The translations under genes and the position numbers were made by a program. Source: Halosegnis longus (GTDB lineage: Archaea; Halobacteriota; Halobacteria; Halobacteriales; Haloarculaceae). From it: a stretch of 64,000 nt of DNA. The DNA is taken from positions 248,001-312,000 of the forward strand of contig NZ_QKNW01000001.1 of the NCBI RefSeq assembly GCF_009663395.1. Reading direction: 5' to 3'. Shown one piece after another: positions 1 through 64,000 of the stretch. Numbering within the stretch: position 1 is the first letter of the stretch; the number at the start of each line of letters is the position of its first letter. The notes beneath the pieces are model-generated. The model saw nothing but the letters and a program-made list of their open reading frames with translations, made no database searches and was not told the DNA's origin.

Positions 1-677
1 ACGTACTCGTGGGTGAAGATGACGCCGTGTTTGGGGGAGGGTGCACGCCCCCGGAGGTGGGCAAACAGCGCGTCTTCGGCCCCGAGCACCTGTATCGTGC
101 CGGCCGGCTTCTTCGCCAGCGACTCCAGGCCGCCGGCGAGCGCGATGAGCCGCGCCGCGAGCACCGGTCCCGCGAGTCGCGCGAGGTTCGGCGCGACGGA
201 CGGAGCGGTCTGTTGGATATACTCGCGGAGGTCGTCGGCCTCGTCCGCGAGCCCGGCCACCCGGTCGGCTAACGCGACTACCCGGCGCTCGGTCGGGTCC
301 GTCGGGTCGCGCTCGGCGATGTCGCGCGCGCCTTCGATACCCGTGCCGGCGTCGGGAAACAGCGACCCGGCCCACTCCTGGACGCGCTCTGCCAGTTCGT
401 TGGCCGTGCGGTCGCAGTCGTCCATCCCGCGAACCGCGTGGATGAGCTGTCGGTCGCCGGCGCGTTCTCCCTCGCGGACGGCCGCCTCCGTCGCCGCCAT
501 CGTCACCTCGTGGAGCCGGTCGTAGTACGCCTCCTCGTCGGCGGCGACCCCCTGCTCTGTGGCCAGCGTCGGCCAGTCGGCCGGGCGCGCGGCGCTTCCC
601 GTTCGGACTCGCTCGCTCGCGGTCTCGACATCGCCGGCGTCGACCCCCGCGAACCACGCGTCCGTCTCCTCGGTCAT
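1..677 (-). CDS. nop5: Nop5 (NOP56/58 family) C/D box RNP core protein, partial
   Basis: The gene reads leftward from ATG at 677 and runs off the window, so only about 225 N-terminal residues are visible. I translated it directly. The last visible stretch, IQVLGAEDALFAHLRG followed by SPKHGVIFTHEY, is the diagnostic Nop-domain region that contacts L7Ae and C/D guide RNA. In archaea this protein scaffolds fibrillarin and L7Ae for 2'-O-methylation of rRNA and tRNA. A T-rich box (GGCTTTACC, minus strand, 699-707) lies 26 bp before the ATG, so the mRNA is probably leaderless. The fibrillarin gene usually adjacent would lie outside the window. The sensor kinase gene is divergent. Confidence 0.9.
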   Translation of the reverse strand, partial: MTEETDAWFAGVDAGDVETASERVRTGSAARPADWPTLATEQGVAADEEAYYDRLHEVTMAATEAAVREGERAGDRQLIHAVRGMDDCDRTANELAERVQEWAGSLFPDAGTGIEGARDIAERDPTDPTERRVVALADRVAGLADEADDLREYIQQTAPSVAPNLARLAGPVLAARLIALAGGLESLAKKPAGTIQVLGAEDALFAHLRGRAPSPKHGVIFTHEY

Positions 678-698
678 ACCCCCCGTTGTCGGTCCCAC

Positions 699-750
699 GG
701 TAAAGCCGTTCGTGACTGCGCGCGACCGGCGGTGAACACTACGCCTTTCA
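699..750. promoter_or_regulatory. Divergent promoter pair: nop5 (minus) and sensor kinase (plus)
   Basis: Minus-strand GGCTTTACC at 699-707 is centred 26 bp before the nop5 ATG at 677. Plus-strand CCTTTCA at 744-750 is centred 28 bp before the kinase ATG at 775. Both spacings predict transcription beginning at the start codon. Confidence 0.55.
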
Positions 751-774
751 CCCCTGGTCTCGTCGTACGAGATA

Positions 775-3234
775 ATGGACGGACGCCGCGGAGAGCTACG
801 ACTCGCAGTCCCCGAACAGGTGGACTGCCCGCTCGTCGACGAGCTCGCCGCGGCCGACGGCGTCACCGTCGAGGAGACGCCGCTCACGGACGACGACCTC
901 GGCGAGCGGTACGACTGTGCGGTCGTTCCCGTCGGCGGCGGTGACGCCGAGCCAATCGAGCCGACCCTCCCCACGCTGTACGTCGCCGAGCCGGCGGCGC
1001 TGTCTGCCCTGCTCGGCGCACGAGCCGATGCGGTCACGCCCGAGGCCACCGTCGAGGAGGCACTCGCACGCCTGCGGGCGCTGGCCGGGTCGGGAGCGGG
1101 AGCCGACGCACCGGCAGTCGACCGGATGAGCGACGGATACGTCGCCGTGGACGGCGAGTGGCGGGTGACGCGCGCGAACGACGCGGGAAGGTCGGTGTTG
1201 CGCGAGGCGCTGGAACTCGACGACGGACAGCTCGTCGGGCGACAGCTCTGTGACTCGCTGACCGACGCCGTGGAGCCGTCGCTCCGCGAGACCTGCCGCG
1301 AGGTCGCCCGGACGGGAGCGCCGGCGACCGTCGAGACGCGGTTCGAGCCGCTGGACGCGTGGTTTTCGGTCCACGCGTACCCCGACACCGACGGCGTCTC
1401 CCTGTATTTCCGCGAGATATCGACCGAGAAGGGTCTCCAGACGGGGTACCGGGCGCTGTTGGAGACGGCACAGACGCTGCTCGCGGCGACGGACCCGGAC
1501 GAGATCGCGACGACGGTCATGGAGACCATCGTGGACGAACTCGGCTACGAACACTGCGTGGTCCGGCTGGTCGACGGCGACACGCTCAGACCAGCGGCGA
1601 TGAGCGAGCCGGTTGGCGGCGAGACGGCGACGCGACCGACCTACAACCGCGACGAGGGACTTCCGGGCGAGACACTCCAGCGAGGCGAGCCAATCGAGGT
1701 GCCGGACCTCGACGCGGCGGGCGTCGACATCGGAATCCCGGACGTGCGCTCCACGCTCACGGTGCCGATGGGCGAACAGGGAACGATCTCGGTCGGCGCG
1801 ACGGAGCCAGACGGGTTCAGCGAGGTCGACACGCAGCTACTGGAGGTGCTCGCGCTCGTCGCGACGGCGGCGCTCGAACGCGACGACAGGCTCCAGCTGC
1901 TCGGCCGGTACCGGGCGGCGCTCGAACGCACGAACGAGATGGCGTTCGCGCTCGACGCCGGCGGCAACCTCACGCTGGCGACGGAGTCGCTGGCGAACCG
2001 GTGGGGGTACGACCGCGACGAGGTGCTCGGGCGGAACATCTTGGAGTTCGCCAGCCGGGAGTTCGTGGAGTCGCTCAGCGAGCAGCTACAGCGAGGCGAG
2101 GACTCGATGACAATCGAGGCCACCGACGAGGAGACGAATCTGGGCGTGCCCGTCGAGATACAGCTGTCGGCGATTACGCCCGGAGAACCGACCGCCGGCG
2201 TGGTGGGTATCGTCCACGATATCTCTGCGCTTGCCGAGACCCGCGCCGACCTCGAACAGGAACAGGACCGGTTTCGCTACCTGTTCGAGCAGCTACCGAG
2301 TCCAGCCGTCGAGGTGCGACTCGACAGCGGCGAGAAGCGTATCGAGCGGACGAACGCCCGCTTCGGGGAGCTGTTCGAGACCGACGGGGAGCAGAGCGAG
2401 GGGCGGCCGCTCGACGCGGTCGTCGAGGCACCCACGGACCGGTCGCGCGACGAGCAGATGCTCACCGAGGGGTCGACCGCAGAACGGCGCGGCGAACGGC
2501 TGACGACGACGGGCAGACGGACGTTCATCATCCGGACGGTCCCGTTCAGCATCGGGGGTGAACGCCGACTGTTCAGAATCTACATCGACATCACGGAAGA
2601 GACGAGACGCCAGCGTCAACTGGAGATGCTCCACCGGGTGTTGCGTCACAACCTCCGCAACGAGTTGACGGTCATCGGCGGGAACGCGCAGAGTCTCGCG
2701 ACGAGCGCGGAGCGTGAACAACACCGGGCGCTCGCGGAGGCAATCGTCGACTCGGCTGACGCACTCGAAAATCTCAGCGACACGAGCGCGATGATTCGGC
2801 AGATCTCCACGACGACCGACTCGACCACCGGCGATCTCAGGAACCTGGTGGACGAGGTGTTGGAGTCGGTCGCGCGCCCGACGCTGGAGGTGACGGTCGA
2901 CGTACCCGAGGGCGTCACCGTCGTCGGCCGACAGTATCTCGGGCGCGCCCTGCGGGAGCTACTGGAGAACGCGATCGAGTTCGGCGAGAGCCCGGTCGCC
3001 GTGCGGGCGACGCCGGACGACGCGACGGTCGATATCGCGGTTTCGGATTCGGGCGACGGCGTGCCCGAGCGCGAGCAGGCGGTCATCGCAGGCGGTCTGA
3101 GCATCTCCCAACTCGACCACAGCCGCGGGCTTGGGCTGTGGGTCGTCTCCTACGTCGCCGAGTCGCTCGGGGGGCGGCTCCGGTTCGAGGACGACGGCAC
3201 GACGGTGGTGCTCGCGGACCTACCGATTGAGTGA
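775..3234 (+). CDS. Multi-sensor (PAS-GAF-PAS-PAS) histidine kinase
   Basis: This is an 819-residue soluble kinase with no clear membrane segment. In order: residues 1-110 look like a receiver-type fold without phospho-acceptor residues, then PAS (about 118-220), GAF (about 224-375), PAS (378-490), PAS (495-612), HisKA with the haloarchaeal H-box LRHNLRNEL (His625), and HATPase_c with the N-box LLENAIEFG (Asn732), DSGDGVPE and RGLGLWVV. It should autophosphorylate on His625 in response to small-molecule, light or redox cues read by the PAS/GAF domains. The ligand cannot be told from sequence. No response regulator is adjacent, so its partner is elsewhere. The start is supported by a promoter box 28 bp upstream. 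Confidence 0.9.
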
Positions 3235-3260
3235 GCACGGCCTGCCGACACGAGAGGATG

Positions 3261-3267
3261 TTTATTT
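3261..3267 (+). promoter_or_regulatory. TATA-like box of the dihydrofolate reductase gene
   Basis: TTTATTT is centred 24 bp before the GTG at 3288, the spacing for a leaderless transcript. This favours the 3288 start over an earlier in-frame GTG at 3231 that overlaps the kinase stop. Confidence 0.55.
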
Positions 3268-3287
3268 CGACGCCACGAGACGCCGAC

Positions 3288-3770
3288 GTGGAACTCATCT
3301 CAGTCGCCGCGATCGCGGAAAACCGGGTTCTCGGCAGCGACGGCGAGCTACCGTGGCCGAGCATTCCGGCCGACAAGCGCCAGTACCGCGAGCGCATCGC
3401 CGACTGGCCGGTGGTGCTCGGCCGGCGGACGTTCGACTCGATGCGCGACGACCTGCCGGGGAGTATCCAGCTCGTACTCAGTCGCTCGGAATCCGACTTC
3501 GGGGTCGAGTCGGCACGCCACGCCGCGGGCGTCGACGAGACGCTCGACATCCTCGACGCGCTTGGACACGAACGCGCGTACGTCATCGGCGGTGCCGCCA
3601 TCTACGAGCTGTTCCAGCCCGTCGTCGACCGGATGGTGCTCAGTCGGATTCCCGGCGCGTACGACGGGGACGCGTACTTCCCGGAGTGGGACCGGGACGC
3701 GTGGGAACTCACCGAGCAGACGCCGTACGAGGAATTCACGCTAGAGGAGTGGGTTCGCGACCGCGAGTGA
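3288..3770 (+). CDS. folA: Dihydrofolate reductase
   Basis: The enzyme reduces dihydrofolate to tetrahydrofolate with NADPH and supplies one-carbon carriers for thymidylate and purine synthesis. From the GTG at 3288 the protein (160 residues) begins [16 protein letters not shown], matching the usual first beta strand of [19 protein letters not shown] carries the substrate Asp/Trp loop, [11 protein letters not shown] the NADPH phosphate-binding turn, and [12 protein letters not shown] the conserved GG helix. Starting at 3231 would add 19 residues ([10 protein letters not shown]...) with no family counterpart, and the promoter box sits inside that extension. Confidence in function is high; the start is inferred. 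Confidence 0.92.
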
Positions 3771-3771
3771 G

Positions 3772-4773
3772 CTACGGGCGGCGCGCGCGGAGGAAGGCGA
3801 CGGCGATTCCGCCGCCGGCGAGCGAGACGACGAGTTCGAAGGTGCGGACGACGAGCACGCCGGCGGCGGCGCTCGCGGCCGGGACGCCCGTCGTCGCGAC
3901 GAGCGCGCCGGCCAACAGGAGGTCGTACGCTCCCACGCTTCCGGGGATGGGGACGACGCTCGCGGCCTGCGGGAGTGGTATCAGTGCGATGACCGCGACG
4001 AGCGCGACCCCAGACCCGGTCCCGGAGAGTGCGACCCACAGCGCGCTCGCGGTGAGACACTGTTCGAGGAGACCACCGACCGCGATGAGCGCGACGAGAC
4101 CGGGCGCGTCACGGAACGCCGCCGCGCGGGTGCGGAATCGGTTCACCGCAGCAGCGACGCGCTCGCGGCCGTACTGTTCCGTGCCGAAGAGTCCAGAAAG
4201 CGCCGCGGCGACAGGCGTGAGCGCGGCGACGGCGACACGGGCCAGCAGGTCGCGTGCGAGGACGAGCGCGATACCAACGAGCGCGAGGGCGACGGCGGCA
4301 CCGGCGAGGGTGACGAGCAGCGACCGCGGAGCCGTCCCGCCGGCGAGCAGGAGGGCGACGAGAACCACCGAGAGGAGCAGTTGGGCGGCCGACTTGACGT
4401 ATTTCGCGACGCTGCGCACTCCGAGCGCCTCGCTGTAGTCGGTCCCCGTCGCGACGGCGAAGAACTGCGCCATAATCGGCTCGGAGCTGACCGGGCCTGC
4501 CGGGCTGAACACGTCGAAGAAGTCGCCGGCGAAGGCGAACAGGACGCTTCTGCTCCCCGAGAGTCCGCCGTTCAGCGGTCGGACCGAGGCCCACACGCCG
4601 ATACCGTCGACGGCGGCCTCGGCCAAAATGAGGACGGCGACGACGGCGACGGCCCACCGAGGGACTGCGGACAGTCGTTCGAACACGGCCGTCGGCCCGA
4701 CGAACCAGAGATACCCGCCCAGTGCACTCCCGCCGAGGAGCGCGCCGAGCAGAAACCGGACGCGTCGGTGCAC
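3772..4773 (-). CDS. Lysylphosphatidylglycerol synthase TM/UPF0104-type flippase-like membrane protein
   Basis: A very hydrophobic protein of 333 residues with about eight to nine predicted membrane spans. It has the AglD/UPF0104 features: a FDVFSPAGPVSSEPIMAQ loop after an early span and a C-terminal PIPGSVGAYDLLL segment that resembles the conserved PxPGGxGxxE motif. Family members are linked to lipid or dolichol-phosphate-sugar handling in membranes. The substrate here is unknown. The reading frame is open up to 5088, but that would overlap doxX and adds 105 Arg/Pro-rich residues. I chose GTG at 4773 because GGCTTTTGTC (4795-4804, minus) lies 27 bp upstream and VHRRVRFLLGALL starts a membrane segment there. 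It is tail-to-tail with folA. Confidence 0.75.
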   Translation of the reverse strand: MHRRVRFLLGALLGGSALGGYLWFVGPTAVFERLSAVPRWAVAVVAVLILAEAAVDGIGVWASVRPLNGGLSGSRSVLFAFAGDFFDVFSPAGPVSSEPIMAQFFAVATGTDYSEALGVRSVAKYVKSAAQLLLSVVLVALLLAGGTAPRSLLVTLAGAAVALALVGIALVLARDLLARVAVAALTPVAAALSGLFGTEQYGRERVAAAVNRFRTRAAAFRDAPGLVALIAVGGLLEQCLTASALWVALSGTGSGVALVAVIALIPLPQAASVVPIPGSVGAYDLLLAGALVATTGVPAASAAAGVLVVRTFELVVSLAGGGIAVAFLRARRP

Positions 4774-4952
4774 ACCGGACAGCGGGAGGTCGGCGACAAA
4801 AGCCCTCCGTGCGACGCGTCCCGGTCGTGGTCGCGCGCGGTTCGTGTCACGAACCCACAAACTGTGAGCACGGGGGTGAATCGGCTGCGGCGATTGTTCC
4901 CAGCATACCAGATAACACGCGTGTAATGCGGTGACACCGGGGTTCGCAAATA

Positions 4953-4962
4953 GGTATATACC
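4953..4962 (+). promoter_or_regulatory. Palindromic TATA box GGTATATACC of the doxX unit
   Basis: A perfect 10-bp palindrome in the otherwise GC-rich 4774-4983 spacer. Its centre is 26-27 bp before ATG 4984, which starts a 12-codon upstream ORF, not before the doxX ATG at 5019. Confidence 0.6.
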
Positions 4963-4983
4963 CGAGCGTTGTACGGAGTAGTG

Positions 4984-5022
4984 ATGGAATCTGACAACGT
5001 TTCGACGGTGATGTACCGATGA
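4984..5022 (+). CDS. Short upstream ORF (12 codons) overlapping the doxX start
   Basis: The frame ATG...TGA encodes MESDNVSTVMYR and its TGA overlaps the doxX ATG in an ATGA junction (5019-5022). The TATA box centre lies 26-27 bp before its ATG, so the predicted transcript begins on this codon. GGTGAT at 5007-5012, inside the ORF and six bases before the doxX ATG, matches the archaeal Shine-Dalgarno. I infer a leader peptide that couples translation to doxX. No family is recognised. It could also be a chance frame in a short 5' leader. Confidence 0.4.
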   Translation: MESDNVSTVMYR

Positions 5023-5465
5023 GTCTAACGGCGCTGCAGGCGGACTTCCTCGCCCAGTCGGGCGCGGCCGAGATTCTCCTGCTTGCACGAATCATCTTCG
5101 GCGGCACGCTCGCGTTCATGGGGCTGAACCACTTCATGGACCTCGAGACGATGACGGGCTACGCGGAGTTCAAGGGACTTCCCGCGCCGCGGTTCTCCGT
5201 CGTCGCCTCGGGTGTGATGCTCGTGCTCGGCGGGCTGGGTATCGTGGCCGGTGTCTACCCCGTACTCGCTGGGGGCACGCTCGCCGTCTTCCTGCTCGTG
5301 TCTGCCGTGACGATGCACGACTTCTGGGCGCAGGACGACCCCGAAGAGCAGCAAAACGAGATGACCGCCTTCCTGAAGAACATGTACGGGACCGGTGCGG
5401 CGCTCGCGTTCCTCGTCCTCGGCGGCGCGGAGTGGGCCTACGCGGTCAACCTCGGACTGTTCTGA
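5019..5465 (+). CDS. DoxX family membrane protein
   Basis: A 148-residue protein with four hydrophobic spans (near residues 20-40, 60-80, 85-105 and 125-145) and the DoxX/DoxD layout: ARIIFGGTLAFMGLNHF in helix 1, GYAEFKGLPAPRFSVVASG before helix 2, and VSAVTMHDFWAQDDPEE after helix 3. DoxX-like proteins occur as small subunits or partners of redox enzymes in the membrane. The role here is unknown. The start at 5019 has GGTGAT six bases upstream and overlaps the end of the short upstream ORF. The next gene, a flavin reductase, has its own promoter box. Confidence 0.85.
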   Translation: MSLTALQADFLAQSGAAEILLLARIIFGGTLAFMGLNHFMDLETMTGYAEFKGLPAPRFSVVASGVMLVLGGLGIVAGVYPVLAGGTLAVFLLVSAVTMHDFWAQDDPEEQQNEMTAFLKNMYGTGAALAFLVLGGAEWAYAVNLGLF

Positions 5466-5513
5466 CGCCGGCGAACGACCCGCACTTTTCTCACCCGCCC
5501 GCGAGAACGACGT

Positions 5514-6086
5514 ATGGACATCGAAGTCGCGGAGGGTGACTCGCTGTACCGAACGCTCGCGGGCGCGGTCGTCCCGCGTCCGATCGGGTGGATTTCGACC
5601 CGCAACGCGGACGGCGACAACCTCGCGCCGTACTCGTTTTTCAACGTCGCGACGCCGAAGCCCCCGACGCTGGCGTTCTCGGCCGGCACGGCCGCGGCCC
5701 GGAAAGACACCGCGCGCAACGCCGTCGAGACGGGCGTGTTCGCCCACAGCGTCGTCACCGCCGACCTCGCCGAGGCGATGAACGCGACGAGCACCAGCCA
5801 CGAGGTCGACGAGTTCGACCACGCCGGCCTCGCCAAGCGGGAGTGTGAGACCATCGACGCGCCGTCCGTCGCGGCCTCGCCCATCGTCTTCGAGTGTTCG
5901 GTGGTCGAGACGGTCGAGCGGGGCGTCTCGACGCTCGTGCTCGGGGAGGTGCAGTACGTCCACGTCGACGACGAACTAACGACCGACGGCAAACTCGACA
6001 CGACGAAACTGGACGCGCTCGGCCGATTGGCCGGCTCCGAGTACACCCTGACGCGCGACCGGCGCTCGATGGCGCGCCCCGAGTAG
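5514..6086 (+). CDS. Flavin reductase family (FMN-binding split barrel) protein
   Basis: A 190-residue protein that fits a single flavin-reductase-like domain. Typical features are VVPRPIGWISTRNADGDNLA near the N-terminus, then NLAPYSFFNVATPKPPTLAFS, the conserved strand-turn region that binds FMN. Family members reduce free flavin with NAD(P)H or bind FMN as oxidoreductases. Its substrate is not evident. ACTTTTC (5484-5490) lies 27 bp before the ATG, so it is probably transcribed alone and leaderless. It follows doxX and precedes an aldo/keto reductase, giving a local group of redox genes. Confidence 0.85.
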   Translation: MDIEVAEGDSLYRTLAGAVVPRPIGWISTRNADGDNLAPYSFFNVATPKPPTLAFSAGTAAARKDTARNAVETGVFAHSVVTADLAEAMNATSTSHEVDEFDHAGLAKRECETIDAPSVAASPIVFECSVVETVERGVSTLVLGEVQYVHVDDELTTDGKLDTTKLDALGRLAGSEYTLTRDRRSMARPE

Positions 6087-6152
6087 CCGCGACTCGACCC
6101 CGAGCCGCTGTCGGCGACATAGATTTTTGTCCCGGCCGGGCATTTCCCGCGC

Positions 6153-7130
6153 ATGGAGTACACCACGCTCGGCAACACGGGCATCGAGGTGTCGCGCATC
6201 TGTCTTGGCTGTATGAGCTTCGGCGACCCGGACTGGCGCGAGTGGGTCCACGGCGAGCAGTTCGGTCACGACCTCGTGGAGCGCGCCATCGATTTGGGTA
6301 TCAACTTCTTCGACACCGCGAACATGTACTCGCGCGGCGAGAGCGAGCGGATTCTCGGCGACGCGCTCTCGGGATACGACCGGGACGCGCAGGTGGTCGC
6401 GACGAAGACCTACTTCCAGATGCGCGACGACGACCCCAACTCCGGCGGGCTGTCGCGGAAGGCCATCGAGCAGGAACTCGACGCCTCGCTCGACCGACTC
6501 GGCATGGACACCATCGACCTGTACCAGACCCACCGGTGGGACTACGACACGCCAATCGAGACGACGCTGGCCGCGCTCGATGACGCCGTCCGCCGCGGGA
6601 AGATTCGCCACTTCGGAGCGTCCTCGATGTGGGCCCACCAGCTCGCGACGGCCCACGCCGTCGCCGAACGCGAGGGGTACGACCGGTTCGCGACGATGCA
6701 GAACCACTACAGTTTGGCCTACCGCGAGGAGGAACGCGAGATGCTCCCCTACTGCGAGCAGGAGGGGATGGGCGTCATCCCGTGGTCGCCGCTGGCGCGC
6801 GGCTTCCTCACCCGGCCCCACGAGGAGTACATGTCGACGACGCGCGCCGAGACCGACGACTACGCGCTCGAACACCCCTACCCCGACAACGGGGGGAAGG
6901 AAGTCAACGAGCGCGTCGAGGAGCTGGCCGCCGAGTACGACGCCGAGATGGCACAGATTGCGCTCGCGTGGGTGCTCGGGAAGGATGCCGTCACCGCACC
7001 CATCGTCGGTGCCTCCTCGATTGAACATCTGGAGTCGGCCGTCGAAGCCCTCGATATCGACCTCTCCGACTCCGATGAGGAGTGGTTAGAGGAGCCGTAC
7101 GGAGCCGTCGAGGTGTCGGGCCACGCCTGA
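6153..7130 (+). CDS. Aldo/keto reductase
   Basis: A 325-residue NADPH-dependent carbonyl reductase of the TIM-barrel AKR superfamily. The catalytic tetrad is visible: Asp54 and Tyr59 in FFDTANMYS, Lys85 in VVATKTYF and His127 in YQTHRW. Resemblance is to the YajO/PhdYeT-type group, judged from YTTLGNTGIEVSRICLGCMS at the start and the GASSMWAHQLA segment. The physiological aldehyde or ketone is unknown. ATTTTTGT (6123-6130) is centred 27 bp before the ATG. It is followed after 42 bp by an unrelated DUF2071 gene. Confidence 0.9.
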   Translation: MEYTTLGNTGIEVSRICLGCMSFGDPDWREWVHGEQFGHDLVERAIDLGINFFDTANMYSRGESERILGDALSGYDRDAQVVATKTYFQMRDDDPNSGGLSRKAIEQELDASLDRLGMDTIDLYQTHRWDYDTPIETTLAALDDAVRRGKIRHFGASSMWAHQLATAHAVAEREGYDRFATMQNHYSLAYREEEREMLPYCEQEGMGVIPWSPLARGFLTRPHEEYMSTTRAETDDYALEHPYPDNGGKEVNERVEELAAEYDAEMAQIALAWVLGKDAVTAPIVGASSIEHLESAVEALDIDLSDSDEEWLEEPYGAVEVSGHA

Positions 7131-7172
7131 GCCGGCGTCACGCCCAAGAGGCTCGCAGCCCTACTCTAGAGT

Positions 7173-7880
7173 ATGAGCACCGACAGTCGCAACTTCGCAG
7201 GTCCGGCGGTGCTGTCGATGGTGTGGCGGGACGCCCTGTTCGCACACTGGGAGGTACCACCCGAGCGCATCGAGGAGACGCTCCCCGAGGGGTTGTCCGT
7301 CGACACCCACGAGGGGAAGGCGTATCTGGGCGTCGTCCCCTTCGTCATGGACGACATCAGCCCGCGCGGGATTCCGTTCGGGCTCTCCTTCGGCGAGCTG
7401 AATCTCCGCACGTACGTGCGCGACGCCGATGGCGAGCCGGGGATTTACTTCTACAATCTGGACGCCGACGACCGACTCGGCGTCCACGTCGCGCGGGGAC
7501 TGTTCCAGCTCCCGTACTACCGAGCCGACATCGACGTGGAGCACGACGGCCAGGCGGTGAACTTCCGGTCGCGACGCGTCGGCGACGGCGAGCCGGCGGC
7601 GTTCGACGCCACCTACGAGCCGGCCGGCGCGCGACTCGACGCGGAGAAAGGGAGTCTCCCGCACTTTCTCACGGAGCGCTACCGCTTCTACACGGAGGGG
7701 CGCGGCCAGCTGTTCTACGGCGACATCGACCACCCGCCGTGGCCGCTGACGGAAGCCGAGGTGGAGATTCGCGAGAACGACCTGTTCCGGGTGAACGGAT
7801 TCGAGGAGCCGGAGTCGGAGCCGTTCTTCTACTACGCCCCCCGGACGGACGTAACCGCCGGGCGCATCCATCGGGTGTGA
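7173..7880 (+). CDS. DUF2071 (YqjF-like) protein
   Basis: A 235-residue protein that matches the YqjF/DUF2071 pattern: MVWRDALFAHWEVPPERI at the start, LPEGLSVDTHEGKAYLGVVP, then the SFGELNLRTYVRD and GIYFYNLDADD strands. Family members have an acetoacetate-decarboxylase-like beta fold but no proven reaction. No membrane segment or signal is seen. The upstream promoter signal is weak (about 7142-7150). The following gene has a promoter box that overlaps this stop codon. Confidence 0.8.
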   Translation: MSTDSRNFAGPAVLSMVWRDALFAHWEVPPERIEETLPEGLSVDTHEGKAYLGVVPFVMDDISPRGIPFGLSFGELNLRTYVRDADGEPGIYFYNLDADDRLGVHVARGLFQLPYYRADIDVEHDGQAVNFRSRRVGDGEPAAFDATYEPAGARLDAEKGSLPHFLTERYRFYTEGRGQLFYGDIDHPPWPLTEAEVEIRENDLFRVNGFEEPESEPFFYYAPRTDVTAGRIHRV

Positions 7881-7907
7881 TTTGTACCCGGGCGTGGTGG
7901 CGAACGT

Positions 7908-8390
7908 ATGGCAACTGAGATGGCCGACCGACAGACGCTCGATTCGGGGGTACGCGTCGTCTGGGGCGTCTGGGCGCTCGTCGGCGCGCTCATGCTCGCG
8001 GGCATCGCCGGCGCGGCCGGCTTCGCGACCGTCGCGCAGATTCTGCTCCCCGCGGGCGTGACGTTCCTCGTCGTCGCAGGTCTCGGCGTCGTGTACACGC
8101 TTGCCCGCTACCGGGCGTGGTGGTACGCCGTGCAGGCGGACTCGCTGCATCTCTCGCGGGGCGTGCTCACTCGCGTCCACACGGTCGTTCCGTTCGTGCG
8201 CGTCCAGCACGTAGACGTGTCGCGCGGGCCGCTCGAACGCGCGCTCGGCCTGTCGTCGGTCGTCGTCTACACCGCCGGCTCGCGGGGGGCCGACGTGACG
8301 ATTCCGGGGTTGACGCCCGACCGCGCCGACCGCCTCCAACAGCGGCTCAAGCGGTTGGCAATCGACGCCGAGGGGGAGGATGCCGTCTAA
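7908..8390 (+). CDS. Bacterial PH (bPH2, YdbS-like) membrane protein
   Basis: A 160-residue protein with two membrane spans (about 20-42 and 46-68) followed by a bPH2 domain: YAVQADSLHLSRGVLTRVH, then TVVPFVRVQHVDVSRGPLER and LGLSSVVVYTAG, the hallmark of DUF304/YdbS proteins. It overlaps the next gene by 11 bp, so the two are translationally coupled and probably form the YdbS-YdbT pair. The role of this pair in envelope homeostasis is not settled. GATTTGTA at 7880-7887 is about 25 bp upstream. A second ATG at 7923 is possible. Confidence 0.82.
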   Translation: MATEMADRQTLDSGVRVVWGVWALVGALMLAGIAGAAGFATVAQILLPAGVTFLVVAGLGVVYTLARYRAWWYAVQADSLHLSRGVLTRVHTVVPFVRVQHVDVSRGPLERALGLSSVVVYTAGSRGADVTIPGLTPDRADRLQQRLKRLAIDAEGEDAV

Positions 8391-9933
8391 GCTCGATCCG
8401 CTTTCGGTTCCGTACCGAGTCGCCGTCTCGCTGTCGCGGTTCGGCTGGCTGCTCGTCGTCGGGACCGTCTCGGCCGGCACCCAGCGACTACCGCTTCTCG
8501 TCGGGCTGTTCGGGATTGTCCTGTTCGCGGCGCTCGCGTATCAGGTGGCGTACGTCCGCCGGTTCGAGTACGAACTCACCGAGGACACCTTCGACGTGTA
8601 CTCGGGGGTGTTCTCCCGCCGGAGCCGCGAGATTCCCTACCACCGCGTCCAGAACGTCGACGTGACGCGCAACGTCGTCCAGCGCGCGCTCGGCATCGCC
8701 GAACTCGCCATCGAGACGGCCGGCGGCGGCGAGACGGAGGCGACCCTCCGGTATCTGGACGCCGACGCCGCGGACGACCTTCGGGCCGCGCTCAGCCGGC
8801 GCAAGCGCGGTGAGAGCGAGGCCGGCGACGCGGAGCCGACGCCCCGCGAGCGCGAGGCGCTGTTCTCGATTACCACGCGCGAGCTACTGTTGTTGGGCGT
8901 GGTCGGGCTGGATTTGCGACTGCTCTCGTTCATCGCCGTCGCGCTTCCCGTCGTCCTGCCGTCGGTCTCGGAGGCGACGCCGCTGTTCGACCTCCTGCAG
9001 GTCGCCCCGTTCCTGCTTGCCGGACTCGCCGCGCTCGCGCTCGCCGCCTCGATGGTGCAGGCCGTCGTGAGCTACTACGGCTTCGAACTCCACCGCGAGG
9101 GCGACGAACTCGGCTACCGCCGGGGGCTGGCAAAGGAGTACAGCGGGACGATTCCGCTGGATAAGGTCCAGTCGGTCGTCTTGACGGAGAACGTGCTCGC
9201 ACGACGGCTGGGCTACGCGTCGGTTGCCATCGAGACGGCCGGCTACTCACCGTCCGGCGACTCGACCGGCTCGCAGTCCGCGGTGCCGCTGGCCGAGCGC
9301 GACCACGCCTACACCCTCGCTCGCGAGGTCGAGTCGTTCGGCGACCCGACCTTCGAGCGGCCGCCGAAGCGCGCCCGGACCCGGTACGCCGTCCGGTACG
9401 CGCTCGCTCTGCTCGCGCTCACTGGACTCGCAACGGCCGTCGTTCGACTGGTCGAGTTCACGCCGCCGGTGCCGACGGCCGCGCTGCTTGCCGGGCTCAT
9501 CCTCGTCCCCGTCGCGGCGCACCTCAAGTGGGCGAATCTCGGCTACGCGGTCGGGGAAGACCACTTCGTCGCGCGCGCCGGCTTCTGGAGCCGTCGGACG
9601 CAGGTCGTGCCGTTCTACCGCATCCAGACGGTTGCGGAACAGGCGACCATCTTCCAGCGCCGGCGCGACCTCGCGTCCGTGGTGGTCGACACCGCCGGCA
9701 CCCACGGCTGGAGCGCGCCGAGCGCCCCGGATATCGACGCCGACAGGGCGAGTGACCTGCGCGAGACGCTCGAGGCGCGGCTGCAGGCGGCGCTGCGAGC
9801 GCGACGTGACACCGTCGAGTCGGCCGTGCGACGGGTCGATACCGAGGAGACAGCCGCCACGTCGGCCGGAGACGCGGCCGGCTCGGAGTCGACGGCCGAC
9901 GGACCGGGAGACGACGAGCGACCACCGGAGTGA
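8380..9933 (+). CDS. Bacterial PH (bPH2, YdbT-like) multi-domain membrane protein
   Basis: A 517-residue partner of the preceding gene. It contains three copies of the span-pair plus bPH2 unit. The PH signatures are EIPYHRVQNVDVTRNVVQRA (first), GTIPLDKVQSVVLTENVLAR (second) and QVVPFYRIQTVAEQATIF (third), each followed by a VAIETAGG-type or VVVDTAGT-type strand. The last 50 residues are an acidic, low-complexity tail that is probably cytoplasmic. The triplicated layout matches YdbT. The function is unproven. It is not known what lipid or protein the PH units bind. Confidence 0.82.
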   Translation: MPSKLDPLSVPYRVAVSLSRFGWLLVVGTVSAGTQRLPLLVGLFGIVLFAALAYQVAYVRRFEYELTEDTFDVYSGVFSRRSREIPYHRVQNVDVTRNVVQRALGIAELAIETAGGGETEATLRYLDADAADDLRAALSRRKRGESEAGDAEPTPREREALFSITTRELLLLGVVGLDLRLLSFIAVALPVVLPSVSEATPLFDLLQVAPFLLAGLAALALAASMVQAVVSYYGFELHREGDELGYRRGLAKEYSGTIPLDKVQSVVLTENVLARRLGYASVAIETAGYSPSGDSTGSQSAVPLAERDHAYTLAREVESFGDPTFERPPKRARTRYAVRYALALLALTGLATAVVRLVEFTPPVPTAALLAGLILVPVAAHLKWANLGYAVGEDHFVARAGFWSRRTQVVPFYRIQTVAEQATIFQRRRDLASVVVDTAGTHGWSAPSAPDIDADRASDLRETLEARLQAALRARRDTVESAVRRVDTEETAATSAGDAAGSESTADGPGDDERPPE

Positions 9934-9940
9934 GAGGCGG

Positions 9941-9948
9941 CTTTTTGT
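9941..9948 (+). promoter_or_regulatory. TATA-like box of the DUF998 gene
   Basis: CTTTTTGT is centred 27 bp before the ATG at 9971, which decides that start over a much longer upstream open frame that shadows the PH gene. Confidence 0.5.
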
Positions 9949-9970
9949 CGGTCGAGCGAAACGAACGGGT

Positions 9971-10549
9971 ATGAACACGACACAGCGGTCGGTCGCGGTC
10001 GGCGTGGTCGGCGTACTCGTCTCCTTCGTCGCCATCCTCACCGCGGTGGGGACGGCGTCGTGGTTCTCGTGGGCGGGCAACGCGCTCTCTGATTTGGGTG
10101 TCTCGTCCGGCGTCGCGCGACCCATCTTCAATTACGGGCTCGTTGCGACGGGCGTGATTGCGCTCGGATTCGTGCCGGCGCTGTGGCAAACCGCAGACCA
10201 CCTCGCCCACCGGGTCGCGGTCGTCCCGTTCGTGATTGCGATGGTCGGCGTCGCCGGAGTGGGGCTGTTCCCGTCCTCACAGGAAACGCCGCACGCGATT
10301 GCGGCCATCACCGCGTATCTCGCGTTCATGGCGACGCCGGCGGTGTACGGCGTCGGTGACCTGCTCGTCGGTGCGCGCCGGCGGGGCGTCGCGACGATTG
10401 CGAGCGCGCTCGTCCACCTCGGCTTCTGGGTCGTGTGGGCGACACAGTTGCAGGACGTGTTGCCGGGGCTTGCGGTGCCAGAGTTCGTCGGCTCGACGCT
10501 GTTCAACGCGTGGGTCTGTTACACGGCGGCGCGGTTGTGGGACCGGTGA
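9971..10549 (+). CDS. DUF998 family membrane protein
   Basis: A 192-residue protein with six hydrophobic segments. WFSWAGNALSDLGVSSGVA between the first two spans is the typical DUF998 motif (N-x-LSDLG). Function in archaea is unknown. The start is set by the promoter box 27 bp upstream. The frame extends far upstream only because it is a shadow of the PH gene. A potassium channel gene with its own promoter follows. Confidence 0.85.
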   Translation: MNTTQRSVAVGVVGVLVSFVAILTAVGTASWFSWAGNALSDLGVSSGVARPIFNYGLVATGVIALGFVPALWQTADHLAHRVAVVPFVIAMVGVAGVGLFPSSQETPHAIAAITAYLAFMATPAVYGVGDLLVGARRRGVATIASALVHLGFWVVWATQLQDVLPGLAVPEFVGSTLFNAWVCYTAARLWDR

Positions 10550-10560
10550 GTCGGACACAG

Positions 10561-10567
10561 TTTTAGG
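10561..10567 (+). promoter_or_regulatory. TATA-like box of the potassium channel gene
   Basis: TTTTAGG is centred 25 bp before the ATG at 10589. Confidence 0.5.
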
Positions 10568-10588
10568 GGCGCTCCCCGAATCGCGGGT

Positions 10589-12226
10589 ATGGCTACGTGG
10601 CGACGACAGACAGCGAAGTTCGTCGCCGGAATCGCCGTCACCATCGTCGTGTTCACGCTGTTGTACGACTACGGGATGACGGCCTTCGACAACCGTCCCC
10701 GGACGCTGCTCGAGTCGCTCCAGGTCGTCGTGGAGACGTTCACGACGACGGGGTACGGCTCCGACGCGGGGTGGAACTCCCGGGTGATGACGCTGTTCGT
10801 CATCGTGATGGACCTGACCGGGGTCGTCCTGATTTTTCTCGCCCTGCCGGCGCTCGCGTTTCCGCTGCTCGAAGAGGAGCTCTCGACGACCGTGCCGACG
10901 AGCACCGACCTCACGGACCACGTCGTCGTCTGTGGCTTCAGCGAGCGGGCCGAGACGCTCATCGAGGAGCTAGAGTCGCGGGGCGTCGACACCGTCATCG
11001 CGGAGCCGGATCGCGACACGGCGCTCGAACGCTACGAGGACGGCTACACGGTCGTCCACGCCTCGCCCGACACGGTGGACGGGCTGCTCGCGACGAACAT
11101 CGTCGAGGCGCGCGCCGTCGTCGCCGACATCTCGGACGAGATCGACACCAGCATCGTCCTGACGGCGAAGGAGCTCGCGGCCGACGTGCGGGTCGTCACC
11201 GTCGCGGAGGAGCTCGACCACGCCCGCTATCACGAGCTCGCGGGCGCAGACGAGGTGTTGTCACCCCGGACGCTGCTCGGCGAGAGTCTCGCTCGGAAGG
11301 TGACGACCGCCGTCTCGACGGACCTCGACGAGCCGGTCGAACTGGGCGAGAACTTCGATATCGTCGAGCTATCGGTGCGACGCGGGAGCCAGCTCATCGG
11401 CTCGTCGCTGGCCGAGAGTCGCCTGCGCGAGGAGACCGGCGTCAACGTCATCGGACTCTGGTTCGACGGCGAGTTCCAGAGTCCGCCGGACCCGACGGCC
11501 ACCATCACCAGCGGGACGATCATGCTGGTGAGCGGCCGCGACGACCAAATCGAGATGCTGCGCGAGCGCACGCGGACGGACGTGCGTCGACACGAGTCGG
11601 GCAAGACGCTCGTCGTCGGCTACGGCGGCGTCGGCGAGGCGATCTGTCGGATGTTGACCGAGGCGGGCCACGAGCACACGACGGTTGACAAGCGGGATAT
11701 CGAGGGGGTGGACGTGGTCGGCGACGGCACCGAAGTGGAGACGCTACGCAGAGCCGGTATCGAGGAGGCCCGGACGGTCGTGCTCGCCATCGCGGACGAC
11801 GCCGTCGCGGAGTTCGCCACGCTGGTCTGTCGCGACCTCGCGCCGGATGTCGAGATTATCGTCCGGGCCCAACAGCGCGAGAGCGTGAAGAAGCTGTACC
11901 GAGCGGGTGCCGACTACGCCCTCTCGCTGGCGTCCATCTCCGGGCGGATGACTGCCGGCACCGTCCTCGACGAGGAGGTCCTGTCGATGACGACGCAGGT
12001 GGATATCGTCCGGACGGAAGCCCCGAAGCTCGTGGGGCTGACCCTCGCCGAGGCGTCGGTGCGTGCCGAAACCGGCTGTACGGTCGTCGCCGTCAAGCGC
12101 GAGGGCGAGGACGACCCCATGACGGACGTGGGACCGGACTACCGGGTGCGCCGGGGCGACCAGCTCGTCATCGCCGGCACGGACGAGGACGTCAACCGAT
12201 TCAACGAGCGGTTCGGAAACTCCTAA
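10589..12226 (+). CDS. Two-RCK potassium channel (2TM pore plus tandem TrkA-N/TrkA-C)
   Basis: A 545-residue protein combining an ion pore with ligand gating. Residues 10-30 and 64-86 are membrane spans flanking a pore loop whose selectivity filter is TTTGYG (residues 52-57), the K+ signature. Two RCK units follow: TrkA-N with VVVCGFSERAETLIEEL (from about 110), TrkA-C near 245-330, then a second Rossmann unit TLVVGYGGVGEAICRML (from about 343) and a final TrkA-C near 465-540. This resembles MthK-type channels, although with two RCK units in one chain. Because high internal K+ is the main osmolyte in haloarchaea, it probably tunes K+ flux. NAD(H), Ca2+ or nucleotide gating is not resolved. 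Confidence 0.88.
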   Translation: MATWRRQTAKFVAGIAVTIVVFTLLYDYGMTAFDNRPRTLLESLQVVVETFTTTGYGSDAGWNSRVMTLFVIVMDLTGVVLIFLALPALAFPLLEEELSTTVPTSTDLTDHVVVCGFSERAETLIEELESRGVDTVIAEPDRDTALERYEDGYTVVHASPDTVDGLLATNIVEARAVVADISDEIDTSIVLTAKELAADVRVVTVAEELDHARYHELAGADEVLSPRTLLGESLARKVTTAVSTDLDEPVELGENFDIVELSVRRGSQLIGSSLAESRLREETGVNVIGLWFDGEFQSPPDPTATITSGTIMLVSGRDDQIEMLRERTRTDVRRHESGKTLVVGYGGVGEAICRMLTEAGHEHTTVDKRDIEGVDVVGDGTEVETLRRAGIEEARTVVLAIADDAVAEFATLVCRDLAPDVEIIVRAQQRESVKKLYRAGADYALSLASISGRMTAGTVLDEEVLSMTTQVDIVRTEAPKLVGLTLAEASVRAETGCTVVAVKREGEDDPMTDVGPDYRVRRGDQLVIAGTDEDVNRFNERFGNS

Positions 12227-12266
12227 CGGGAGATACACTTTACTGTCGAGCGCGCTGGCGGTAGGT

Positions 12267-14720
12267 ATGAACGACAGACGCGGCGCGGTCGCCGCGGTAC
12301 TCGCGCTCGCACTTCTCGTCTCGGGAGCCGTCGGCGCGGGAGGGTTCATCTCGCTTGCTGCACCCGGCAGCGGCGACGCGTGGACCGCGACCGCCGACGC
12401 GAACGACCGGAGCATCGGTGCAAAGGCCGACCGCGCGCTCACCGGCCCGACGAGCGTCGAGTCGCCGTACGGCGAGGCGACCGTCCGCTACGACAGCGAC
12501 GGAGTCCCGCACATCGAGGCCGACAACGAGACGGCGCTCTACTACGCCGTCGGCTACGTACAGGCGCGCGACCGCCTGTTCCAGATGGACCTCCAGCGCA
12601 GGCTGATGCGGGGTGAGACGGCCGAAATCGCCGGCGAAGCCGCCGTCGAGAACGACCGGTTCTACCGGAAGATGGACTTTGCCGGCGCGGCCGAAGCCTC
12701 GTGGAACGCGACGAAGGACACCGAGGCGGGCGACGCGACCCGGGCGTACACCGCCGGCGTCAACCACTACATCGACACGGAGCCGCTGCCGACGGAGTTT
12801 CAGGCCAACGACTACGCGCCCGACGAGTGGACGCCCGTCGACTCGCTGCTCGTCGGCAAGCTCATCGCGTGGCAGCTCACCGGCGACTTCCGCGACCTCG
12901 AACGCGCGACGGTCGCCGACAGCTTCGAACCGGGTGCGGTGAGCGAACTCTACCCCGAACAGCTCGCCCACGACTCAACGATTATGGGTCGCTCGCAGGG
13001 CGGAGAGGTAACACCGGCGAGCGCGCGGCCGAGCGTGTCTCCACAGACCGCGCCGCAGGGTACGACCGGTGATTTCGCCGGGCTGTACGACCGCTACTCG
13101 ACGTACGAGCGCTCGCTCGGCATCGGGTCGAACTCGTGGGTCGTCTCGGGTGACCACACCGACGACGGTGCGCCAATCGTCGCGAACGACCCGCACCTCT
13201 CCCTGACGGTGCCGCCCGTCTGGTACGAGATGCACCTCGACTCCCCGGAGATGAACACGCGCGGCGTCGCCTTCCCCGGCCTGCCGTTCGTCGTCATCGG
13301 GCGCACCGAAAGCGTCTCGTGGGGGTTCACCAACGTCGGGGCGGACCAAACGGACCTGTACACCTTCGAGCAGCCGACGAACGACACCTACGTCTACGAC
13401 GGCGAGGTGCGCGAGGTGCAGACGGAGACGGAGACCATCGAGGTGGCGAACGGCCCGGACGCCGAGGTGGAGATACGCAAGACGGTGAAGGGGCCGCTGC
13501 TCGAGCGCGGCGGACAGGAGGTGGCCGTCTCGTGGCTCGGGCTGACCGGGACGCGTGAGGGACAGGCGACATACGACCTCAACCACGCCGAGGACCTCGA
13601 TGCCGTGAGCGAGGCGCTCAAGACGTTCGACACCCCGACCCAGAACATCGTCGCGGCCGACCGCGACGGCGGGACGCTGTTCCGCACCACCGGGAAGTAC
13701 CCCTACCGGTACACCGACGGCGAGCGCGTCTCCGGTGAACTGCCGTTCAACGCGACGGCCGGCGAGGGGAACTGGCGCGGCTGGACGCCGTACGGGCAGA
13801 CCGACTGGGACGCCGGCGGCTTCGTCCCCTTCGACGAGGTCCCCCACGTCGACAATCCGGACGTGCTCGCGACTGCGAACCAGCGGACGACCGACGAGCC
13901 GGGCTTTTATCTCTCCTACAGCGAGCGATTCGCCGACCCGTACCGGGGCGCGCGCATCTACGAACGCCTCGAATCCCGGGTCGAGAGCGACCAGCCGGTG
14001 ACCGCCTCGTTCATGCAGGAACTGCAGCGTGACACCCGATCGCTGGCGGCGGCCCGCTATCAGGAGCCGCTACTCGATGCTCGCAGCGAGATGTCGGCCG
14101 ACGTGCGGGCCGAAGCCGACCGGCTGGAGGGGTGGAACGCCCGGATGGACCGCGACTCCCGAGCCGCGCTCCTGTACGCGCTGTTCCGTGAGGAGGTGCG
14201 TTCGGTCGTGTTCGGCGACGAGTTCGCGGCCGAAGGCCTCGATTCGAGTTACTACCCACACCACACGACGCTCCAGAATCTCCCGGCGGACAGCGAGTGG
14301 TTCGACGACGAGACGACGCCGGCGCGCGAGACGCGCGCGGACGCCTACGCGACCGCGTTCGAGCGAGCGGTCGACCGCGCCGGTACGGAGGGGTGGCGAA
14401 CCTACGGCGACTACAACGTCGTCGACTTGGACCACCAGTTCCCGGTTGCGTTCCTCGATTACCCGGAGCTACCGACCGACGGCGGCCCGTTCACGGTGTC
14501 GAACTTCCGGGTGACGAGCGACGCGGGGTCGTCGTGGCGGATGGTCGTCTCGGGCGATGAATCGTACGGCGTCATCCCCGGCGGCCAGTCGGGCAACCCG
14601 TACTCGCCACACTACGCCGACCAGCTCGACCCGTGGGCGAACGGCGGCTACCACCCGATTCCGACCGAAGCGAGCGGCCCGGTCGTCATCGCCTTCGAGG
14701 ACGAGGAGGGAGACGCATGA
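12267..14720 (+). CDS. Penicillin acylase family Ntn-hydrolase, exported
   Basis: An 817-residue precursor. Residues 5-31 are a hydrophobic signal or anchor (AVLALALLVSGAVGAGGF). The alpha-chain region includes TVRYDSDGVPHIEADNET and GYVQARDRLFQMDLQRR. The autocatalytic cleavage site is the G-SNSWVVSG junction, which makes Ser288 the new N-terminal nucleophile. PIVANDPHL and YEMHLDSPE follow as in the family. Substrates may be N-acyl homoserine lactones, N-acyl amino acids or other amides; the real one is unknown. Its stop overlaps the ATG of a small membrane protein (ATGA), suggesting a membrane-associated pair. An ACTTTACT box lies 27 bp upstream. Confidence 0.87.
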   Translation: MNDRRGAVAAVLALALLVSGAVGAGGFISLAAPGSGDAWTATADANDRSIGAKADRALTGPTSVESPYGEATVRYDSDGVPHIEADNETALYYAVGYVQARDRLFQMDLQRRLMRGETAEIAGEAAVENDRFYRKMDFAGAAEASWNATKDTEAGDATRAYTAGVNHYIDTEPLPTEFQANDYAPDEWTPVDSLLVGKLIAWQLTGDFRDLERATVADSFEPGAVSELYPEQLAHDSTIMGRSQGGEVTPASARPSVSPQTAPQGTTGDFAGLYDRYSTYERSLGIGSNSWVVSGDHTDDGAPIVANDPHLSLTVPPVWYEMHLDSPEMNTRGVAFPGLPFVVIGRTESVSWGFTNVGADQTDLYTFEQPTNDTYVYDGEVREVQTETETIEVANGPDAEVEIRKTVKGPLLERGGQEVAVSWLGLTGTREGQATYDLNHAEDLDAVSEALKTFDTPTQNIVAADRDGGTLFRTTGKYPYRYTDGERVSGELPFNATAGEGNWRGWTPYGQTDWDAGGFVPFDEVPHVDNPDVLATANQRTTDEPGFYLSYSERFADPYRGARIYERLESRVESDQPVTASFMQELQRDTRSLAAARYQEPLLDARSEMSADVRAEADRLEGWNARMDRDSRAALLYALFREEVRSVVFGDEFAAEGLDSSYYPHHTTLQNLPADSEWFDDETTPARETRADAYATAFERAVDRAGTEGWRTYGDYNVVDLDHQFPVAFLDYPELPTDGGPFTVSNFRVTSDAGSSWRMVVSGDESYGVIPGGQSGNPYSPHYADQLDPWANGGYHPIPTEASGPVVIAFEDEEGDA

Positions 14721-15061
14721 GCTACCTGACGCCCGACGCGCTCGCTCGATTCCGTGACACGGAACGCGCGACGCAGGCGATGGTCGTCGCCTACGCTGTC
14801 GGTCTCGTCGCGACGTACGTCCATCCGCTCGGTCTCGTCGTCGGCGGTGCGCTGCTGGGGCTGACGGCGTCGTCGGTTCGGGATGCGGTCGTCCTCGGCT
14901 CCGAGTTCGGCGTGACCGTTCTCGTCGCGTGGGCCGGACTGCTCGTCTGGTACGGCGTGCTCGGGTCGGTCGCGACGGCCGTCCCGCTCATCTACGTCGC
15001 GCTCGCGTCGGCGCTCGCGATTCCGCCGCTTGCTGCCGTCGCGGTGCGCGGACTGGTCTGA
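14717..15061 (+). CDS. Small multi-span membrane protein coupled to the acylase
   Basis: A 114-residue protein whose ATG (14717) overlaps the acylase stop by four bases. It has three to four hydrophobic stretches (about 23-42, 44-60, 66-86, 88-110) with few charged residues. I recognise no family. The tight coupling suggests it is made with the acylase and may anchor it or handle its product. That is inference from arrangement only. A frame open from 14633 is a longer alternative, but it would overlap the acylase by 88 bases. Confidence 0.6.
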   Translation: MSYLTPDALARFRDTERATQAMVVAYAVGLVATYVHPLGLVVGGALLGLTASSVRDAVVLGSEFGVTVLVAWAGLLVWYGVLGSVATAVPLIYVALASALAIPPLAAVAVRGLV

Positions 15062-15094
15062 GCCGTTTTTCACACTCCCCCGCGTAGCGCCGGT

Positions 15095-15889
15095 ATGGAT
15101 ATCGACGCCGTCGTCGTCGACCTCGACGGAACGGTGTATCTCGGCGACGAACTGCTGGCCGGCGCACGCGAGGCCATCGAGACGCTCCGAGCGCGGGGGT
15201 ACGACCTCCTGTTCGTGACGAACAATCCGACCCGGAGTCCCGCGGGCTACGTCGACCGGCTCGCCGACCTCGGCGTCGAGGCGACGGCGTCACAGATTCT
15301 CTCGGCCGGCACCGTGACGGCGGAGTTTCTCGCCGACCGCCACGCCGACGAGTCGGCGTTCGTCATCGGCTCGGACGGCCTGCTCGCACAGCTGGACGAC
15401 GCGGGCGTCACCGTCACCGAGGACCCCGAGCGCGCCGACGTGCTCGTCACCTCCCACTCGTATGAGTTCGACTACGAGGACCTCACCCACGGCCTGTGGG
15501 CACTCGACGACGACACGGCCTTCTACGGGACGGACCGCGACCTGACCTACCCCAACGACGACGGACGCGAGTACCCCGGGTCGGGGGCGATTACCCGCGC
15601 CGTCGCCGGGGTCGCCGAACGCGAACCGGACCGCGTGCTCGGAAAGCCGTCGGGCGTGATGGTGGAACTCATCGCCGACCGACTCGCCCGTCCCGAGCGC
15701 TGTTGTATCGTCGGTGACAGTCTCGACACCGACATCGCGCTCGGCGAGCGCGCCGGCATGACGACGGTGCTCGTCCTCTCGGGTCGCACCGACCACGTGG
15801 CGGTGGAGGACGCGCCTGTCACACCCGACTACGTGCTCGACGCGCTCGGCGACCTCCCCGCGCTGCTCGACGACCGTGGTAACGTCTGA
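15095..15889 (+). CDS. HAD-IIA family phosphatase (NagD-like)
   Basis: A 264-residue enzyme with the four HAD motifs: DLDGTVYLGDELL (motif I nucleophile and acid Asp), VTNNPTRSP (motif II), a conserved Lys in VLGKPSGVM (motif III) and IVGDSLDTDIALGERAGM (motif IV). The large C2 cap between motifs II and III places it in HAD-IIA with NagD, pNPPase and phosphoglycolate phosphatases. The physiological phosphate ester is not readable from sequence. GTTTTTCA (15065-15072) is 27 bp before the ATG, so it is its own transcription unit. Confidence 0.9.
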   Translation: MDIDAVVVDLDGTVYLGDELLAGAREAIETLRARGYDLLFVTNNPTRSPAGYVDRLADLGVEATASQILSAGTVTAEFLADRHADESAFVIGSDGLLAQLDDAGVTVTEDPERADVLVTSHSYEFDYEDLTHGLWALDDDTAFYGTDRDLTYPNDDGREYPGSGAITRAVAGVAEREPDRVLGKPSGVMVELIADRLARPERCCIVGDSLDTDIALGERAGMTTVLVLSGRTDHVAVEDAPVTPDYVLDALGDLPALLDDRGNV

Positions 15890-15925
15890 CAAAGACTTAT
15901 GCCGGCTGGTGTGCAAGTCGTTCAC

Positions 15926-16084
15926 ATGGAGATGACTGATAATCCATACGAGTACGGTGACGAACAGATGGACGGCGGCCTCGAAGGCCAAACGCCGGAG
16001 GGGTGTGAGAACGGCGGCGACGCCGTCATCGTCGACGGCGAGTCCGTCAGCTACAGGAGCTACCAGGCGCGCAACGGTGGCTGA
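15926..16084 (+). CDS. Small acidic protein, leaderless (52 residues)
   Basis: A short frame beginning MEMTDNPYEYGDEQMDGG with a Gly/Glu-rich middle and the tail SYRSYQARNGG. No family recognised and no zinc motif or membrane span. ACTTAT (15895-15900) is centred 28 bp before this ATG, favouring it over the in-frame start at 15899, which would lie inside the promoter. Codon use is like the neighbours. A T-run at 16111-16120 after the stop may end its transcript. Confidence 0.55.
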   Translation: MEMTDNPYEYGDEQMDGGLEGQTPEGCENGGDAVIVDGESVSYRSYQARNGG

Positions 16085-16110
16085 TAGCTAGCCGACGCCA
16101 CCGGCTACGC

Positions 16111-16120
16111 GTTATTTTTG
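16111..16120 (+). terminator. T-rich run between the small protein and hsp20
   Basis: GTTATTTTTG lies 27 bp after the small-protein stop in the space before the convergent hsp20 stop. Archaeal transcription commonly ends at T-runs. No stable stem is needed. Confidence 0.35.
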
Positions 16121-16173
16121 CAGAGACGACGAAAACGAGCAGCTACGGCGTCAAGACGCGAGGGGGAGCGGCG

Positions 16174-16557
16174 TCACCCCTCGATATCGATGGTCATGCC
16201 GGTCGCCTGCTCGGTGGCGATGGGCAGTGTCACCTCGAGCACGCCGTTGGTGTAGGCGGCGGCGATCTGCTCGTGGTCGACCGCCTTCGGGAACCGGAAG
16301 GAGCGGTGGTAGGTGCGCTTGCGGCCGCGCTCCTCGTCGACGTGCTCTGCGGCGACCGTGAGCCGACCGTCGTGCCACGTCAGGTCGATGGCCTCCCGGT
16401 CGTACCCCGGGAGATCGACGGTGAGGACGTACTCGCCGTCCTCCTCGTACAGTTCGTAGTCGTCACCGTCGAACAGTCCGAGCGGACTGTTCGCGCCAAA
16501 CACTCTGCTCGGAAGGTCCAATCCCTGATTCCAGCGTGCTGGCATCGATTCGACCAT
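16174..16557 (-). CDS. Hsp20/alpha-crystallin small heat shock protein
   Basis: A 127-residue holdase chaperone. The alpha-crystallin domain includes YVLTVDLPGYDREAIDL, RLTVAAEHV, the YHRSFRFPKAVD strand and the C-terminal NGVLEVTLPI signature. The IxI-type tail is weak (MTIDIEG). It should bind unfolded proteins under heat or salt stress. A strong Shine-Dalgarno GGAGGTG (16564-16570, minus) lies six bases before ATG 16557, so this start is preferred over GTG 16566, which falls in the motif. The upstream 16590-16640 segment is AT-rich and probably carries the promoter. Confidence 0.92.
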   Translation of the reverse strand: MVESMPARWNQGLDLPSRVFGANSPLGLFDGDDYELYEEDGEYVLTVDLPGYDREAIDLTWHDGRLTVAAEHVDEERGRKRTYHRSFRFPKAVDHEQIAAAYTNGVLEVTLPIATEQATGMTIDIEG

Positions 16558-16563
16558 GTCGTT

Positions 16564-16570
16564 CACCTCC
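16564..16570 (-). promoter_or_regulatory. Shine-Dalgarno site of hsp20
   Basis: GGAGGTG with a six-base spacer to the ATG. Most other first genes here lack any such site, so hsp20 is one of few with a real 5' leader. Confidence 0.7.
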
Positions 16571-16594
16571 GCTGCAGTGGAGCATACGGCATCG

Positions 16595-16640
16595 AGAATA
16601 TTGAATTTTATTCGGGTTTTGTAACCAAATCACGTATTCT
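16595..16640 (-). promoter_or_regulatory. AT-rich hsp20 promoter region
   Basis: The minus strand reads GGTTACAAAACCCGAATAAA and then an AATTCAATATTC tract in a GC-rich genome. A TATA box here would put transcription start about 20 bases before the ATG, leaving room for the Shine-Dalgarno site. Confidence 0.45.
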
Positions 16641-16763
16641 CGCGGCGCGTTTCCCGATATCGCTACCGATTTCGGGTCAGCCGACACGGACGACAGGAAC
16701 GAGCGCGGAGGGCGACCGACACGAATAAACGCACTGTGCGTTTTCGATGTGTGGTACTCGAAT

Positions 16764-16773
16764 AGTATATAAG
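16764..16773 (+). promoter_or_regulatory. TATA box of the MTH865-family gene
   Basis: AGTATATAAG, one of the best TATA boxes in the window, is centred about 30 bp before ATG 16799 and so predicts a leaderless or nearly leaderless, strongly expressed message. Confidence 0.65.
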
Positions 16774-16798
16774 TGAGGTGGCCGACAGTACGACCGCT

Positions 16799-17050
16799 AT
16801 GGTAGACAAAGCAGAACTCCGCGAGCAGATGGAAGAAGCGTTCGGCGAAGCAGACTACCCCATCAGCAGCCCGATGGACCTCGTGCCGGCGCTCCCGAAC
16901 GGCCCGGGCACGAAGTTCGAGTCCGGCGACTTCTCGATGACGGCGATGGAGCTGAACACGAAGCTCGGTGGCGGTGACTTCCCGTACGAGTCCGTCGAGG
17001 CGTTCGTCGACGACGTGCTGGCGAACCTCGAAGAGCAGGGCGAAATCTGA
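16799..17050 (+). CDS. MTH865-like small protein
   Basis: An 83-residue acidic protein resembling the MTH865 EF-hand-like fold family: a helical start (DKAELREQMEEAFGEADYPI), then a PALPNGPGTKFESGDFSM loop and FPYESVEAFVDDVLANLEE. The biological role is unknown. It has the strongest promoter in its neighbourhood, so it may be abundant. An in-frame GTG at 16778 is upstream but lies too close to the TATA box to be used. Confidence 0.75.
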   Translation: MVDKAELREQMEEAFGEADYPISSPMDLVPALPNGPGTKFESGDFSMTAMELNTKLGGGDFPYESVEAFVDDVLANLEEQGEI

Positions 17051-17090
17051 GCGCCGGCAGAATTAACTCACGCCCCGGTGAGATGCCGGT

Positions 17091-17660
17091 ATGACAGAGC
17101 CGATGGGTCGCTTCGAGACCCCCGCGCTGGCGGAGTTACCCGACGACGTCCGCGAACGCATCGAGACGGAGACAGAGGAGGCCGGCTTCACGCCGAACGT
17201 CTTCTCGGCGTTCGCCTACAAGCCGAGCCACTTCCGCGCTTTCTTCGAGTACCACGACGCCATCATCGACGACGCGGCCATCGAGCGGGCCGAAATCGAG
17301 ATGCTCATCGTCACCGTTTCGGGCATCAACGACTGTCTCTACTGCGTCGTCGCTCACGGCGCACTCCTGCGTATCTACAGCGGTCGCCCGAAGCTCGCCG
17401 ACCAGCTCGCCACCAACCACCGGAGCGCCGACCTCACGGAGCGTCGCCGCGCCATGCTGGACTTCGCCGAACTCCTCACCGAGTCGCCGGGCGAGGTCGA
17501 CGACGCCGCGGTCGCGGCGCTGAAGGAGGCCGGCTTCTCCGACGAGCAGGTGTGGGACATCGCCACCGTCGTCGCCTACTACAACCTCTCGAACCGCCTC
17601 GCGACGGTCGCGGATATGCGACCGAACGACGAGTTCTACACCCTCGGCCGCGGCGAGTAA
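17091..17660 (+). CDS. AhpD-like (carboxymuconolactone decarboxylase family) peroxidase-related protein
   Basis: A 189-residue helical protein with the catalytic CxxC of AhpD-type alkylhydroperoxidases in GINDCLYCVVAHGALLRI, with the downstream His of the proton relay. The rest (ELPDDVRERIETETEEAG, AFFEYHDAI, DEQVWDIATVVAYYNLSNRL) fits the peroxidase-related enzyme subfamily. It probably reduces organic peroxides, with an unknown electron donor. AATTAAC (17061-17067) is 27 bp upstream. It is convergent with a DUF4396 membrane gene, with the stops back to back. Confidence 0.87.
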   Translation: MTEPMGRFETPALAELPDDVRERIETETEEAGFTPNVFSAFAYKPSHFRAFFEYHDAIIDDAAIERAEIEMLIVTVSGINDCLYCVVAHGALLRIYSGRPKLADQLATNHRSADLTERRRAMLDFAELLTESPGEVDDAAVAALKEAGFSDEQVWDIATVVAYYNLSNRLATVADMRPNDEFYTLGRGE

Positions 17661-18317
17661 TCAGGTCCCTCGGGGGTCGGCCATTCCGCCTTTCACGCCG
17701 ACCGCGACCAGTCCGACGTTCACCGGATACGCGACGAGGAGACCGACGCTCAACGAGAAGACGAGCCCGGACCAGAAGAGCACGGAGCCGATGGGCGCCT
17801 CGCCGGCAATCCAGATGTCCGTCCCGATTGCGGTCACCTCCATCACGGTGATCGAGGGCGTCTCCGAGTAGAGCGCGTCCGTCACCGCCGTCGTGAGCGA
17901 TTCGCCTTCCTGGACGAGCGGGCCGACGGTGAGCGCGAAGCCGGCGAGATACGCACACGCGAACGTCGTCGCCGCGACGCCCAGCGTCGACAGCGAGAGG
18001 ATGCCCGCCGCAACGACGACGCCGACGACCTCGCCCGCGCCACACCCCGAATAGCAGTGGGCGACCGAGCGAAACCCCCGCCGCCACAGCGTATCCGCGG
18101 GAATCGCCGACCGGCCGCTGTAGGCGTAGACGATGAGCCCGAGCGGTCCGGAGTACAGCACCGTCAATACCCAGACGAACTGCATCAGCGGGGCGAGGTG
18201 GCTGTTGTGCGCCCGGAGGTCGTACGCGAAGACGGCCAGCGAACAGGCGACCAGAACGACCCAGGCGGCGAGCACGCGCGGGTCGGTCAGCACGGCTCGG
18301 AGGGCCTCCACGACCAT
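17661..18317 (-). CDS. DUF4396 membrane protein
   Basis: A 218-residue protein with about six spans. The motif SVAHCYSGCGAGEVVG in a central span is typical of DUF4396, whose paired His/Cys residues suggest metal contact. It lies divergent from an AsnC-TRASH regulator and near a Met-rich membrane protein, so I infer a role in copper or another soft metal. No transport activity has been shown from this sequence. Minus-strand TGCATACTAC (about 18339-18350) is 27 bp before the ATG. Confidence 0.75.
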   Translation of the reverse strand: MVVEALRAVLTDPRVLAAWVVLVACSLAVFAYDLRAHNSHLAPLMQFVWVLTVLYSGPLGLIVYAYSGRSAIPADTLWRRGFRSVAHCYSGCGAGEVVGVVVAAGILSLSTLGVAATTFACAYLAGFALTVGPLVQEGESLTTAVTDALYSETPSITVMEVTAIGTDIWIAGEAPIGSVLFWSGLVFSLSVGLLVAYPVNVGLVAVGVKGGMADPRGT

Positions 18318-18430
18318 GTGCCGGCGTTCTCACGACAGTAGTATGCATCTTGGGGCGACGAGCGTGTCGTAGACAGGAATCTGAACTCGACGGGCGTGAA
18401 CACTTTGGGGTGAAACGACCAACCGCCGGT
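18318..18430. promoter_or_regulatory. Divergent control region between DUF4396 and the AsnC-TRASH regulator
   Basis: This 113-bp spacer carries a TATA-like box for each gene at 26-28 bp from its start. A near-repeated ATCTTGGGGC / ACTTTGGGGT element (about 18350 and 18403) could be an operator. No other structure is seen. Confidence 0.4.
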
Positions 18431-19000
18431 ATGCCACTCGACGAGACGGACTTCGAGATTCTCTCTCTGCTCGCGGCGGACGCCCGTCGGCCGTACAGCG
18501 ACATCGGCGACGTGGTCGATCTGTCTGGACCGGCCGTCTCCCAGCGGGTCACCCGGCTGCGTGAAAGCGGCGTCATCGACGGCTTCACCGTCAGTCTGAA
18601 CCGCGACCAACTCCGAGCTGGCGTCGGGGTACTCGTGACCGTTCCGAACCCCGGAGACGTGGACGCGCTCCGCGACCGACTCGCCGCGGCCGACGGCGTC
18701 GAAGGCGTGTTCACCGCCGTCGACGGGACGGTCCGGTTCACGGGCCGGACGGCCGCGGACGACGTGCGCTCGTGGGTGAGCGAACTGGTCGCGTCGGACA
18801 GCTTCGACGTGGAACTGCTCGACAGCGTGGCGTGGGAGCCGTCGGTCGCTGGCGGCGGCTTCGCCGTCGCCTGCGCGGAGTGTTCGAACACCGTCGACTC
18901 CGAAGGGGAGTCGATTCGGCTCGACGGGGAGACATATCACTTCTGTTGTTCCTCCTGTCGCGCGCGCTTCGAGGAGCGATACGAGCGACTCAGCGAGTGA
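18431..19000 (+). CDS. Lrp/AsnC regulator with C-terminal TRASH metal-binding domain
   Basis: A 189-residue DNA-binding protein. Residues 1-50 form an AsnC-type HTH (ETDFEILSLLAADARRPYSD, then GPAVSQRVTRLRESGVI), followed by a RAM-like effector region (about 65-140). The C-terminus carries VACAECSNTV and YHFCCSSCRARFEERYE, the Cys pattern of TRASH domains that bind copper or zinc. A Halobacterium protein of this build is known to control copper efflux. I infer a similar metal-responsive role. It is divergent from DUF4396 and 38 bp upstream of a Met-rich membrane protein. The start at 18431 has a box 26-30 bp upstream. Confidence 0.88.
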   Translation: MPLDETDFEILSLLAADARRPYSDIGDVVDLSGPAVSQRVTRLRESGVIDGFTVSLNRDQLRAGVGVLVTVPNPGDVDALRDRLAAADGVEGVFTAVDGTVRFTGRTAADDVRSWVSELVASDSFDVELLDSVAWEPSVAGGGFAVACAECSNTVDSEGESIRLDGETYHFCCSSCRARFEERYERLSE

Positions 19001-19038
19001 GTCGGAAGGCAGTTCCGGACGCCGCCACAACGAGGGGT

Positions 19039-19434
19039 ATGCTCACGCCGACCAGACAGTACGGGGCCGCCATCGCGCTCGCGTCGGGACTGTACTCGCT
19101 GTTCGCGATGGACGGGGGGATGGCGTCGACGGCCGGCACGGTGATGGCCGTCGTCGGGGCCGTCGCGGTCGTCCACGGTATCGTCCTGCTCACGCCCGTC
19201 GCCGACCGACTCGGGAACGCCAGCGGCCCGCTCATGGTGGGCTACTCGCTCGTCATGCTGGTGAATCAGGCCGTCGCGATGGATTCCGGCGGCTCGTCGA
19301 CCGACATGGGAATGGGGATGGACAGCTCGCAGATGGGTGAGATGATGGCTCTCGACGCGGGGATGGTGGCGCTCGCCGCACTGATGCTCGTCTCCGGGCT
19401 CATCATGACGCGAACCGACGAGACGGGGATGTAG
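19039..19434 (+). CDS. Met-rich four-span membrane protein, possibly copper-related
   Basis: A 131-residue protein with four spans (about 8-28, 32-52, 62-82, 105-125). The loop between spans three and four is unusually rich in Met (MAMDSGGSSTD, then MGMGMDSSQMGEMM), the kind of cluster that binds Cu(I) in periplasmic copper proteins. I recognise no family. It follows the TRASH regulator on the same strand after 38 bp and is probably co-transcribed. A longer upstream frame is a shadow of the regulator gene. Confidence 0.65.
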   Translation: MLTPTRQYGAAIALASGLYSLFAMDGGMASTAGTVMAVVGAVAVVHGIVLLTPVADRLGNASGPLMVGYSLVMLVNQAVAMDSGGSSTDMGMGMDSSQMGEMMALDAGMVALAALMLVSGLIMTRTDETGM

Positions 19435-20961
19435 CTACAGTTCCATCGACTCGGCCATCGACCGCACCTCGCTGGCTCGTTCACGAATCGCAGCCATCTC
19501 CTCGTCGTCCTTGTTCTCGAGGTGGGAGTAGACCAACCCCATCCGGTGATTGTCGCCCAAGCTGTCCTCGTTTCGGTCGAGAAACTCCCAGTAGAGGGTG
19601 TTGAACGGACAGGCACCCTCACCGGTGGCCTTCGTGTGGTAGTAGTCACAGTCGCCACAGTAGTCGCTCATCTTGTTCACGTAGTTGGCGGAGGAGGCGT
19701 ACGGCTTCGTCGCGAAGATGCCCCGTCCGAACGAGCCCATCTCGACGACGTTGGGCGTCGTCACCCAGTGGTAGGCGTCGACGTAGCCGGCGTGGAACCA
19801 GTCGTTGAGTTGCGCGGGTTCGACGCCGTAGATGAGCGCGAAGTTCGAGAGGATCATCAGCCGCTCGATGTGGTGGCTGTACCCTCGTTTGCGCACGCCG
19901 TCGACCACGTCGGAGAGACACCGCATGTCGGTCTCGCCGGTCCAGAACGCCTCGGGGAGGTCCTCCGTCGCGTCGAGTTGGTTCGCCGAGGCGAGCTCCG
20001 GCATCCCCTCGCGGTAGGTGTGGCGCATGAACTCCCGCCAGCCGAGCAGCTGCCGGACGAACCCCTCGACGCTGTTGAGCGGTGTGTCGGGCTGTTCGCG
20101 GGCTCCCTCGATGACGGCCTCGATGACCTCGGCGGGGTGGAGCAGGCCGACGTTGATTGCCCCGGACAGGAGCGCGTGGTTCAGCGACCACTCGTCGTCG
20201 AGCATGGCGTCCTGATACGGGCCGAATTCGGCGAGCCGCTCGTCGACGAACGTATCGAGCGCGTCGAGCGCTTGCTCGCGCGTCGTCGGCCAGAAGAACG
20301 GCTCCGGGTCGGCCCACTCCGGGCCGGGCGGGTCGGTGTCGTAGCTCCCCGACAGATTCCGCGCCCACTCCCACACCTCGCGGGTGGTCGCGTCCATCTC
20401 GTAGCGGGGCGGGTCGGGCGTCTCGTACTCCTCGCCGGGGAACTGTTGATTCTCGTCGTCGTAGTTCCACTCCCCGCCGACGGGGTCGCCGTCGACCATC
20501 AGGTAGCCGGTCTCGCGGCGCATGTACCGGTAGAAGTTCTCGTGGCGATACGGCGGGTCGCCGTCGCCGGCGTGCTCGTCCCACTGCTCGCGCGTCGAGA
20601 GGAACAGGTCGTTTTCGACCACCTCAAGCGTGCCGCCACGCTCCTCAACGAGCGACTGGAGTCGGTCGCTCGTGCCGTAGGAAGGTGATTCCATCACGAC
20701 GAGGTCGTCGTCCGGATAGCTCTCGAAGTGGGCGTCGAAGCCGTCGGCGAACGTCTCACACCGGTAGTAGTCGACGGTCGTGCCCGACTCGCGCAGGCGG
20801 TCGCGGAACTGTCGCATCGCGGCGAAGACGAGGGTGAGCTTGTGCGGGTGGTACGCGCGCCGGCGGGCGAAGGCCGTCGCCTCGATCATCACGACGCGGT
20901 CTGCGTCTGCGACGGGACCGTACGCCGGGTGGAGCTGGTCGCCCAAGACGAGCACTGCCAT
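19435..20961 (-). CDS. Iron-sulfur cryptochrome/photolyase (PhrB-like, (6-4) photolyase type)
   Basis: A 508-residue flavoprotein. The start MAVLVLGDQLHPAYGP and the C-terminal FAD-binding region, including HIERLMILSNFALIYG, define the deoxyribodipyrimidine photolyase-related group. Four cysteines lie at 348 (MRCLSD), 435 and 438 (YCGDCDYYH) and 451 (GEGACPFN). Their spacing (3 and 13 between the last three, 87 before) nearly equals that of the [4Fe-4S] ligands of Agrobacterium PhrB. It should repair UV (6-4) photoproducts or sense light. The start at 20961 fits the family; 17 more in-frame residues upstream do not. Confidence 0.92.
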   Translation of the reverse strand: MAVLVLGDQLHPAYGPVADADRVVMIEATAFARRRAYHPHKLTLVFAAMRQFRDRLRESGTTVDYYRCETFADGFDAHFESYPDDDLVVMESPSYGTSDRLQSLVEERGGTLEVVENDLFLSTREQWDEHAGDGDPPYRHENFYRYMRRETGYLMVDGDPVGGEWNYDDENQQFPGEEYETPDPPRYEMDATTREVWEWARNLSGSYDTDPPGPEWADPEPFFWPTTREQALDALDTFVDERLAEFGPYQDAMLDDEWSLNHALLSGAINVGLLHPAEVIEAVIEGAREQPDTPLNSVEGFVRQLLGWREFMRHTYREGMPELASANQLDATEDLPEAFWTGETDMRCLSDVVDGVRKRGYSHHIERLMILSNFALIYGVEPAQLNDWFHAGYVDAYHWVTTPNVVEMGSFGRGIFATKPYASSANYVNKMSDYCGDCDYYHTKATGEGACPFNTLYWEFLDRNEDSLGDNHRMGLVYSHLENKDDEEMAAIRERASEVRSMAESMEL

Positions 20962-21027
20962 ACCGGGTGTACGGGCGAGGGGGCGAAGAAACCACGCGTC
21001 GGCGTGTGTCACTCACTCTCGAAGGAG

Positions 21028-21035
21028 ACTTATTC
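21028..21035 (+). promoter_or_regulatory. TATA-like box of the halocyanin-like gene
   Basis: ACTTATTC is centred 27 bp before ATG 21058. Confidence 0.5.
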
Positions 21036-21057
21036 GCGGCCGTCCCCTCCCTCCGGT

Positions 21058-21534
21058 ATGGACGAGTCTACGTTGACCCGGCGGCGACTGCTCGGGACAC
21101 TCGGAGCTGCGGGCGCTGTCGGCATTGCGGGCTGTAGCAGCGGTGGAAACGGCGGCGGGTCGACGGGGGGACCGGAGGAGCGCGTCTCGACGTTTCTCTC
21201 CAGTGGCCGCCCCGCCCGCGGCTACGACGAGATCATCGACATGACCGGGCAAGACGAGGTGGTCGTGGAGGTCGGCGCCGGCGGAAACGGGCTCGCCTTC
21301 GCGCCCGCGGCGGTCCGTATCTCCACGGAGACGACCGTCTCGTGGCAGTGGACCGGCCGCGGCGGCCGCCACAACGTCGTCGCCGCGAGCGACTCCGACT
21401 TCGACTTCCAGAGCGGGAGCCCGAAGCTAGAGGCCGACCCGTTCGAGCGGTCGTTCGACGACGCCGGCGTCGGTCTCTACTACTGTGGTCCCCACCGGTC
21501 GCTCGGCATGGAAGGGGCGCTCATCGTCGAGTAG
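21058..21534 (+). CDS. Halocyanin-like blue copper lipoprotein
   Basis: A 158-residue type I copper protein. The start TLTRRRLLGTLGAAGAVGIAGC is a Tat signal with a lipobox, so the mature protein should be lipid-anchored outside the membrane. Copper ligands are His105 (GRHNVV), Cys143, His146 and Met151 (YYCGPHRSLGM), the C-x2-H-x4-M loop of plastocyanin relatives. It probably carries electrons in respiration. It lies opposite the photolyase, next to the metal-related cluster. Confidence 0.9.
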   Translation: MDESTLTRRRLLGTLGAAGAVGIAGCSSGGNGGGSTGGPEERVSTFLSSGRPARGYDEIIDMTGQDEVVVEVGAGGNGLAFAPAAVRISTETTVSWQWTGRGGRHNVVAASDSDFDFQSGSPKLEADPFERSFDDAGVGLYYCGPHRSLGMEGALIVE

Positions 21535-21544
21535 CAGAGGCGAG

Positions 21545-21550
21545 CTTTTT
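21545..21550 (+). promoter_or_regulatory. TATA-like box of the UDG-family gene
   Basis: CTTTTT, centred 27 bp before GTG 21575, supports that GTG as the start. Confidence 0.45.
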
Positions 21551-21574
21551 GTCACCGACCGCCTCAGAGTCGGT

Positions 21575-22174
21575 GTGGAGACGGTTACGACGGAGACATC
21601 CAACCCGTTCGGGATGCGTATCGACGGCCCGGCGGTGTACGGTTACGGGGACGCCAACGCCGATTTTCACGTGTTCGGGGACTCGCCGGCTCGCCACGGC
21701 GGCGCCGAGACGGGCGTCCCGTTCACCGACGGCGAGACTGGCCGCCGGCTGCAGGCGCTCGTTCACGAACTCGGCTTTGCGGCCGACGCGTACGCCGACG
21801 AGCCGGAGCTTTCGAACCTGTATCTCTCCTACATCCATCCGGGAGAGGGTGAGCCGACCCCCGCGAGCTACGCCGACCAGGAGCGGTTTCTGGACGCGGA
21901 ACTGCGAGCTATCAACGCGCACATCCTCCTGCCGGTCGGAGACCGCGCGTTCGCGTACGCGCTCGAACACCACACTTCGGTGCGCGACAAGACGGACCCG
22001 CGGACGAGTGAGATGCACGCCACCCCCGTCCGGGGGCGTGGCTTCCTCGTCATTCCGGTGAAGGAGCCGACGGAGTGGACCGAGACCGACCGCGAGCGGC
22101 TGTTCGCGACGCTGCGAGAGCTGCTCGACGGTGATTACAGACAGACGAAAGGCGTCGCGACGACGATCGGTTAG
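21575..22174 (+). CDS. Uracil-DNA glycosylase family protein
   Basis: A protein of 199 residues from GTG 21575. Motif-1-like sequence FHVFGDSPARHGGAETGVPF resembles the uracil-binding loop GEAPGxxEDxxGxPF of UDG families 4 and 5, but the acidic catalytic position and the Fe-S cysteines are absent. Later ILLPVGDRAFAYALEHHT matches the ligand-loop region. It may excise damaged bases or be a divergent, non-catalytic relative. The frame opens earlier at 21485, inside the halocyanin gene. Its stop overlaps the convergent dehalogenase stop by four bases. Confidence 0.65.
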   Translation: METVTTETSNPFGMRIDGPAVYGYGDANADFHVFGDSPARHGGAETGVPFTDGETGRRLQALVHELGFAADAYADEPELSNLYLSYIHPGEGEPTPASYADQERFLDAELRAINAHILLPVGDRAFAYALEHHTSVRDKTDPRTSEMHATPVRGRGFLVIPVKEPTEWTETDRERLFATLRELLDGDYRQTKGVATTIG

Positions 22175-23055
22175 GTTCTGTCGACGAACGCGACAATCTG
22201 TTCTGCGATTTCCTCGCCGGCGTCCTCCTGCAGGAAGTGACCACCGCCCTCGATCCACACGTCGGGCTGGTCGCTCGCGGTGGGGAGATGCTCGCGCAGC
22301 GAGTCGCGGTTGTCGTGGGTAATCGGGTCGCTGTCGGAAAAGAGCACGAACGCCGGCTTCTCCCACTCGCCGAGTCGTTCGGCCGCTGCACGCGTCATCT
22401 CCGCGCCGTCGCCGCCGTTCTTGCGCGGCACCATGTCAGGCCACGCCCGCGCGCCGGCTTTCAGTTCCGGCGTCGGGTACGGGGCCTCGTAGGCGGCGAG
22501 CGTCTCGTCGCTGAGTTCGGTTACCGTCGCGTTCTGGATGAGCATGTCCAGCGGGAGGTCGTCGGTTCGCTCCACGAAGTCGCGGAACTCCTCCCACGCG
22601 TCGGGCATCTCCTGTGTGCCGGTGGGTATCCCCGTGTTCATCGGGACGAGTCGGGCGAACCGCTCCGGATTGTTCGCGGCGAGCGTCAGCCCGAGAATCC
22701 CGCCCCAGTCCTGACACACGAGGGTGATGTTCTGGAGGTCGAGGTCGGTGATGAACCGCTCGAAAGCGTCGTAATGCATCCGGAAGCTGTACTCCTCGCG
22801 GTCGGTGTACTTGTCCGAGCGACCGAAGCCGATTGCGTCGGGGACGACGACCCGGCCCCGCTCGGACAGCCCGGGAATCAGCTTCCGGTAGAGATACCCC
22901 CACGTCGGCTCGCCGTGGAGACACAGGAAGGTCTCCTCGCCCTCGCCGACGTCGACGTACGCCATCTCCGGGTCGCCGACCGAGACGCGCTCGACCGGGT
23001 AGTCGTACTCCTCGAACGGGCCGATGTCGTCGCCGCTCGCGTCGTGTAACGCCAT
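22171..23055 (-). CDS. Haloalkane dehalogenase (alpha/beta hydrolase, HLD-I type)
   Basis: A 294-residue enzyme that would cleave carbon-halogen bonds by an ester intermediate. LHGEPTWGYLYRKLI supplies the oxyanion and halide-binding residues, CQDWGG the nucleophile (Asp116), SDSDPI the acid (Asp243 likely) and GGHFLQED the base (His273). This arrangement is that of DhlA/DhmA-type dehalogenases rather than epoxide hydrolases. True substrates in a salt environment are unknown. I chose ATG 23055 because a family-like MALHDASGDD start fits; an in-frame extension to 23103 adds 16 unrelated residues. It is convergent with the UDG-like gene. Confidence 0.87.
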   Translation of the reverse strand: MALHDASGDDIGPFEEYDYPVERVSVGDPEMAYVDVGEGEETFLCLHGEPTWGYLYRKLIPGLSERGRVVVPDAIGFGRSDKYTDREEYSFRMHYDAFERFITDLDLQNITLVCQDWGGILGLTLAANNPERFARLVPMNTGIPTGTQEMPDAWEEFRDFVERTDDLPLDMLIQNATVTELSDETLAAYEAPYPTPELKAGARAWPDMVPRKNGGDGAEMTRAAAERLGEWEKPAFVLFSDSDPITHDNRDSLREHLPTASDQPDVWIEGGGHFLQEDAGEEIAEQIVAFVDRT

Positions 23056-23131
23056 TGGCGTCTCCACACCCGGAGCCGACAAAGGCGTTGTCCACGGGAA
23101 CACTCTTCACGCGTTCCGGTGAAGCCCGTGT

Positions 23132-24445
23132 ATGCAGATTACGTGCGAGCTTCACGGCACCGTCCGAGAGGCCTACGGGGCCAAGACCGCGACGGTCGCG
23201 CTCGATTCCGGGGCGACGGTCGGAGACCTGTTGAACACACTCGACGGCGGAAACGAGCGGGTCGCCCCGCTCGTTCGCAACGGCGACGGCGGGATTCGCC
23301 CCCACATCGCCGTCCACGTCAACGGCGAGAGCGTCGCCGCGGGCGAGGGCGCGGCGACCACGCTCGCCGGCGGCGACGAGGTGACGATTCTACCGTCCGT
23401 CTCCGGTGGGAAGCCGACGCTCCCCTTCGAGATGGAGACGGTTCGACTCGGGAACGCCGCCTTCGAGGGGTTGAACAACTGCTACGTGCTCGGACTGGAG
23501 GACGACGCCGAACTCACGCTCGTCGACACCGGCTTCCCGACCGACGAGACGCGCAGCGAACTCGACCGCGGACTCGCCGACATCGGCATCGACTTTGCTG
23601 ATATCGACCGGATTCTCCTCACCCACTGGCACGGCGACCACGCCGGACTCGCCGCCGAGATTCAGGCGGCGAGCGGCTGTTCGGTCCACGTCCACGTCGA
23701 CGACGCGCCGCTCGTCGACGGCTCGGAGGCGACACAGGACATGGACGACCCGGCCTTTCGTGACACGCTCACCAAGTGGGGGATGCCGCCACAGAAGCAG
23801 ACGGATCTGGCGGAGTTCCTCGACGCGAACGCGGCGGCCTACACCCGGCCGACGGTCGAGACGTTCACCGACGGCGACCGGTTCGATCTCGGGAGCGTCG
23901 AACTCGAAGCCGTCCACCTCCCGGGCCACACCGTCGGTCTCTGCGGCTTCGCCTTCGACGGCCACGACGGGAGAGAGCTATTTTCCGGCGATGCACTGCT
24001 TCCCTACTACACCCCGAACGTCGGCGGAGCCGACGTGCGCGTCACCGAACCACTCGCGGCGTATCTCGACACGCTCGTCCGCATCATCGACGGCGAGTAC
24101 GAGCGAGCGTGGCCCGGTCACCGCGGGGCCATCGTCGACCCGACCGGCCGCGCAGCCGACATCATCGACCACCACCGCGAGCGAACCGAGCGGGTGGTCG
24201 ACGTGCTCGCCGACGGTCCCGCGACGCCGTGGGAGGTGTCGGCCGAACTGTTCGGATCGCTCCACGCGATTCACATCCTCCACGGGCCGGGCGAGGCGTT
24301 CGCCCACCTGAACCACCTCGAAGACGCCGGCCTCGCGGCGCGTGACGGCCGAGCGTACGAACTCACGACGACGAATCCGGCGACTACAGAGTTGTTCCCG
24401 ACGGTCGCCGACCGACTCCGCCCGGGCTACGAGCCCGTTCACTGA
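23132..24445 (+). CDS. MoaD/SAMP-like ubiquitin-fold domain fused to a metallo-beta-lactamase hydrolase
   Basis: A 437-residue two-part protein. Residues 1-93 are a beta-grasp domain like MoaD, ThiS or the archaeal SAMP modifiers: VREAYGAKTATVAL, VHVNGESVAAGEG, and the terminal LPSVSGG with Gly92-Gly93, which in free SAMPs is the conjugation end. Residue 94 continues at once into an MBL hydrolase with LLTHWHGDHAGL (His165, His167, Asp169, His170), LEAVHLPGHTVGL, SGDALLPYY and a C-terminal winged-helix-like tail. The hydrolase could start on its own at ATG 23432. Substrate is unknown. A weak box CACTCTTC lies 27 bp before 23132. A protease that cuts after Gly-Gly could release both parts; this is inference. 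Confidence 0.8.
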   Translation: MQITCELHGTVREAYGAKTATVALDSGATVGDLLNTLDGGNERVAPLVRNGDGGIRPHIAVHVNGESVAAGEGAATTLAGGDEVTILPSVSGGKPTLPFEMETVRLGNAAFEGLNNCYVLGLEDDAELTLVDTGFPTDETRSELDRGLADIGIDFADIDRILLTHWHGDHAGLAAEIQAASGCSVHVHVDDAPLVDGSEATQDMDDPAFRDTLTKWGMPPQKQTDLAEFLDANAAAYTRPTVETFTDGDRFDLGSVELEAVHLPGHTVGLCGFAFDGHDGRELFSGDALLPYYTPNVGGADVRVTEPLAAYLDTLVRIIDGEYERAWPGHRGAIVDPTGRAADIIDHHRERTERVVDVLADGPATPWEVSAELFGSLHAIHILHGPGEAFAHLNHLEDAGLAARDGRAYELTTTNPATTELFPTVADRLRPGYEPVH

Positions 24446-25050
24446 GTCTGCCACCGCCGCCCGGCGAGCAGACAGACGGCCCCGAGCAGGAGTGCGGCCG
24501 GCGTGAGCGTCGCGGGAAGGATGGGGTACGCCGTCTCGACGGCGGCGTACGGCGAGCGTTCGAGCGTCGTCACGAGCCACGAGACCGCCTCGGGACCGGC
24601 GTAGGGAACGAGACAGAAGCCGACGGCGATGGCCGCGGTCGTCCCGCCGGTGACGAAACCGGTCAGCGCACACAGCTCCTCGACGACGAGTATCGTCTCG
24701 GCGCGCTCGTCCGAGAGGGAGTCGCTGTGCTCTCTGAGCACACCGAGTATCGACAACACGAGCGCGACGAGCGCGAGCATCGCTAACGCGGTGAGCGCGA
24801 CCAGACTCGTGTACGTCGGGACCGTTCCGGGGTCGACCAAGATGTTCATTCCGTCCGGAGAGACGAACGCGAAGACGCCGACTGCGACGCCGAACGCGAA
24901 CAGCACCACGCCGAGCCGCTGGAGCTTCTCTGCGAGCGACCACGGAAACACCGAGACGCGCTGGACGCGGAGCCGTTCGTACGCAGACCCCTCCGTCAGC
25001 GCGGCGGCGACCGGGTCGTCGTCACGCGTGTCATCGGTACGCATTACCAT
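24439..25050 (-). CDS. Four-span membrane protein of unknown function
   Basis: A 203-residue protein with a charged, cytoplasmic-looking N-terminus (about 40 residues) and four hydrophobic spans (about 48-70, 82-105, 130-150, 175-197). No motif I recognise. It overlaps the tail of the convergent MBL fusion gene by seven bases. Start is at ATG 25050 or 25044. TTTTTTGG on the minus strand (25069-25075) lies 22-28 bp upstream of those two starts. Confidence 0.55.
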   Translation of the reverse strand: MVMRTDDTRDDDPVAAALTEGSAYERLRVQRVSVFPWSLAEKLQRLGVVLFAFGVAVGVFAFVSPDGMNILVDPGTVPTYTSLVALTALAMLALVALVLSILGVLREHSDSLSDERAETILVVEELCALTGFVTGGTTAAIAVGFCLVPYAGPEAVSWLVTTLERSPYAAVETAYPILPATLTPAALLLGAVCLLAGRRWQTQ

Positions 25051-25355
25051 AATTCAGGTGAGCGAGCCAAAAAACGCTGTCCCGAACTCCGGCAGACGCA
25101 ACGGAAAACAGACGCGGCGCGAGTAGAAATCGCCACCGATGAGACGAGTTGAGTCGTATCGAACGAAAACCGGACGCGGCGGGAGTGAGCAAACGCGAAG
25201 CGTTTGCGAGCTACGCCGCGGCCGCGACGAGCGAAGCGAGGAGCGGACGCGGCGGGATTCGAACCACGGTCGGACGTGCTCGCTTCGCTGCGCGCGACCT
25301 CCCTGATTCGAATCCCTTGGAGACGTTTTCACGCCTCGCTTCGCTCGGCGGAAAA
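25051..25355. repeat. Region of tRNA-Arg 3'-end fragments and palindromes
   Basis: No gene fits this 305-bp stretch. It holds partial copies of the tRNA-Arg 3' end together with its T-rich trailer (25104-25122, 25165-25184 and 25245-25266; the authentic end is 25351-25377). A perfect triloop hairpin at 25189-25207, AGCGAAGCGAG (25230-25240) and its complement CTCGCTTCGCT (25279-25289, 25335-25345) are also present, plus a T-arm-like GATTCGAATCCC (25305-25316). Open frames through it are artefacts of these repeats. Confidence 0.7.
25189..25207. repeat. Perfect triloop palindrome
   Basis: GCAAACGC-GAA-GCGTTTGC: an 8-bp stem with a three-base loop, lying between two tRNA-fragment copies. The same geometry recurs at 29891-29909 and 57664-57709. 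Confidence 0.7.
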
Positions 25356-25429
25356 CGGACGCGGCGGGATTCGAACCCGCGATCTAGAGGTTAGGAACCG
25401 CTCGCCTTGGTCCACTAGGCCACGCGCCC
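25356..25429 (-). tRNA. tRNA-Arg (anticodon CCU)
   Basis: The minus strand folds as a cloverleaf: 7-bp acceptor (GGGCGCG / CGCGTCC with one G-U), D stem GCCT/AGGC, T arm GCGGG-TTCGAAT-CCCGC, discriminator G at 25356. The anticodon loop TTCCTAA gives CCU, which reads AGG. The anticodon stem pairs AGCGG with CCTCT, leaving a C29-U41 mismatch; a stem of CCGCT would pair fully. CCA is not encoded. A TTTTC run follows as terminator. Confidence 0.9.
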
Positions 25430-25481
25430 TCACTGGAGCGTTGCCACTCTGGGGCAAAACGATTGTGAACAAGGAAGTGGC

Positions 25482-25766
25482 TCAGTTCTTGTCCGTCGAC
25501 TCCTCGAACTCCACGTCTTCGTCCTCGGCGTACTCCTCGCGCGTCTCCTCGATTTCCTCCTCGCTCGCGCCGCTTTCTCGCATCTCCTGTAGCTCCTGTT
25601 CGACCTCCTCGCGGCCCTTCTGGAACTCTCCCATCGCCTCACCCGTCGAGCGGGCGAGCTTCGGAATCTTGTTTGCACCGAACAGGAGCACCGCGATACC
25701 GAGGATGATGAGCAGCTCCGGACCGGCAGGAATCCCGAACTGTGCTGGAACAAGTGTCTCGAACAT
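25482..25766 (-). CDS. tatA: Sec-independent translocase TatA (first copy)
   Basis: A 94-residue component of the twin-arginine export channel. It has one N-terminal span (ELLIILGIAVLLFGANKIPK), the FG hinge, an amphipathic helix (LARSTGEAMGEFQKGREEVE) and an acidic tail. In haloarchaea Tat carries most exported proteins because they fold in the cytoplasm. It lies 108 bp downstream of a second, nearly identical tatA. Minus-strand GCATATAGTC (about 25792-25801) lies about 30 bp before the ATG, so it has its own promoter. Confidence 0.93.
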   Translation of the reverse strand: MFETLVPAQFGIPAGPELLIILGIAVLLFGANKIPKLARSTGEAMGEFQKGREEVEQELQEMRESGASEEEIEETREEYAEDEDVEFEESTDKN

Positions 25767-25874
25767 CTATATCTGAAGGTACTCCCTTGCGACTATATGC
25801 TTTTTCCTCGCCGCGGAGCCGACAGATACCGTCGCGACGCTCGCCGTCGGGGAGAATCGAGGGTAACAGCCGAG

Positions 25875-26102
25875 TCAGTCTGCGGTCTCGGTCGCTGACT
25901 CGTCGCCGTCGGCGCGCACCTCGTCGAGTTCCTGTTGGATATCCGCACGGCCCTTCTGGAACTCACCCATCGCCTCGCCCGACGAGCGGGCGAGCTTCGG
26001 AATCTTGTTCGCGCCAAACAGGAGCACGGCGACGGCGAGGACGATGAGCAGTTCCGGGCCGGCGGGGATGCCGAACTGTGCTGGAACAAGTGTCTCGAAC
26101 AT
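25875..26102 (-). CDS. tatA: Sec-independent translocase TatA (second copy)
   Basis: A 75-residue paralogue. Its first 53 residues differ from the other copy at only a few positions (LLIVLAVAVLLF, KLARSSGEAMGEFQKG), while the acidic tail is shorter and distinct. This fits recent tandem duplication followed by tail divergence. It is divergent from an HD-domain gene. I chose ATG 26102, which aligns exactly with the start of the first copy. Two TatA types may serve different substrates or complement each other; this is not decidable here. Confidence 0.92.
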   Translation of the reverse strand: MFETLVPAQFGIPAGPELLIVLAVAVLLFGANKIPKLARSSGEAMGEFQKGRADIQQELDEVRADGDESATETAD

Positions 26103-26187
26103 GATGTACACCGACGAGTTCGGGGGTGGCGTTGTAGCTCTTTCCCGGTGGGCGAACGCTTTTCGCCGTCGCGTGGCTCCCCACAGT

Positions 26188-26997
26188 GTGAGCCGACTCG
26201 ACGACGACACACCGCGATACGACCCGGCTGCCGCCCACGCCTTCCCCGACGAGCGACTGAACGACGTGCTCGAAGCCGTCGCCGACGACGAGGAGATACA
26301 GGCGTATCTCGACGCACAGAACGTCAACCCGGTCCAACGGAAAGGGTACAACGACCACGGCGCGAAACACATCGAAATCGTCCGCGACCGCGCGCTGTGT
26401 CTGTATGACCTGCTCAAGAAGCACGACGTGGAGTTCAACGGCGCACGCCAACAGGGACTCGACGAGGCCGACGAGCCGGTCATCGTCGCGCTGGCGGCGA
26501 CGCTCCACGATATCGGCCACGTCGTCCACCGCGACGACCACCCCTACTACTCCATTCCGCTCGCGGCGGATATCCTCGAACGACTCCTCCCCGACTTCTA
26601 CGACACCACAGAGCGCGTGAAGGTGACCGGCGAAATCCTCCACGCCATCCTCTGTCACCACACCGAGGAGACGCCGCTCACCCTCGAAGCCGGCGTCGTC
26701 CGCGTGGCGGACGCACTCGACATGGAGCGGGGCCGCTCTCGGATTCCGTACGAGCGCGGCGGTCGCGGGATCAACACGCTCTCCTCGCAGGCGATTGAGG
26801 GCGTCTCGCTGACGAGCGACGACGGCCACGTCGTCGTCGAAATCGAGATGACGAACGCCGCCGGCGTCTACCAGGTGGACGAGCTATTGACGGCGAAGCT
26901 GCGCGACTCGGGACTGGAGTCACACGTCCGCGTCGTCGCCATCAACACCCACAGCGGGGACGGCGACGAGCAGTTGGTCGAGCGCATCGAGCTGTGA
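26188..26997 (+). CDS. HD-domain phosphohydrolase
   Basis: A 269-residue metal-dependent phosphohydrolase. YNDHGAKHIEIVRDRAL gives the first His, LAATLHDIGHVVHRDDHP the HD pair, ILHAILCHHT a later His, and VRVADALDMERGRSRI the terminal Asp. Nucleotides, cyclic dinucleotides or (p)ppGpp-like compounds are typical substrates, but which one is not known. The start GTG 26188 has GCTTTTCGC 27 bp upstream. An ATG at 26005 opens the same frame but lies inside the divergent tatA gene. An MFS transporter follows after 43 bp. Confidence 0.85.
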   Translation: MSRLDDDTPRYDPAAAHAFPDERLNDVLEAVADDEEIQAYLDAQNVNPVQRKGYNDHGAKHIEIVRDRALCLYDLLKKHDVEFNGARQQGLDEADEPVIVALAATLHDIGHVVHRDDHPYYSIPLAADILERLLPDFYDTTERVKVTGEILHAILCHHTEETPLTLEAGVVRVADALDMERGRSRIPYERGGRGINTLSSQAIEGVSLTSDDGHVVVEIEMTNAAGVYQVDELLTAKLRDSGLESHVRVVAINTHSGDGDEQLVERIEL

Positions 26998-27040
26998 GAG
27001 GTAGCGAGTCTTTTGTGGCTGCCGTGTGTCAGTTCGAACT

Positions 27041-28336
27041 GTGGGCTCGTCGCTTCGCGTCTTCAGGGACCCGGAGTTCCTGGCGATGTCGGGGACCGCC
27101 TTCGCCCGCGCGCAGGCGTACTCGACGGTCGCCATCGCGCTCGCCCTGTACGCCGGTATCTTCGACGTTAGCTCGACGGTCGAGGGGCTGTTCGGGACGG
27201 CGTTTGCACTCGTCCAGCTCATCATCGTCTTACCGCTCGGCCGCGCCATCGACACCGGCAACGCAAAGCGGTGGCTGCTGTTCGGACTCGGGCTGAACGT
27301 CGTCGTCTTCTTCGGCTTCATGGCCATCTCGAACGTGGCCGGCGTCATCGTGATGCGCGTTTTCCAGGGTATCGCGGCGAGCATCCTCTGGCTCACCGGC
27401 TCGACGGTCATCGGTGAAATCTCCGGCGAGGACGAACAGGGGCTGTGGCTCGGCACCTACAATCAGGTCGGAGCCTTCTCCTCGCTCTTTGGCGACCTCG
27501 TCGGCGGGGCGATACTCGCCGTCTTCGGGTTCACCGCCGCCTACAGCGTGCTCGCCGGCGTTACCCTCGCGGCCGGCACGCTGGTCTACTTCGTCCTGCG
27601 CGACAACCCCGGCGGGAAGAAAGACCCCGAGGAAGCCACCGGCCGCGAGACGCTTGAATCGCTGCTCTCCCTGCCGACCGTGCGCGCGCTCGTCGGCTTC
27701 CGGTTCGGACTCTCCTTCGGGAAGATGGCCGTCATCACGTTCCTCCCCATCTACGCGCACACGGAGTTCGGGATGAACCCCTTCATCGTCGGGGGCCTCC
27801 TCGCCGGCGGCAAGCTGACGAAGGCGCTCACGCAGGGGTACGTCGGCGACCTCACCGACCGGTGGGGGAACAAACACCTGTTCATCGCGACGGGCGCGGT
27901 GTTGTACGCCGTCGGCGCGCTCTTGATTCCGCTCGCCGGTGTTGCGCGCGGCACGATTCCCGGCGTGACCCTCACGCTCCCCGACATCCCGAACGCGCCC
28001 GCGGGGGCCATCGACCTCCCGCCGGCGTTCTTCGTTCTCTCGGGAGCCTACATGGTGTGTGGCATCGCGGACTCGATTCGGCTCCCCGCGAGCATGGCGA
28101 TGTTCGTCGAGGAGGGCGAGAAGTTCGACGCCGTCGGGGGAGCCTTCTCGCTGCGCTCGGTGGCGTGGAAGGTCGGCCAGGTCGTCGGACCGGTGACGGT
28201 CGGATACGTCTGGGACGCAACGAGCGTCGGCGTCGCCTTCGGACTTGCGGCGATCCTCATCGTCGCCGCGACGGGGGTGTTCCTGGTCGTGTACGAGACA
28301 CCGACACCGGGGCCGGAACCGACCGTCGGCGATTAG
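27041..28336 (+). CDS. MFS transporter
   Basis: A 431-residue integral membrane protein with about twelve spans. MFS features include the loop 2-3 motif PLGRAIDTGNAKRWLL (resembling GxLaDrxGRrk) and its repeat VGDLTDRWGNKHLFI after span 8. The substrate cannot be predicted; export of drugs or small organics is common for such carriers. GTG 27041 is chosen because CTTTTGT (27010-27016) lies 28 bp upstream; GTG 27026 would add five residues. It is convergent with the KaiC-like gene, the two ends overlapping by four bases. Confidence 0.85.
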   Translation: MGSSLRVFRDPEFLAMSGTAFARAQAYSTVAIALALYAGIFDVSSTVEGLFGTAFALVQLIIVLPLGRAIDTGNAKRWLLFGLGLNVVVFFGFMAISNVAGVIVMRVFQGIAASILWLTGSTVIGEISGEDEQGLWLGTYNQVGAFSSLFGDLVGGAILAVFGFTAAYSVLAGVTLAAGTLVYFVLRDNPGGKKDPEEATGRETLESLLSLPTVRALVGFRFGLSFGKMAVITFLPIYAHTEFGMNPFIVGGLLAGGKLTKALTQGYVGDLTDRWGNKHLFIATGAVLYAVGALLIPLAGVARGTIPGVTLTLPDIPNAPAGAIDLPPAFFVLSGAYMVCGIADSIRLPASMAMFVEEGEKFDAVGGAFSLRSVAWKVGQVVGPVTVGYVWDATSVGVAFGLAAILIVAATGVFLVVYETPTPGPEPTVGD

Positions 28337-28938
28337 CTGTAGCCGCTGCCGCGCAACGCGATGTCATCTTCCTCGATGGTGGCCTCGCTGTCGAACAGCG
28401 TGCGAATCGTGTTCGTCTCCTGCTCGTCGTGCATCCCCGGCTGGAGCGTGAAGATGCCGAACAGGCCAGCGGAGTCGAGCCGGCTCGTGAACACGTGGAG
28501 GAACCGGAACACCGTCTGCACGTCGGCGTACATCAACAGCGTGGAGACGGAGTCGATGACGACACGCGCCTCCGTCGCCGCCCCCCGCTCTTCGAGCAGC
28601 TGGAGCTGCTTGGCGAAGGCGAGGCTCAAGCCGGTCAGGTCGCCCGGCGAGCCGACCGCACGCACCGAGACGCCGTCGATTTCGCCGTCGTCGCCGTCGC
28701 CGGACACGTCGACGATGGCGAACCGTTCGGCCGGGATGTCGATGCGTTCGCCCAGCGCGTCCAGGATGCGGCGGGGCGACTTGTTCGTGCTGATGAACAC
28801 GGCCGCCTCACCGTCGGCGAGTCCCTCGGCGACGGCGTCGTAGACCCGCTCGCGCGCCTGCGACGCGTCGCCCGAGACGAGCACGCTCGTCCCCTCCGAG
28901 AAGGTGACCTCACCGAAGCCGCTCACGTCGTAGCTCAT
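28333..28938 (-). CDS. KaiC/RAD55-like haloarchaeal signalling protein (DUF7504-type), no P-loop
   Basis: A 201-residue RecA-fold protein. The strand that normally carries the Walker A loop reads TSVLVSGDASQARERVYD and has no GxxxxGK[ST], while a Walker-B-like TEARVVIDSVSTLLMY is present. It therefore looks unable to hydrolyse ATP in the usual way. Its ATG overlaps the end of the HalX gene by four bases, so the two are made together. I infer a partner or target of that regulator. Haloarchaea hold many such paralogues of unknown role. Confidence 0.75.
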   Translation of the reverse strand: MSYDVSGFGEVTFSEGTSVLVSGDASQARERVYDAVAEGLADGEAAVFISTNKSPRRILDALGERIDIPAERFAIVDVSGDGDDGEIDGVSVRAVGSPGDLTGLSLAFAKQLQLLEERGAATEARVVIDSVSTLLMYADVQTVFRFLHVFTSRLDSAGLFGIFTLQPGMHDEQETNTIRTLFDSEATIEEDDIALRGSGYS

Positions 28939-29540
28939 TGGGTATCCCCCTCCGTCTCGTCTTCGTCGTCGGGGTCGTCTTCCAGGTCGCGAACCATCGC
29001 GACCATCTCGGTGTCGTCGATTTCCGCGAGCGAGTCGTCCAGTTCAGACCGGAGCGTTTTGATCTCATCCGTGAGCGATGCGTACTCGTCGCTGGCGGCG
29101 AGTTCGGACTCGGACTTGCTCGACTGGAGCAGCGACTGCTTGCGGGTCAACGCGTACAGCCGCCGGCTCATGTCGGCGATGTTCTCGCGTTCCGCGAGCT
29201 CCGTCACGGTGTCGATGAGCGTCTCGCGCTCGATCGGCTTCGTGAGATACTCGTCGAACCCCATTCCGATGATATCGAAGTCCGGTTCGACGGCAGTCAC
29301 CATCGCGACCCGACAGCTGTTCGATCGGCTCCGTATCTCCGACAACACTTCGTCGCCGGTCATCTCGGGCATCAGTCGGTCCAGGAGAACGACATCGACC
29401 GTCTCGTCGAGAATATCGAGCGCCTGCGAGCCGCTCGATGCGGTCTTCACGTCGAACTGCGAGGTGAGCCAGCGGGAGTAGATATCGAGAAGTGCCTCCT
29501 CGTCTTCGACGAGCAACACGGTCGTCTCATCCACACCCAT
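28935..29540 (-). CDS. HalX-domain response regulator
   Basis: A 201-residue regulator. The receiver (residues 7-120) has acidic residues in LLVEDEEALL, the phospho-acceptor Asp54 in VVLLDRLMPEMTG, a Thr in MVTAVEP and Lys in YLTKPIERE. Residues 135-185 form the HalX helical domain (MSRRLYALTRKQSLLQSSKS, then TDEIKTLRSELDDSL), and the tail is acidic. No HTH is present, so output is probably protein contact. It overlaps the KaiC-like gene by four bases. Start ATG 29540 fits the family; an extension to 29672 adds 44 non-conserved residues. Confidence 0.87.
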   Translation of the reverse strand: MGVDETTVLLVEDEEALLDIYSRWLTSQFDVKTASSGSQALDILDETVDVVLLDRLMPEMTGDEVLSEIRSRSNSCRVAMVTAVEPDFDIIGMGFDEYLTKPIERETLIDTVTELAERENIADMSRRLYALTRKQSLLQSSKSESELAASDEYASLTDEIKTLRSELDDSLAEIDDTEMVAMVRDLEDDPDDEDETEGDTQ

Positions 29541-29788
29541 CTTGTGACACCTTACTCGGGCACTCCTTATGAAGACCGTGGCTATCGGTTCGTCACGGTC
29601 GGCCAGCAGCCCGGAGCGAGCACTCGCGGAGCCGTCGTGAACCGCGCCAGCGGTCGAGCACGTTGCGCTCACGGGTCGCGACCACGCTCACCCCCCGGTC
29701 GAGGGCGCGCTTGACGGCCACGTTGCCACGTGTGCAACGGACACGGGGACGGTACCTCGGCAAGTGCGCTCATGAGTCGAGAAGGCCA
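29541..29788. other. Spacer between halX and tRNA-Gly, possibly with a degenerate coding remnant
   Basis: A 248-bp stretch without a convincing gene. On the minus strand a frame reading VAVKRALDRGVSVVATRERN has high GC at third positions and a stop at about 29601-29603, but it lacks a proper start. The HalX promoter (TTCATAAGG on the minus strand, about 29567-29575) lies at its left end. Confidence 0.3.
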
Positions 29789-29859
29789 TGTGCCGGCCGG
29801 GAATTGAACCCGGATCGTTGGCTTGGAAGGCCAAAGTCATACCATTAGACCACCGGCAC
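29789..29859 (-). tRNA. tRNA-Gly (anticodon UCC)
   Basis: The minus strand folds with a perfect acceptor (GTGCCGG / CCGGCAC), anticodon stem TTGGC/GCCAA around CTTCCAA (anticodon UCC, reading GGA and perhaps GGG), T arm CCGGG-TTCAATT-CCCGG, and discriminator A. CCA is not encoded. No TATA box is seen close upstream. A Trm9-like methyltransferase gene lies 233 bp upstream on the same strand. Confidence 0.93.
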
Positions 29860-29924
29860 TCGTTCACTGCGTTCACTCGTGCCGTCGTTCGCAATCCCTG
29901 CGGGATTGCTCACCACCGGCACTC
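29849..29924. repeat. 13-bp direct repeats of the tRNA-Gly 5' end flanking a palindrome
   Basis: ACCACCGGCACTC occurs at 29849-29861 (the tRNA 5' end) and again at 29912-29924. The 50 bp between them contain GAGTGAACGCAGTGAACG-like sequence (minus, about 29862-29877) and the perfect triloop hairpin GCAATCCC-TGC-GGGATTGC (29891-29909). The arrangement resembles an insertion with duplicated ends. Confidence 0.65.
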
Positions 29925-30092
29925 TCGTCGTGTTCGTGGCACCGGTCGTCTCGCGTGGACGTAACGACCGGTACCGCGGTGTGATTGTGTCGTGGTCGTG
30001 CTCTCGTCGGCACGCACGTCGACACATGTGTCGTGAACCGACGGCCGGAGACCGTCCGTTCCCACACTCACCTCAGCGTACCGCGTCTACCC

Positions 30093-30746
30093 CTATGTGC
30101 GTTTCCCTTCACACCCGACAACGGCAAAGCAGTTGCCGTCCTCGGTGAACGTCCGTTCGACCGCGAGGTCACTCGCAGCGAGGTCGCGTTCGAACTCGTC
30201 GGGGTCGTAGATGTGGTAGTACCGGGGGACGGTGTCGCCGCCCGGCAGCGTCCAGTCGACCACCGTGTCGAACCCCTCCGTCTCGTCGAACGTCGAGTGA
30301 GTCGTCGACCACACGCTCACGAGCGCACGGCCACCCGGCGCGAGCACGCGCGCGAGCTCGTCCAGACTCGCCCGCCGCGTCGCCTGGGAATCGAGATGGT
30401 GGAGGGTGGCGATGTAGACGCCGATATCGACGCTGTCGGCCGCGAAGGGTAGCCGGTTGACGCTCCCCTGTACCCAGTCGGCGTCGTAGTCGGTTGCGCG
30501 CTCGACGGCCACTCCGAGCAGTTCCCGCGAGAGGTCGAGTCCGATGGCTCGGTCACAGCAGTCGGCGAGCAGTTCCACGTGGCGGCCGTTGCCACAGCCG
30601 AGGGCGACGCCGACGGCACCCGACCGACCGTCCAGAAACGCCGGAATCTGCGGCCACGGGTGGGCGCGCGTCCGCGAGAAGTGGTCCGCGATGCGGTCGT
30701 ACGTCGCCCTGACGCTTGCCGCGTCGGCGACCGCGCTCGGCTCCAT
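30093..30746 (-). CDS. Class I SAM methyltransferase, Trm9-like (tRNA wobble uridine)
   Basis: A 217-residue methyltransferase. TYDRIADHFSRTRAHPWPQI is the Trm9/ALKBH8-C signature, followed by VALGCGNGRHVELL (SAM loop), RAIGLDLSRELL, LPFAADSVDIGVYIATLHHL and LARVLAPGGRALVSVWST. In yeast, Trm9 methylates carboxymethyl-uridine at the wobble base of tRNA-Gly(UCC) and tRNA-Arg. Here a tRNA-Gly(UCC) gene lies directly downstream on the same strand, which fits. The archaeal reaction is inferred. CCGTTTAGCC (30767-30776; GGCTAAACGG on the minus strand) is centred 26 bp before the ATG. Confidence 0.82.
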   Translation of the reverse strand: MEPSAVADAASVRATYDRIADHFSRTRAHPWPQIPAFLDGRSGAVGVALGCGNGRHVELLADCCDRAIGLDLSRELLGVAVERATDYDADWVQGSVNRLPFAADSVDIGVYIATLHHLDSQATRRASLDELARVLAPGGRALVSVWSTTHSTFDETEGFDTVVDWTLPGGDTVPRYYHIYDPDEFERDLAASDLAVERTFTEDGNCFAVVGCEGKRT

Positions 30747-30783
30747 ACCACGGCTGGGGAAGCCGGCCGTTTAGCCCGTTCGC

Positions 30784-32898
30784 TTAGACGCCGATGCCGC
30801 TGCCGCCGAACGCCGAGGTGAATCGCGCGATGCCGCCGTTCGCGCTCACCCACTGGATGGCGAGGAAGACGAGGTACGAGAGCAGTAGCATGACGCTGGC
30901 GTGTTTCAGCCCGTCGCGCAACGTCCCTTCGGACATCTGCCCGCCGACGATACCCGACATCGCGCTCTGGACGATACCCGCGTGGATGAACACGAGCGCG
31001 TAGGCGTCTTTTTGCTCCTCGGTGATACCCTGAATCGGCGCGGCTCCCGCCCCCTCGGCGGAGAACTCGCCGGCCGTCGGCAGGTTCGGAATCAACACGA
31101 GCACGATGACGCCCACGACGAGCAGAAACACCATGAACGAGATGTAGATGACGACGAGATACGTCATGGTCTCCTGCTGGCGGCGGCGCTTCAGCTGCTG
31201 GTCTGAACGCGCCTGGTTCGCCGCGATGCGCAACACCGGCCCGATTTCGTTCGACGCGCGCATCGAGTTGGTCAACAGCGTCGTCACGCGGGTCGTCGAG
31301 GGGGTCTTCACGCGCGTCTCGAACCGGTCGAGCGCCTCCTCGACGGTCGCGCCCCACTGGATATCACGCCAGATGCGCTTTGCTTCGTCGTCGAGCGACC
31401 CCATGTCGCTGCGGTGGATGCGCTCGAACGACGTGACGACCGACAGCCCCGCCTCGTTGAGACTCGCCAGCCGGTCGAGCATATCCGGCAGCGAGGAGGC
31501 GACCTTCTGGACGCGGCGGTTCCCGATTTCGTAGACGATGCCGAAGGTGACGACGACGAACAGCGTCGCCTGAATCACGGCGTCGTCGAAGGTGCGCACG
31601 TCGAGCATCCCGCCCGTGAGCGGGGCGGTCAAGTCGAGATAGCTCGGTGCCTGCACCAGCACGAACAGCCCCGCGAGGGGTACGGTCACGTACAACAGCA
31701 GTTCGGGCCGGTCGATGATGTTCTCGACCGGATTCGAGAGGAACCGTCGGAACCGGCCCACGCGGCGGTGGATGCGGAGCCGGAGGATGTTCTCTCGCAC
31801 CTCGGGCGTGCGGACGCCGCCGTCTGGAATCGCGTCGACGCCGACGCTCGGGCGCTCGCGCGACTGCTCGGCTGCAGCGCCCCGGAGCGGCTGGGTGATA
31901 TCCGACAGATACGCGATAAAGGCGACGTTCAACGCCGGCAAGACGAGATACGTGATGACGCGAATCGGGACGAGCGTCCCGCCGGTCGTCAGCCCCATGA
32001 TGAGCAGAATCGTCACCAGAAATAGCATGCCGGCGACGACGATAGTGACGTAAATCTCGGCGGCGGTCGCCAACACGTCCAGAATCTCCTGTTGGCGCTC
32101 CTCGGCTTCCTCGCGGTAGCGCTCGTACTCGTCGTGCAGAAACTCCGAGAGGTCCTGGCCCGACTGGAGGACGCTGGTGAGGTTCTCCGTGAAGCTCTCG
32201 AACTGGTCGGACGGCGTCCGGTCGGAGATGTCGCGAATCGAGGAGACCAGGTCGGCCCCGAACAGATTGATGTTCCGAGATGCGACCTCGAACTCCTCGG
32301 CTCCGGTGCCGAACACGTCCTTGTTGTCGGCGATGGTCTCCATCACCTTCGGGAACGGCATCCCGCCGCGCGAGAGCGCGTAGACGAACGCGACCATCCG
32401 GGGCATCCCGGCGTCGATTTCCCGGGCGCGGGAGTCGGCTCTGACCGCCGGCACCTGCCAGCGGAGCACGTACGACAGCCCGGCGGCACCTCCGCCGAAG
32501 ACGGTGCCGCCGACGAGCAGCAACACGAAGTGGAGGACGCCGAACCCCTGCAGAACGGGCGGCAGGGTGTCGACGACCGGAGCGCCGCCGAGCCGCTCGA
32601 TGCCGACGACTCGGATGATGCCGCCGGTGGCGTAGCCGCCGACGACGACCCCGGCGAGCGCCGCGAGACTCGTGTACGTCAGCGTCTTGGCCTGGTAGAT
32701 GCGGTACGGCTCGCCGATGCCGGCCGCACGGAGCGTTCGCTCCCGCTCGGTGTCGGGCGGAATGTTCGGCCCGTCGAAGGCGACCCAGCCGACGCGGCTG
32801 AACAGCCGTTCCAGCCACCGGACCGTCGGCGCGACGGCCAACAGCACGAACAGCGCGAGCGCGAACAACAGGGGGACGAAGACGAGCGGCGAGACCAT
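30784..32898 (-). CDS. Type IV pilus/type II secretion F-family assembly platform protein (PilC)
   Basis: A 704-residue membrane protein with two T2SSF domains. The first contains MPRMVAFVYALSRGGMPFPK and SDQFESFTENL, the second LPDMLDRLASLNEAGLSVVT with TRVTTLLTNSMRASNEIGPV. About nine spans surround these cytoplasmic domains. It is the platform on which the ATPase polymerises pilins in the archaeal membrane. It starts one base inside the preceding pilB stop (TGATG), so the two are coupled. No pilin gene is in this cluster. Confidence 0.87.
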   Translation of the reverse strand: MVSPLVFVPLLFALALFVLLAVAPTVRWLERLFSRVGWVAFDGPNIPPDTERERTLRAAGIGEPYRIYQAKTLTYTSLAALAGVVVGGYATGGIIRVVGIERLGGAPVVDTLPPVLQGFGVLHFVLLLVGGTVFGGGAAGLSYVLRWQVPAVRADSRAREIDAGMPRMVAFVYALSRGGMPFPKVMETIADNKDVFGTGAEEFEVASRNINLFGADLVSSIRDISDRTPSDQFESFTENLTSVLQSGQDLSEFLHDEYERYREEAEERQQEILDVLATAAEIYVTIVVAGMLFLVTILLIMGLTTGGTLVPIRVITYLVLPALNVAFIAYLSDITQPLRGAAAEQSRERPSVGVDAIPDGGVRTPEVRENILRLRIHRRVGRFRRFLSNPVENIIDRPELLLYVTVPLAGLFVLVQAPSYLDLTAPLTGGMLDVRTFDDAVIQATLFVVVTFGIVYEIGNRRVQKVASSLPDMLDRLASLNEAGLSVVTSFERIHRSDMGSLDDEAKRIWRDIQWGATVEEALDRFETRVKTPSTTRVTTLLTNSMRASNEIGPVLRIAANQARSDQQLKRRRQQETMTYLVVIYISFMVFLLVVGVIVLVLIPNLPTAGEFSAEGAGAAPIQGITEEQKDAYALVFIHAGIVQSAMSGIVGGQMSEGTLRDGLKHASVMLLLSYLVFLAIQWVSANGGIARFTSAFGGSGIGV

Positions 32899-34577
32899 CA
32901 GTCGTCGCTTGCCTCTGCGGTCACCGGTGGCTGGTCGGTGTCGCCGTCGGTATCGATACCGAGCGCGTCCATCGTCGCCTCGGCGTCGGCGTAGTACTCG
33001 TTGACCAGCGCCGTGAACTGCTGGTAGTTCGTGATGTTCTCGTCGCGGAGATGCGAGAGGAACCGGCGGCGGCGGCGCATCTCCTCTAACAGCTCACCCT
33101 GTGACCAGCCGCGCTCGCGGCGAATCTCGTCGAGCAGGTTCCGATTCCCGACCGAGAAGGAGTCGTCGGTCGTCGACCACTCGAAGGCGTTGGAGTAGTC
33201 GAGTTCGCCCGTCCGCTGGTCGATTCCGTCGATTTCGGAGATGGTCTTCGACCGGCGCACTCGTTCGCCGTCGAGTCGCGCGAGCACCTGCACACAGAGC
33301 ACGTCGAGCGACTGCACCATCGGTCGCGGGACGTTGATGGGTTCGTTTTCGAGCCGGTTGATGACCGTCTGCACCGAGTCGGCGTGCATCGTCGACAGCG
33401 TCGTGTGGCCGGTGTTCATCGCCTGGAAGAGCGTGATCGCCTCTTCGCCGCGCACCTCGCCCACGAGGATGTACTCCGGGCGGTGTCGGAGCGCAGAGCG
33501 CAGGAGGTCGTACATCGTCACGTCCGACTCCTCGTCGAGCCGGTCGCGGGTCACCGAGGAGAGCCAGTTGTCGTGGTACAGCGAAAGCTCCCGGGTGTCC
33601 TCGATGGTGATGAGCTTCGAGCGGGGCGGGATGAACATCGAGATGGCGTTCATCGAGGTGGTCTTGCCCGACGCCGTACCGCCGGCGAAGATGATGTTCT
33701 TGTTGTTCTCGATAGCGATCCACAGGTAGGCCATCTGCTGGAGCGAGAAGGTGCCGAACTGGAGGAGGTCGATTGGCGTGAACGGCTCCTCGCTGTACTT
33801 CCGGATGGTGAACGCCGACCCGTGGGGAGTGACTTCCTCGCCGAGCGTGAGCTCCGCACGCGAACCGTCTTGGAGCGTGGTTCCGACGATTGGGTTCCCG
33901 ACCGAGATGTGTTGGCCCGCCTGCTGGGCCATTCGGATGACGAAGGAGTCGAGTGCCTCCTCGCCGAACGAGACCGTCGTCGCGATGTCCTGGTAGTCGT
34001 CGTGGTAGGCGTACAGCGGAATCTCGTAGCCGTCACACGAGATGTCCTCGATGTTGCTGTCGTGCATCAGCGGGTCGAGGCGACCGAAGCCGCGGAACCG
34101 TCGCCACAGATAATACACGAGCGCGTGGAAGCCGGCCGGCGAGAGCACGACGCCGTAATCCTCGATGCGGTCGCGCAGTTCCTCCCGCAGCAAGGCTTCG
34201 GGGTCGTCGTTCTCCTGTCTCTCGCGGTAGAGCAGGGGGTTGCGAACGTCGTCGTACAGCGAATCCAACAGCGCGGCCTGGTCGTCGGTGAGCGTCGGCT
34301 CGACGACGTGGTAGCGGTGTTCGTTCTCGTCGTCGTCGTAGCGGATGGAGGCGTACGAGAAGGGGGCGTTGAGCCAGTAGCGTTCCACCTCGTAGCCGAC
34401 GGCGTCGATGGGGTCGTCGGGGACGAGTCGGCTGTGGCGACGCGGCGAGTAGTTCTCGTCGGTGAGTTGAGAACCGCGGATGACCGAGAGCACGCGCTCG
34501 AATATCGCCTTGAACCCCTCCTCGTCGCTGGCGTCGACGCGCATCTGGTCGCTCAGGTCCGGCGTGGATTCTGACAT
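32898..34577 (-). CDS. Type IV pilus/secretion ATPase (PilB, GspE family)
   Basis: A 559-residue hexameric ATPase. Walker A is GGTASGKTTSM, the Asp box follows in LITIEDTRELSLY, Walker B is ILVGEVRGEEAITLF and the His box GHTTLSTMHAD. The N-terminal 200 residues hold the archaeal extension, including YWLNAPFSY and FHALVYYLWRRFRGFGRLDP. It powers pilus assembly with the coupled PilC. I take ATG 34577, with GGGAGG nine to ten bases upstream and a TATA (GTTTAAGT, minus, 34625-34632) about 50 bp upstream, so there is a short leader. An ATG-less extension to 34634 is less likely. Confidence 0.9.
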   Translation of the reverse strand: MSESTPDLSDQMRVDASDEEGFKAIFERVLSVIRGSQLTDENYSPRRHSRLVPDDPIDAVGYEVERYWLNAPFSYASIRYDDDENEHRYHVVEPTLTDDQAALLDSLYDDVRNPLLYRERQENDDPEALLREELRDRIEDYGVVLSPAGFHALVYYLWRRFRGFGRLDPLMHDSNIEDISCDGYEIPLYAYHDDYQDIATTVSFGEEALDSFVIRMAQQAGQHISVGNPIVGTTLQDGSRAELTLGEEVTPHGSAFTIRKYSEEPFTPIDLLQFGTFSLQQMAYLWIAIENNKNIIFAGGTASGKTTSMNAISMFIPPRSKLITIEDTRELSLYHDNWLSSVTRDRLDEESDVTMYDLLRSALRHRPEYILVGEVRGEEAITLFQAMNTGHTTLSTMHADSVQTVINRLENEPINVPRPMVQSLDVLCVQVLARLDGERVRRSKTISEIDGIDQRTGELDYSNAFEWSTTDDSFSVGNRNLLDEIRRERGWSQGELLEEMRRRRRFLSHLRDENITNYQQFTALVNEYYADAEATMDALGIDTDGDTDQPPVTAEASDD

Positions 34578-34643
34578 TCGGTGAGTGCCTCCCAGCGGTG
34601 TTGTCGTATGTGACCGCTCCGAGTACTTAAACACACGCGGCCG

Positions 34644-35159
34644 TCACGCCTGCTCGCCGGGCTGGGTGTGGGTACCGAGGAGGGTGACGCCCAACAGCGG
34701 GACCAGCACGGCACCGACGGGGATAGCGACCCCGGGAGCCGACTGGAAGATGCGGACCGTGGAGACGAGGAGACAGCCGCCGGCGAGGGTCAACAGCCCG
34801 CCCATCACGCGGACTGGCGAGACGGGAAGCCGTCGTTCGACGGCGTCCTCGCGGCTGTAGTAGACCAGCGAGAAGAGGAAGGCGACACCGACGAGGACTG
34901 CCCCGGCGAGCCAGACGTAGTAGGCGGTCTGGAGCGCGGCGTTCGACCCTTCCAGCCCCGGCGCGGCCCAGACGGGGACCAACAGGTCGACGTTCAGGTC
35001 CGCGCCGAAGAGAAACTGGAACATCGCGACCGGGAACCGGACGGTGATGAGCGAGACTCCCTCGTTGGTCGCGAACGAGACCGACCACGGGAGCAGCGTA
35101 GCGAGCCACGCGGAGACGACGGCGAGTTCGCCGGCGTGGTCCGATTCGACCCATGACAT
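34644..35159 (-). CDS. Haloarchaeal membrane protein, four spans, unknown function
   Basis: A 171-residue protein with four hydrophobic spans (about 14-34, 38-58, 78-100, 115-160) and no motif I can assign. It lies directly upstream of the pilB-pilC pair on the same strand, 66 bp before the pilB start, but has its own promoter: CCTTTTACC (minus, 35182-35190) is 27 bp before the ATG. It may be a pilus accessory, though proximity is the only argument. The plus-strand DUF5793-like gene is divergent. Confidence 0.55.
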   Translation of the reverse strand: MSWVESDHAGELAVVSAWLATLLPWSVSFATNEGVSLITVRFPVAMFQFLFGADLNVDLLVPVWAAPGLEGSNAALQTAYYVWLAGAVLVGVAFLFSLVYYSREDAVERRLPVSPVRVMGGLLTLAGGCLLVSTVRIFQSAPGVAIPVGAVLVPLLGVTLLGTHTQPGEQA

Positions 35160-35251
35160 ACTCCGAGGGGGACGCGTCGTCGGTAAAAGGTACCGACAGT
35201 CGCCTGCCGCCCCCGTTACGTTCTTCCGCGCGCGCCACGAAGCTATTACAG

Positions 35252-35701
35252 ATGCGGCGCGACTACTTCACAATCGACGCAAGCAATCTCGACACGCCGG
35301 GGGTGCCGACGGTCGCAATCGACTTCGAAGGGCCGACCGAACAGCTGGTCGAGCGACTCACACGCACCGACGGCGAACCGCTCGCGAGCGACGAAATGGA
35401 CGTCGCCTTCCGCCTCCAGGGGCCGGTCGAGGACGACCCCGAGGGCGTCGTCGCGGTGACGAACCGCGTCACCGGCGAGTTCGTCCTCGAACTCAACGCC
35501 GACAGCGAGGACGTGCTCAAGTTCATCGAGGCGGCCCGCGAGTACGGCAAGGAGGCCGGCGAGTCCCACCGCTACCGGATTCGCGTGAGTATCGACGGCG
35601 ACCAACTGCTCGAACAGGAGAAGGGAACCTTCCTCGTGTACGACGCCAACGGCGACCTCCTGCGCCACCACTCGCTGATTCCCAGCGGCGTCGAACTGTA
35701 G
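35252..35701 (+). CDS. Conserved haloarchaeal acidic protein (DUF5793-like)
   Basis: A 149-residue soluble, very acidic protein starting MRRDYFTIDASNLDTPG. It alternates predicted beta strands (VAFRLQGPVED, EGVVAVTNRVTGEFVLEL) and a helix (DVLKFIEAAREYGKEAGE), and ends with HHSLIPSGVEL. I link it to DUF5793 from memory; its role is unknown. It has no catalytic-looking residues. A frame open to 35153 is a shadow of the promoter region. Confidence 0.6.
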   Translation: MRRDYFTIDASNLDTPGVPTVAIDFEGPTEQLVERLTRTDGEPLASDEMDVAFRLQGPVEDDPEGVVAVTNRVTGEFVLELNADSEDVLKFIEAAREYGKEAGESHRYRIRVSIDGDQLLEQEKGTFLVYDANGDLLRHHSLIPSGVEL

Positions 35702-35738
35702 TCGGTATGCTTGATACGTCGCGCCGAGAACGGACCGT

Positions 35739-37097
35739 ATGACACGGTTCGGAACGGCTGGCATCCGGGGGAGCGTACACACAGAGGTCACCCCTAACCT
35801 CGCGCTCGGCGTCGGCCGGGCGACCGCGATACAGGCGCGTGAGACGACCGACACCCCGACGGTCGTCGTCGGGCGAGACGGCCGGACGACTGGGTCGGCA
35901 CTCGCCGACGCGCTCGCCGCCGGGCTTCAGTCCGGCGGGGCAGACGTGGTTCGGCTCGGACAGGTCCCGACGCCGGCGCTCGCGTTCGCCTCGCAGGGAC
36001 AACGCGGCGTCATGGTGACCGCGAGCCACAACCCCCCGACAGACAACGGGCTGAAACTGTTCGTCGACGGCGAGGAGTACGACCGCGAGCTGGAGGAGAC
36101 CATCGAAGGGTTGGTGACGAGCGAGGAGCCGCCCGTCGCGTGGGACCGGTTCGGCGAGAGCGAACGGGCGAGCGTGCTCTCAGAGTACCGCGAGGCCGTC
36201 GCGACCTACGCCGAGCAGTTCGGAGCCGACCCGACCGGCGTTCGCGTGGCCGTCGACTGCGGGACGGGCATGGCCAGCGTCGCGGCCCCGCAGGTGTTGC
36301 GGGCGCTCGGAGCGGACGTGGTCGCGTTGAACGCGCAGGTGGACGGCCACTTCCCCGCCCGCGAGTCGAAGCCGACGGCCGAGACGCTGACCGACCTCCG
36401 GGCGTTCGTGCGCGACGGCGAGTTCGACTTCGGAATCGGTCACGACGGGGACGCGGACCGCATCGTCATCGTCGACAGCGGGGGCGAGGTCGTCCACGAG
36501 GACACGGTGCTCGCGGTCGTCGCGGGCCGATACGTGCAAGAAAGCGAGGCCGCGGACCCGGTGGTCGTGACGACGCCGAACGCCTCGGCCCGCATCGACG
36601 AACACGTCCGGGCCAGCGGCGGACGCACCGAGCGCGTCCGGCTGGGCGCACTCCACGAGGGCGTCGCGACCGCCTACGAGACCGGCGCGGAGGGCACCGA
36701 GGTGGTGTTCGCGGCCGAGCCGTGGAAGCACGTCCACACGCAGTTCGGCTCGTGGATCGACGGCGTCGCGAGCGCGGCTGTGCTCACCCGACTCGTCGCG
36801 GAGGCCGGACTCGACGCGCTCCGCGAGCCGATTACGGAGCGCCCCTACCGGAAGGTGTCGATTCCGTGTCCGGACGACGAGAAGGAGCGCGTGATGGCGG
36901 CCGTCGAGACGGCGCTGCCGGAGGCGTTCCCCGAGGCGAGCATCGACACCGAGTACGGCGTCCGTATCGAGCGCGACGACGCCTCGTGGGCGCTCGTCCG
37001 CCCGTCTGGCACCGAGCCGTACATCCGGCTGTACGCCGAGGCCGACGACGTGGACGCCCTCGTCGCGTCGGTGCGTGATGTCATCGAAAGCGTATAA
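35739..37097 (+). CDS. Alpha-D-phosphohexomutase family enzyme (phosphoglucosamine mutase or phosphopentomutase)
   Basis: A 452-residue four-domain mutase. RFGTAGIRG opens domain 1, TASHNPPTDNGLK carries the catalytic Ser96, HDGDADRIVIVD the Mg2+ site, and RPSGTEPYIRLYAEA the phosphate-binding loop. The GxAxxPWxH variant VFAAEPWKHVH in domain 3 differs from classical glucosamine mutase GExSGH. In Thermococcus a member of this family acts as phosphopentomutase. The uridine phosphorylase island begins 87 bp downstream, so conversion of ribose-1-phosphate to ribose-5-phosphate is plausible. Hexosamine use is the alternative. Confidence 0.85.
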   Translation: MTRFGTAGIRGSVHTEVTPNLALGVGRATAIQARETTDTPTVVVGRDGRTTGSALADALAAGLQSGGADVVRLGQVPTPALAFASQGQRGVMVTASHNPPTDNGLKLFVDGEEYDRELEETIEGLVTSEEPPVAWDRFGESERASVLSEYREAVATYAEQFGADPTGVRVAVDCGTGMASVAAPQVLRALGADVVALNAQVDGHFPARESKPTAETLTDLRAFVRDGEFDFGIGHDGDADRIVIVDSGGEVVHEDTVLAVVAGRYVQESEAADPVVVTTPNASARIDEHVRASGGRTERVRLGALHEGVATAYETGAEGTEVVFAAEPWKHVHTQFGSWIDGVASAAVLTRLVAEAGLDALREPITERPYRKVSIPCPDDEKERVMAAVETALPEAFPEASIDTEYGVRIERDDASWALVRPSGTEPYIRLYAEADDVDALVASVRDVIESV

Positions 37098-37150
37098 CAG
37101 TACCATGCGTTGAGAGGCGTTCTCACGGCTCTGCCGTCGGTCTACCGTAG

Positions 37151-37159
37151 CGTTTATCC
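37151..37159 (+). promoter_or_regulatory. TATA-like box of the nucleoside transporter operon
   Basis: CGTTTATCC is centred about 30 bp before ATG 37185. This is the likely main promoter for the five following genes. Confidence 0.45.
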
Positions 37160-37184
37160 TCGAAGCCGGTAGTGTTTAGCCAAC

Positions 37185-38315
37185 ATGAAACTGGGTAGGC
37201 GGCAGTTCATCACGGCGGCGGGGGTAACTGGCATCGCTGGACTCGCAGGCTGTTCCGGCGGGCCATCGAGCGACACAACGGCGACAGACGCCGACGGCGA
37301 GGAGACAGACACCGACGGCGGGGCGAACGCGGCGACGAACGTCGGCATCGTCTACGCGACCGGCGGTCTCGGCGACGGCTCGTTCAACGACCAGGCCCAG
37401 CAGGGACTCCAGCAGGCGGAGTCGGAGTTCGATCTCCAGACCAACTCGCTGCAGCCACAGGAGGTCTCCGAGTTCGGGAGCCTCCAACAGCAGTTCGCGA
37501 GCTCCACCGACCCGAGCTACGACCTGATATCCTGTATCGGCTTCCTGCAGGCCGACGCGCTGGGCGAGACGGCGACCCAGTACCCCGACAAGGACTTCCA
37601 GATTGTCGACAGCGTGCCGACGAACGACTCGGACGAGCAGTACGACAACGTCGCGTCGTACACGTTCCGCGAGCACGAAGGCTCCTATCTCGCCGGCACG
37701 ATGGCGGGGCTGTTGACGCTCGACTCCTTCTCGGCGGGCGCGGGTGAAACCGGGTCTGACTCGACGAATCTCGGCTTCGTCGGCGGCGTCGAGTCGTCGC
37801 TCATCCAGAAGTTCGAAGCCGGCTTCGTGGCCGGCGCGAACGCGGTCAACACGGACATCGACGTACAGACCAACTACACCGGCTCGTTCAACGACCCGAG
37901 CGCGGGTCGCGAGGCCGCAGCCTCGATGTACTCCAGCGGGAGCGACATCGTCTTCCACGCCTCTGGCAACACCGGGACCGGCGTCTTCCAGGCCGCACAG
38001 GAGGCCGGCAAGTTCGCCATCGGTGTCGACCGCGACCAGTCGGTCACCCGGGAGTCGTACGCGGACGTGATTCTCGCGTCGATGGTCAAGCGCGTCGACA
38101 CGGCCGTCTACAGCGCAATCGAGGCGAAGGTGAACGACAACTTCGAGACCGGCGCGACGACCACGCTCGGGCTCGACGACGACGGTGTCGAACTCGTCTT
38201 GGGCCAGCAGCTCGGCGGCGAGCTGCCCGACAGCGTCGTGACCGAGGTCGAGTCGACGCGGCAGTCGATTATCGACGGCGAAATCGACGTTCCGTCCGAC
38301 CCGAGCAACGTCTAA
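37185..38315 (+). CDS. BMP-family (PnrA-like) nucleoside ABC transporter binding lipoprotein
   Basis: A 376-residue exported binding protein. GRRQFITAAGVTGIAGLAGC is a Tat signal with lipobox, followed by an acidic linker. The Bmp/Med domain shows VGIVYATGGLGDGSFNDQA, YLAGTMAGLLTLDS and ADVILASMVKRVDTAVYSAI. PnrA relatives bind purine or pyrimidine nucleosides. Downstream ATPase, permeases, cytidine deaminase and uridine phosphorylase support nucleoside import. It starts the operon and lies 8 bp before the ATPase gene. Confidence 0.92.
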   Translation: MKLGRRQFITAAGVTGIAGLAGCSGGPSSDTTATDADGEETDTDGGANAATNVGIVYATGGLGDGSFNDQAQQGLQQAESEFDLQTNSLQPQEVSEFGSLQQQFASSTDPSYDLISCIGFLQADALGETATQYPDKDFQIVDSVPTNDSDEQYDNVASYTFREHEGSYLAGTMAGLLTLDSFSAGAGETGSDSTNLGFVGGVESSLIQKFEAGFVAGANAVNTDIDVQTNYTGSFNDPSAGREAAASMYSSGSDIVFHASGNTGTGVFQAAQEAGKFAIGVDRDQSVTRESYADVILASMVKRVDTAVYSAIEAKVNDNFETGATTTLGLDDDGVELVLGQQLGGELPDSVVTEVESTRQSIIDGEIDVPSDPSNV

Positions 38316-38322
38316 CCGGTCG

Positions 38323-39879
38323 ATGGACAGAGCCGTCCATCTCGACGGAATCACGAAGCGGTTCCCCGGCGTCCTCGCCAACGACGACGTGACGCTCGAA
38401 GTCGAGCGGGGGAGCGTCCACGCCCTCCTCGGCGAGAACGGAGCCGGCAAGACGACGCTGATGAACGTGCTCTACGGGCTGTACGAGCCGACCGAGGGCC
38501 GCGTCGTCGTCGACGGCACCGAACGCGAGTTCGACGCGCCAGCCGACGCCATCGATGCCGGCATCGGGATGATACACCAGCACTTCATGCTCGTGGACCC
38601 GATGACGGTGACCGAGAACATCACGCTCGGCAACGAGCCACGCAAGTGGGGCGGGCTGGCAGTCGACCGCGCGACCGCACGCGAGGAGGTGCAGGAGCTC
38701 AGCGACCGCTACGGCTTCGCGGTCGACCCCGACGCCACCATCGCCGACGTGAGCGTCGGCGTCCAACAGCGCGTCGAGATTCTGAAGGCGCTGTATCGCG
38801 GCGCGGACACGCTCATCCTCGACGAGCCGACGGCCGTCCTCACGCCACAGGAAGTCGAGGAGCTGTTCGCGGTGTTCGAGGAGCTGACCGACGCCGGCAA
38901 GACGATTATCTTCATTACCCACAAGCTGGGTGAGGCGATGACCGCGGCCGACGACATCACCGTCTTGCGCGACGGCAAAGGCGTCGCGACGGTTCCCGCG
39001 GCGGACACGACCCGCGAGTCGCTCGCGGAGATGATGGTCGGTCGCGAGGTGCTCATGGACACCAGCGACCGGCCCCACGACCCCGGGGCGGAAACGCTCC
39101 GCGTCGAGGGGGTCAGCGTCACCGACGACCGGGACGTGACGGCCGTCGAGGACGTGAGCTTCAGCGTCCGCGAGGGCGAAATCTTCGGTATCGCCGGCGT
39201 CGACGGCAACGGCCAGGCCGAGCTCATCGAGGCGATCACCGGCCTGCGCGAGCCGACCGGCGGGCGAATCGAGTTCGAGGGCGAAGACGTGGCCGACTGG
39301 TCGCGCCGCGACCGCATCGACGCCGGGATGGCGTACGTACCGGAGGACCGCCAGGATCGCGGGTTGGTGATGGATTTCGACCTCACGGAAAATGGGATTC
39401 TGGGCAGCCAACACGGCAAGCCGTTCACCGCGAACGGCCGCATCGACTGGGACGTTGCTCGTGAACACGCGTCCGAGGTCGTCGAGACGTACGACGTGCG
39501 ACCGCCGGATATCGACGCGCAGTCGGCGGCGCTCTCGGGCGGGAACCAACAGAAGTTCATCGTCGGCCGGGAGTTCGAGCGCGACCCGTCGCTGTTCGTC
39601 GCCGCACACCCGACCCGCGGTGTCGATATCGGGTCGACGGAGTTCATCCACGAACGCCTGTTCGACCTGCGCGGCGAAGGGGAGGGCGTGCTCGTCGTCT
39701 CCTCGAAGCTCGACGAGGTACAGCTGCTCGCAGATAGACTCGCGGTGATACACGATGGAACCCTGATGGCTGTCGTCGATCCAGACGACGTGACCGAAGA
39801 GGAGCTCGGACTGCTGATGGCCGGCGAGCAGCCGGCCCGACAGCTTGAATCGCGGCGTGTCGACGGGGGTGAGCCGTGA
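38323..39879 (+). CDS. Double-ATPase subunit of the nucleoside ABC importer
   Basis: A 518-residue protein with two nucleotide-binding domains. Walker A of the first is GENGAGKTTLM, with signature SVGVQQRVEIL and Walker B TLILDEPTAVL. The second has a degenerate Walker A (GVDGNGQAELI) without Lys and signature LSGGNQQKFIVG, the usual asymmetry in sugar/nucleoside importers (RbsA/NupA type). It is cytoplasmic and drives the two permeases. It overlaps the next gene by four bases (GTGA). Confidence 0.93.
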   Translation: MDRAVHLDGITKRFPGVLANDDVTLEVERGSVHALLGENGAGKTTLMNVLYGLYEPTEGRVVVDGTEREFDAPADAIDAGIGMIHQHFMLVDPMTVTENITLGNEPRKWGGLAVDRATAREEVQELSDRYGFAVDPDATIADVSVGVQQRVEILKALYRGADTLILDEPTAVLTPQEVEELFAVFEELTDAGKTIIFITHKLGEAMTAADDITVLRDGKGVATVPAADTTRESLAEMMVGREVLMDTSDRPHDPGAETLRVEGVSVTDDRDVTAVEDVSFSVREGEIFGIAGVDGNGQAELIEAITGLREPTGGRIEFEGEDVADWSRRDRIDAGMAYVPEDRQDRGLVMDFDLTENGILGSQHGKPFTANGRIDWDVAREHASEVVETYDVRPPDIDAQSAALSGGNQQKFIVGREFERDPSLFVAAHPTRGVDIGSTEFIHERLFDLRGEGEGVLVVSSKLDEVQLLADRLAVIHDGTLMAVVDPDDVTEEELGLLMAGEQPARQLESRRVDGGEP

Positions 39880-41132
39880 GCGCGCGCGACCGCATCGAGC
39901 GCGCGCTCACCCGGCTCGTCACCGCCTCCACGACCGAACGGTTCGCCATCAGTCTCGCGGCGCTATTCGCGTCGATTCTCGTCGGGACCGTCCTCATTCT
40001 CGGGGCCGGCCGCATCACGGAGTGTGCGACGGCGACGTTCGTGCTCACGCACCCGACGCCGTTCGGCTTGCCCCGTCTGTTCGAGATGGGCTTCTGTTAC
40101 AATCCGGTCACCGTCTACGACCGACTCTTCCTCGGTGCGCTCGGCGACCCGCTGTCTACCGGCTGGGACCCGTTCGGCCGACAGATGGCGCTCACGCTGC
40201 GTGAGACGACCGTCCTCCTGTTCACCGGGCTCGGCGTCGCCGTCGCCTTCCGCGCCGGCATCTTCAACATCGGCGCACAGGGACAGCTCGTCGTCGGGAG
40301 CTTAGCGAGCGCGCTGGCCGTGTTACAGGTCGCACCGCTCGTCGGTGGAATTCCCGGCACCGTCGTGAGTCTGACCGTCGGACTGGCGGTCGGTGCCCTC
40401 GCCGGTGGCCTGTACGCCGCGGTGCCCGGCCTCCTGAAGGCGTATGCGGATGCGAACGAGGTTATCACGACCATTATGCTGAACTTCATCGCGACCGGCG
40501 TCGTCGGCTATCTCGTACTCAACCACGTGAAAGACCCCGACAGCTTCGCGACCCAGACCCGCACGATTCCCGACCACGCGAACTTCCCGACGATACTCTT
40601 CGACCCGAGCGCGAACTTCTCGGTCCTCGCGCTCGCGGTCGGCGTCGTGCTCGTCGGCGTCATCTACTATCTGCTCGCGCACACGGCCTTCGGCTACGAC
40701 GTGCGGACGAGCGGACTCCAGCCGGAAGCCGCCGAGTACGGCGGCGTCGACGCCAAGCGAACCATCGTCGCGAGCTTCGGGCTCTCGGGTGCGCTGGCCG
40801 GCGTCGGTGGCGCGCTGTACGCGCTGATGATTCTTGGCAAGTTCCAGACCGGCGTGCCGTCGTACGGGTTCGACGGCATCACCGTCTCGATTCTCGCCGG
40901 CAACAACCCGCTCGGCGTCGGCTTTGCCGCCTTCCTCTTCGGCATCCTGAAATCCGGGGCCGGGGTCGTCAACTTCGCGACGGAGGTCCCACCGCAGTTG
41001 GTCGCCACGCTGCGCGGGCTCATCATCCTCTTCGTCGCGATGCCGGAGTTCTTCCGGCTGCTCGGCGGCCGGATGAAGGGCGTCCAGCGGCGTCTCGGTC
41101 GCGAACAGGAGGGAGGTGAGACCGATGCGTGA
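39876..41132 (+). CDS. Nucleoside ABC transporter permease (NupB/YufP type)
   Basis: A 418-residue permease with about ten spans. The BPD_transp_2 signature appears in AGIFNIGAQGQLVVGSL, and GLQPEAAEYGGVDAKR in a cytoplasmic loop, which contacts the ATPase. It overlaps the ATPase gene upstream and the second permease gene downstream (8 bases), so the subunits are probably made in stoichiometry. Confidence 0.9.
   Translation: MSARDRIERALTRLVTASTTERFAISLAALFASILVGTVLILGAGRITECATATFVLTHPTPFGLPRLFEMGFCYNPVTVYDRLFLGALGDPLSTGWDPFGRQMALTLRETTVLLFTGLGVAVAFRAGIFNIGAQGQLVVGSLASALAVLQVAPLVGGIPGTVVSLTVGLAVGALAGGLYAAVPGLLKAYADANEVITTIMLNFIATGVVGYLVLNHVKDPDSFATQTRTIPDHANFPTILFDPSANFSVLALAVGVVLVGVIYYLLAHTAFGYDVRTSGLQPEAAEYGGVDAKRTIVASFGLSGALAGVGGALYALMILGKFQTGVPSYGFDGITVSILAGNNPLGVGFAAFLFGILKSGAGVVNFATEVPPQLVATLRGLIILFVAMPEFFRLLGGRMKGVQRRLGREQEGGETDA
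41112..41120 (+). promoter_or_regulatory. Shine-Dalgarno site for the second permease
   Basis: GGAGGTGAG, within the end of the first permease gene, is followed four bases later by ATG 41125. It selects that start over an in-frame GTG at 41116. Confidence 0.65.
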
Positions 41133-42303
41133 GGCGCTTGCCGACGTGCGAAAGCGGCTCACGCCGCGGACGCGGACGCAGAAAGCAGCCCTCGCGGGCG
41201 GCACAGCGGCCTTCCTGCTCGTCGTCGTCGGTGGCGTGTTGCGCCCGGAGACGATTCTCGGTGTCCTCCTGAGCACGCTCGTGGAGGAGCCGACCGCGGA
41301 GTCGGCCCTGCGGCTCGCCGTCCCGATTACGCTCGCCGGGCTCGGCGGAATCTTCGCCGAGAAGAGCGGCGTCATCAACATCGGACTCGAAGGGTTGCTT
41401 ATCATCTCGGCGTTCGTCGCCGTCTGGATGACCGACGTGACGGGGAATCTGGTCGCCGGGTTCGGACTCGGCGTCGTCGCCTCGACGCTGCTCGCCCTGC
41501 TGTTTGCGGTCGTCTGTATCGAGTTCCGCGCCGACCAGATTATCGCCGGACTCGCCGTCTGGCTCATCGCGCTCGGGCTCGCGCCGTTCATGTCGCAGGT
41601 CATCTACGGGGGACCGAACACCGAGAGCGTCGGCACGGTGCCGACGCTGACGGAACTGTTCGGCTTCCTGCCGACGGCCGGAACGCTACCGCAGCGAATC
41701 GCCGCGCCGACGGTCGGTATCGGCCCGGTCGACGTGCTGTTGGGTGTCGTTGCGAGCGTGCTCACCCGGCCGCCGCTGTATCTCGCCGACGTGCTGCTCG
41801 ACGCCTCGCTGTCGGTGTATCTGATGTTCCTGATGGTCGCCGTCTCGTGGGTGTTGCTCTACCGGACCAGCTTCGGTCGGTGGGTCAGAGCCAGCGGCGA
41901 GAACCCGAAGGCGCTCGACACCGCCGGCGTGAACGTCTCGCGCGTCCGGTATCAGGCCGTCCTGCTGTCGGGCGTTCTCGCCGGGATGGGCGGGGCCGCG
42001 CTCGCGCTCAGCATCGGGCAGTTCACCGGCAACGGCCCGACGATGGTGAACGGCAAGGGGTTCATCGCCATCGTCACCTACCTGTTCGGCAACTACAATC
42101 CGGTCGGGGCGTTCCTCTCCTCGCTGTTGTTCGCGGGACTGGACGCGATGCAGGTCGGACTCCAGACCGCGGGGACGGGCATCCCGAGTTCGCTCGTCCG
42201 GGTGATTCCGTTCGTGATGGTCATCGTCGTGCTCGCGCTGGTCGGTCGCACGCGGATTCCCGAGGCCGCGGGCGACTACTACGACTCCGGCGAGGACCGA
42301 TAG
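41125..42303 (+). CDS. Nucleoside ABC transporter permease (NupC/YufQ type)
   Basis: A 392-residue permease with about nine spans. Signature LGGIFAEKSGVINIGLEGLL matches the second permease of BMP-type importers, followed by GENPKALDTAGVNVSRVRY as ATPase-contact loop. It overlaps the previous gene by eight bases, with a strong Shine-Dalgarno site. A cytidine deaminase follows after 35 bp but has its own promoter box. Confidence 0.9.
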   Translation: MREALADVRKRLTPRTRTQKAALAGGTAAFLLVVVGGVLRPETILGVLLSTLVEEPTAESALRLAVPITLAGLGGIFAEKSGVINIGLEGLLIISAFVAVWMTDVTGNLVAGFGLGVVASTLLALLFAVVCIEFRADQIIAGLAVWLIALGLAPFMSQVIYGGPNTESVGTVPTLTELFGFLPTAGTLPQRIAAPTVGIGPVDVLLGVVASVLTRPPLYLADVLLDASLSVYLMFLMVAVSWVLLYRTSFGRWVRASGENPKALDTAGVNVSRVRYQAVLLSGVLAGMGGAALALSIGQFTGNGPTMVNGKGFIAIVTYLFGNYNPVGAFLSSLLFAGLDAMQVGLQTAGTGIPSSLVRVIPFVMVIVVLALVGRTRIPEAAGDYYDSGEDR

Positions 42304-42307
42304 TCAC

Positions 42308-42316
42308 CCTCTTTTT
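42308..42316 (+). promoter_or_regulatory. Internal promoter before cdd
   Basis: CCTCTTTTTG-type box in the 35-bp gap after the permease stop, centred 27 bp before ATG 42339. The salvage enzymes may be expressed independently of the transporter. Confidence 0.5.
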
Positions 42317-42338
42317 GCTCTCTCCCGACAGGGCGCGT

Positions 42339-42731
42339 ATGGACCCGGAGACGCTGTTGGACCGCGCTCGCGACACGCTCGATGATGCCTACGTCCCCTA
42401 CTCGGAGTATCCGGTCGGGGCCGCACTGGAGACGGCAGACGGGACAGTCTTCGTCGGCTGCAACATCGAGAACGCCAACTACTCGAACGCGCTCCACGCC
42501 GAGGAGGTGGCCGTCGCCGAGGCCATCAAACGGGGCCACACGGAGTTCGCGCAGTTGGCCGTCGTCTCCGCGAGAGAAGACGGCGTCACCCCGTGCGGGA
42601 TGTGTCGCCAGACGCTCGCGGAGTTCGCCGAGGAATCACTCCCTATCTACTGCGGCGAGGGCGAGGAGTACGCCGAGTACACGCTCGGCGAACTGCTCCC
42701 GAACACAATCAACCGCGGAATGTTGGAGTAG
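42339..42731 (+). CDS. cdd: Cytidine deaminase
   Basis: A 130-residue zinc enzyme converting (deoxy)cytidine to (deoxy)uridine. YVPYSEYPVGAALETADG binds substrate, ALHAEEVAVAEAI carries the catalytic Glu next to the zinc ligand, and PCGMCRQTLAEF supplies the two Cys zinc ligands, so this is the short tetrameric type. It lies between the nucleoside importer and uridine phosphorylase, feeding uridine to the latter. Confidence 0.95.
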   Translation: MDPETLLDRARDTLDDAYVPYSEYPVGAALETADGTVFVGCNIENANYSNALHAEEVAVAEAIKRGHTEFAQLAVVSAREDGVTPCGMCRQTLAEFAEESLPIYCGEGEEYAEYTLGELLPNTINRGMLE

Positions 42732-42779
42732 CTCGCGACGAAGGGATGGACCTACGTGGGCGCTCGCCCAGACTCGGGT

Positions 42780-43601
42780 ATGGACGACAGCGAGAACCCA
42801 AACAGCGAGGTTCAGTACCATCTCGGCATCGGTCCCGACGACACGGCCGGCCCGGTGCTCTTGCCGGGTGACCCCGAGCGCGTCCCGAAGATCGCGGAGG
42901 CGTGGGAGAGCGTCGAAGAGACCGGCCACCACCGCGAGTACCGCACCATGACCGGCCGCTACGAGGGTGAACCGCTCACCGTCACCTCGACCGGCATCGG
43001 CTCGCCGGGTGCGGCCATCGCCGTCGAGGAACACGCCAACCTCGGCACGGGGACGTTCATCCGCGTCGGCTCCTGTGGTGCCATCCAGCCGGAGATGTCC
43101 GTCGGCGACCTCGTCATCACGACCGGCGCGGTCCGACAGGAGGGGACCTCGAAGGAGTACGTCCGCGAGGAGTATCCCGCGACCGCCCACCCGGAGGTCA
43201 CCACGGCGCTCGTCGCGGCGTGTGAGGAGCTCGGCTACGACTACCACTGTGGCGTCACCTGCTCGACCGACTCGTTTTACGCCGGCCAGGGTCGCCCCGG
43301 CTTCGGCGGCTTCGAGGCCGCCGAGGCCGACGGGCTCGTCGAGGAACTCCAGAACGCCGGCGTCCTCAACTTCGAGATGGAGGCCGCCGCCCTGCTCACC
43401 ATCGCGAATCTCTACGACCTGCGGGCGGGGGCGGTCTGTACCGTCTACGCGAACCGCGTCACCGGCGAGTTCCGGACCGAGGGCGAACGGCGCGCCGGCG
43501 AGGTCGCCTCCACGGCGGCCGCGATTCTCGCTGCGATGGACCGCGTGAAGGCGGACGCGGGCGCAGACCGCTGGCACGCCGGGCTGACGCTGGACCGGTA
43601 A
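42780..43601 (+). CDS. udp: Uridine phosphorylase (nucleoside phosphorylase I family)
   Basis: A 273-residue enzyme that cleaves uridine with phosphate to uracil and ribose-1-phosphate. LLPGDPERVPKIAEAW binds phosphate, IRVGSCGAIQPEMSVGDLVI is the conserved NP-I core, and GVLNFEMEAAALLTIA the ribose-binding Glu-Met-Glu region, all typical of Udp rather than purine enzymes. GQGRPGFGGFEAA is an odd insertion of polar glycine residues. Start ATG 42780 is preferred over GTG 42756. It ends the nucleoside island. Confidence 0.88.
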   Translation: MDDSENPNSEVQYHLGIGPDDTAGPVLLPGDPERVPKIAEAWESVEETGHHREYRTMTGRYEGEPLTVTSTGIGSPGAAIAVEEHANLGTGTFIRVGSCGAIQPEMSVGDLVITTGAVRQEGTSKEYVREEYPATAHPEVTTALVAACEELGYDYHCGVTCSTDSFYAGQGRPGFGGFEAAEADGLVEELQNAGVLNFEMEAAALLTIANLYDLRAGAVCTVYANRVTGEFRTEGERRAGEVASTAAAILAAMDRVKADAGADRWHAGLTLDR

Positions 43602-43618
43602 GCGACTTCTCTTCTGCC

Positions 43619-43634
43619 GCGTTTCTGTCTTTTA
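43619..43634 (+). terminator. T-rich termination zone after udp
   Basis: CGTTTCTGTCTTTTAA follows the udp stop by 18 bp, in a conspicuously AT-rich spacer. Confidence 0.35.
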
Positions 43635-43640
43635 ATACCA

Positions 43641-43662
43641 GTTCCCTATGTAATTAAGGGAC
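43641..43662 (+). promoter_or_regulatory. Kinase promoter with inverted repeat around TAATTAA
   Basis: GTTCCCT and AGGGAC form a short inverted repeat on either side of GTAATTAAGG. The TATA centre is 27 bp before an ATG-GAT-TGA at 43681, 17 bases in front of the kinase ATG. This may be an operator that covers the promoter. Confidence 0.4.
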
Positions 43663-43697
43663 AATCGCTTGTAGGTTGAAATGGATTGACAACGCAC

Positions 43698-44897
43698 ATG
43701 GAAGATAGCACCACTGACATGTGGTCGCGCCGGTGGGTCGCAGCCATCGGCGTCGGCTTCCTCGGAGCGCTGGCACTCGAGTTGCTCGCGTACCGAGTGG
43801 GCGTGGTCAGTGGCGCTGAGCGAATTCCCCAGACCGGCCAGTTTCTCGTCGGGGTCGCGACCACGGTAGGGGTGGCCGCCGCGTTCATCGTCGCGGACCT
43901 CCGTCTCACCGACCGGCGGCTGTTCGACCGATACGGCGGGCCAATCGTGCGCCGCATCATCGCGGGGGGCGCGCTCTTTTTGACGGTGAACGTGGTGTTT
44001 CTGCTCACCGAACCGGGACTCACCACGGCGGAGCTGTTCGGGTGGCTCCGGTGGGCGACTGTCGTCGGCAGCGGCGCGGGACTCGTCGTCGGGCTGTCGC
44101 GGGCGCGAGCCATCCAGAACGCCGTCGAAGCCGAGCGCAACGCGGTCCGGGCGGACATGCTCGAATCGCAGCGAGACGTGCTCACTTACCTGAACAGTCT
44201 CCTCAGACACGAGGTGCTCAACGGGACGAACGTCATCACCGGCTACGCGAAGCTGCTCGAGGAAGTCGAAGACCCGGACAGTCAAGAACACGAGCACGCG
44301 ACCGTCATCAGGCAACACAGCGAGGACGTGGCCGGCGTCATCCAGAACATCAAGGCGTTTCTCACGGTGTTACAGGGCGAGACGACGACCGGCCGGTACG
44401 ACGTCGCCGCGGCGATTCCGGAGCTGCTCGACCGGGCGCGGGAGCTGGACGAGACGACACGCGTCGAGTACGACGGGCCACAGCAGGCGGTCGTCCGGAC
44501 GACCGAGGTAATCGACCGCGCGCTGTGGAACCTCGTCTCGAACGCCGTCGAACACACCCCCGCCGGCACCACCGTCCGGGTGTGCGTGGACTACACCGAC
44601 GCCGAGTGTCGTATCGCAGTCGTCGACGACGGCGACGGCATCGACCCAGAGACGAGAGCGACGCTGTTCGAGCGCCCGGAGTCGAATCTCAGCCGCGGCG
44701 GCTTCGGCCTGTATCTCACCAAACAGCTCATCGAGGCGTTCGACGGCACGATTGCCGTCGAGACGGACGATTCGGGGACGACGGCGACCGTGACGCTGCC
44801 GGTTCCAGACGAGACGGACGGGAGCGTCGACCCCGGCACGCAGCCGGGAACCGATCAAGAGACGGAGTCGGGTCGGTCGACGGCGACCGTCGAGTAA
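43698..44897 (+). CDS. Membrane-bound histidine kinase
   Basis: A 399-residue sensor. Four hydrophobic spans (about 15-35, 45-65, 80-100, 108-128) precede a HisKA region with LLRHEVLNGTNVITGYA (His171), then HATPase_c with LVSNAVEHTPAG (N-box), DDGDGIDPE (G1) and SRGGFGLYLTKQLIEAF (G2). There is no obvious ligand domain outside the membrane, so the signal is probably sensed by the spans. A response regulator gene is not adjacent. The start is ATG 43698; TTG 43686 would add four residues. Confidence 0.87.
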   Translation: MEDSTTDMWSRRWVAAIGVGFLGALALELLAYRVGVVSGAERIPQTGQFLVGVATTVGVAAAFIVADLRLTDRRLFDRYGGPIVRRIIAGGALFLTVNVVFLLTEPGLTTAELFGWLRWATVVGSGAGLVVGLSRARAIQNAVEAERNAVRADMLESQRDVLTYLNSLLRHEVLNGTNVITGYAKLLEEVEDPDSQEHEHATVIRQHSEDVAGVIQNIKAFLTVLQGETTTGRYDVAAAIPELLDRARELDETTRVEYDGPQQAVVRTTEVIDRALWNLVSNAVEHTPAGTTVRVCVDYTDAECRIAVVDDGDGIDPETRATLFERPESNLSRGGFGLYLTKQLIEAFDGTIAVETDDSGTTATVTLPVPDETDGSVDPGTQPGTDQETESGRSTATVE

Positions 44898-44913
44898 GAA
44901 GTCGCGACCGGCG

Positions 44914-46086
44914 TTACATGTCGGGGAACGCGCGCGCGGCGGCCCCGAGTCCGGCAACGTCGTTGATCCAGCGAGCGGCGACGGTCTTCTTCAGGAGTTC
45001 GGCCGGCAGGCCGCCGAACGTCTCGACGACCTCGTTGACGCCCACGACGTTGTGGGCGACGGCGTCGTCACCGACTGAGATGAGCGTCCCCTTGTCCTCG
45101 TGTTGCCAGGTTTCGAGCGGCTGGCCGCGGGCGGTGCGCGCGAGGTTCAGACCGGCGACCTCTGCGGCCTGCCACGCCGCCTGTGCGGTCGGCGGGGCCG
45201 GATTCTCCTCGCCCGGCTGGTCGATGAGCGCGGCGTCGCCGATGGCGAAGACGCGCTCGTCGCTCGTCGTGAAGTCGTGTTCGGAGTTGATGCGGTGGCT
45301 GCGCTCGTCCTGCTCCACGTCGACGGTCTGGGCGGCGTCCTGGCCGGTGATACCGCCGGTCCACAGGAGCACGTCGTAGTCGAGTTCGGTGTCGTCGCCG
45401 ACGTAGACGGTCTCGTCGTCGACCTCGCCGATGAACTCGCCGGTGAGGATGTCGATGTCGGCGGCCTCAAGCAGCTTCGTCAGCTTCGCCTGCACGACCG
45501 GGTCGTTGTTCGGGAAGACGTTGTCCAGCCCCTCGACGAGCGAGATTTCGATGGGGGCGCGGTGGCGGTCGCGGAACTGTGCGATTTCGCCGGCCGACTG
45601 AATTCCCGACAGGCCGGCCCCGCCGACGACGACGTGTGCCGGGTCGTCGGTCGTGGCCTCGGCGGCGGCGTCTTTGACGGCGTCGTGGATTTCGAGGGCG
45701 TCGTCCAGACTCTTCAGGGTGAGCGAGTGCTCGCGCAGCCCGTCGATGCCGAAGAAGGCGGTCTGGGAGCCGAAGGCGACGAGCACGTAGTCGTAATCGA
45801 CCGTCGAGCCGTCGGCGAGTTCGATGGTTCGCTCGTCGGTGTCGAGCGCGTCGACGCGCTCGTTGATGAACCGCGTCGAGGGAGCCTTCAGCGACTCGCA
45901 GTCGAAGGTGATCTTGTCGCGCACCGACGGGTCGCGGATGACGCGGTGAGACTCGTGGAGAACGAGGTGGTGGTCGACGTCAGAGATCCAGGTGAGGTCG
46001 GCCTCACCGTCGAGTTCCGCTTCGAGTCGTTTCACGGCACCAGTGCCGGCGTAACCAGAACCGAGTACGACGATATCGTCGGTCAT
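44914..46086 (-). CDS. NAD(P)/FAD-dependent oxidoreductase (NDH-2-like)
   Basis: A 390-residue flavoprotein. IVVLGSGYAGTGAVKRLE binds FAD, a second Rossmann motif VVVGGAGLSGIQSAGEIAQF binds NAD(P), and RVFAIGDAALIDQPGEENPA is the C-terminal FAD ribityl contact. The pattern fits type II NADH dehydrogenase, or a sulfide:quinone reductase relative lacking the redox Cys pair. Membrane association would be peripheral. GATACAAAGT (46108-46117, minus ACTTTGTATC) is 27 bp before the ATG. The same-strand regulator immediately upstream could control it. Confidence 0.85.
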   Translation of the reverse strand: MTDDIVVLGSGYAGTGAVKRLEAELDGEADLTWISDVDHHLVLHESHRVIRDPSVRDKITFDCESLKAPSTRFINERVDALDTDERTIELADGSTVDYDYVLVAFGSQTAFFGIDGLREHSLTLKSLDDALEIHDAVKDAAAEATTDDPAHVVVGGAGLSGIQSAGEIAQFRDRHRAPIEISLVEGLDNVFPNNDPVVQAKLTKLLEAADIDILTGEFIGEVDDETVYVGDDTELDYDVLLWTGGITGQDAAQTVDVEQDERSHRINSEHDFTTSDERVFAIGDAALIDQPGEENPAPPTAQAAWQAAEVAGLNLARTARGQPLETWQHEDKGTLISVGDDAVAHNVVGVNEVVETFGGLPAELLKKTVAARWINDVAGLGAAARAFPDM

Positions 46087-46133
46087 ATCACCGATAGGTG
46101 GCCATCAGATACAAAGTCTGCGGAATACGGCGA

Positions 46134-46673
46134 CTATTTCACCGGCGTCTCGCCGTCTGCGGGCGCGCGCATCTCGTCGATGGTGAGGATGAGACTGTTG
46201 TTCGTGTCGTCTTTCCCGTCGAGCGTGCCGTCGATGCGGAGCTTCGAGAGCGGCGTCGGACCGACGACGATGGAGTCGCCCTCGTGGAAGTCGCTGATGG
46301 AGCCTTGCATCCGAATCTCGGCGCGACACAGCTCGGGGTGGTGGACGCTCGTCAGGTCAATCTCCTGAACGTTCGCCCCCTCGATGGCCTTGCCGTTGTG
46401 CTGGAACGGCACGTCGGCGGCCTGGTCCATCTCCTGGAGTTCGAGCGCGTCGAACGCGGTGCCAGTCGGCTTGTAGCCACCCTTCGGGCCGGGGACACCC
46501 TCGACCAGCTGGAGCGCCTTCAGACTCTGCATCTGGTTGCGAATCGTCCCGGGGTTCCGGTCGACCTCCTCGGCGATCGCTTCGCCCTTTACCGCGCTCT
46601 CGGTCTCGCGGTGGAGGTTGATGAGCGCCTCCAGAATCTTCTTCTGGGAGGGCGTGAGTTCGATTGATGACAT
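46134..46673 (-). CDS. Winged-helix transcriptional regulator (Rrf2-like), haloarchaeal
   Basis: A 179-residue protein. Residues 1-75 are a winged helix (PSQKKILEALINLHRETES, DRNPGTIRNQMQSLKALQLV) ending in VPGPKGGYKPTGTAFDAL, a Gly-rich wing as in Rrf2. No conserved Cys triad for an Fe-S cluster is present. The C-terminal 100 residues (DLTSVHHPELCRAEIRMQG, GDSIVVGPTPLSKLRIDGTL) look like a beta sandwich with an unknown effector. It sits 47 bp upstream of the NDH-2-like gene. A TATA-like GGCTTTATGC lies 29 bp before ATG 46673. Confidence 0.65.
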   Translation of the reverse strand: MSSIELTPSQKKILEALINLHRETESAVKGEAIAEEVDRNPGTIRNQMQSLKALQLVEGVPGPKGGYKPTGTAFDALELQEMDQAADVPFQHNGKAIEGANVQEIDLTSVHHPELCRAEIRMQGSISDFHEGDSIVVGPTPLSKLRIDGTLDGKDDTNNSLILTIDEMRAPADGETPVK

Positions 46674-46779
46674 TGCGTTCGGCTTGGGTAAGGCTCGGCA
46701 TAAAGCCGGCGGTGGGCGGGTGGGGCGGCGTCGAGCGGGGACCGGCACGCACTTGGTTGCCGCGGACGGCTCGGGGAGT

Positions 46780-47700
46780 ATGAAGGGACAACGCGTACTC
46801 GTGACCGGCGGCGCGGGCTTCATCGGCTCGAACCTCGCGAACCACCTCGCCGACGAGAACGACGTTACCGCGGTCGACGACCTGTATCTCGGGACGCCCG
46901 ACAACCTCGACGACGGCGTGGAGTTCCACGACGCCTCGGTGCTCGACGACGACCTTCCGGCCGACGTGGACGTGCTGTTTCACCTCGCCGCGCTCTCCTC
47001 GCGCCCGATGCACGAGGAGGACCCCGCTCGCGGCGCGCGCGTCAACGTCGAGGGGTTCATCAACACGGTCGAGCAGGTGCGCGACCACGGCTGTGAGACG
47101 GTCGTCTACGCCTCCACCTCCTCCATCTACGGCGACCAGACGGAGCCGTCACACGAGTCGATGGACGTGGAAGCCCGCACCGGCTACGAGGCCTCGAAGC
47201 TCGCACGCGAACGCTACGGCGAGTACTACTCCAACTTCCACGACATGAGCATGGCCGGGATGCGCTTTTTCGCGGTCTACGAGGGCTTTTCCGGCGCGGA
47301 AGAGCACAAAGGCGAGTTCGCGAACCTCATCACGCAGTTCGCCCACCGGCTCGCAAACGGGGAGCGCCCGGACATCTGGGGCGACGGCACCCAGACCCGC
47401 GATTTCACCCACGTCGACGACATCGCGCGCGGACTCGAACTCGCGGCCGACCACGAACTCGACGGCGTCTACAACCTCGGCACCGGGCAGTCGTACTCGC
47501 TGAACGAGCTGGTCGACCGGCTCAACGACGTGCTCGGCACCGACATCGAGCCGATTCACTCCGAGAACACCATGACGAACTACGTCCACGACACGCTCGC
47601 GGACGTGTCGAAGATGAAGGAGGCCACCGGCTGGGAGCCACAGATCGACTTCGAGGAGGGGCTTCGCCGCGTCTGCGCGCCGTATCTCGACGACGAATAG
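46780..47700 (+). CDS. NAD-dependent epimerase/dehydratase (SDR-extended)
   Basis: A 306-residue enzyme that modifies nucleotide-activated sugars. RVLVTGGAGFIGSNLANHL is the NAD-binding start, VLFHLAALSSRP follows, YASTSSIYGD contains the catalytic Ser, and GYEASKLARERY the Tyr-x3-Lys pair. It resembles UDP-glucose 4-epimerase or dTDP-glucose dehydratase groups; which sugar is not clear. Surface glycan synthesis is likely. The longer frame from 46537 is a shadow of the divergent regulator gene. ATG 46780 fits the family start. Confidence 0.87.
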   Translation: MKGQRVLVTGGAGFIGSNLANHLADENDVTAVDDLYLGTPDNLDDGVEFHDASVLDDDLPADVDVLFHLAALSSRPMHEEDPARGARVNVEGFINTVEQVRDHGCETVVYASTSSIYGDQTEPSHESMDVEARTGYEASKLARERYGEYYSNFHDMSMAGMRFFAVYEGFSGAEEHKGEFANLITQFAHRLANGERPDIWGDGTQTRDFTHVDDIARGLELAADHELDGVYNLGTGQSYSLNELVDRLNDVLGTDIEPIHSENTMTNYVHDTLADVSKMKEATGWEPQIDFEEGLRRVCAPYLDDE

Positions 47701-47735
47701 CCACGACTTTTCTCACTCGCCCGTCGAGTCGGGGT

Positions 47736-48623
47736 ATGAACGTCCGTATCATCGGTGTGCCGATGGACCTGGGAGCCGACCGCCGTGGCGTCGACATGGG
47801 ACCGTCGGCGATTCGCTACGCCGGTCTCTCGGATGCGCTCGCCGACGCCGGCCACGAGTGCGTCGAACTCGGCGACGTGAGCGTCCCCCGGCCGGAGAAT
47901 CTCGACGCCCCGAGCGGTCGGGCGAAGTATCTCGCCGAGACGGAGACGGTGTGTCTCGGCCTCGCCACGCAGGTCGAGGCGACCATCGACGCCGGCGGGT
48001 TCCCGCTCGTGCTCGGGGGCGACCACTCGATTGCCATCGGCACCGCTGGTGGCGCGGCGACACAGGGCGACACCGGCGTCGTCTGGTTCGACGCCCACGG
48101 CGATTTCAACACGCCCGACACGACACCCTCGGGCAACGTCCACGGGATGTCGGTCGCGGCTCTTCTCGGTCGGGGCGAGTTCGCCGACAGCGACTGGGCA
48201 CACGCGCCGAACATCGACCCGTCGAACGTCGCGATGGTCGGGATTCGCTCGCTGGACGACGCCGAGCGCGCGGCGCTGCGCGACAGCGAGGTGACGGTGT
48301 TCACCATGTCGGATATCGACGAGCGCGGACTGCCGGTCGTGACGGAGGAAGCACTCGCCGTCGCCGGACAGGCGGACGGGATGCATATCTCGCTCGACAT
48401 GGACTTCCTCGCGCCCGCGGAGGCACCGGGCGTCGGGACGCCCGTCCGGGGCGGTGTCACCTACCGCGAGGCCCACGCCGCGATGGAGGCCGTCGCCGAC
48501 CGACTCGACAGCGTGCGCTCGATGGAGGTCGTCGAGGTGAACCCGATTTTGGATTCACACAACAAGACGGCGGAGCTGGCCGTCGAACTCATCGCCTCGG
48601 CGCTTGGCAAACGGATTCTCTAA
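47736..48623 (+). CDS. rocF: Arginase
   Basis: A 295-residue binuclear Mn2+ ureohydrolase splitting arginine into ornithine and urea. GGDHSIAIGTAGG, VVWFDAHGDFNTP, SGNVHGMSVAALLG and SLDMDFLAP contain the metal ligands and the arginase-type Asn/Ser arrangement in the substrate site. Agmatinases usually lack SGNxHGM. ACTTTTCT (47706-47713) is 27 bp before the ATG. It ends by overlapping the convergent HMA gene by four bases. Confidence 0.88.
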   Translation: MNVRIIGVPMDLGADRRGVDMGPSAIRYAGLSDALADAGHECVELGDVSVPRPENLDAPSGRAKYLAETETVCLGLATQVEATIDAGGFPLVLGGDHSIAIGTAGGAATQGDTGVVWFDAHGDFNTPDTTPSGNVHGMSVAALLGRGEFADSDWAHAPNIDPSNVAMVGIRSLDDAERAALRDSEVTVFTMSDIDERGLPVVTEEALAVAGQADGMHISLDMDFLAPAEAPGVGTPVRGGVTYREAHAAMEAVADRLDSVRSMEVVEVNPILDSHNKTAELAVELIASALGKRIL

Positions 48624-48814
48624 GCCGGCTCGTAGCCCGCGTCCGCAATCGCCGTTCGGACGGCAGCGAGGTCCGGGTCGCCCTCGATTTCGAGCGTCTC
48701 CGTGGTCTCGTCTGCGCGTGCACTAGCCACGCCCTCGACTGCCGTGACGGCGTCCTCGACCGTCTGCTCGCAGTGGTCACAGCTCATCCCGTCGACGGTG
48801 AGTGTCTTCGTCAT
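48620..48814 (-). CDS. Heavy-metal-associated (HMA) copper chaperone-like protein
   Basis: A 64-residue ferredoxin-fold protein with the metal site GMSCDHCEQTVEDAV (M-x-C-x2-C). Copper chaperones of this size (CopZ) hand Cu(I) to P-type ATPases. No copper ATPase is in this window. A paired link to the AsnC-TRASH regulator at 18.4 kb is plausible because of metal type, but the genes are 30 kb apart. It overlaps the arginase stop by four bases. Confidence 0.88.
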   Translation of the reverse strand: MTKTLTVDGMSCDHCEQTVEDAVTAVEGVASARADETTETLEIEGDPDLAAVRTAIADAGYEPA

Positions 48815-48886
48815 GAGCGAGCGTAGTCGGTCGCGAGGCTTGAATCTGCGCCCAACAGTTTTGCCGGTCGCACCCTCAGAGGTGGT

Positions 48887-49168
48887 ATGCTCTCACTCGG
48901 GCGACGCGAACTGGTGGTGGGTGTGGTCGGCGTGTTCGCGCTCCCGCCCGTCGCCCTGCTCGCGGCGTCGGCACTCAACGTCTCCTTGTCCGGCGGCGTG
49001 GTGGCCGCCATCATCGGCGCGCCGCTGTTCGTCATCGCTGCCGGGCTCGCGTATCTCGCTAGAGAAGTCGCCTCGCAGGCTGACGAACCCGCACTCGTCG
49101 ACGAGCAGCTCGGTGACGCCCTCGACATGACGAGCGAGGAGTACCGAGAGCTGACCGAAGAGAAGTAG
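48887..49168 (+). CDS. Small two-span membrane protein
   Basis: A 93-residue protein with two hydrophobic segments (about 10-30 and 35-60) and a charged C-terminal tail containing DALDMTSEEYRELTEEK. Unrecognised. AGTTTTGCC (about 48857-48865) lies 27 bp before the ATG, so it is expressed on its own. Its stop is adjacent to the gyrA stop with no gap. Confidence 0.55.
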   Translation: MLSLGRRELVVGVVGVFALPPVALLAASALNVSLSGGVVAAIIGAPLFVIAAGLAYLAREVASQADEPALVDEQLGDALDMTSEEYRELTEEK

Positions 49169-56121
<6,953 letters not shown>

Positions 56122-56122
56122 C

Positions 56123-57226
56123 ATGAGCGAAGTTGACCCAGATATCCAAGACGAGAAGGCGCGGAAACGACTGATAGAGCTCGCCGAGAAGTTCTACGAC
56201 CAGTTCGAGGGCGGCGACGTCCCCTCGATGGAGATTCCGACCCGGACGAAGACGAACATCGTCTTCGACGAGGAGTCGGGCGTGTGGGTGCTCGGTGACC
56301 GCACCTCCACCCGCTCCGCGAACTCGGTTCGGGGCGCGAAGAAGCTGCTCAAGTCCATCTACACGACGGAGTTCCTCGAGCGGCAGTTGGAGGAGAATCG
56401 CTCCTCGACGCTGCGTGAACTCTACTATCTGAGCGAGTCGTGGGACAACGAACACGCGCAGTTCGACAACCAAGACGAGTCGAACCAGCTCATCGAGGAC
56501 CTCGAACTCGTCTCGGGCGTGACCCGCGAGGATTTCCACATGCGTCCGGAGGAGTCGGGCGCGAAGGTGATGGGGCCGCTCCACATCCGCGAGCAGACCA
56601 ATCGCGGCGACCGCGACATCCACTGTCAGGACGACGTGGGACAGGGCGGCTACCAGATTCCGAACAACCCCGACACCATCGAGTTCCTCGGCTGCGACGC
56701 GGAGTTCATCCTCTGTGTCGAGACGGGTGGCATGCGCGACCGCCTCGTCGAGAACGGCTTCGACGACGACTACGACTGTCTGGTCGTCCACCTCGGCGGC
56801 CAGCCGGCCCGGGCGACCCGCCGGCTGACCAAGCGCCTCCACGACGAACTCGACCTGCCGGTGGCGGTGTTCACTGACGGCGACCCGTGGTCGTACCGCA
56901 TCTACGGCTCCGTCGCCTACGGCTCCATCAAGTCGGCCCACCTCTCGGAGTATCTCGCCACCCCCGAGGCACAGTTCGTCGGCATCCGCCCGCAGGACAT
57001 CACGGAGTACGACCTGCCGTCTGACCCGCTCGCGGATTCGGATACGAACGCCCTCGAATCCGAACTGGAGGACCCGCGCTTCCAGACGGACTTTTGGGAG
57101 GAGCAGATTCAACACCAACTCGACATCGGGAAGAAGTCCGAACAGCAGGCGCTCGCAGCGCGTGGCTTGGACTTCGTGACCGACGAGTATCTGCCCACGC
57201 GACTGGACGAGATGGGAATCCTGTAA
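56123..57226 (+). CDS. top6A: DNA topoisomerase VI subunit A (Spo11 homologue)
   Basis: A 367-residue DNA-cleaving subunit. [13 protein letters not shown] carries the catalytic tyrosine (Tyr102 by alignment with Spo11). The Toprim domain includes [15 protein letters not shown] and [14 protein letters not shown] with metal-binding acids. It makes double-strand breaks with 5' links and reseals them. Its start is one base after the top6B stop, so the subunits are co-translated. A T-run at 57235-57243 follows the stop. Confidence 0.96.
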
Positions 57227-57234
57227 CGGGGGTT

Positions 57235-57243
57235 CTTGTTTTT
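57235..57243 (+). terminator. T-run after top6A
   Basis: CTTGTTTTT follows the top6A stop by eight bases, the likely end of the top6B-top6A transcript. Confidence 0.4.
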
Positions 57244-57606
57244 CATGTTTGGTATGGATTTGACACCACTGCGCTGTCTCGGCTGACTCCGACAGCACCG
57301 CTCTGATTGCTGGAGACCGCGCTGTTCACGCTGACTTCGATAGCACCGTGACCGTTCTCGTTGCTTGGCCTCGGGACCAGCACCGCGACCGCGCCAACCC
57401 TCCCCCGGACCGCACACGCGCCACGGGCGCGGTACGGTAGGCCACCGCCACCGTTGCTTGTGCGGTCGGCGTGAGCCGGCACGCCTTGTGCGCGCCGTCG
57501 TCGCGAGGGATGAGTGAGCACCGCGAACGAATCGGTTGGGGAGGCTCGTGGACGGTGCTGTCGGGGGGACTGAAATGGGCGGGTGTGTCGCGCGCGTTTG
57601 GTCGGT

Positions 57607-57658
57607 TTCCGTGACCACTATCGGGAGCGAACGCAGTGAGCGACCGATATGTCACGGA
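57607..57658. repeat. Long imperfect hairpin with GAGCGAACGCAGTGAGCG loop
   Basis: Arms TCCGTGAC plus TATCGG and CCGATA plus GTCACGGA pair over 14 bp with a small internal bulge. The loop is a GAGCGAACGCAGTGAGCG element that also appears in variant form near both tRNA genes. Confidence 0.6.
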
Positions 57659-57663
57659 GACAG

Positions 57664-57709
57664 CGGGAGAGCGACGCTCTCCCGGGCAGCCGGCGGTGCA
57701 ACCGCCGGC
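57664..57709. repeat. Two adjacent perfect triloop hairpins
   Basis: CGGGAGAGC-GAC-GCTCTCCCG (57664-57684) and GCCGGCGGT-GCA-ACCGCCGGC (57689-57709): nine-base stems, three-base loops, four bases apart. Same geometry as the hairpins at 25189 and 29891. Confidence 0.7.
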
Positions 57710-57890
57710 ACGACCGCGACACGCCCGGGGCTTTCAGACTGTTCGAGTCGCCGACGTAGCCAAATTCACTGAGCGACACGGCCGGAGCTTTCGGGCTGAC
57801 AGTACTGGGGGAGCAGTCAGATGCATCGAAAGCAGAACCAAGCGAGACAATCCCGTAGTTTTTCAGCCGCACACACCGAACGACGGGCGA

Positions 57891-59126
57891 ATGACAGACG
57901 CCTTCCTGCCGTTTGACGAACTGCTCGAAACGGTCGAGCAGCGCCGGTTCGACCGTCCGCCCGCCGTCGTCGCGAACGCGCACGTCACCGGCCTGGGCGT
58001 GGCGCGTGCGCTCGCGACCCACGACGTTCCCGTCATCGCCCTCGACCGCTCGGGCGACGGCGTCGCCCCGCGCTCGGATGCGGTCACCCTCGCCGGCGAG
58101 GTGACCTACCCGCTCGACGACAGCGACGGCTTCCGCGAGGACGTAGAACGGCTGGCCGACGCGCTCGACCACGACCCCGTCGCCTTTGGCTGCATGGACG
58201 AGTGGGCGCTCGCGTTCGCACAGGAGGAGCCGGCAGGGGTTCGACTCCCCTTCGCCGACTACGAGGTCATCGACGGCGTGCTCGACAAGTACGCGCTGTA
58301 CGAGCGCGCCGAGCGGCTGGACGTGCCGTACCCGGAGACGCACTTCCTCGAAGAAACGGACCCGGCCGAGGCCACCGCCGCGTTGGAATTCCCGTTCGTC
58401 GTGAAGCCCGCGCGCAAGCGCCGGTTCGAGGAGGCCATCGGGACGAACGTGCTCGAAGTCGCCGACGAAGCCGAGTTCATGGATATCGTCGAACTCGCCG
58501 ACGAAGAGGAGATGCGCATCATGGCACAGGAGAAGGTCGACAAGGCGACCGGCCAAGACCGCTCGTTCGCGTCGTACGTGCGCCCGGACAACGGCGACAC
58601 GCTCGGGGTCGTCGGCAACGCGCGGGTCCGGTATCCGACCGGCTACGGCACCTCGTGTGTCGTGGACAGAGTGGACGAGCCGGTCATCGAGGAGCGCGCG
58701 ACGACGATGCTCGACGACGCCGACTACTACGGAATCTCCGAGTCGGAGTTCGTCTACGACACGGACCGCGAGGAGTACGTCCTGCTGGATATCAACACCC
58801 GGCCGTGGAAGTGGATCGGAATGCCCGTCGCGGCGGGGGCGAATCTTCCGATGGCGGCGTACGCGGACGCCGTCGGCACGGAGACGGTCCACACCGGTCC
58901 GCTCGACACCCGGTGGGTGTATCTCCCCGACTACCTCCGGCTCAACTTCGAGGATCCGACCTTCGAGGACGTGCTCGCGCCCCGGGAGTGGGAGACGCTG
59001 CTGTCGGGGGCGTTCCACTCCGGACAGGGGTTGACGACGGGCGTGTATCTCCCATCGGACCCCGGACCGGCGTACGCACTCCTCGAAACGGAGTTCGCCG
59101 AACGCGAGTACTACTGCGCCTGCTGA
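57891..59126 (+). CDS. ATP-grasp family carboxylate-amine ligase
   Basis: A 411-residue enzyme that would activate a carboxylate as acyl-phosphate and join it to an amine or thiol. The N-terminal Rossmann-like part (AVVANAHVTGLGVARALA) precedes ATP-grasp: FPFVVKPARKRRF binds ATP, and YVLLDINTRPWKWIG is the metal-binding end. It resembles D-aspartate ligase/carboxylate-amine ligase types; partner substrates are unknown. It ends in YYCAC. Start ATG 57891 has GTTTTTC about 30 bp upstream; an open frame from 57636 crosses the hairpins and is unlikely to be translated. Confidence 0.8.
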   Translation: MTDAFLPFDELLETVEQRRFDRPPAVVANAHVTGLGVARALATHDVPVIALDRSGDGVAPRSDAVTLAGEVTYPLDDSDGFREDVERLADALDHDPVAFGCMDEWALAFAQEEPAGVRLPFADYEVIDGVLDKYALYERAERLDVPYPETHFLEETDPAEATAALEFPFVVKPARKRRFEEAIGTNVLEVADEAEFMDIVELADEEEMRIMAQEKVDKATGQDRSFASYVRPDNGDTLGVVGNARVRYPTGYGTSCVVDRVDEPVIEERATTMLDDADYYGISESEFVYDTDREEYVLLDINTRPWKWIGMPVAAGANLPMAAYADAVGTETVHTGPLDTRWVYLPDYLRLNFEDPTFEDVLAPREWETLLSGAFHSGQGLTTGVYLPSDPGPAYALLETEFAEREYYCAC

Positions 59127-59172
59127 TTGTCGCGACCGTGGGCCATTAGCCAACGGCGGGCAGAGTGGGGAT

Positions 59173-60510
59173 ATGCAGCTGAATCTCTTCACGATGAACG
59201 CGGTGACACACGTGTCGCCGGGGCTGTGGCGGCGGCCCGGCGACCGCGCGGCCGACTACACCGACCGCGACTACTGGACCGACGTGGCCCGCACCGCCGA
59301 GCGTGGCGGCTTCGACGCCGTCTTCTTCGCCGACGTGCGCGGCATCTACGACGTGTTCGACGGCGCACGCGAACCGGCTATCCGGCGGGCCGTCCAGACC
59401 CCCTCGAACGACCCGCGCTTCCTGATTCCGGCGATGGCCGAGGTGACAGATGACCTCGGTTTCGCGGTCACGCGCTCGACGACGTACAATCAGCCGTACG
59501 AACTCGCGCGGGAGTTCTCCACGCTCGACCACCTCACCGACGGCCGCGTCGCGTTCAACATCGTCACCTCGTATCTCGACTCGGCGGCGCGCAACCTCGG
59601 CGTCGGCGAGCGACTCGACCACGACGACCGCTACGACCGCGCCGACGAGTTCATGGACGTGTGTTACGCGCTGTGGGAGGAGTCGTGGGACGACGACGCC
59701 GTCGTGCGCGACCCCGACACGGACACCTACACGAATCCGGAGGGCGTCCACACCATCGACCACGACGGCGAGTGGTTCACCGTCGAGGGACCACACGGCT
59801 GTGAGCCGTCGCCACAGCGCACGCCGTTCCTCTATCAGGCCGGCGCGTCCGACCGCGGCCGCGAGTTCGCCGCCGGCAACGCCGAGGCCGTCTTCTGCTC
59901 GTATCCGACGAAGGCCGGCGTGCGCGACTACGTCGAGGACATGCGCGACCGCGCCGAGAGCCACGGCCGCGACCCCGACGCAATCGGCTTCTATCCGGGT
60001 ATCGTCACCATCGTCGGCGAGACGGAGGAGTTGGCCGAGGCGAAGTACGACCACTACCGCGACATGATTGACGTGGAGGCGGTGTTGGCCCTGCTCTCTG
60101 GATTCATGGACATGGACCTCTCCGCACTCGACCCCGACCAGCGGGTCGAACACATCGAGACGGAGGCGATGCAGGGGGCGGTCAACGCCTTCACGAAGGC
60201 CGACCCCGACCGCGACTGGACCGTCGCGGAGATGGCTCGCTTCGCCGGCCTCGGCTCCACCTCACCCGTCGTCGTTGGCACGCCGGAACAGGTGGCCGAC
60301 GAACTCGAAGCGTGGTACCGCGAACTCCCGATTGCTGGCTTCAACGTGAAGGAGGTCGCCCGGCCCGACTCCGTCGAGGACTTCGTCTCCTTCGTCGTCC
60401 CCGAGCTCCGCGAGCGGGGCCTGCTCGACGCCTCGGAGGGGGACACCCTCCGCGAGCGCGTCACGAACGGCGGTCCACGGCTCCCCGACGACCACCCGGC
60501 CCGTCGCTGA
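59173..60510 (+). CDS. LLM-class FMN-dependent monooxygenase (NtaA/SnaA/DszA type)
   Basis: A 445-residue luciferase-like monooxygenase. FTMNAVTHVSPGLWRRPGDR, ERGGFDAVFFADVRGIYDVF, RSTTYNQPYELAREFSTLDH, GRVAFNIVTSYLDSAARNLG and TPFLYQAGASDRGREFAAGN follow the order of nitrilotriacetate monooxygenase and DszA. Such enzymes use reduced FMN from a separate reductase to oxidise organic N- or S-compounds. The true substrate is unknown. A flavin reductase gene exists at 5514 but is far away. CCATTAGCC (59143-59151) is 26 bp before the ATG. Confidence 0.88.
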   Translation: MQLNLFTMNAVTHVSPGLWRRPGDRAADYTDRDYWTDVARTAERGGFDAVFFADVRGIYDVFDGAREPAIRRAVQTPSNDPRFLIPAMAEVTDDLGFAVTRSTTYNQPYELAREFSTLDHLTDGRVAFNIVTSYLDSAARNLGVGERLDHDDRYDRADEFMDVCYALWEESWDDDAVVRDPDTDTYTNPEGVHTIDHDGEWFTVEGPHGCEPSPQRTPFLYQAGASDRGREFAAGNAEAVFCSYPTKAGVRDYVEDMRDRAESHGRDPDAIGFYPGIVTIVGETEELAEAKYDHYRDMIDVEAVLALLSGFMDMDLSALDPDQRVEHIETEAMQGAVNAFTKADPDRDWTVAEMARFAGLGSTSPVVVGTPEQVADELEAWYRELPIAGFNVKEVARPDSVEDFVSFVVPELRERGLLDASEGDTLRERVTNGGPRLPDDHPARR

Positions 60511-60543
60511 CGGGCGGTTTCAGCCGGCGAGAACGCGAACACC

Positions 60544-60554
60544 CATTTATATCG
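60544..60554 (+). promoter_or_regulatory. Strong TATA box before a 61-residue protein
   Basis: CATTTATATCG is centred exactly 27 bp before ATG 60576. Confidence 0.6.
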
Positions 60555-60575
60555 CTGTTCACGCTACGGCCAGCT

Positions 60576-60761
60576 ATGTCTCCCCAGCGCGAGCAGCCGG
60601 AGCCGTGTGCCAGCGGGACGCTCCTCGACGCGCAGATTCTCCGGGCGCAGGGGGAGGTTCGCCGCGCACAGCACGCGCTCGACGCGACGGGGGAACGGGC
60701 CGCAGCGCTGGCGGTCGCGGCGACCGAGTTGGAGTTGTTACGGCGCGAGCAGATCGAGTAA
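60576..60761 (+). CDS. Small helical protein, leaderless (61 residues)
   Basis: A charged helical polypeptide (ILRAQGEVRRAQHALDATGE, AATELELLRREQIE) of unknown role, with a possible coiled-coil. No family recognised. It has one of the clearest promoters in the window. It ends one base before the stop of the convergent MBL gene. I support it as real because of promoter position and codon use. Confidence 0.6.
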   Translation: MSPQREQPEPCASGTLLDAQILRAQGEVRRAQHALDATGERAAALAVAATELELLRREQIE

Positions 60762-61496
60762 TCAGCGGGCCGGCTCGTCGAGTACGACCGGCACACCCCG
60801 GCCGGCCACGTCCACGACGAAGGCGTCGGCGTCCGTTTCGAGCACGTCGAGCGTGTCGTAGTGAATCGGGAGCACGAGATTCGGGTCGAGCGCCTCGGCC
60901 AGCGCCGCGGCCTCGTGGCGGTCCATCGTCGGTCCCCCGCCGATTGGTGGACAAAACAGCGACACGTCGAGCGCGGCGTGGCCGTCGAGCACGTCCGTGT
61001 CCCCGGGCCAGAAGACGGTCACGTCGCGGTCCCACACGCTCGGGAGGGTGAGGTGGTAGCCGCAGCCGCGACCCTTCGGGTGGGGCACGTCGCCGTCGCG
61101 GTCGTTGTACGCCGGGACGGTCCGGACGAACACCTCGCCCGGCCGGGGACCGTCCTGTCGGTCGCCGGTCGCGGGACCGACAGCGATGTCGGTCTCGCTG
61201 TCGACCCACCGGACCTCGTAGGGGAGGTCGGCGGGCCGGTCCACGTCGCGGTCGATGCGGTTCGTGTCGATACCCTCGAAGACAACGAGCGTGGCGTCGT
61301 CGGCTGCGACCTGGCGGACCGCGTCGCTGTCGTAGTGGTGGGCGTGGGTGATACAAATCACGTCCCCGTCGTTCGGTTCGATACCGTCGAGGACACCGTA
61401 GCGGCCGGGGTCACAGTAGACGACGACACCGTCGCCCGCGAGCCGGAGGGTGGCGTAGCCGAGCCAGCGGACCGTCGTGCCGTCGTGGTGGACCAT
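60762..61496 (-). CDS. MBL-fold metal-dependent hydrolase (UPF0173/RNase-Z-like group)
   Basis: A 244-residue hydrolase. GTTVRWLGYATLRLAGDGVV and VVYCDPGRYGV start the fold, ICITHAHHYDSDAV carries a histidine cluster, FWPGDTDVLDGH a further ligand Asp, and VLPIHYDTLD the last His. The HxHxDH motif is altered to HAHHYD, so activity may differ. It follows psmB directly (no gap) and is probably co-transcribed with it. Substrate is unknown. Confidence 0.78.
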   Translation of the reverse strand: MVHHDGTTVRWLGYATLRLAGDGVVVYCDPGRYGVLDGIEPNDGDVICITHAHHYDSDAVRQVAADDATLVVFEGIDTNRIDRDVDRPADLPYEVRWVDSETDIAVGPATGDRQDGPRPGEVFVRTVPAYNDRDGDVPHPKGRGCGYHLTLPSVWDRDVTVFWPGDTDVLDGHAALDVSLFCPPIGGGPTMDRHEAAALAEALDPNLVLPIHYDTLDVLETDADAFVVDVAGRGVPVVLDEPAR

Positions 61497-62252
61497 TCAG
61501 ACGAGGTCGTCGAACTGCTTGTGGCCCTCGATGGCCACGCCGTCGTCGGTGATTTCGGCGAGGTAGATACCGTTGCCGGAGCCGGTGTCGCGCTCGACGG
61601 CCGACTTGATACCGCGGGCGGCGACGGTGCGCGCCTCGTCGAGCGTCAAGTCGTCCGCGTACTGGCCTTCGAGCACACCGTAGGCCATCTGCATCCCGGA
61701 GCCGGTGACGGTGTAGTCGTCGCGCATGACGCCGCCGGCGGGGTCGAGCGAGAAGACGTGGCTCCCCTCGGCGTCGACGCCGCCGAGGATGGGCGACACC
61801 ATGAAGAAGGGACCGCCGCGCAGGAAGTTTCCACAGAGGGTGGAAAGCGCCTGCATGCTCATCTCGGAGCCGCGGCGCGTCTCGTAGAGGCTCGCCTCCG
61901 CGCGGATGGTGTCGATGAACGACTGTGCACCGCCGACGGAGCCGGCCATCGTGAGCGCCGCGGTCGGGTGGACCTCCTCGACCTTCTGGACGTCCTTGTT
62001 GGAGACGAAGCGGCCGCCGAGGGAAGCGCGCATGTCCGTCGCCATCACGACGCCGTCGGGCGTCGTCAGGCCGATGGTCGTCGTGCCGGTCTTGTTGACG
62101 CTGTCGAGGTCGGCCTCGGTCACGTCGCTTTCGGGCAGTTCGCCGACCTCCGGCTCGTAGGGGTCGAAGTCGGGGTCGAGGTCGAAGCCGGTGTCGAGGT
62201 GTCGCGGGCTATCGAGCTCGTCGAGCTCGTCGAGAGAATCCTCCTGACGCAT
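61497..62252 (-). CDS. psmB: Proteasome beta subunit
   Basis: A 251-residue precursor. An acidic 56-residue propeptide rich in Asp/Glu ends at SVNKTG, and the mature protein begins with catalytic Thr57 (TTTIGLTTPDG). Conserved RGSEMSMQALSTLCGNFL and GSGMQMAYGVLEG follow, the latter near the Ser/Gly of the active site. It forms the proteolytic rings of the 20S proteasome. CTGATAAACGCC (62275-62286, minus TTTATC) is 28 bp before the ATG, indicating a leaderless mRNA. Confidence 0.95.
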   Translation of the reverse strand: MRQEDSLDELDELDSPRHLDTGFDLDPDFDPYEPEVGELPESDVTEADLDSVNKTGTTTIGLTTPDGVVMATDMRASLGGRFVSNKDVQKVEEVHPTAALTMAGSVGGAQSFIDTIRAEASLYETRRGSEMSMQALSTLCGNFLRGGPFFMVSPILGGVDAEGSHVFSLDPAGGVMRDDYTVTGSGMQMAYGVLEGQYADDLTLDEARTVAARGIKSAVERDTGSGNGIYLAEITDDGVAIEGHKQFDDLV

Positions 62253-62274
62253 TACCTGTTATTCGGCGGGCGGG

Positions 62275-62286
62275 CTGATAAACGCC
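62275..62286 (-). promoter_or_regulatory. psmB promoter box
   Basis: GGCGTTTATCAG on the minus strand, centred 28 bp before the psmB ATG. Confidence 0.5.
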
Positions 62287-62299
62287 ACCCTTCGGCCGC

Positions 62300-62455
62300 T
62301 CACGAGAGGCGCTTGTTCATCCGCTCGAACAGTCGCCCGGACGGCGTCGGCAGGCCGAGTCGCTTGGCGACCAGCGCGACCGGCATGAAGGCCAGTCCGG
62401 CGAGGACGGTCAGTTGGTAGGCGAACAGCATCGAGAGGCGGGTGAGTCGTCCCAT
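62300..62455 (-). CDS. Small membrane protein (51 residues), too short for usual annotation
   Basis: Translated by hand: MGRLTRLSMLFAYQLTVLAG, LAFMPVALVAKR, LGLPTPSGRLFERMNKRLS, with a hydrophobic span at residues 9-27 and a basic C-terminal end. A strong TATA box (GTTATATAC, minus, 62485-62493) lies about 34 bp upstream of the ATG at 62455. It sits 47 bp before the psmB start and may share its control. The function is unknown. Codon use at third positions is GC-rich like real genes. Confidence 0.6.
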   Translation of the reverse strand: MGRLTRLSMLFAYQLTVLAGLAFMPVALVAKRLGLPTPSGRLFERMNKRLS

Positions 62456-62715
62456 GTGGGATACTCGATGGCGAGGCCACTGACGTATATAACTCTTCCC
62501 CGGGCCACCGCCTCGATCGACGCCGACATCGCGTCGCTGTCGTGTGGTTCCCAGATTCGTGATGCGTCGTGTCCGATGGAGGGGTGGCGCGCCGGTTCGG
62601 ACGTGTGTTCACCAGCCGTTGCCGGGGAGATTTCCATAAGTTATGTGAATCCACCGACGAACGTGCGCGGCGACGGATTCCGTACTGTCAAGTTCGCCGG
62701 CGAGAGAGAGATAGT
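62456..62715. other. Spacer between the small membrane protein and DUF555
   Basis: A 260-bp gap. It holds the minus-strand TATA box at 62485-62493 and a plus-strand AT-rich CATAAGTTATG (62634-62644), which would place transcription start about 50 bp before the DUF555 ATG. No gene seen. Confidence 0.45.
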
Positions 62716-63072
62716 ATGACAGATTATCTGGTCGCGATGGAGGCCGCGTGGTTGGTGCGAGACGTGCAGGAGGTCGACGATGCGATTGGCGTCGCGGTCA
62801 GCGAGGCCGGCAAGCGACTCAACCAAGCGGACATGGACTACGTCGAGGTCGGTATCGGCGCGACCCCGTGTCCCGCCTGCGGGGAGCCGTTCGACTCCGT
62901 CTTCGTCGCCGCAGACACCGCGCTCGTCGGCATCCAGATGGAGATGAAGGTGTTCAACGTCGAGTCGGAACAACACGGCCAGCGCGTCGCCAAGAAGGAA
63001 GTCGGCGGCGCACTCCGCGACGTGCCCCTCAAAGTTATCGACACGATGGAGATGGACGCACAAGACGAGTAA
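62716..63072 (+). CDS. DUF555 family protein
   Basis: A 118-residue protein matching archaeal DUF555: start MTDYLVAMEAAWLVRDVQEV, the DYVEVGIGATPCPACGEPF segment with a CPxC pair, then ALVGIQMEMKVFNVESEQHG. The biochemical role is unknown, but the CxxC suggests a metal or disulfide. Upstream promoter is at 62634-62644, so there is a longer leader than in the neighbours. Confidence 0.85.
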   Translation: MTDYLVAMEAAWLVRDVQEVDDAIGVAVSEAGKRLNQADMDYVEVGIGATPCPACGEPFDSVFVAADTALVGIQMEMKVFNVESEQHGQRVAKKEVGGALRDVPLKVIDTMEMDAQDE

Positions 63073-63091
63073 GAAACGGCATTACCAGTAG

Positions 63092-63099
63092 TTTTAGGG
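63092..63099 (+). promoter_or_regulatory. TATA-like box of the HTH-CBS gene
   Basis: TTTTAGGG is centred about 27 bp before ATG 63122. Confidence 0.5.
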
Positions 63100-63121
63100 A
63101 TAACTACTGCTCATTAGCGGT

Positions 63122-63661
63122 ATGGAGCTACCGACGCCCGCAGACCTCCGGGAAAAGCGGAAGTCACTGGAGTTGACCCAAAGCGAGCTAGCAGACCGCG
63201 CGGAGGTGTCACAGCCGCTCATCGCACGCATCGAGGGTGGCGACGTGGACCCCCGGCTCTCGACGCTCCGGCGTATCGTCACCGCGCTCGAAGAGGCGGA
63301 AGGGAACGTCCTGAAGGCGCGTGATCTGATGCACGAAGAAATCATCAGCGTCTCGCCGGACGACTCAGTCCGGGAGGCCGCCCGCGTGATGGACGCCGAC
63401 GCCTACTCACAGCTTCCGGTCCTCGAACACGAGCGACCCGTCGGCTCGATTTCGGAGTCGGACCTCGTCGGTCTCGGCGAGGAGGCCCGCGAACAACCAG
63501 TTTCCGAGCACATGAGCGAGTCGTTCCCGACGGTCGCGGCCGACGCCAGCATCGACGAGGTGCGACACCTGCTGGAGTATTACAAGGCCGTGATGGTGAC
63601 GGAAAACGGCGAGGCGGTCGGTATCATCACCGAGGCCGACGTGGCCTCGCGGCTCTCCTAG
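63122..63661 (+). CDS. XRE-type HTH regulator with a CBS pair
   Basis: A 179-residue protein. Residues 8-60 form a Cro/C1-type HTH (LREKRKSLELTQSELADRAE, SQPLIARIEGGDVDPRLSTL), residues 70-120 and 125-178 two CBS domains (SVSPDDSVREAARVMDADAY, EHERPVGSISESDLVG, then TVAADASIDEVRHLLEYY). CBS pairs bind adenosine nucleotides and could sense energy state. Target genes are unknown; being leaderless and next to cmk, it may regulate nucleotide genes. The stop overlaps the cmk stop. Confidence 0.87.
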   Translation: MELPTPADLREKRKSLELTQSELADRAEVSQPLIARIEGGDVDPRLSTLRRIVTALEEAEGNVLKARDLMHEEIISVSPDDSVREAARVMDADAYSQLPVLEHERPVGSISESDLVGLGEEAREQPVSEHMSESFPTVAADASIDEVRHLLEYYKAVMVTENGEAVGIITEADVASRLS

Positions 63662-64000
63662 GGTTCGAACTCCGGCACGACGAACTCCCCTTCGTCGGCC
63701 ACGGGGTCGTATTCGCGGACGGCGTTGAGCACGAGACCCAGGAGTGCAGACTCCCCCCAGCGCGCGCTGTTGAGGGCGAGGTCGTAGATGGAGCGGTCCT
63801 CGATGTCGATACCGTAGTACGACTCGTAGCGTGCGGCGTCGACGGCCTCACGCACCTGCATCTCCGCGGCCATCTCGTCGCGGTCTTCCGTGCGGTCGAG
63901 TCGGACCTCCTCGGGCGCGTCGAGCCAGATTCGCAGGTCCGCGCGGTTGCCGGCCAGCCACCCCGCGAGCCGGGATTCGAGGATGAACCCCTTGTTCGCG
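63658..64000 (-). CDS. cmk: Cytidylate kinase, C-terminal part
   Basis: About 114 C-terminal residues are visible; the gene continues past the window's right edge. The visible part includes GFILESRLAGWLAG, ADLRIWLDAPEEVRLDRTED and RYESYYGIDIEDRSIYDLAL, typical of the archaeal (d)CMP kinase lid and core. It phosphorylates CMP and dCMP with ATP. The Walker A region is outside. Its stop overlaps the HTH-CBS stop by three bases. Confidence 0.88.
   Translation of the reverse strand, partial: ANKGFILESRLAGWLAGNRADLRIWLDAPEEVRLDRTEDRDEMAAEMQVREAVDAARYESYYGIDIEDRSIYDLALNSARWGESALLGLVLNAVREYDPVADEGEFVVPEFEP

Follow-up and report, generated by a model that had tools for sequence, protein, structure and literature searches.

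The analysed window, a stretch of 64,000 nucleotides from Halosegnis longus, contains a single open frame running from ATG 23132 to TGA 24443-24445 and encoding 437 amino acids in the order beta-grasp domain (residues 1-93), 7-residue junction and complete MBL-fold hydrolase. The fused Ubl-MBL gene is monocistronic; it starts 29 nt from the limit of a divergent ORF (22171-23103) and shares 7 nt with a convergent gene (24439-25050). The features of the locus are:

23132..24445, + strand: fused Ubl-MBL gene, 437 aa plus stop
23132..23410, + strand: SAMP1/MoaD-like beta-grasp (Ubl) domain, residues 1-93, assigned with NCBIfam SAMP1 and Pfam ThiS
23405..23410, + strand: Gly92-Gly93 codons GGT GGG, predicted cleavage point, invariant in 28/28 intact homologues
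23411..23431, + strand: junction KPTLPFE, residues 94-100, defined by codon comparison of six Halosegnis genomes
23432..23434, + strand: ATG of Met101, possible internal start, aligned with the starts of many stand-alone homologues
23432..24442, + strand: MBL-fold hydrolase, residues 101-437, assigned with Pfam Lactamase_B and the fold match 2zo4
24206..24331, + strand: C-terminal helical region, residues 359-400, resembling B_lactamase-like_C

The Ubl domain, whose C-terminal residues are LPSVSGG, matched NCBIfam SAMP1 with 66.8 bits in the whole protein and 70.3 bits as a domain alone (cut-off 60), and Pfam ThiS with 45.9 and 50.3 bits, respectively (cut-off 22.5). By both profiles, residues 1-93 form the ThiS/MoaD-type beta-grasp domain typical of SAMPs, and the closest solved structures are 2m19 of H. 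volcanii and SAMP1 (3po0). The encoded Gly-Gly C-terminus of SAMPs is absent: Gly92-Gly93 is internal and followed by 344 residues. The best SAMP1 match of the genome is a separate, free protein with 98 bits, compared to 66.8-70.3 bits for the fused domain, which, judged from these matches, is a paralogue and not an orthologue of H. volcanii SAMP1. Processing would be unavoidable if the genome had no SAMP1 other than the fused domain; this possibility was rejected, as a free SAMP1 is encoded at C1:777876. Two other Halosegnis genomes (L095 in G295 and L101 in G292) have an additional SAMP-like Ubl, similar to 2m19 of H. volcanii, and none was found in the three genomes with the fusion.

The hydrolase matched Pfam Lactamase_B over residues 113-330 with 94.4 bits (cut-off 22.7). 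Its metal ligands (H165xHxDH170, H266, D287 and H330) are invariant in a 38-row alignment, so that the predicted MBL fold, matched by 2zo4, has the full set of metal-binding residues. The C-terminal helical region matched Pfam PF21221 weakly, with 17.1 bits, under the cut-off of 27. The top solved match of the hydrolase is the Thermus thermophilus MBL-fold protein TTHA1429 (PDB 2zo4; Z 35.5, 296 residues aligned, rmsd 2.0), which, unlike the fused protein, has no Ubl domain. H. volcanii HVO_1041, modelled on TTHA1429, is upregulated after hypochlorite (PMC6267482) and serves as a lead only for the hydrolase described here. A structure model built from the 38 rows had a mean pLDDT of 86.5, with the Ubl part mostly at 60-90 and residues 90-96 (VSGGKPT) as the sole segment below 50; the joint between the Ubl and the hydrolase is thus flexible in the model. 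The first-pass annotation had read from the letters two domains in one frame, joined exactly at Gly-Gly, with an internal Met start at 23432. The profile matches above their cut-offs confirmed the former, the Ubl part does end at Gly93 before the junction begins, and the ATG at 23432 is the codon of Met101.

Halosegnis rubeus F17-44 (G293, 91% identity) and the MAG QH_7_65_31 (G294, 78%) carry the same fusion at this locus, each with an uninterrupted fused frame of 440 codons. In comparison, the remaining three of the six Halosegnis genomes compared (G292, G131 and G295) have two separate genes. The junction codons of the fused genes read GGT GGG AAG CCG ACG in the window, GGT GGG AAA CGG ACG in G293 and GGT GGC TCC GCG ACG in G294; in H. 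rubeus, the residues directly after Gly-Gly are KRTLPFEMETVR. In G292, the Ubl and hydrolase genes abut in frame (AVAGG-TAG-ATG-GAC-CTG-CCG, junction GGT GGA TAG ATG), whereas in G131 and G295 the Ubl ends as SVAGG-R-TGA and the hydrolase ATG overlaps the stop (ATGA) in another frame (junction GGTGGCCGATGA). The window codons AAG CCG occupy the place of TAG ATG in G292, and the fused clade has other codons in place of both the ancestral stop of the Ubl gene and the start of the hydrolase gene; therefore, no single sequencing error explains the fusion. The fused trio forms one clade (support 100/100) nested among separate pairs. At the level of codons and phylogeny, it could be shown that a translationally coupled Ubl-MBL pair was turned into one frame in the ancestor of the trio by loss of the stop and the adjacent start. 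Four other Halosegnis contigs have orthologues in the corresponding position, and since the neighbouring genes are common to all four named contigs, the loci are orthologous. From sequence reading, we take these neighbours to be photolyase-like, TatA, HD-domain and MFS genes. Two adjacent TatA-like open frames (window 25482-25766 and 25875-26483, - strand) share a near-identical N-terminal segment (MFETLVPAQFGIPAGPELLI...), a duplication also seen in related contigs.

Across the fused trio, dN/dS amounted to 0.32-0.45 in the Ubl part, where Fisher tests gave p 0.001 and 0.005, and to 0.10-0.24 in the hydrolase; by these ratios, the fusion is under purifying selection. The first-pass annotation had left room for a read-through caused by a frameshift or sequencing error, and for closest homologues devoid of the N-terminal domain. 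The nearest homologues (91% and 78%) carry the same fusion, and an artefact was rejected on the presence in three genomes, the two replaced codons and the dN/dS values. Among the matches listed from sampled sets of 292 class and 393 phylum genomes, there was no second full-length match outside Halosegnis. A different idea is that the hydrolase is mainly produced separately from the internal ATG 23432. Met101 is retained in 3/3 fused genomes and aligns with many stand-alone homologue starts, yet no SD-like sequence at normal spacing precedes its ATG, and the hydrolase start of the nearer relatives, 6-9 codons upstream of Met101, is gone in the fused clade. Since it would also leave the open and selected Ubl frame unexplained, production mainly from this internal start is regarded as very unlikely.

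The comparison of organisms with separate adjacent genes, to which the first-pass annotation had pointed along with a search for the same fusion (found in G293 and G294), proved rich: in 25 genomes of the window's haloarchaeal family, the orthologous hydrolase is immediately preceded by an intact, separate Ubl gene. The Ubl-hydrolase gene pair is older than the fusion. In other genomes, the Ubl gene has been lost, has decayed to a remnant (G036), has suffered an internal deletion (G325) or is reduced to its last codons (G330). Several relatives kept the hydrolase and lost the Ubl, and therefore the Ubl is not essential to the hydrolase. At the inspected loci outside the window's haloarchaeal family, no Ubl was found upstream of the hydrolase; L027 and L035, labelled as another family with the Ubl present, correspond to G156 and G237, which are members of the window's family. 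Only 2/25 separate Ubls end at Gly-Gly (G292 and G329), while 23/25 have tails of 1-70 residues after it, with no common sequence. The tails (L010, L011, L013, L027, L035 and others) often end in an ATGA/GTGA overlap with the hydrolase start.

An important question is why Gly-Gly persists in front of such divergent tails. It is invariant in 28/28 intact Ubls (25 separate and 3 fused), whose mean identity is 47%, and both glycines belong to the 7/93 columns that are invariant in the alignment of the 28. In the fused trio alone, 57/93 columns are invariant and the chance of Gly-Gly retention is 0.37, which is not significant. The codons could have been kept as DNA, as the ribosome-binding site of the downstream hydrolase, leaving the fused Gly-Gly as a relic on a Ubl end that no longer functions. 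Indeed, several pairs have GGTGG or GGAGG at 2-5 nt upstream of the start codon of the hydrolase, and in G330 (L135:1400-1510), where the rest of the Ubl is gone, the final codons GGAGGATAGATG were kept, apparently as the hydrolase ribosome-binding site. For the short-tail pairs, this appears from the spacing to be a real, albeit partial, explanation. As the sole reason it was rejected, because in 12 pairs Gly-Gly is located at least 32 nt from the hydrolase start and the fused trio has no start codon near Gly-Gly at SD spacing; for the same reasons, a function at the protein end explains Gly-Gly better, and a mere relic is highly improbable.

To our knowledge, the H. volcanii SAMPs studied are encoded with a free Gly-Gly end and need no maturation; linear SAMP fusions were engineered in that organism. 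One of these, SAMP1-MoaE, is cleaved by HvJAMM1 after the terminal Gly in vitro. The fusion is also cut by HvJAMM1 in vivo, whereas no cleavage could be detected in cells for variants lacking GG or VSGG (PMC4443979). This construct and the natural Ubl-MoaE proteins, the latter reported among archaea in Crenarchaeota only (PMC4443979), share with the fused protein an N-terminal Ubl, a Gly-Gly joint and a metabolic enzyme behind it; the likeness to SAMP1-MoaE extends to the SAMP1-type VSGG end and a JAMM1 in the genome. The differences are that the partner here is an MBL-fold hydrolase instead of MoaE and that a haloarchaeon carries the fusion naturally. Caldiarchaeum Ub/SAMP precursors likewise have residues after Gly-Gly and are processed by the JAMM family, CsJAMM cutting tailed SAMP precursors (PMC6043591); the CsUb tail has nine residues, as opposed to a whole enzyme here and tails of 1-70 residues in the relatives. 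In eukaryotic ubiquitin/FUBI-ribosomal protein fusions (PMC8354635), a Ubl likewise precedes an unrelated protein, with Gly-Gly at the joint, and is set free by cleavage, albeit by another protease family and with ubiquitin and a ribosomal protein in place of the SAMP domain and the MBL hydrolase. Known Ubl fusion partners include MoaE, ThiG, Cgi121, E1 and others (PMC1779556, PMC2948915, PMC4443979), and a search by terms of two surveys on the fusions and gene neighbourhoods of Ubls (PMC1779556, PMC2948915) found no Ubl-MBL fusion. No report of such a fusion, or of a Ubl-MBL gene pair, was found in the open-access full texts searched.

The genome of H. longus encodes the following components of the SAMP system:

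C1:1280768: UbaA (E1-like)
C1:1281907: JAMM1-like protease, intact HSHP...D motif
C1:1772628: JAMM2-like protease, intact HSHP...D motif
C1:362188: MobB-MoaE
C1:777876: free SAMP1, ending FPPVSGG-stop
C1:1034002-1034199, - strand: SAMP2, ending RLIKGG-RWD

The fused protein thus has the make-up of a linear Ubl precursor, with Gly-Gly followed directly by a C-terminal extension and with two JAB/JAMM proteins in the same genome, the activity of which is predicted from homology. Moreover, SAMP2 itself is tailed in the fused clade: the residues after Gly-Gly are RWD in the window genome, RWG in G293 and RY in G294. SAMP2 ends at GG in G292, G131, G295 and 23/24 further genomes read, so that a tail is present in 3/3 fused genomes versus 1/27 others, the exception being the MAG G322 (DGRHA). 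The tailed SAMP2 and the fused gene both map to one branch of the tree, and their co-occurrence therefore counts as a single event. In H. volcanii, UbaA adenylates the C-terminal carboxylate of SAMP2 (PMC4048286); SAMP2 trimming would therefore be needed in the fused clade, if SAMP2 works there.

These observations rather favour a natural Ubl precursor, from which JAMM cleavage would yield a modifier and a hydrolase, as the more probable nature of the fused protein. The cut after Gly93 would be made by a JAMM/MPN+ protease, for which the JAMM1 orthologue is the likeliest candidate, and would release, in equal amounts, a Ubl with a usable Gly-Gly and a hydrolase starting with KPTLPFEMET. The freed Ubl would then be activated by UbaA for sulfur carriage or sampylation, and the uncut Ubl would not be activatable; the modifier thus probably needs a protease cut at Gly-Gly before it can work. 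Alternatively, the fusion might be fixed, the Ubl staying on the hydrolase as a docking or regulatory domain with Gly-Gly in a flexible linker. Three species hold the fusion stably, the two genes have long been paired and are in many cases coupled, as genes of two subunits would be, and a free Gly-Gly end is absent from most unfused partners as well. However, an uncut linker would not need an invariant Gly-Gly, which was kept across unrelated tails, and some relatives kept the hydrolase without the Ubl, so a fixed fusion is considered unlikely, though worth serious consideration. Cleavage is favoured over it because 23 Ubls with tails and the 3 fused ones retained Gly-Gly, residues 90-96 are the sole disordered segment of the structure model, SAMP2 is tailed in the same genomes, and the published HvJAMM1 activity acts on a VSGG end such as the fused Ubl also has.

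A broader and more tentative proposal, possible but short of probable, is that of a dedicated, hitherto undescribed haloarchaeal Ubl-MBL module, whose Ubl is in almost all cases made in masked form (tailed or fused) and freed by JAMM. As part of the same tentative proposal, masking may tie the activation of the Ubl to the hydrolase, e.g. through reversible SAMP linkage to it or sulfur delivery, and one clade would have come to depend on the processing of precursors for SAMP2 as well. The Ubl-MBL family offers both natural substrates and an evolutionary series from overlapping through abutting genes to the fusion, with the linked prediction that SAMP2 trimming is required in the same species as the fusion. 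The question of whether Ubl precursors are matured in haloarchaea, and by which JAMM, thereby becomes directly testable, and an unassigned family of MBL hydrolases is linked to the SAMP system. In Halosegnis genomes, ubaA and the JAMM1-like gene (C1:1280768-1282221) are convergent neighbours about 430 nt apart.
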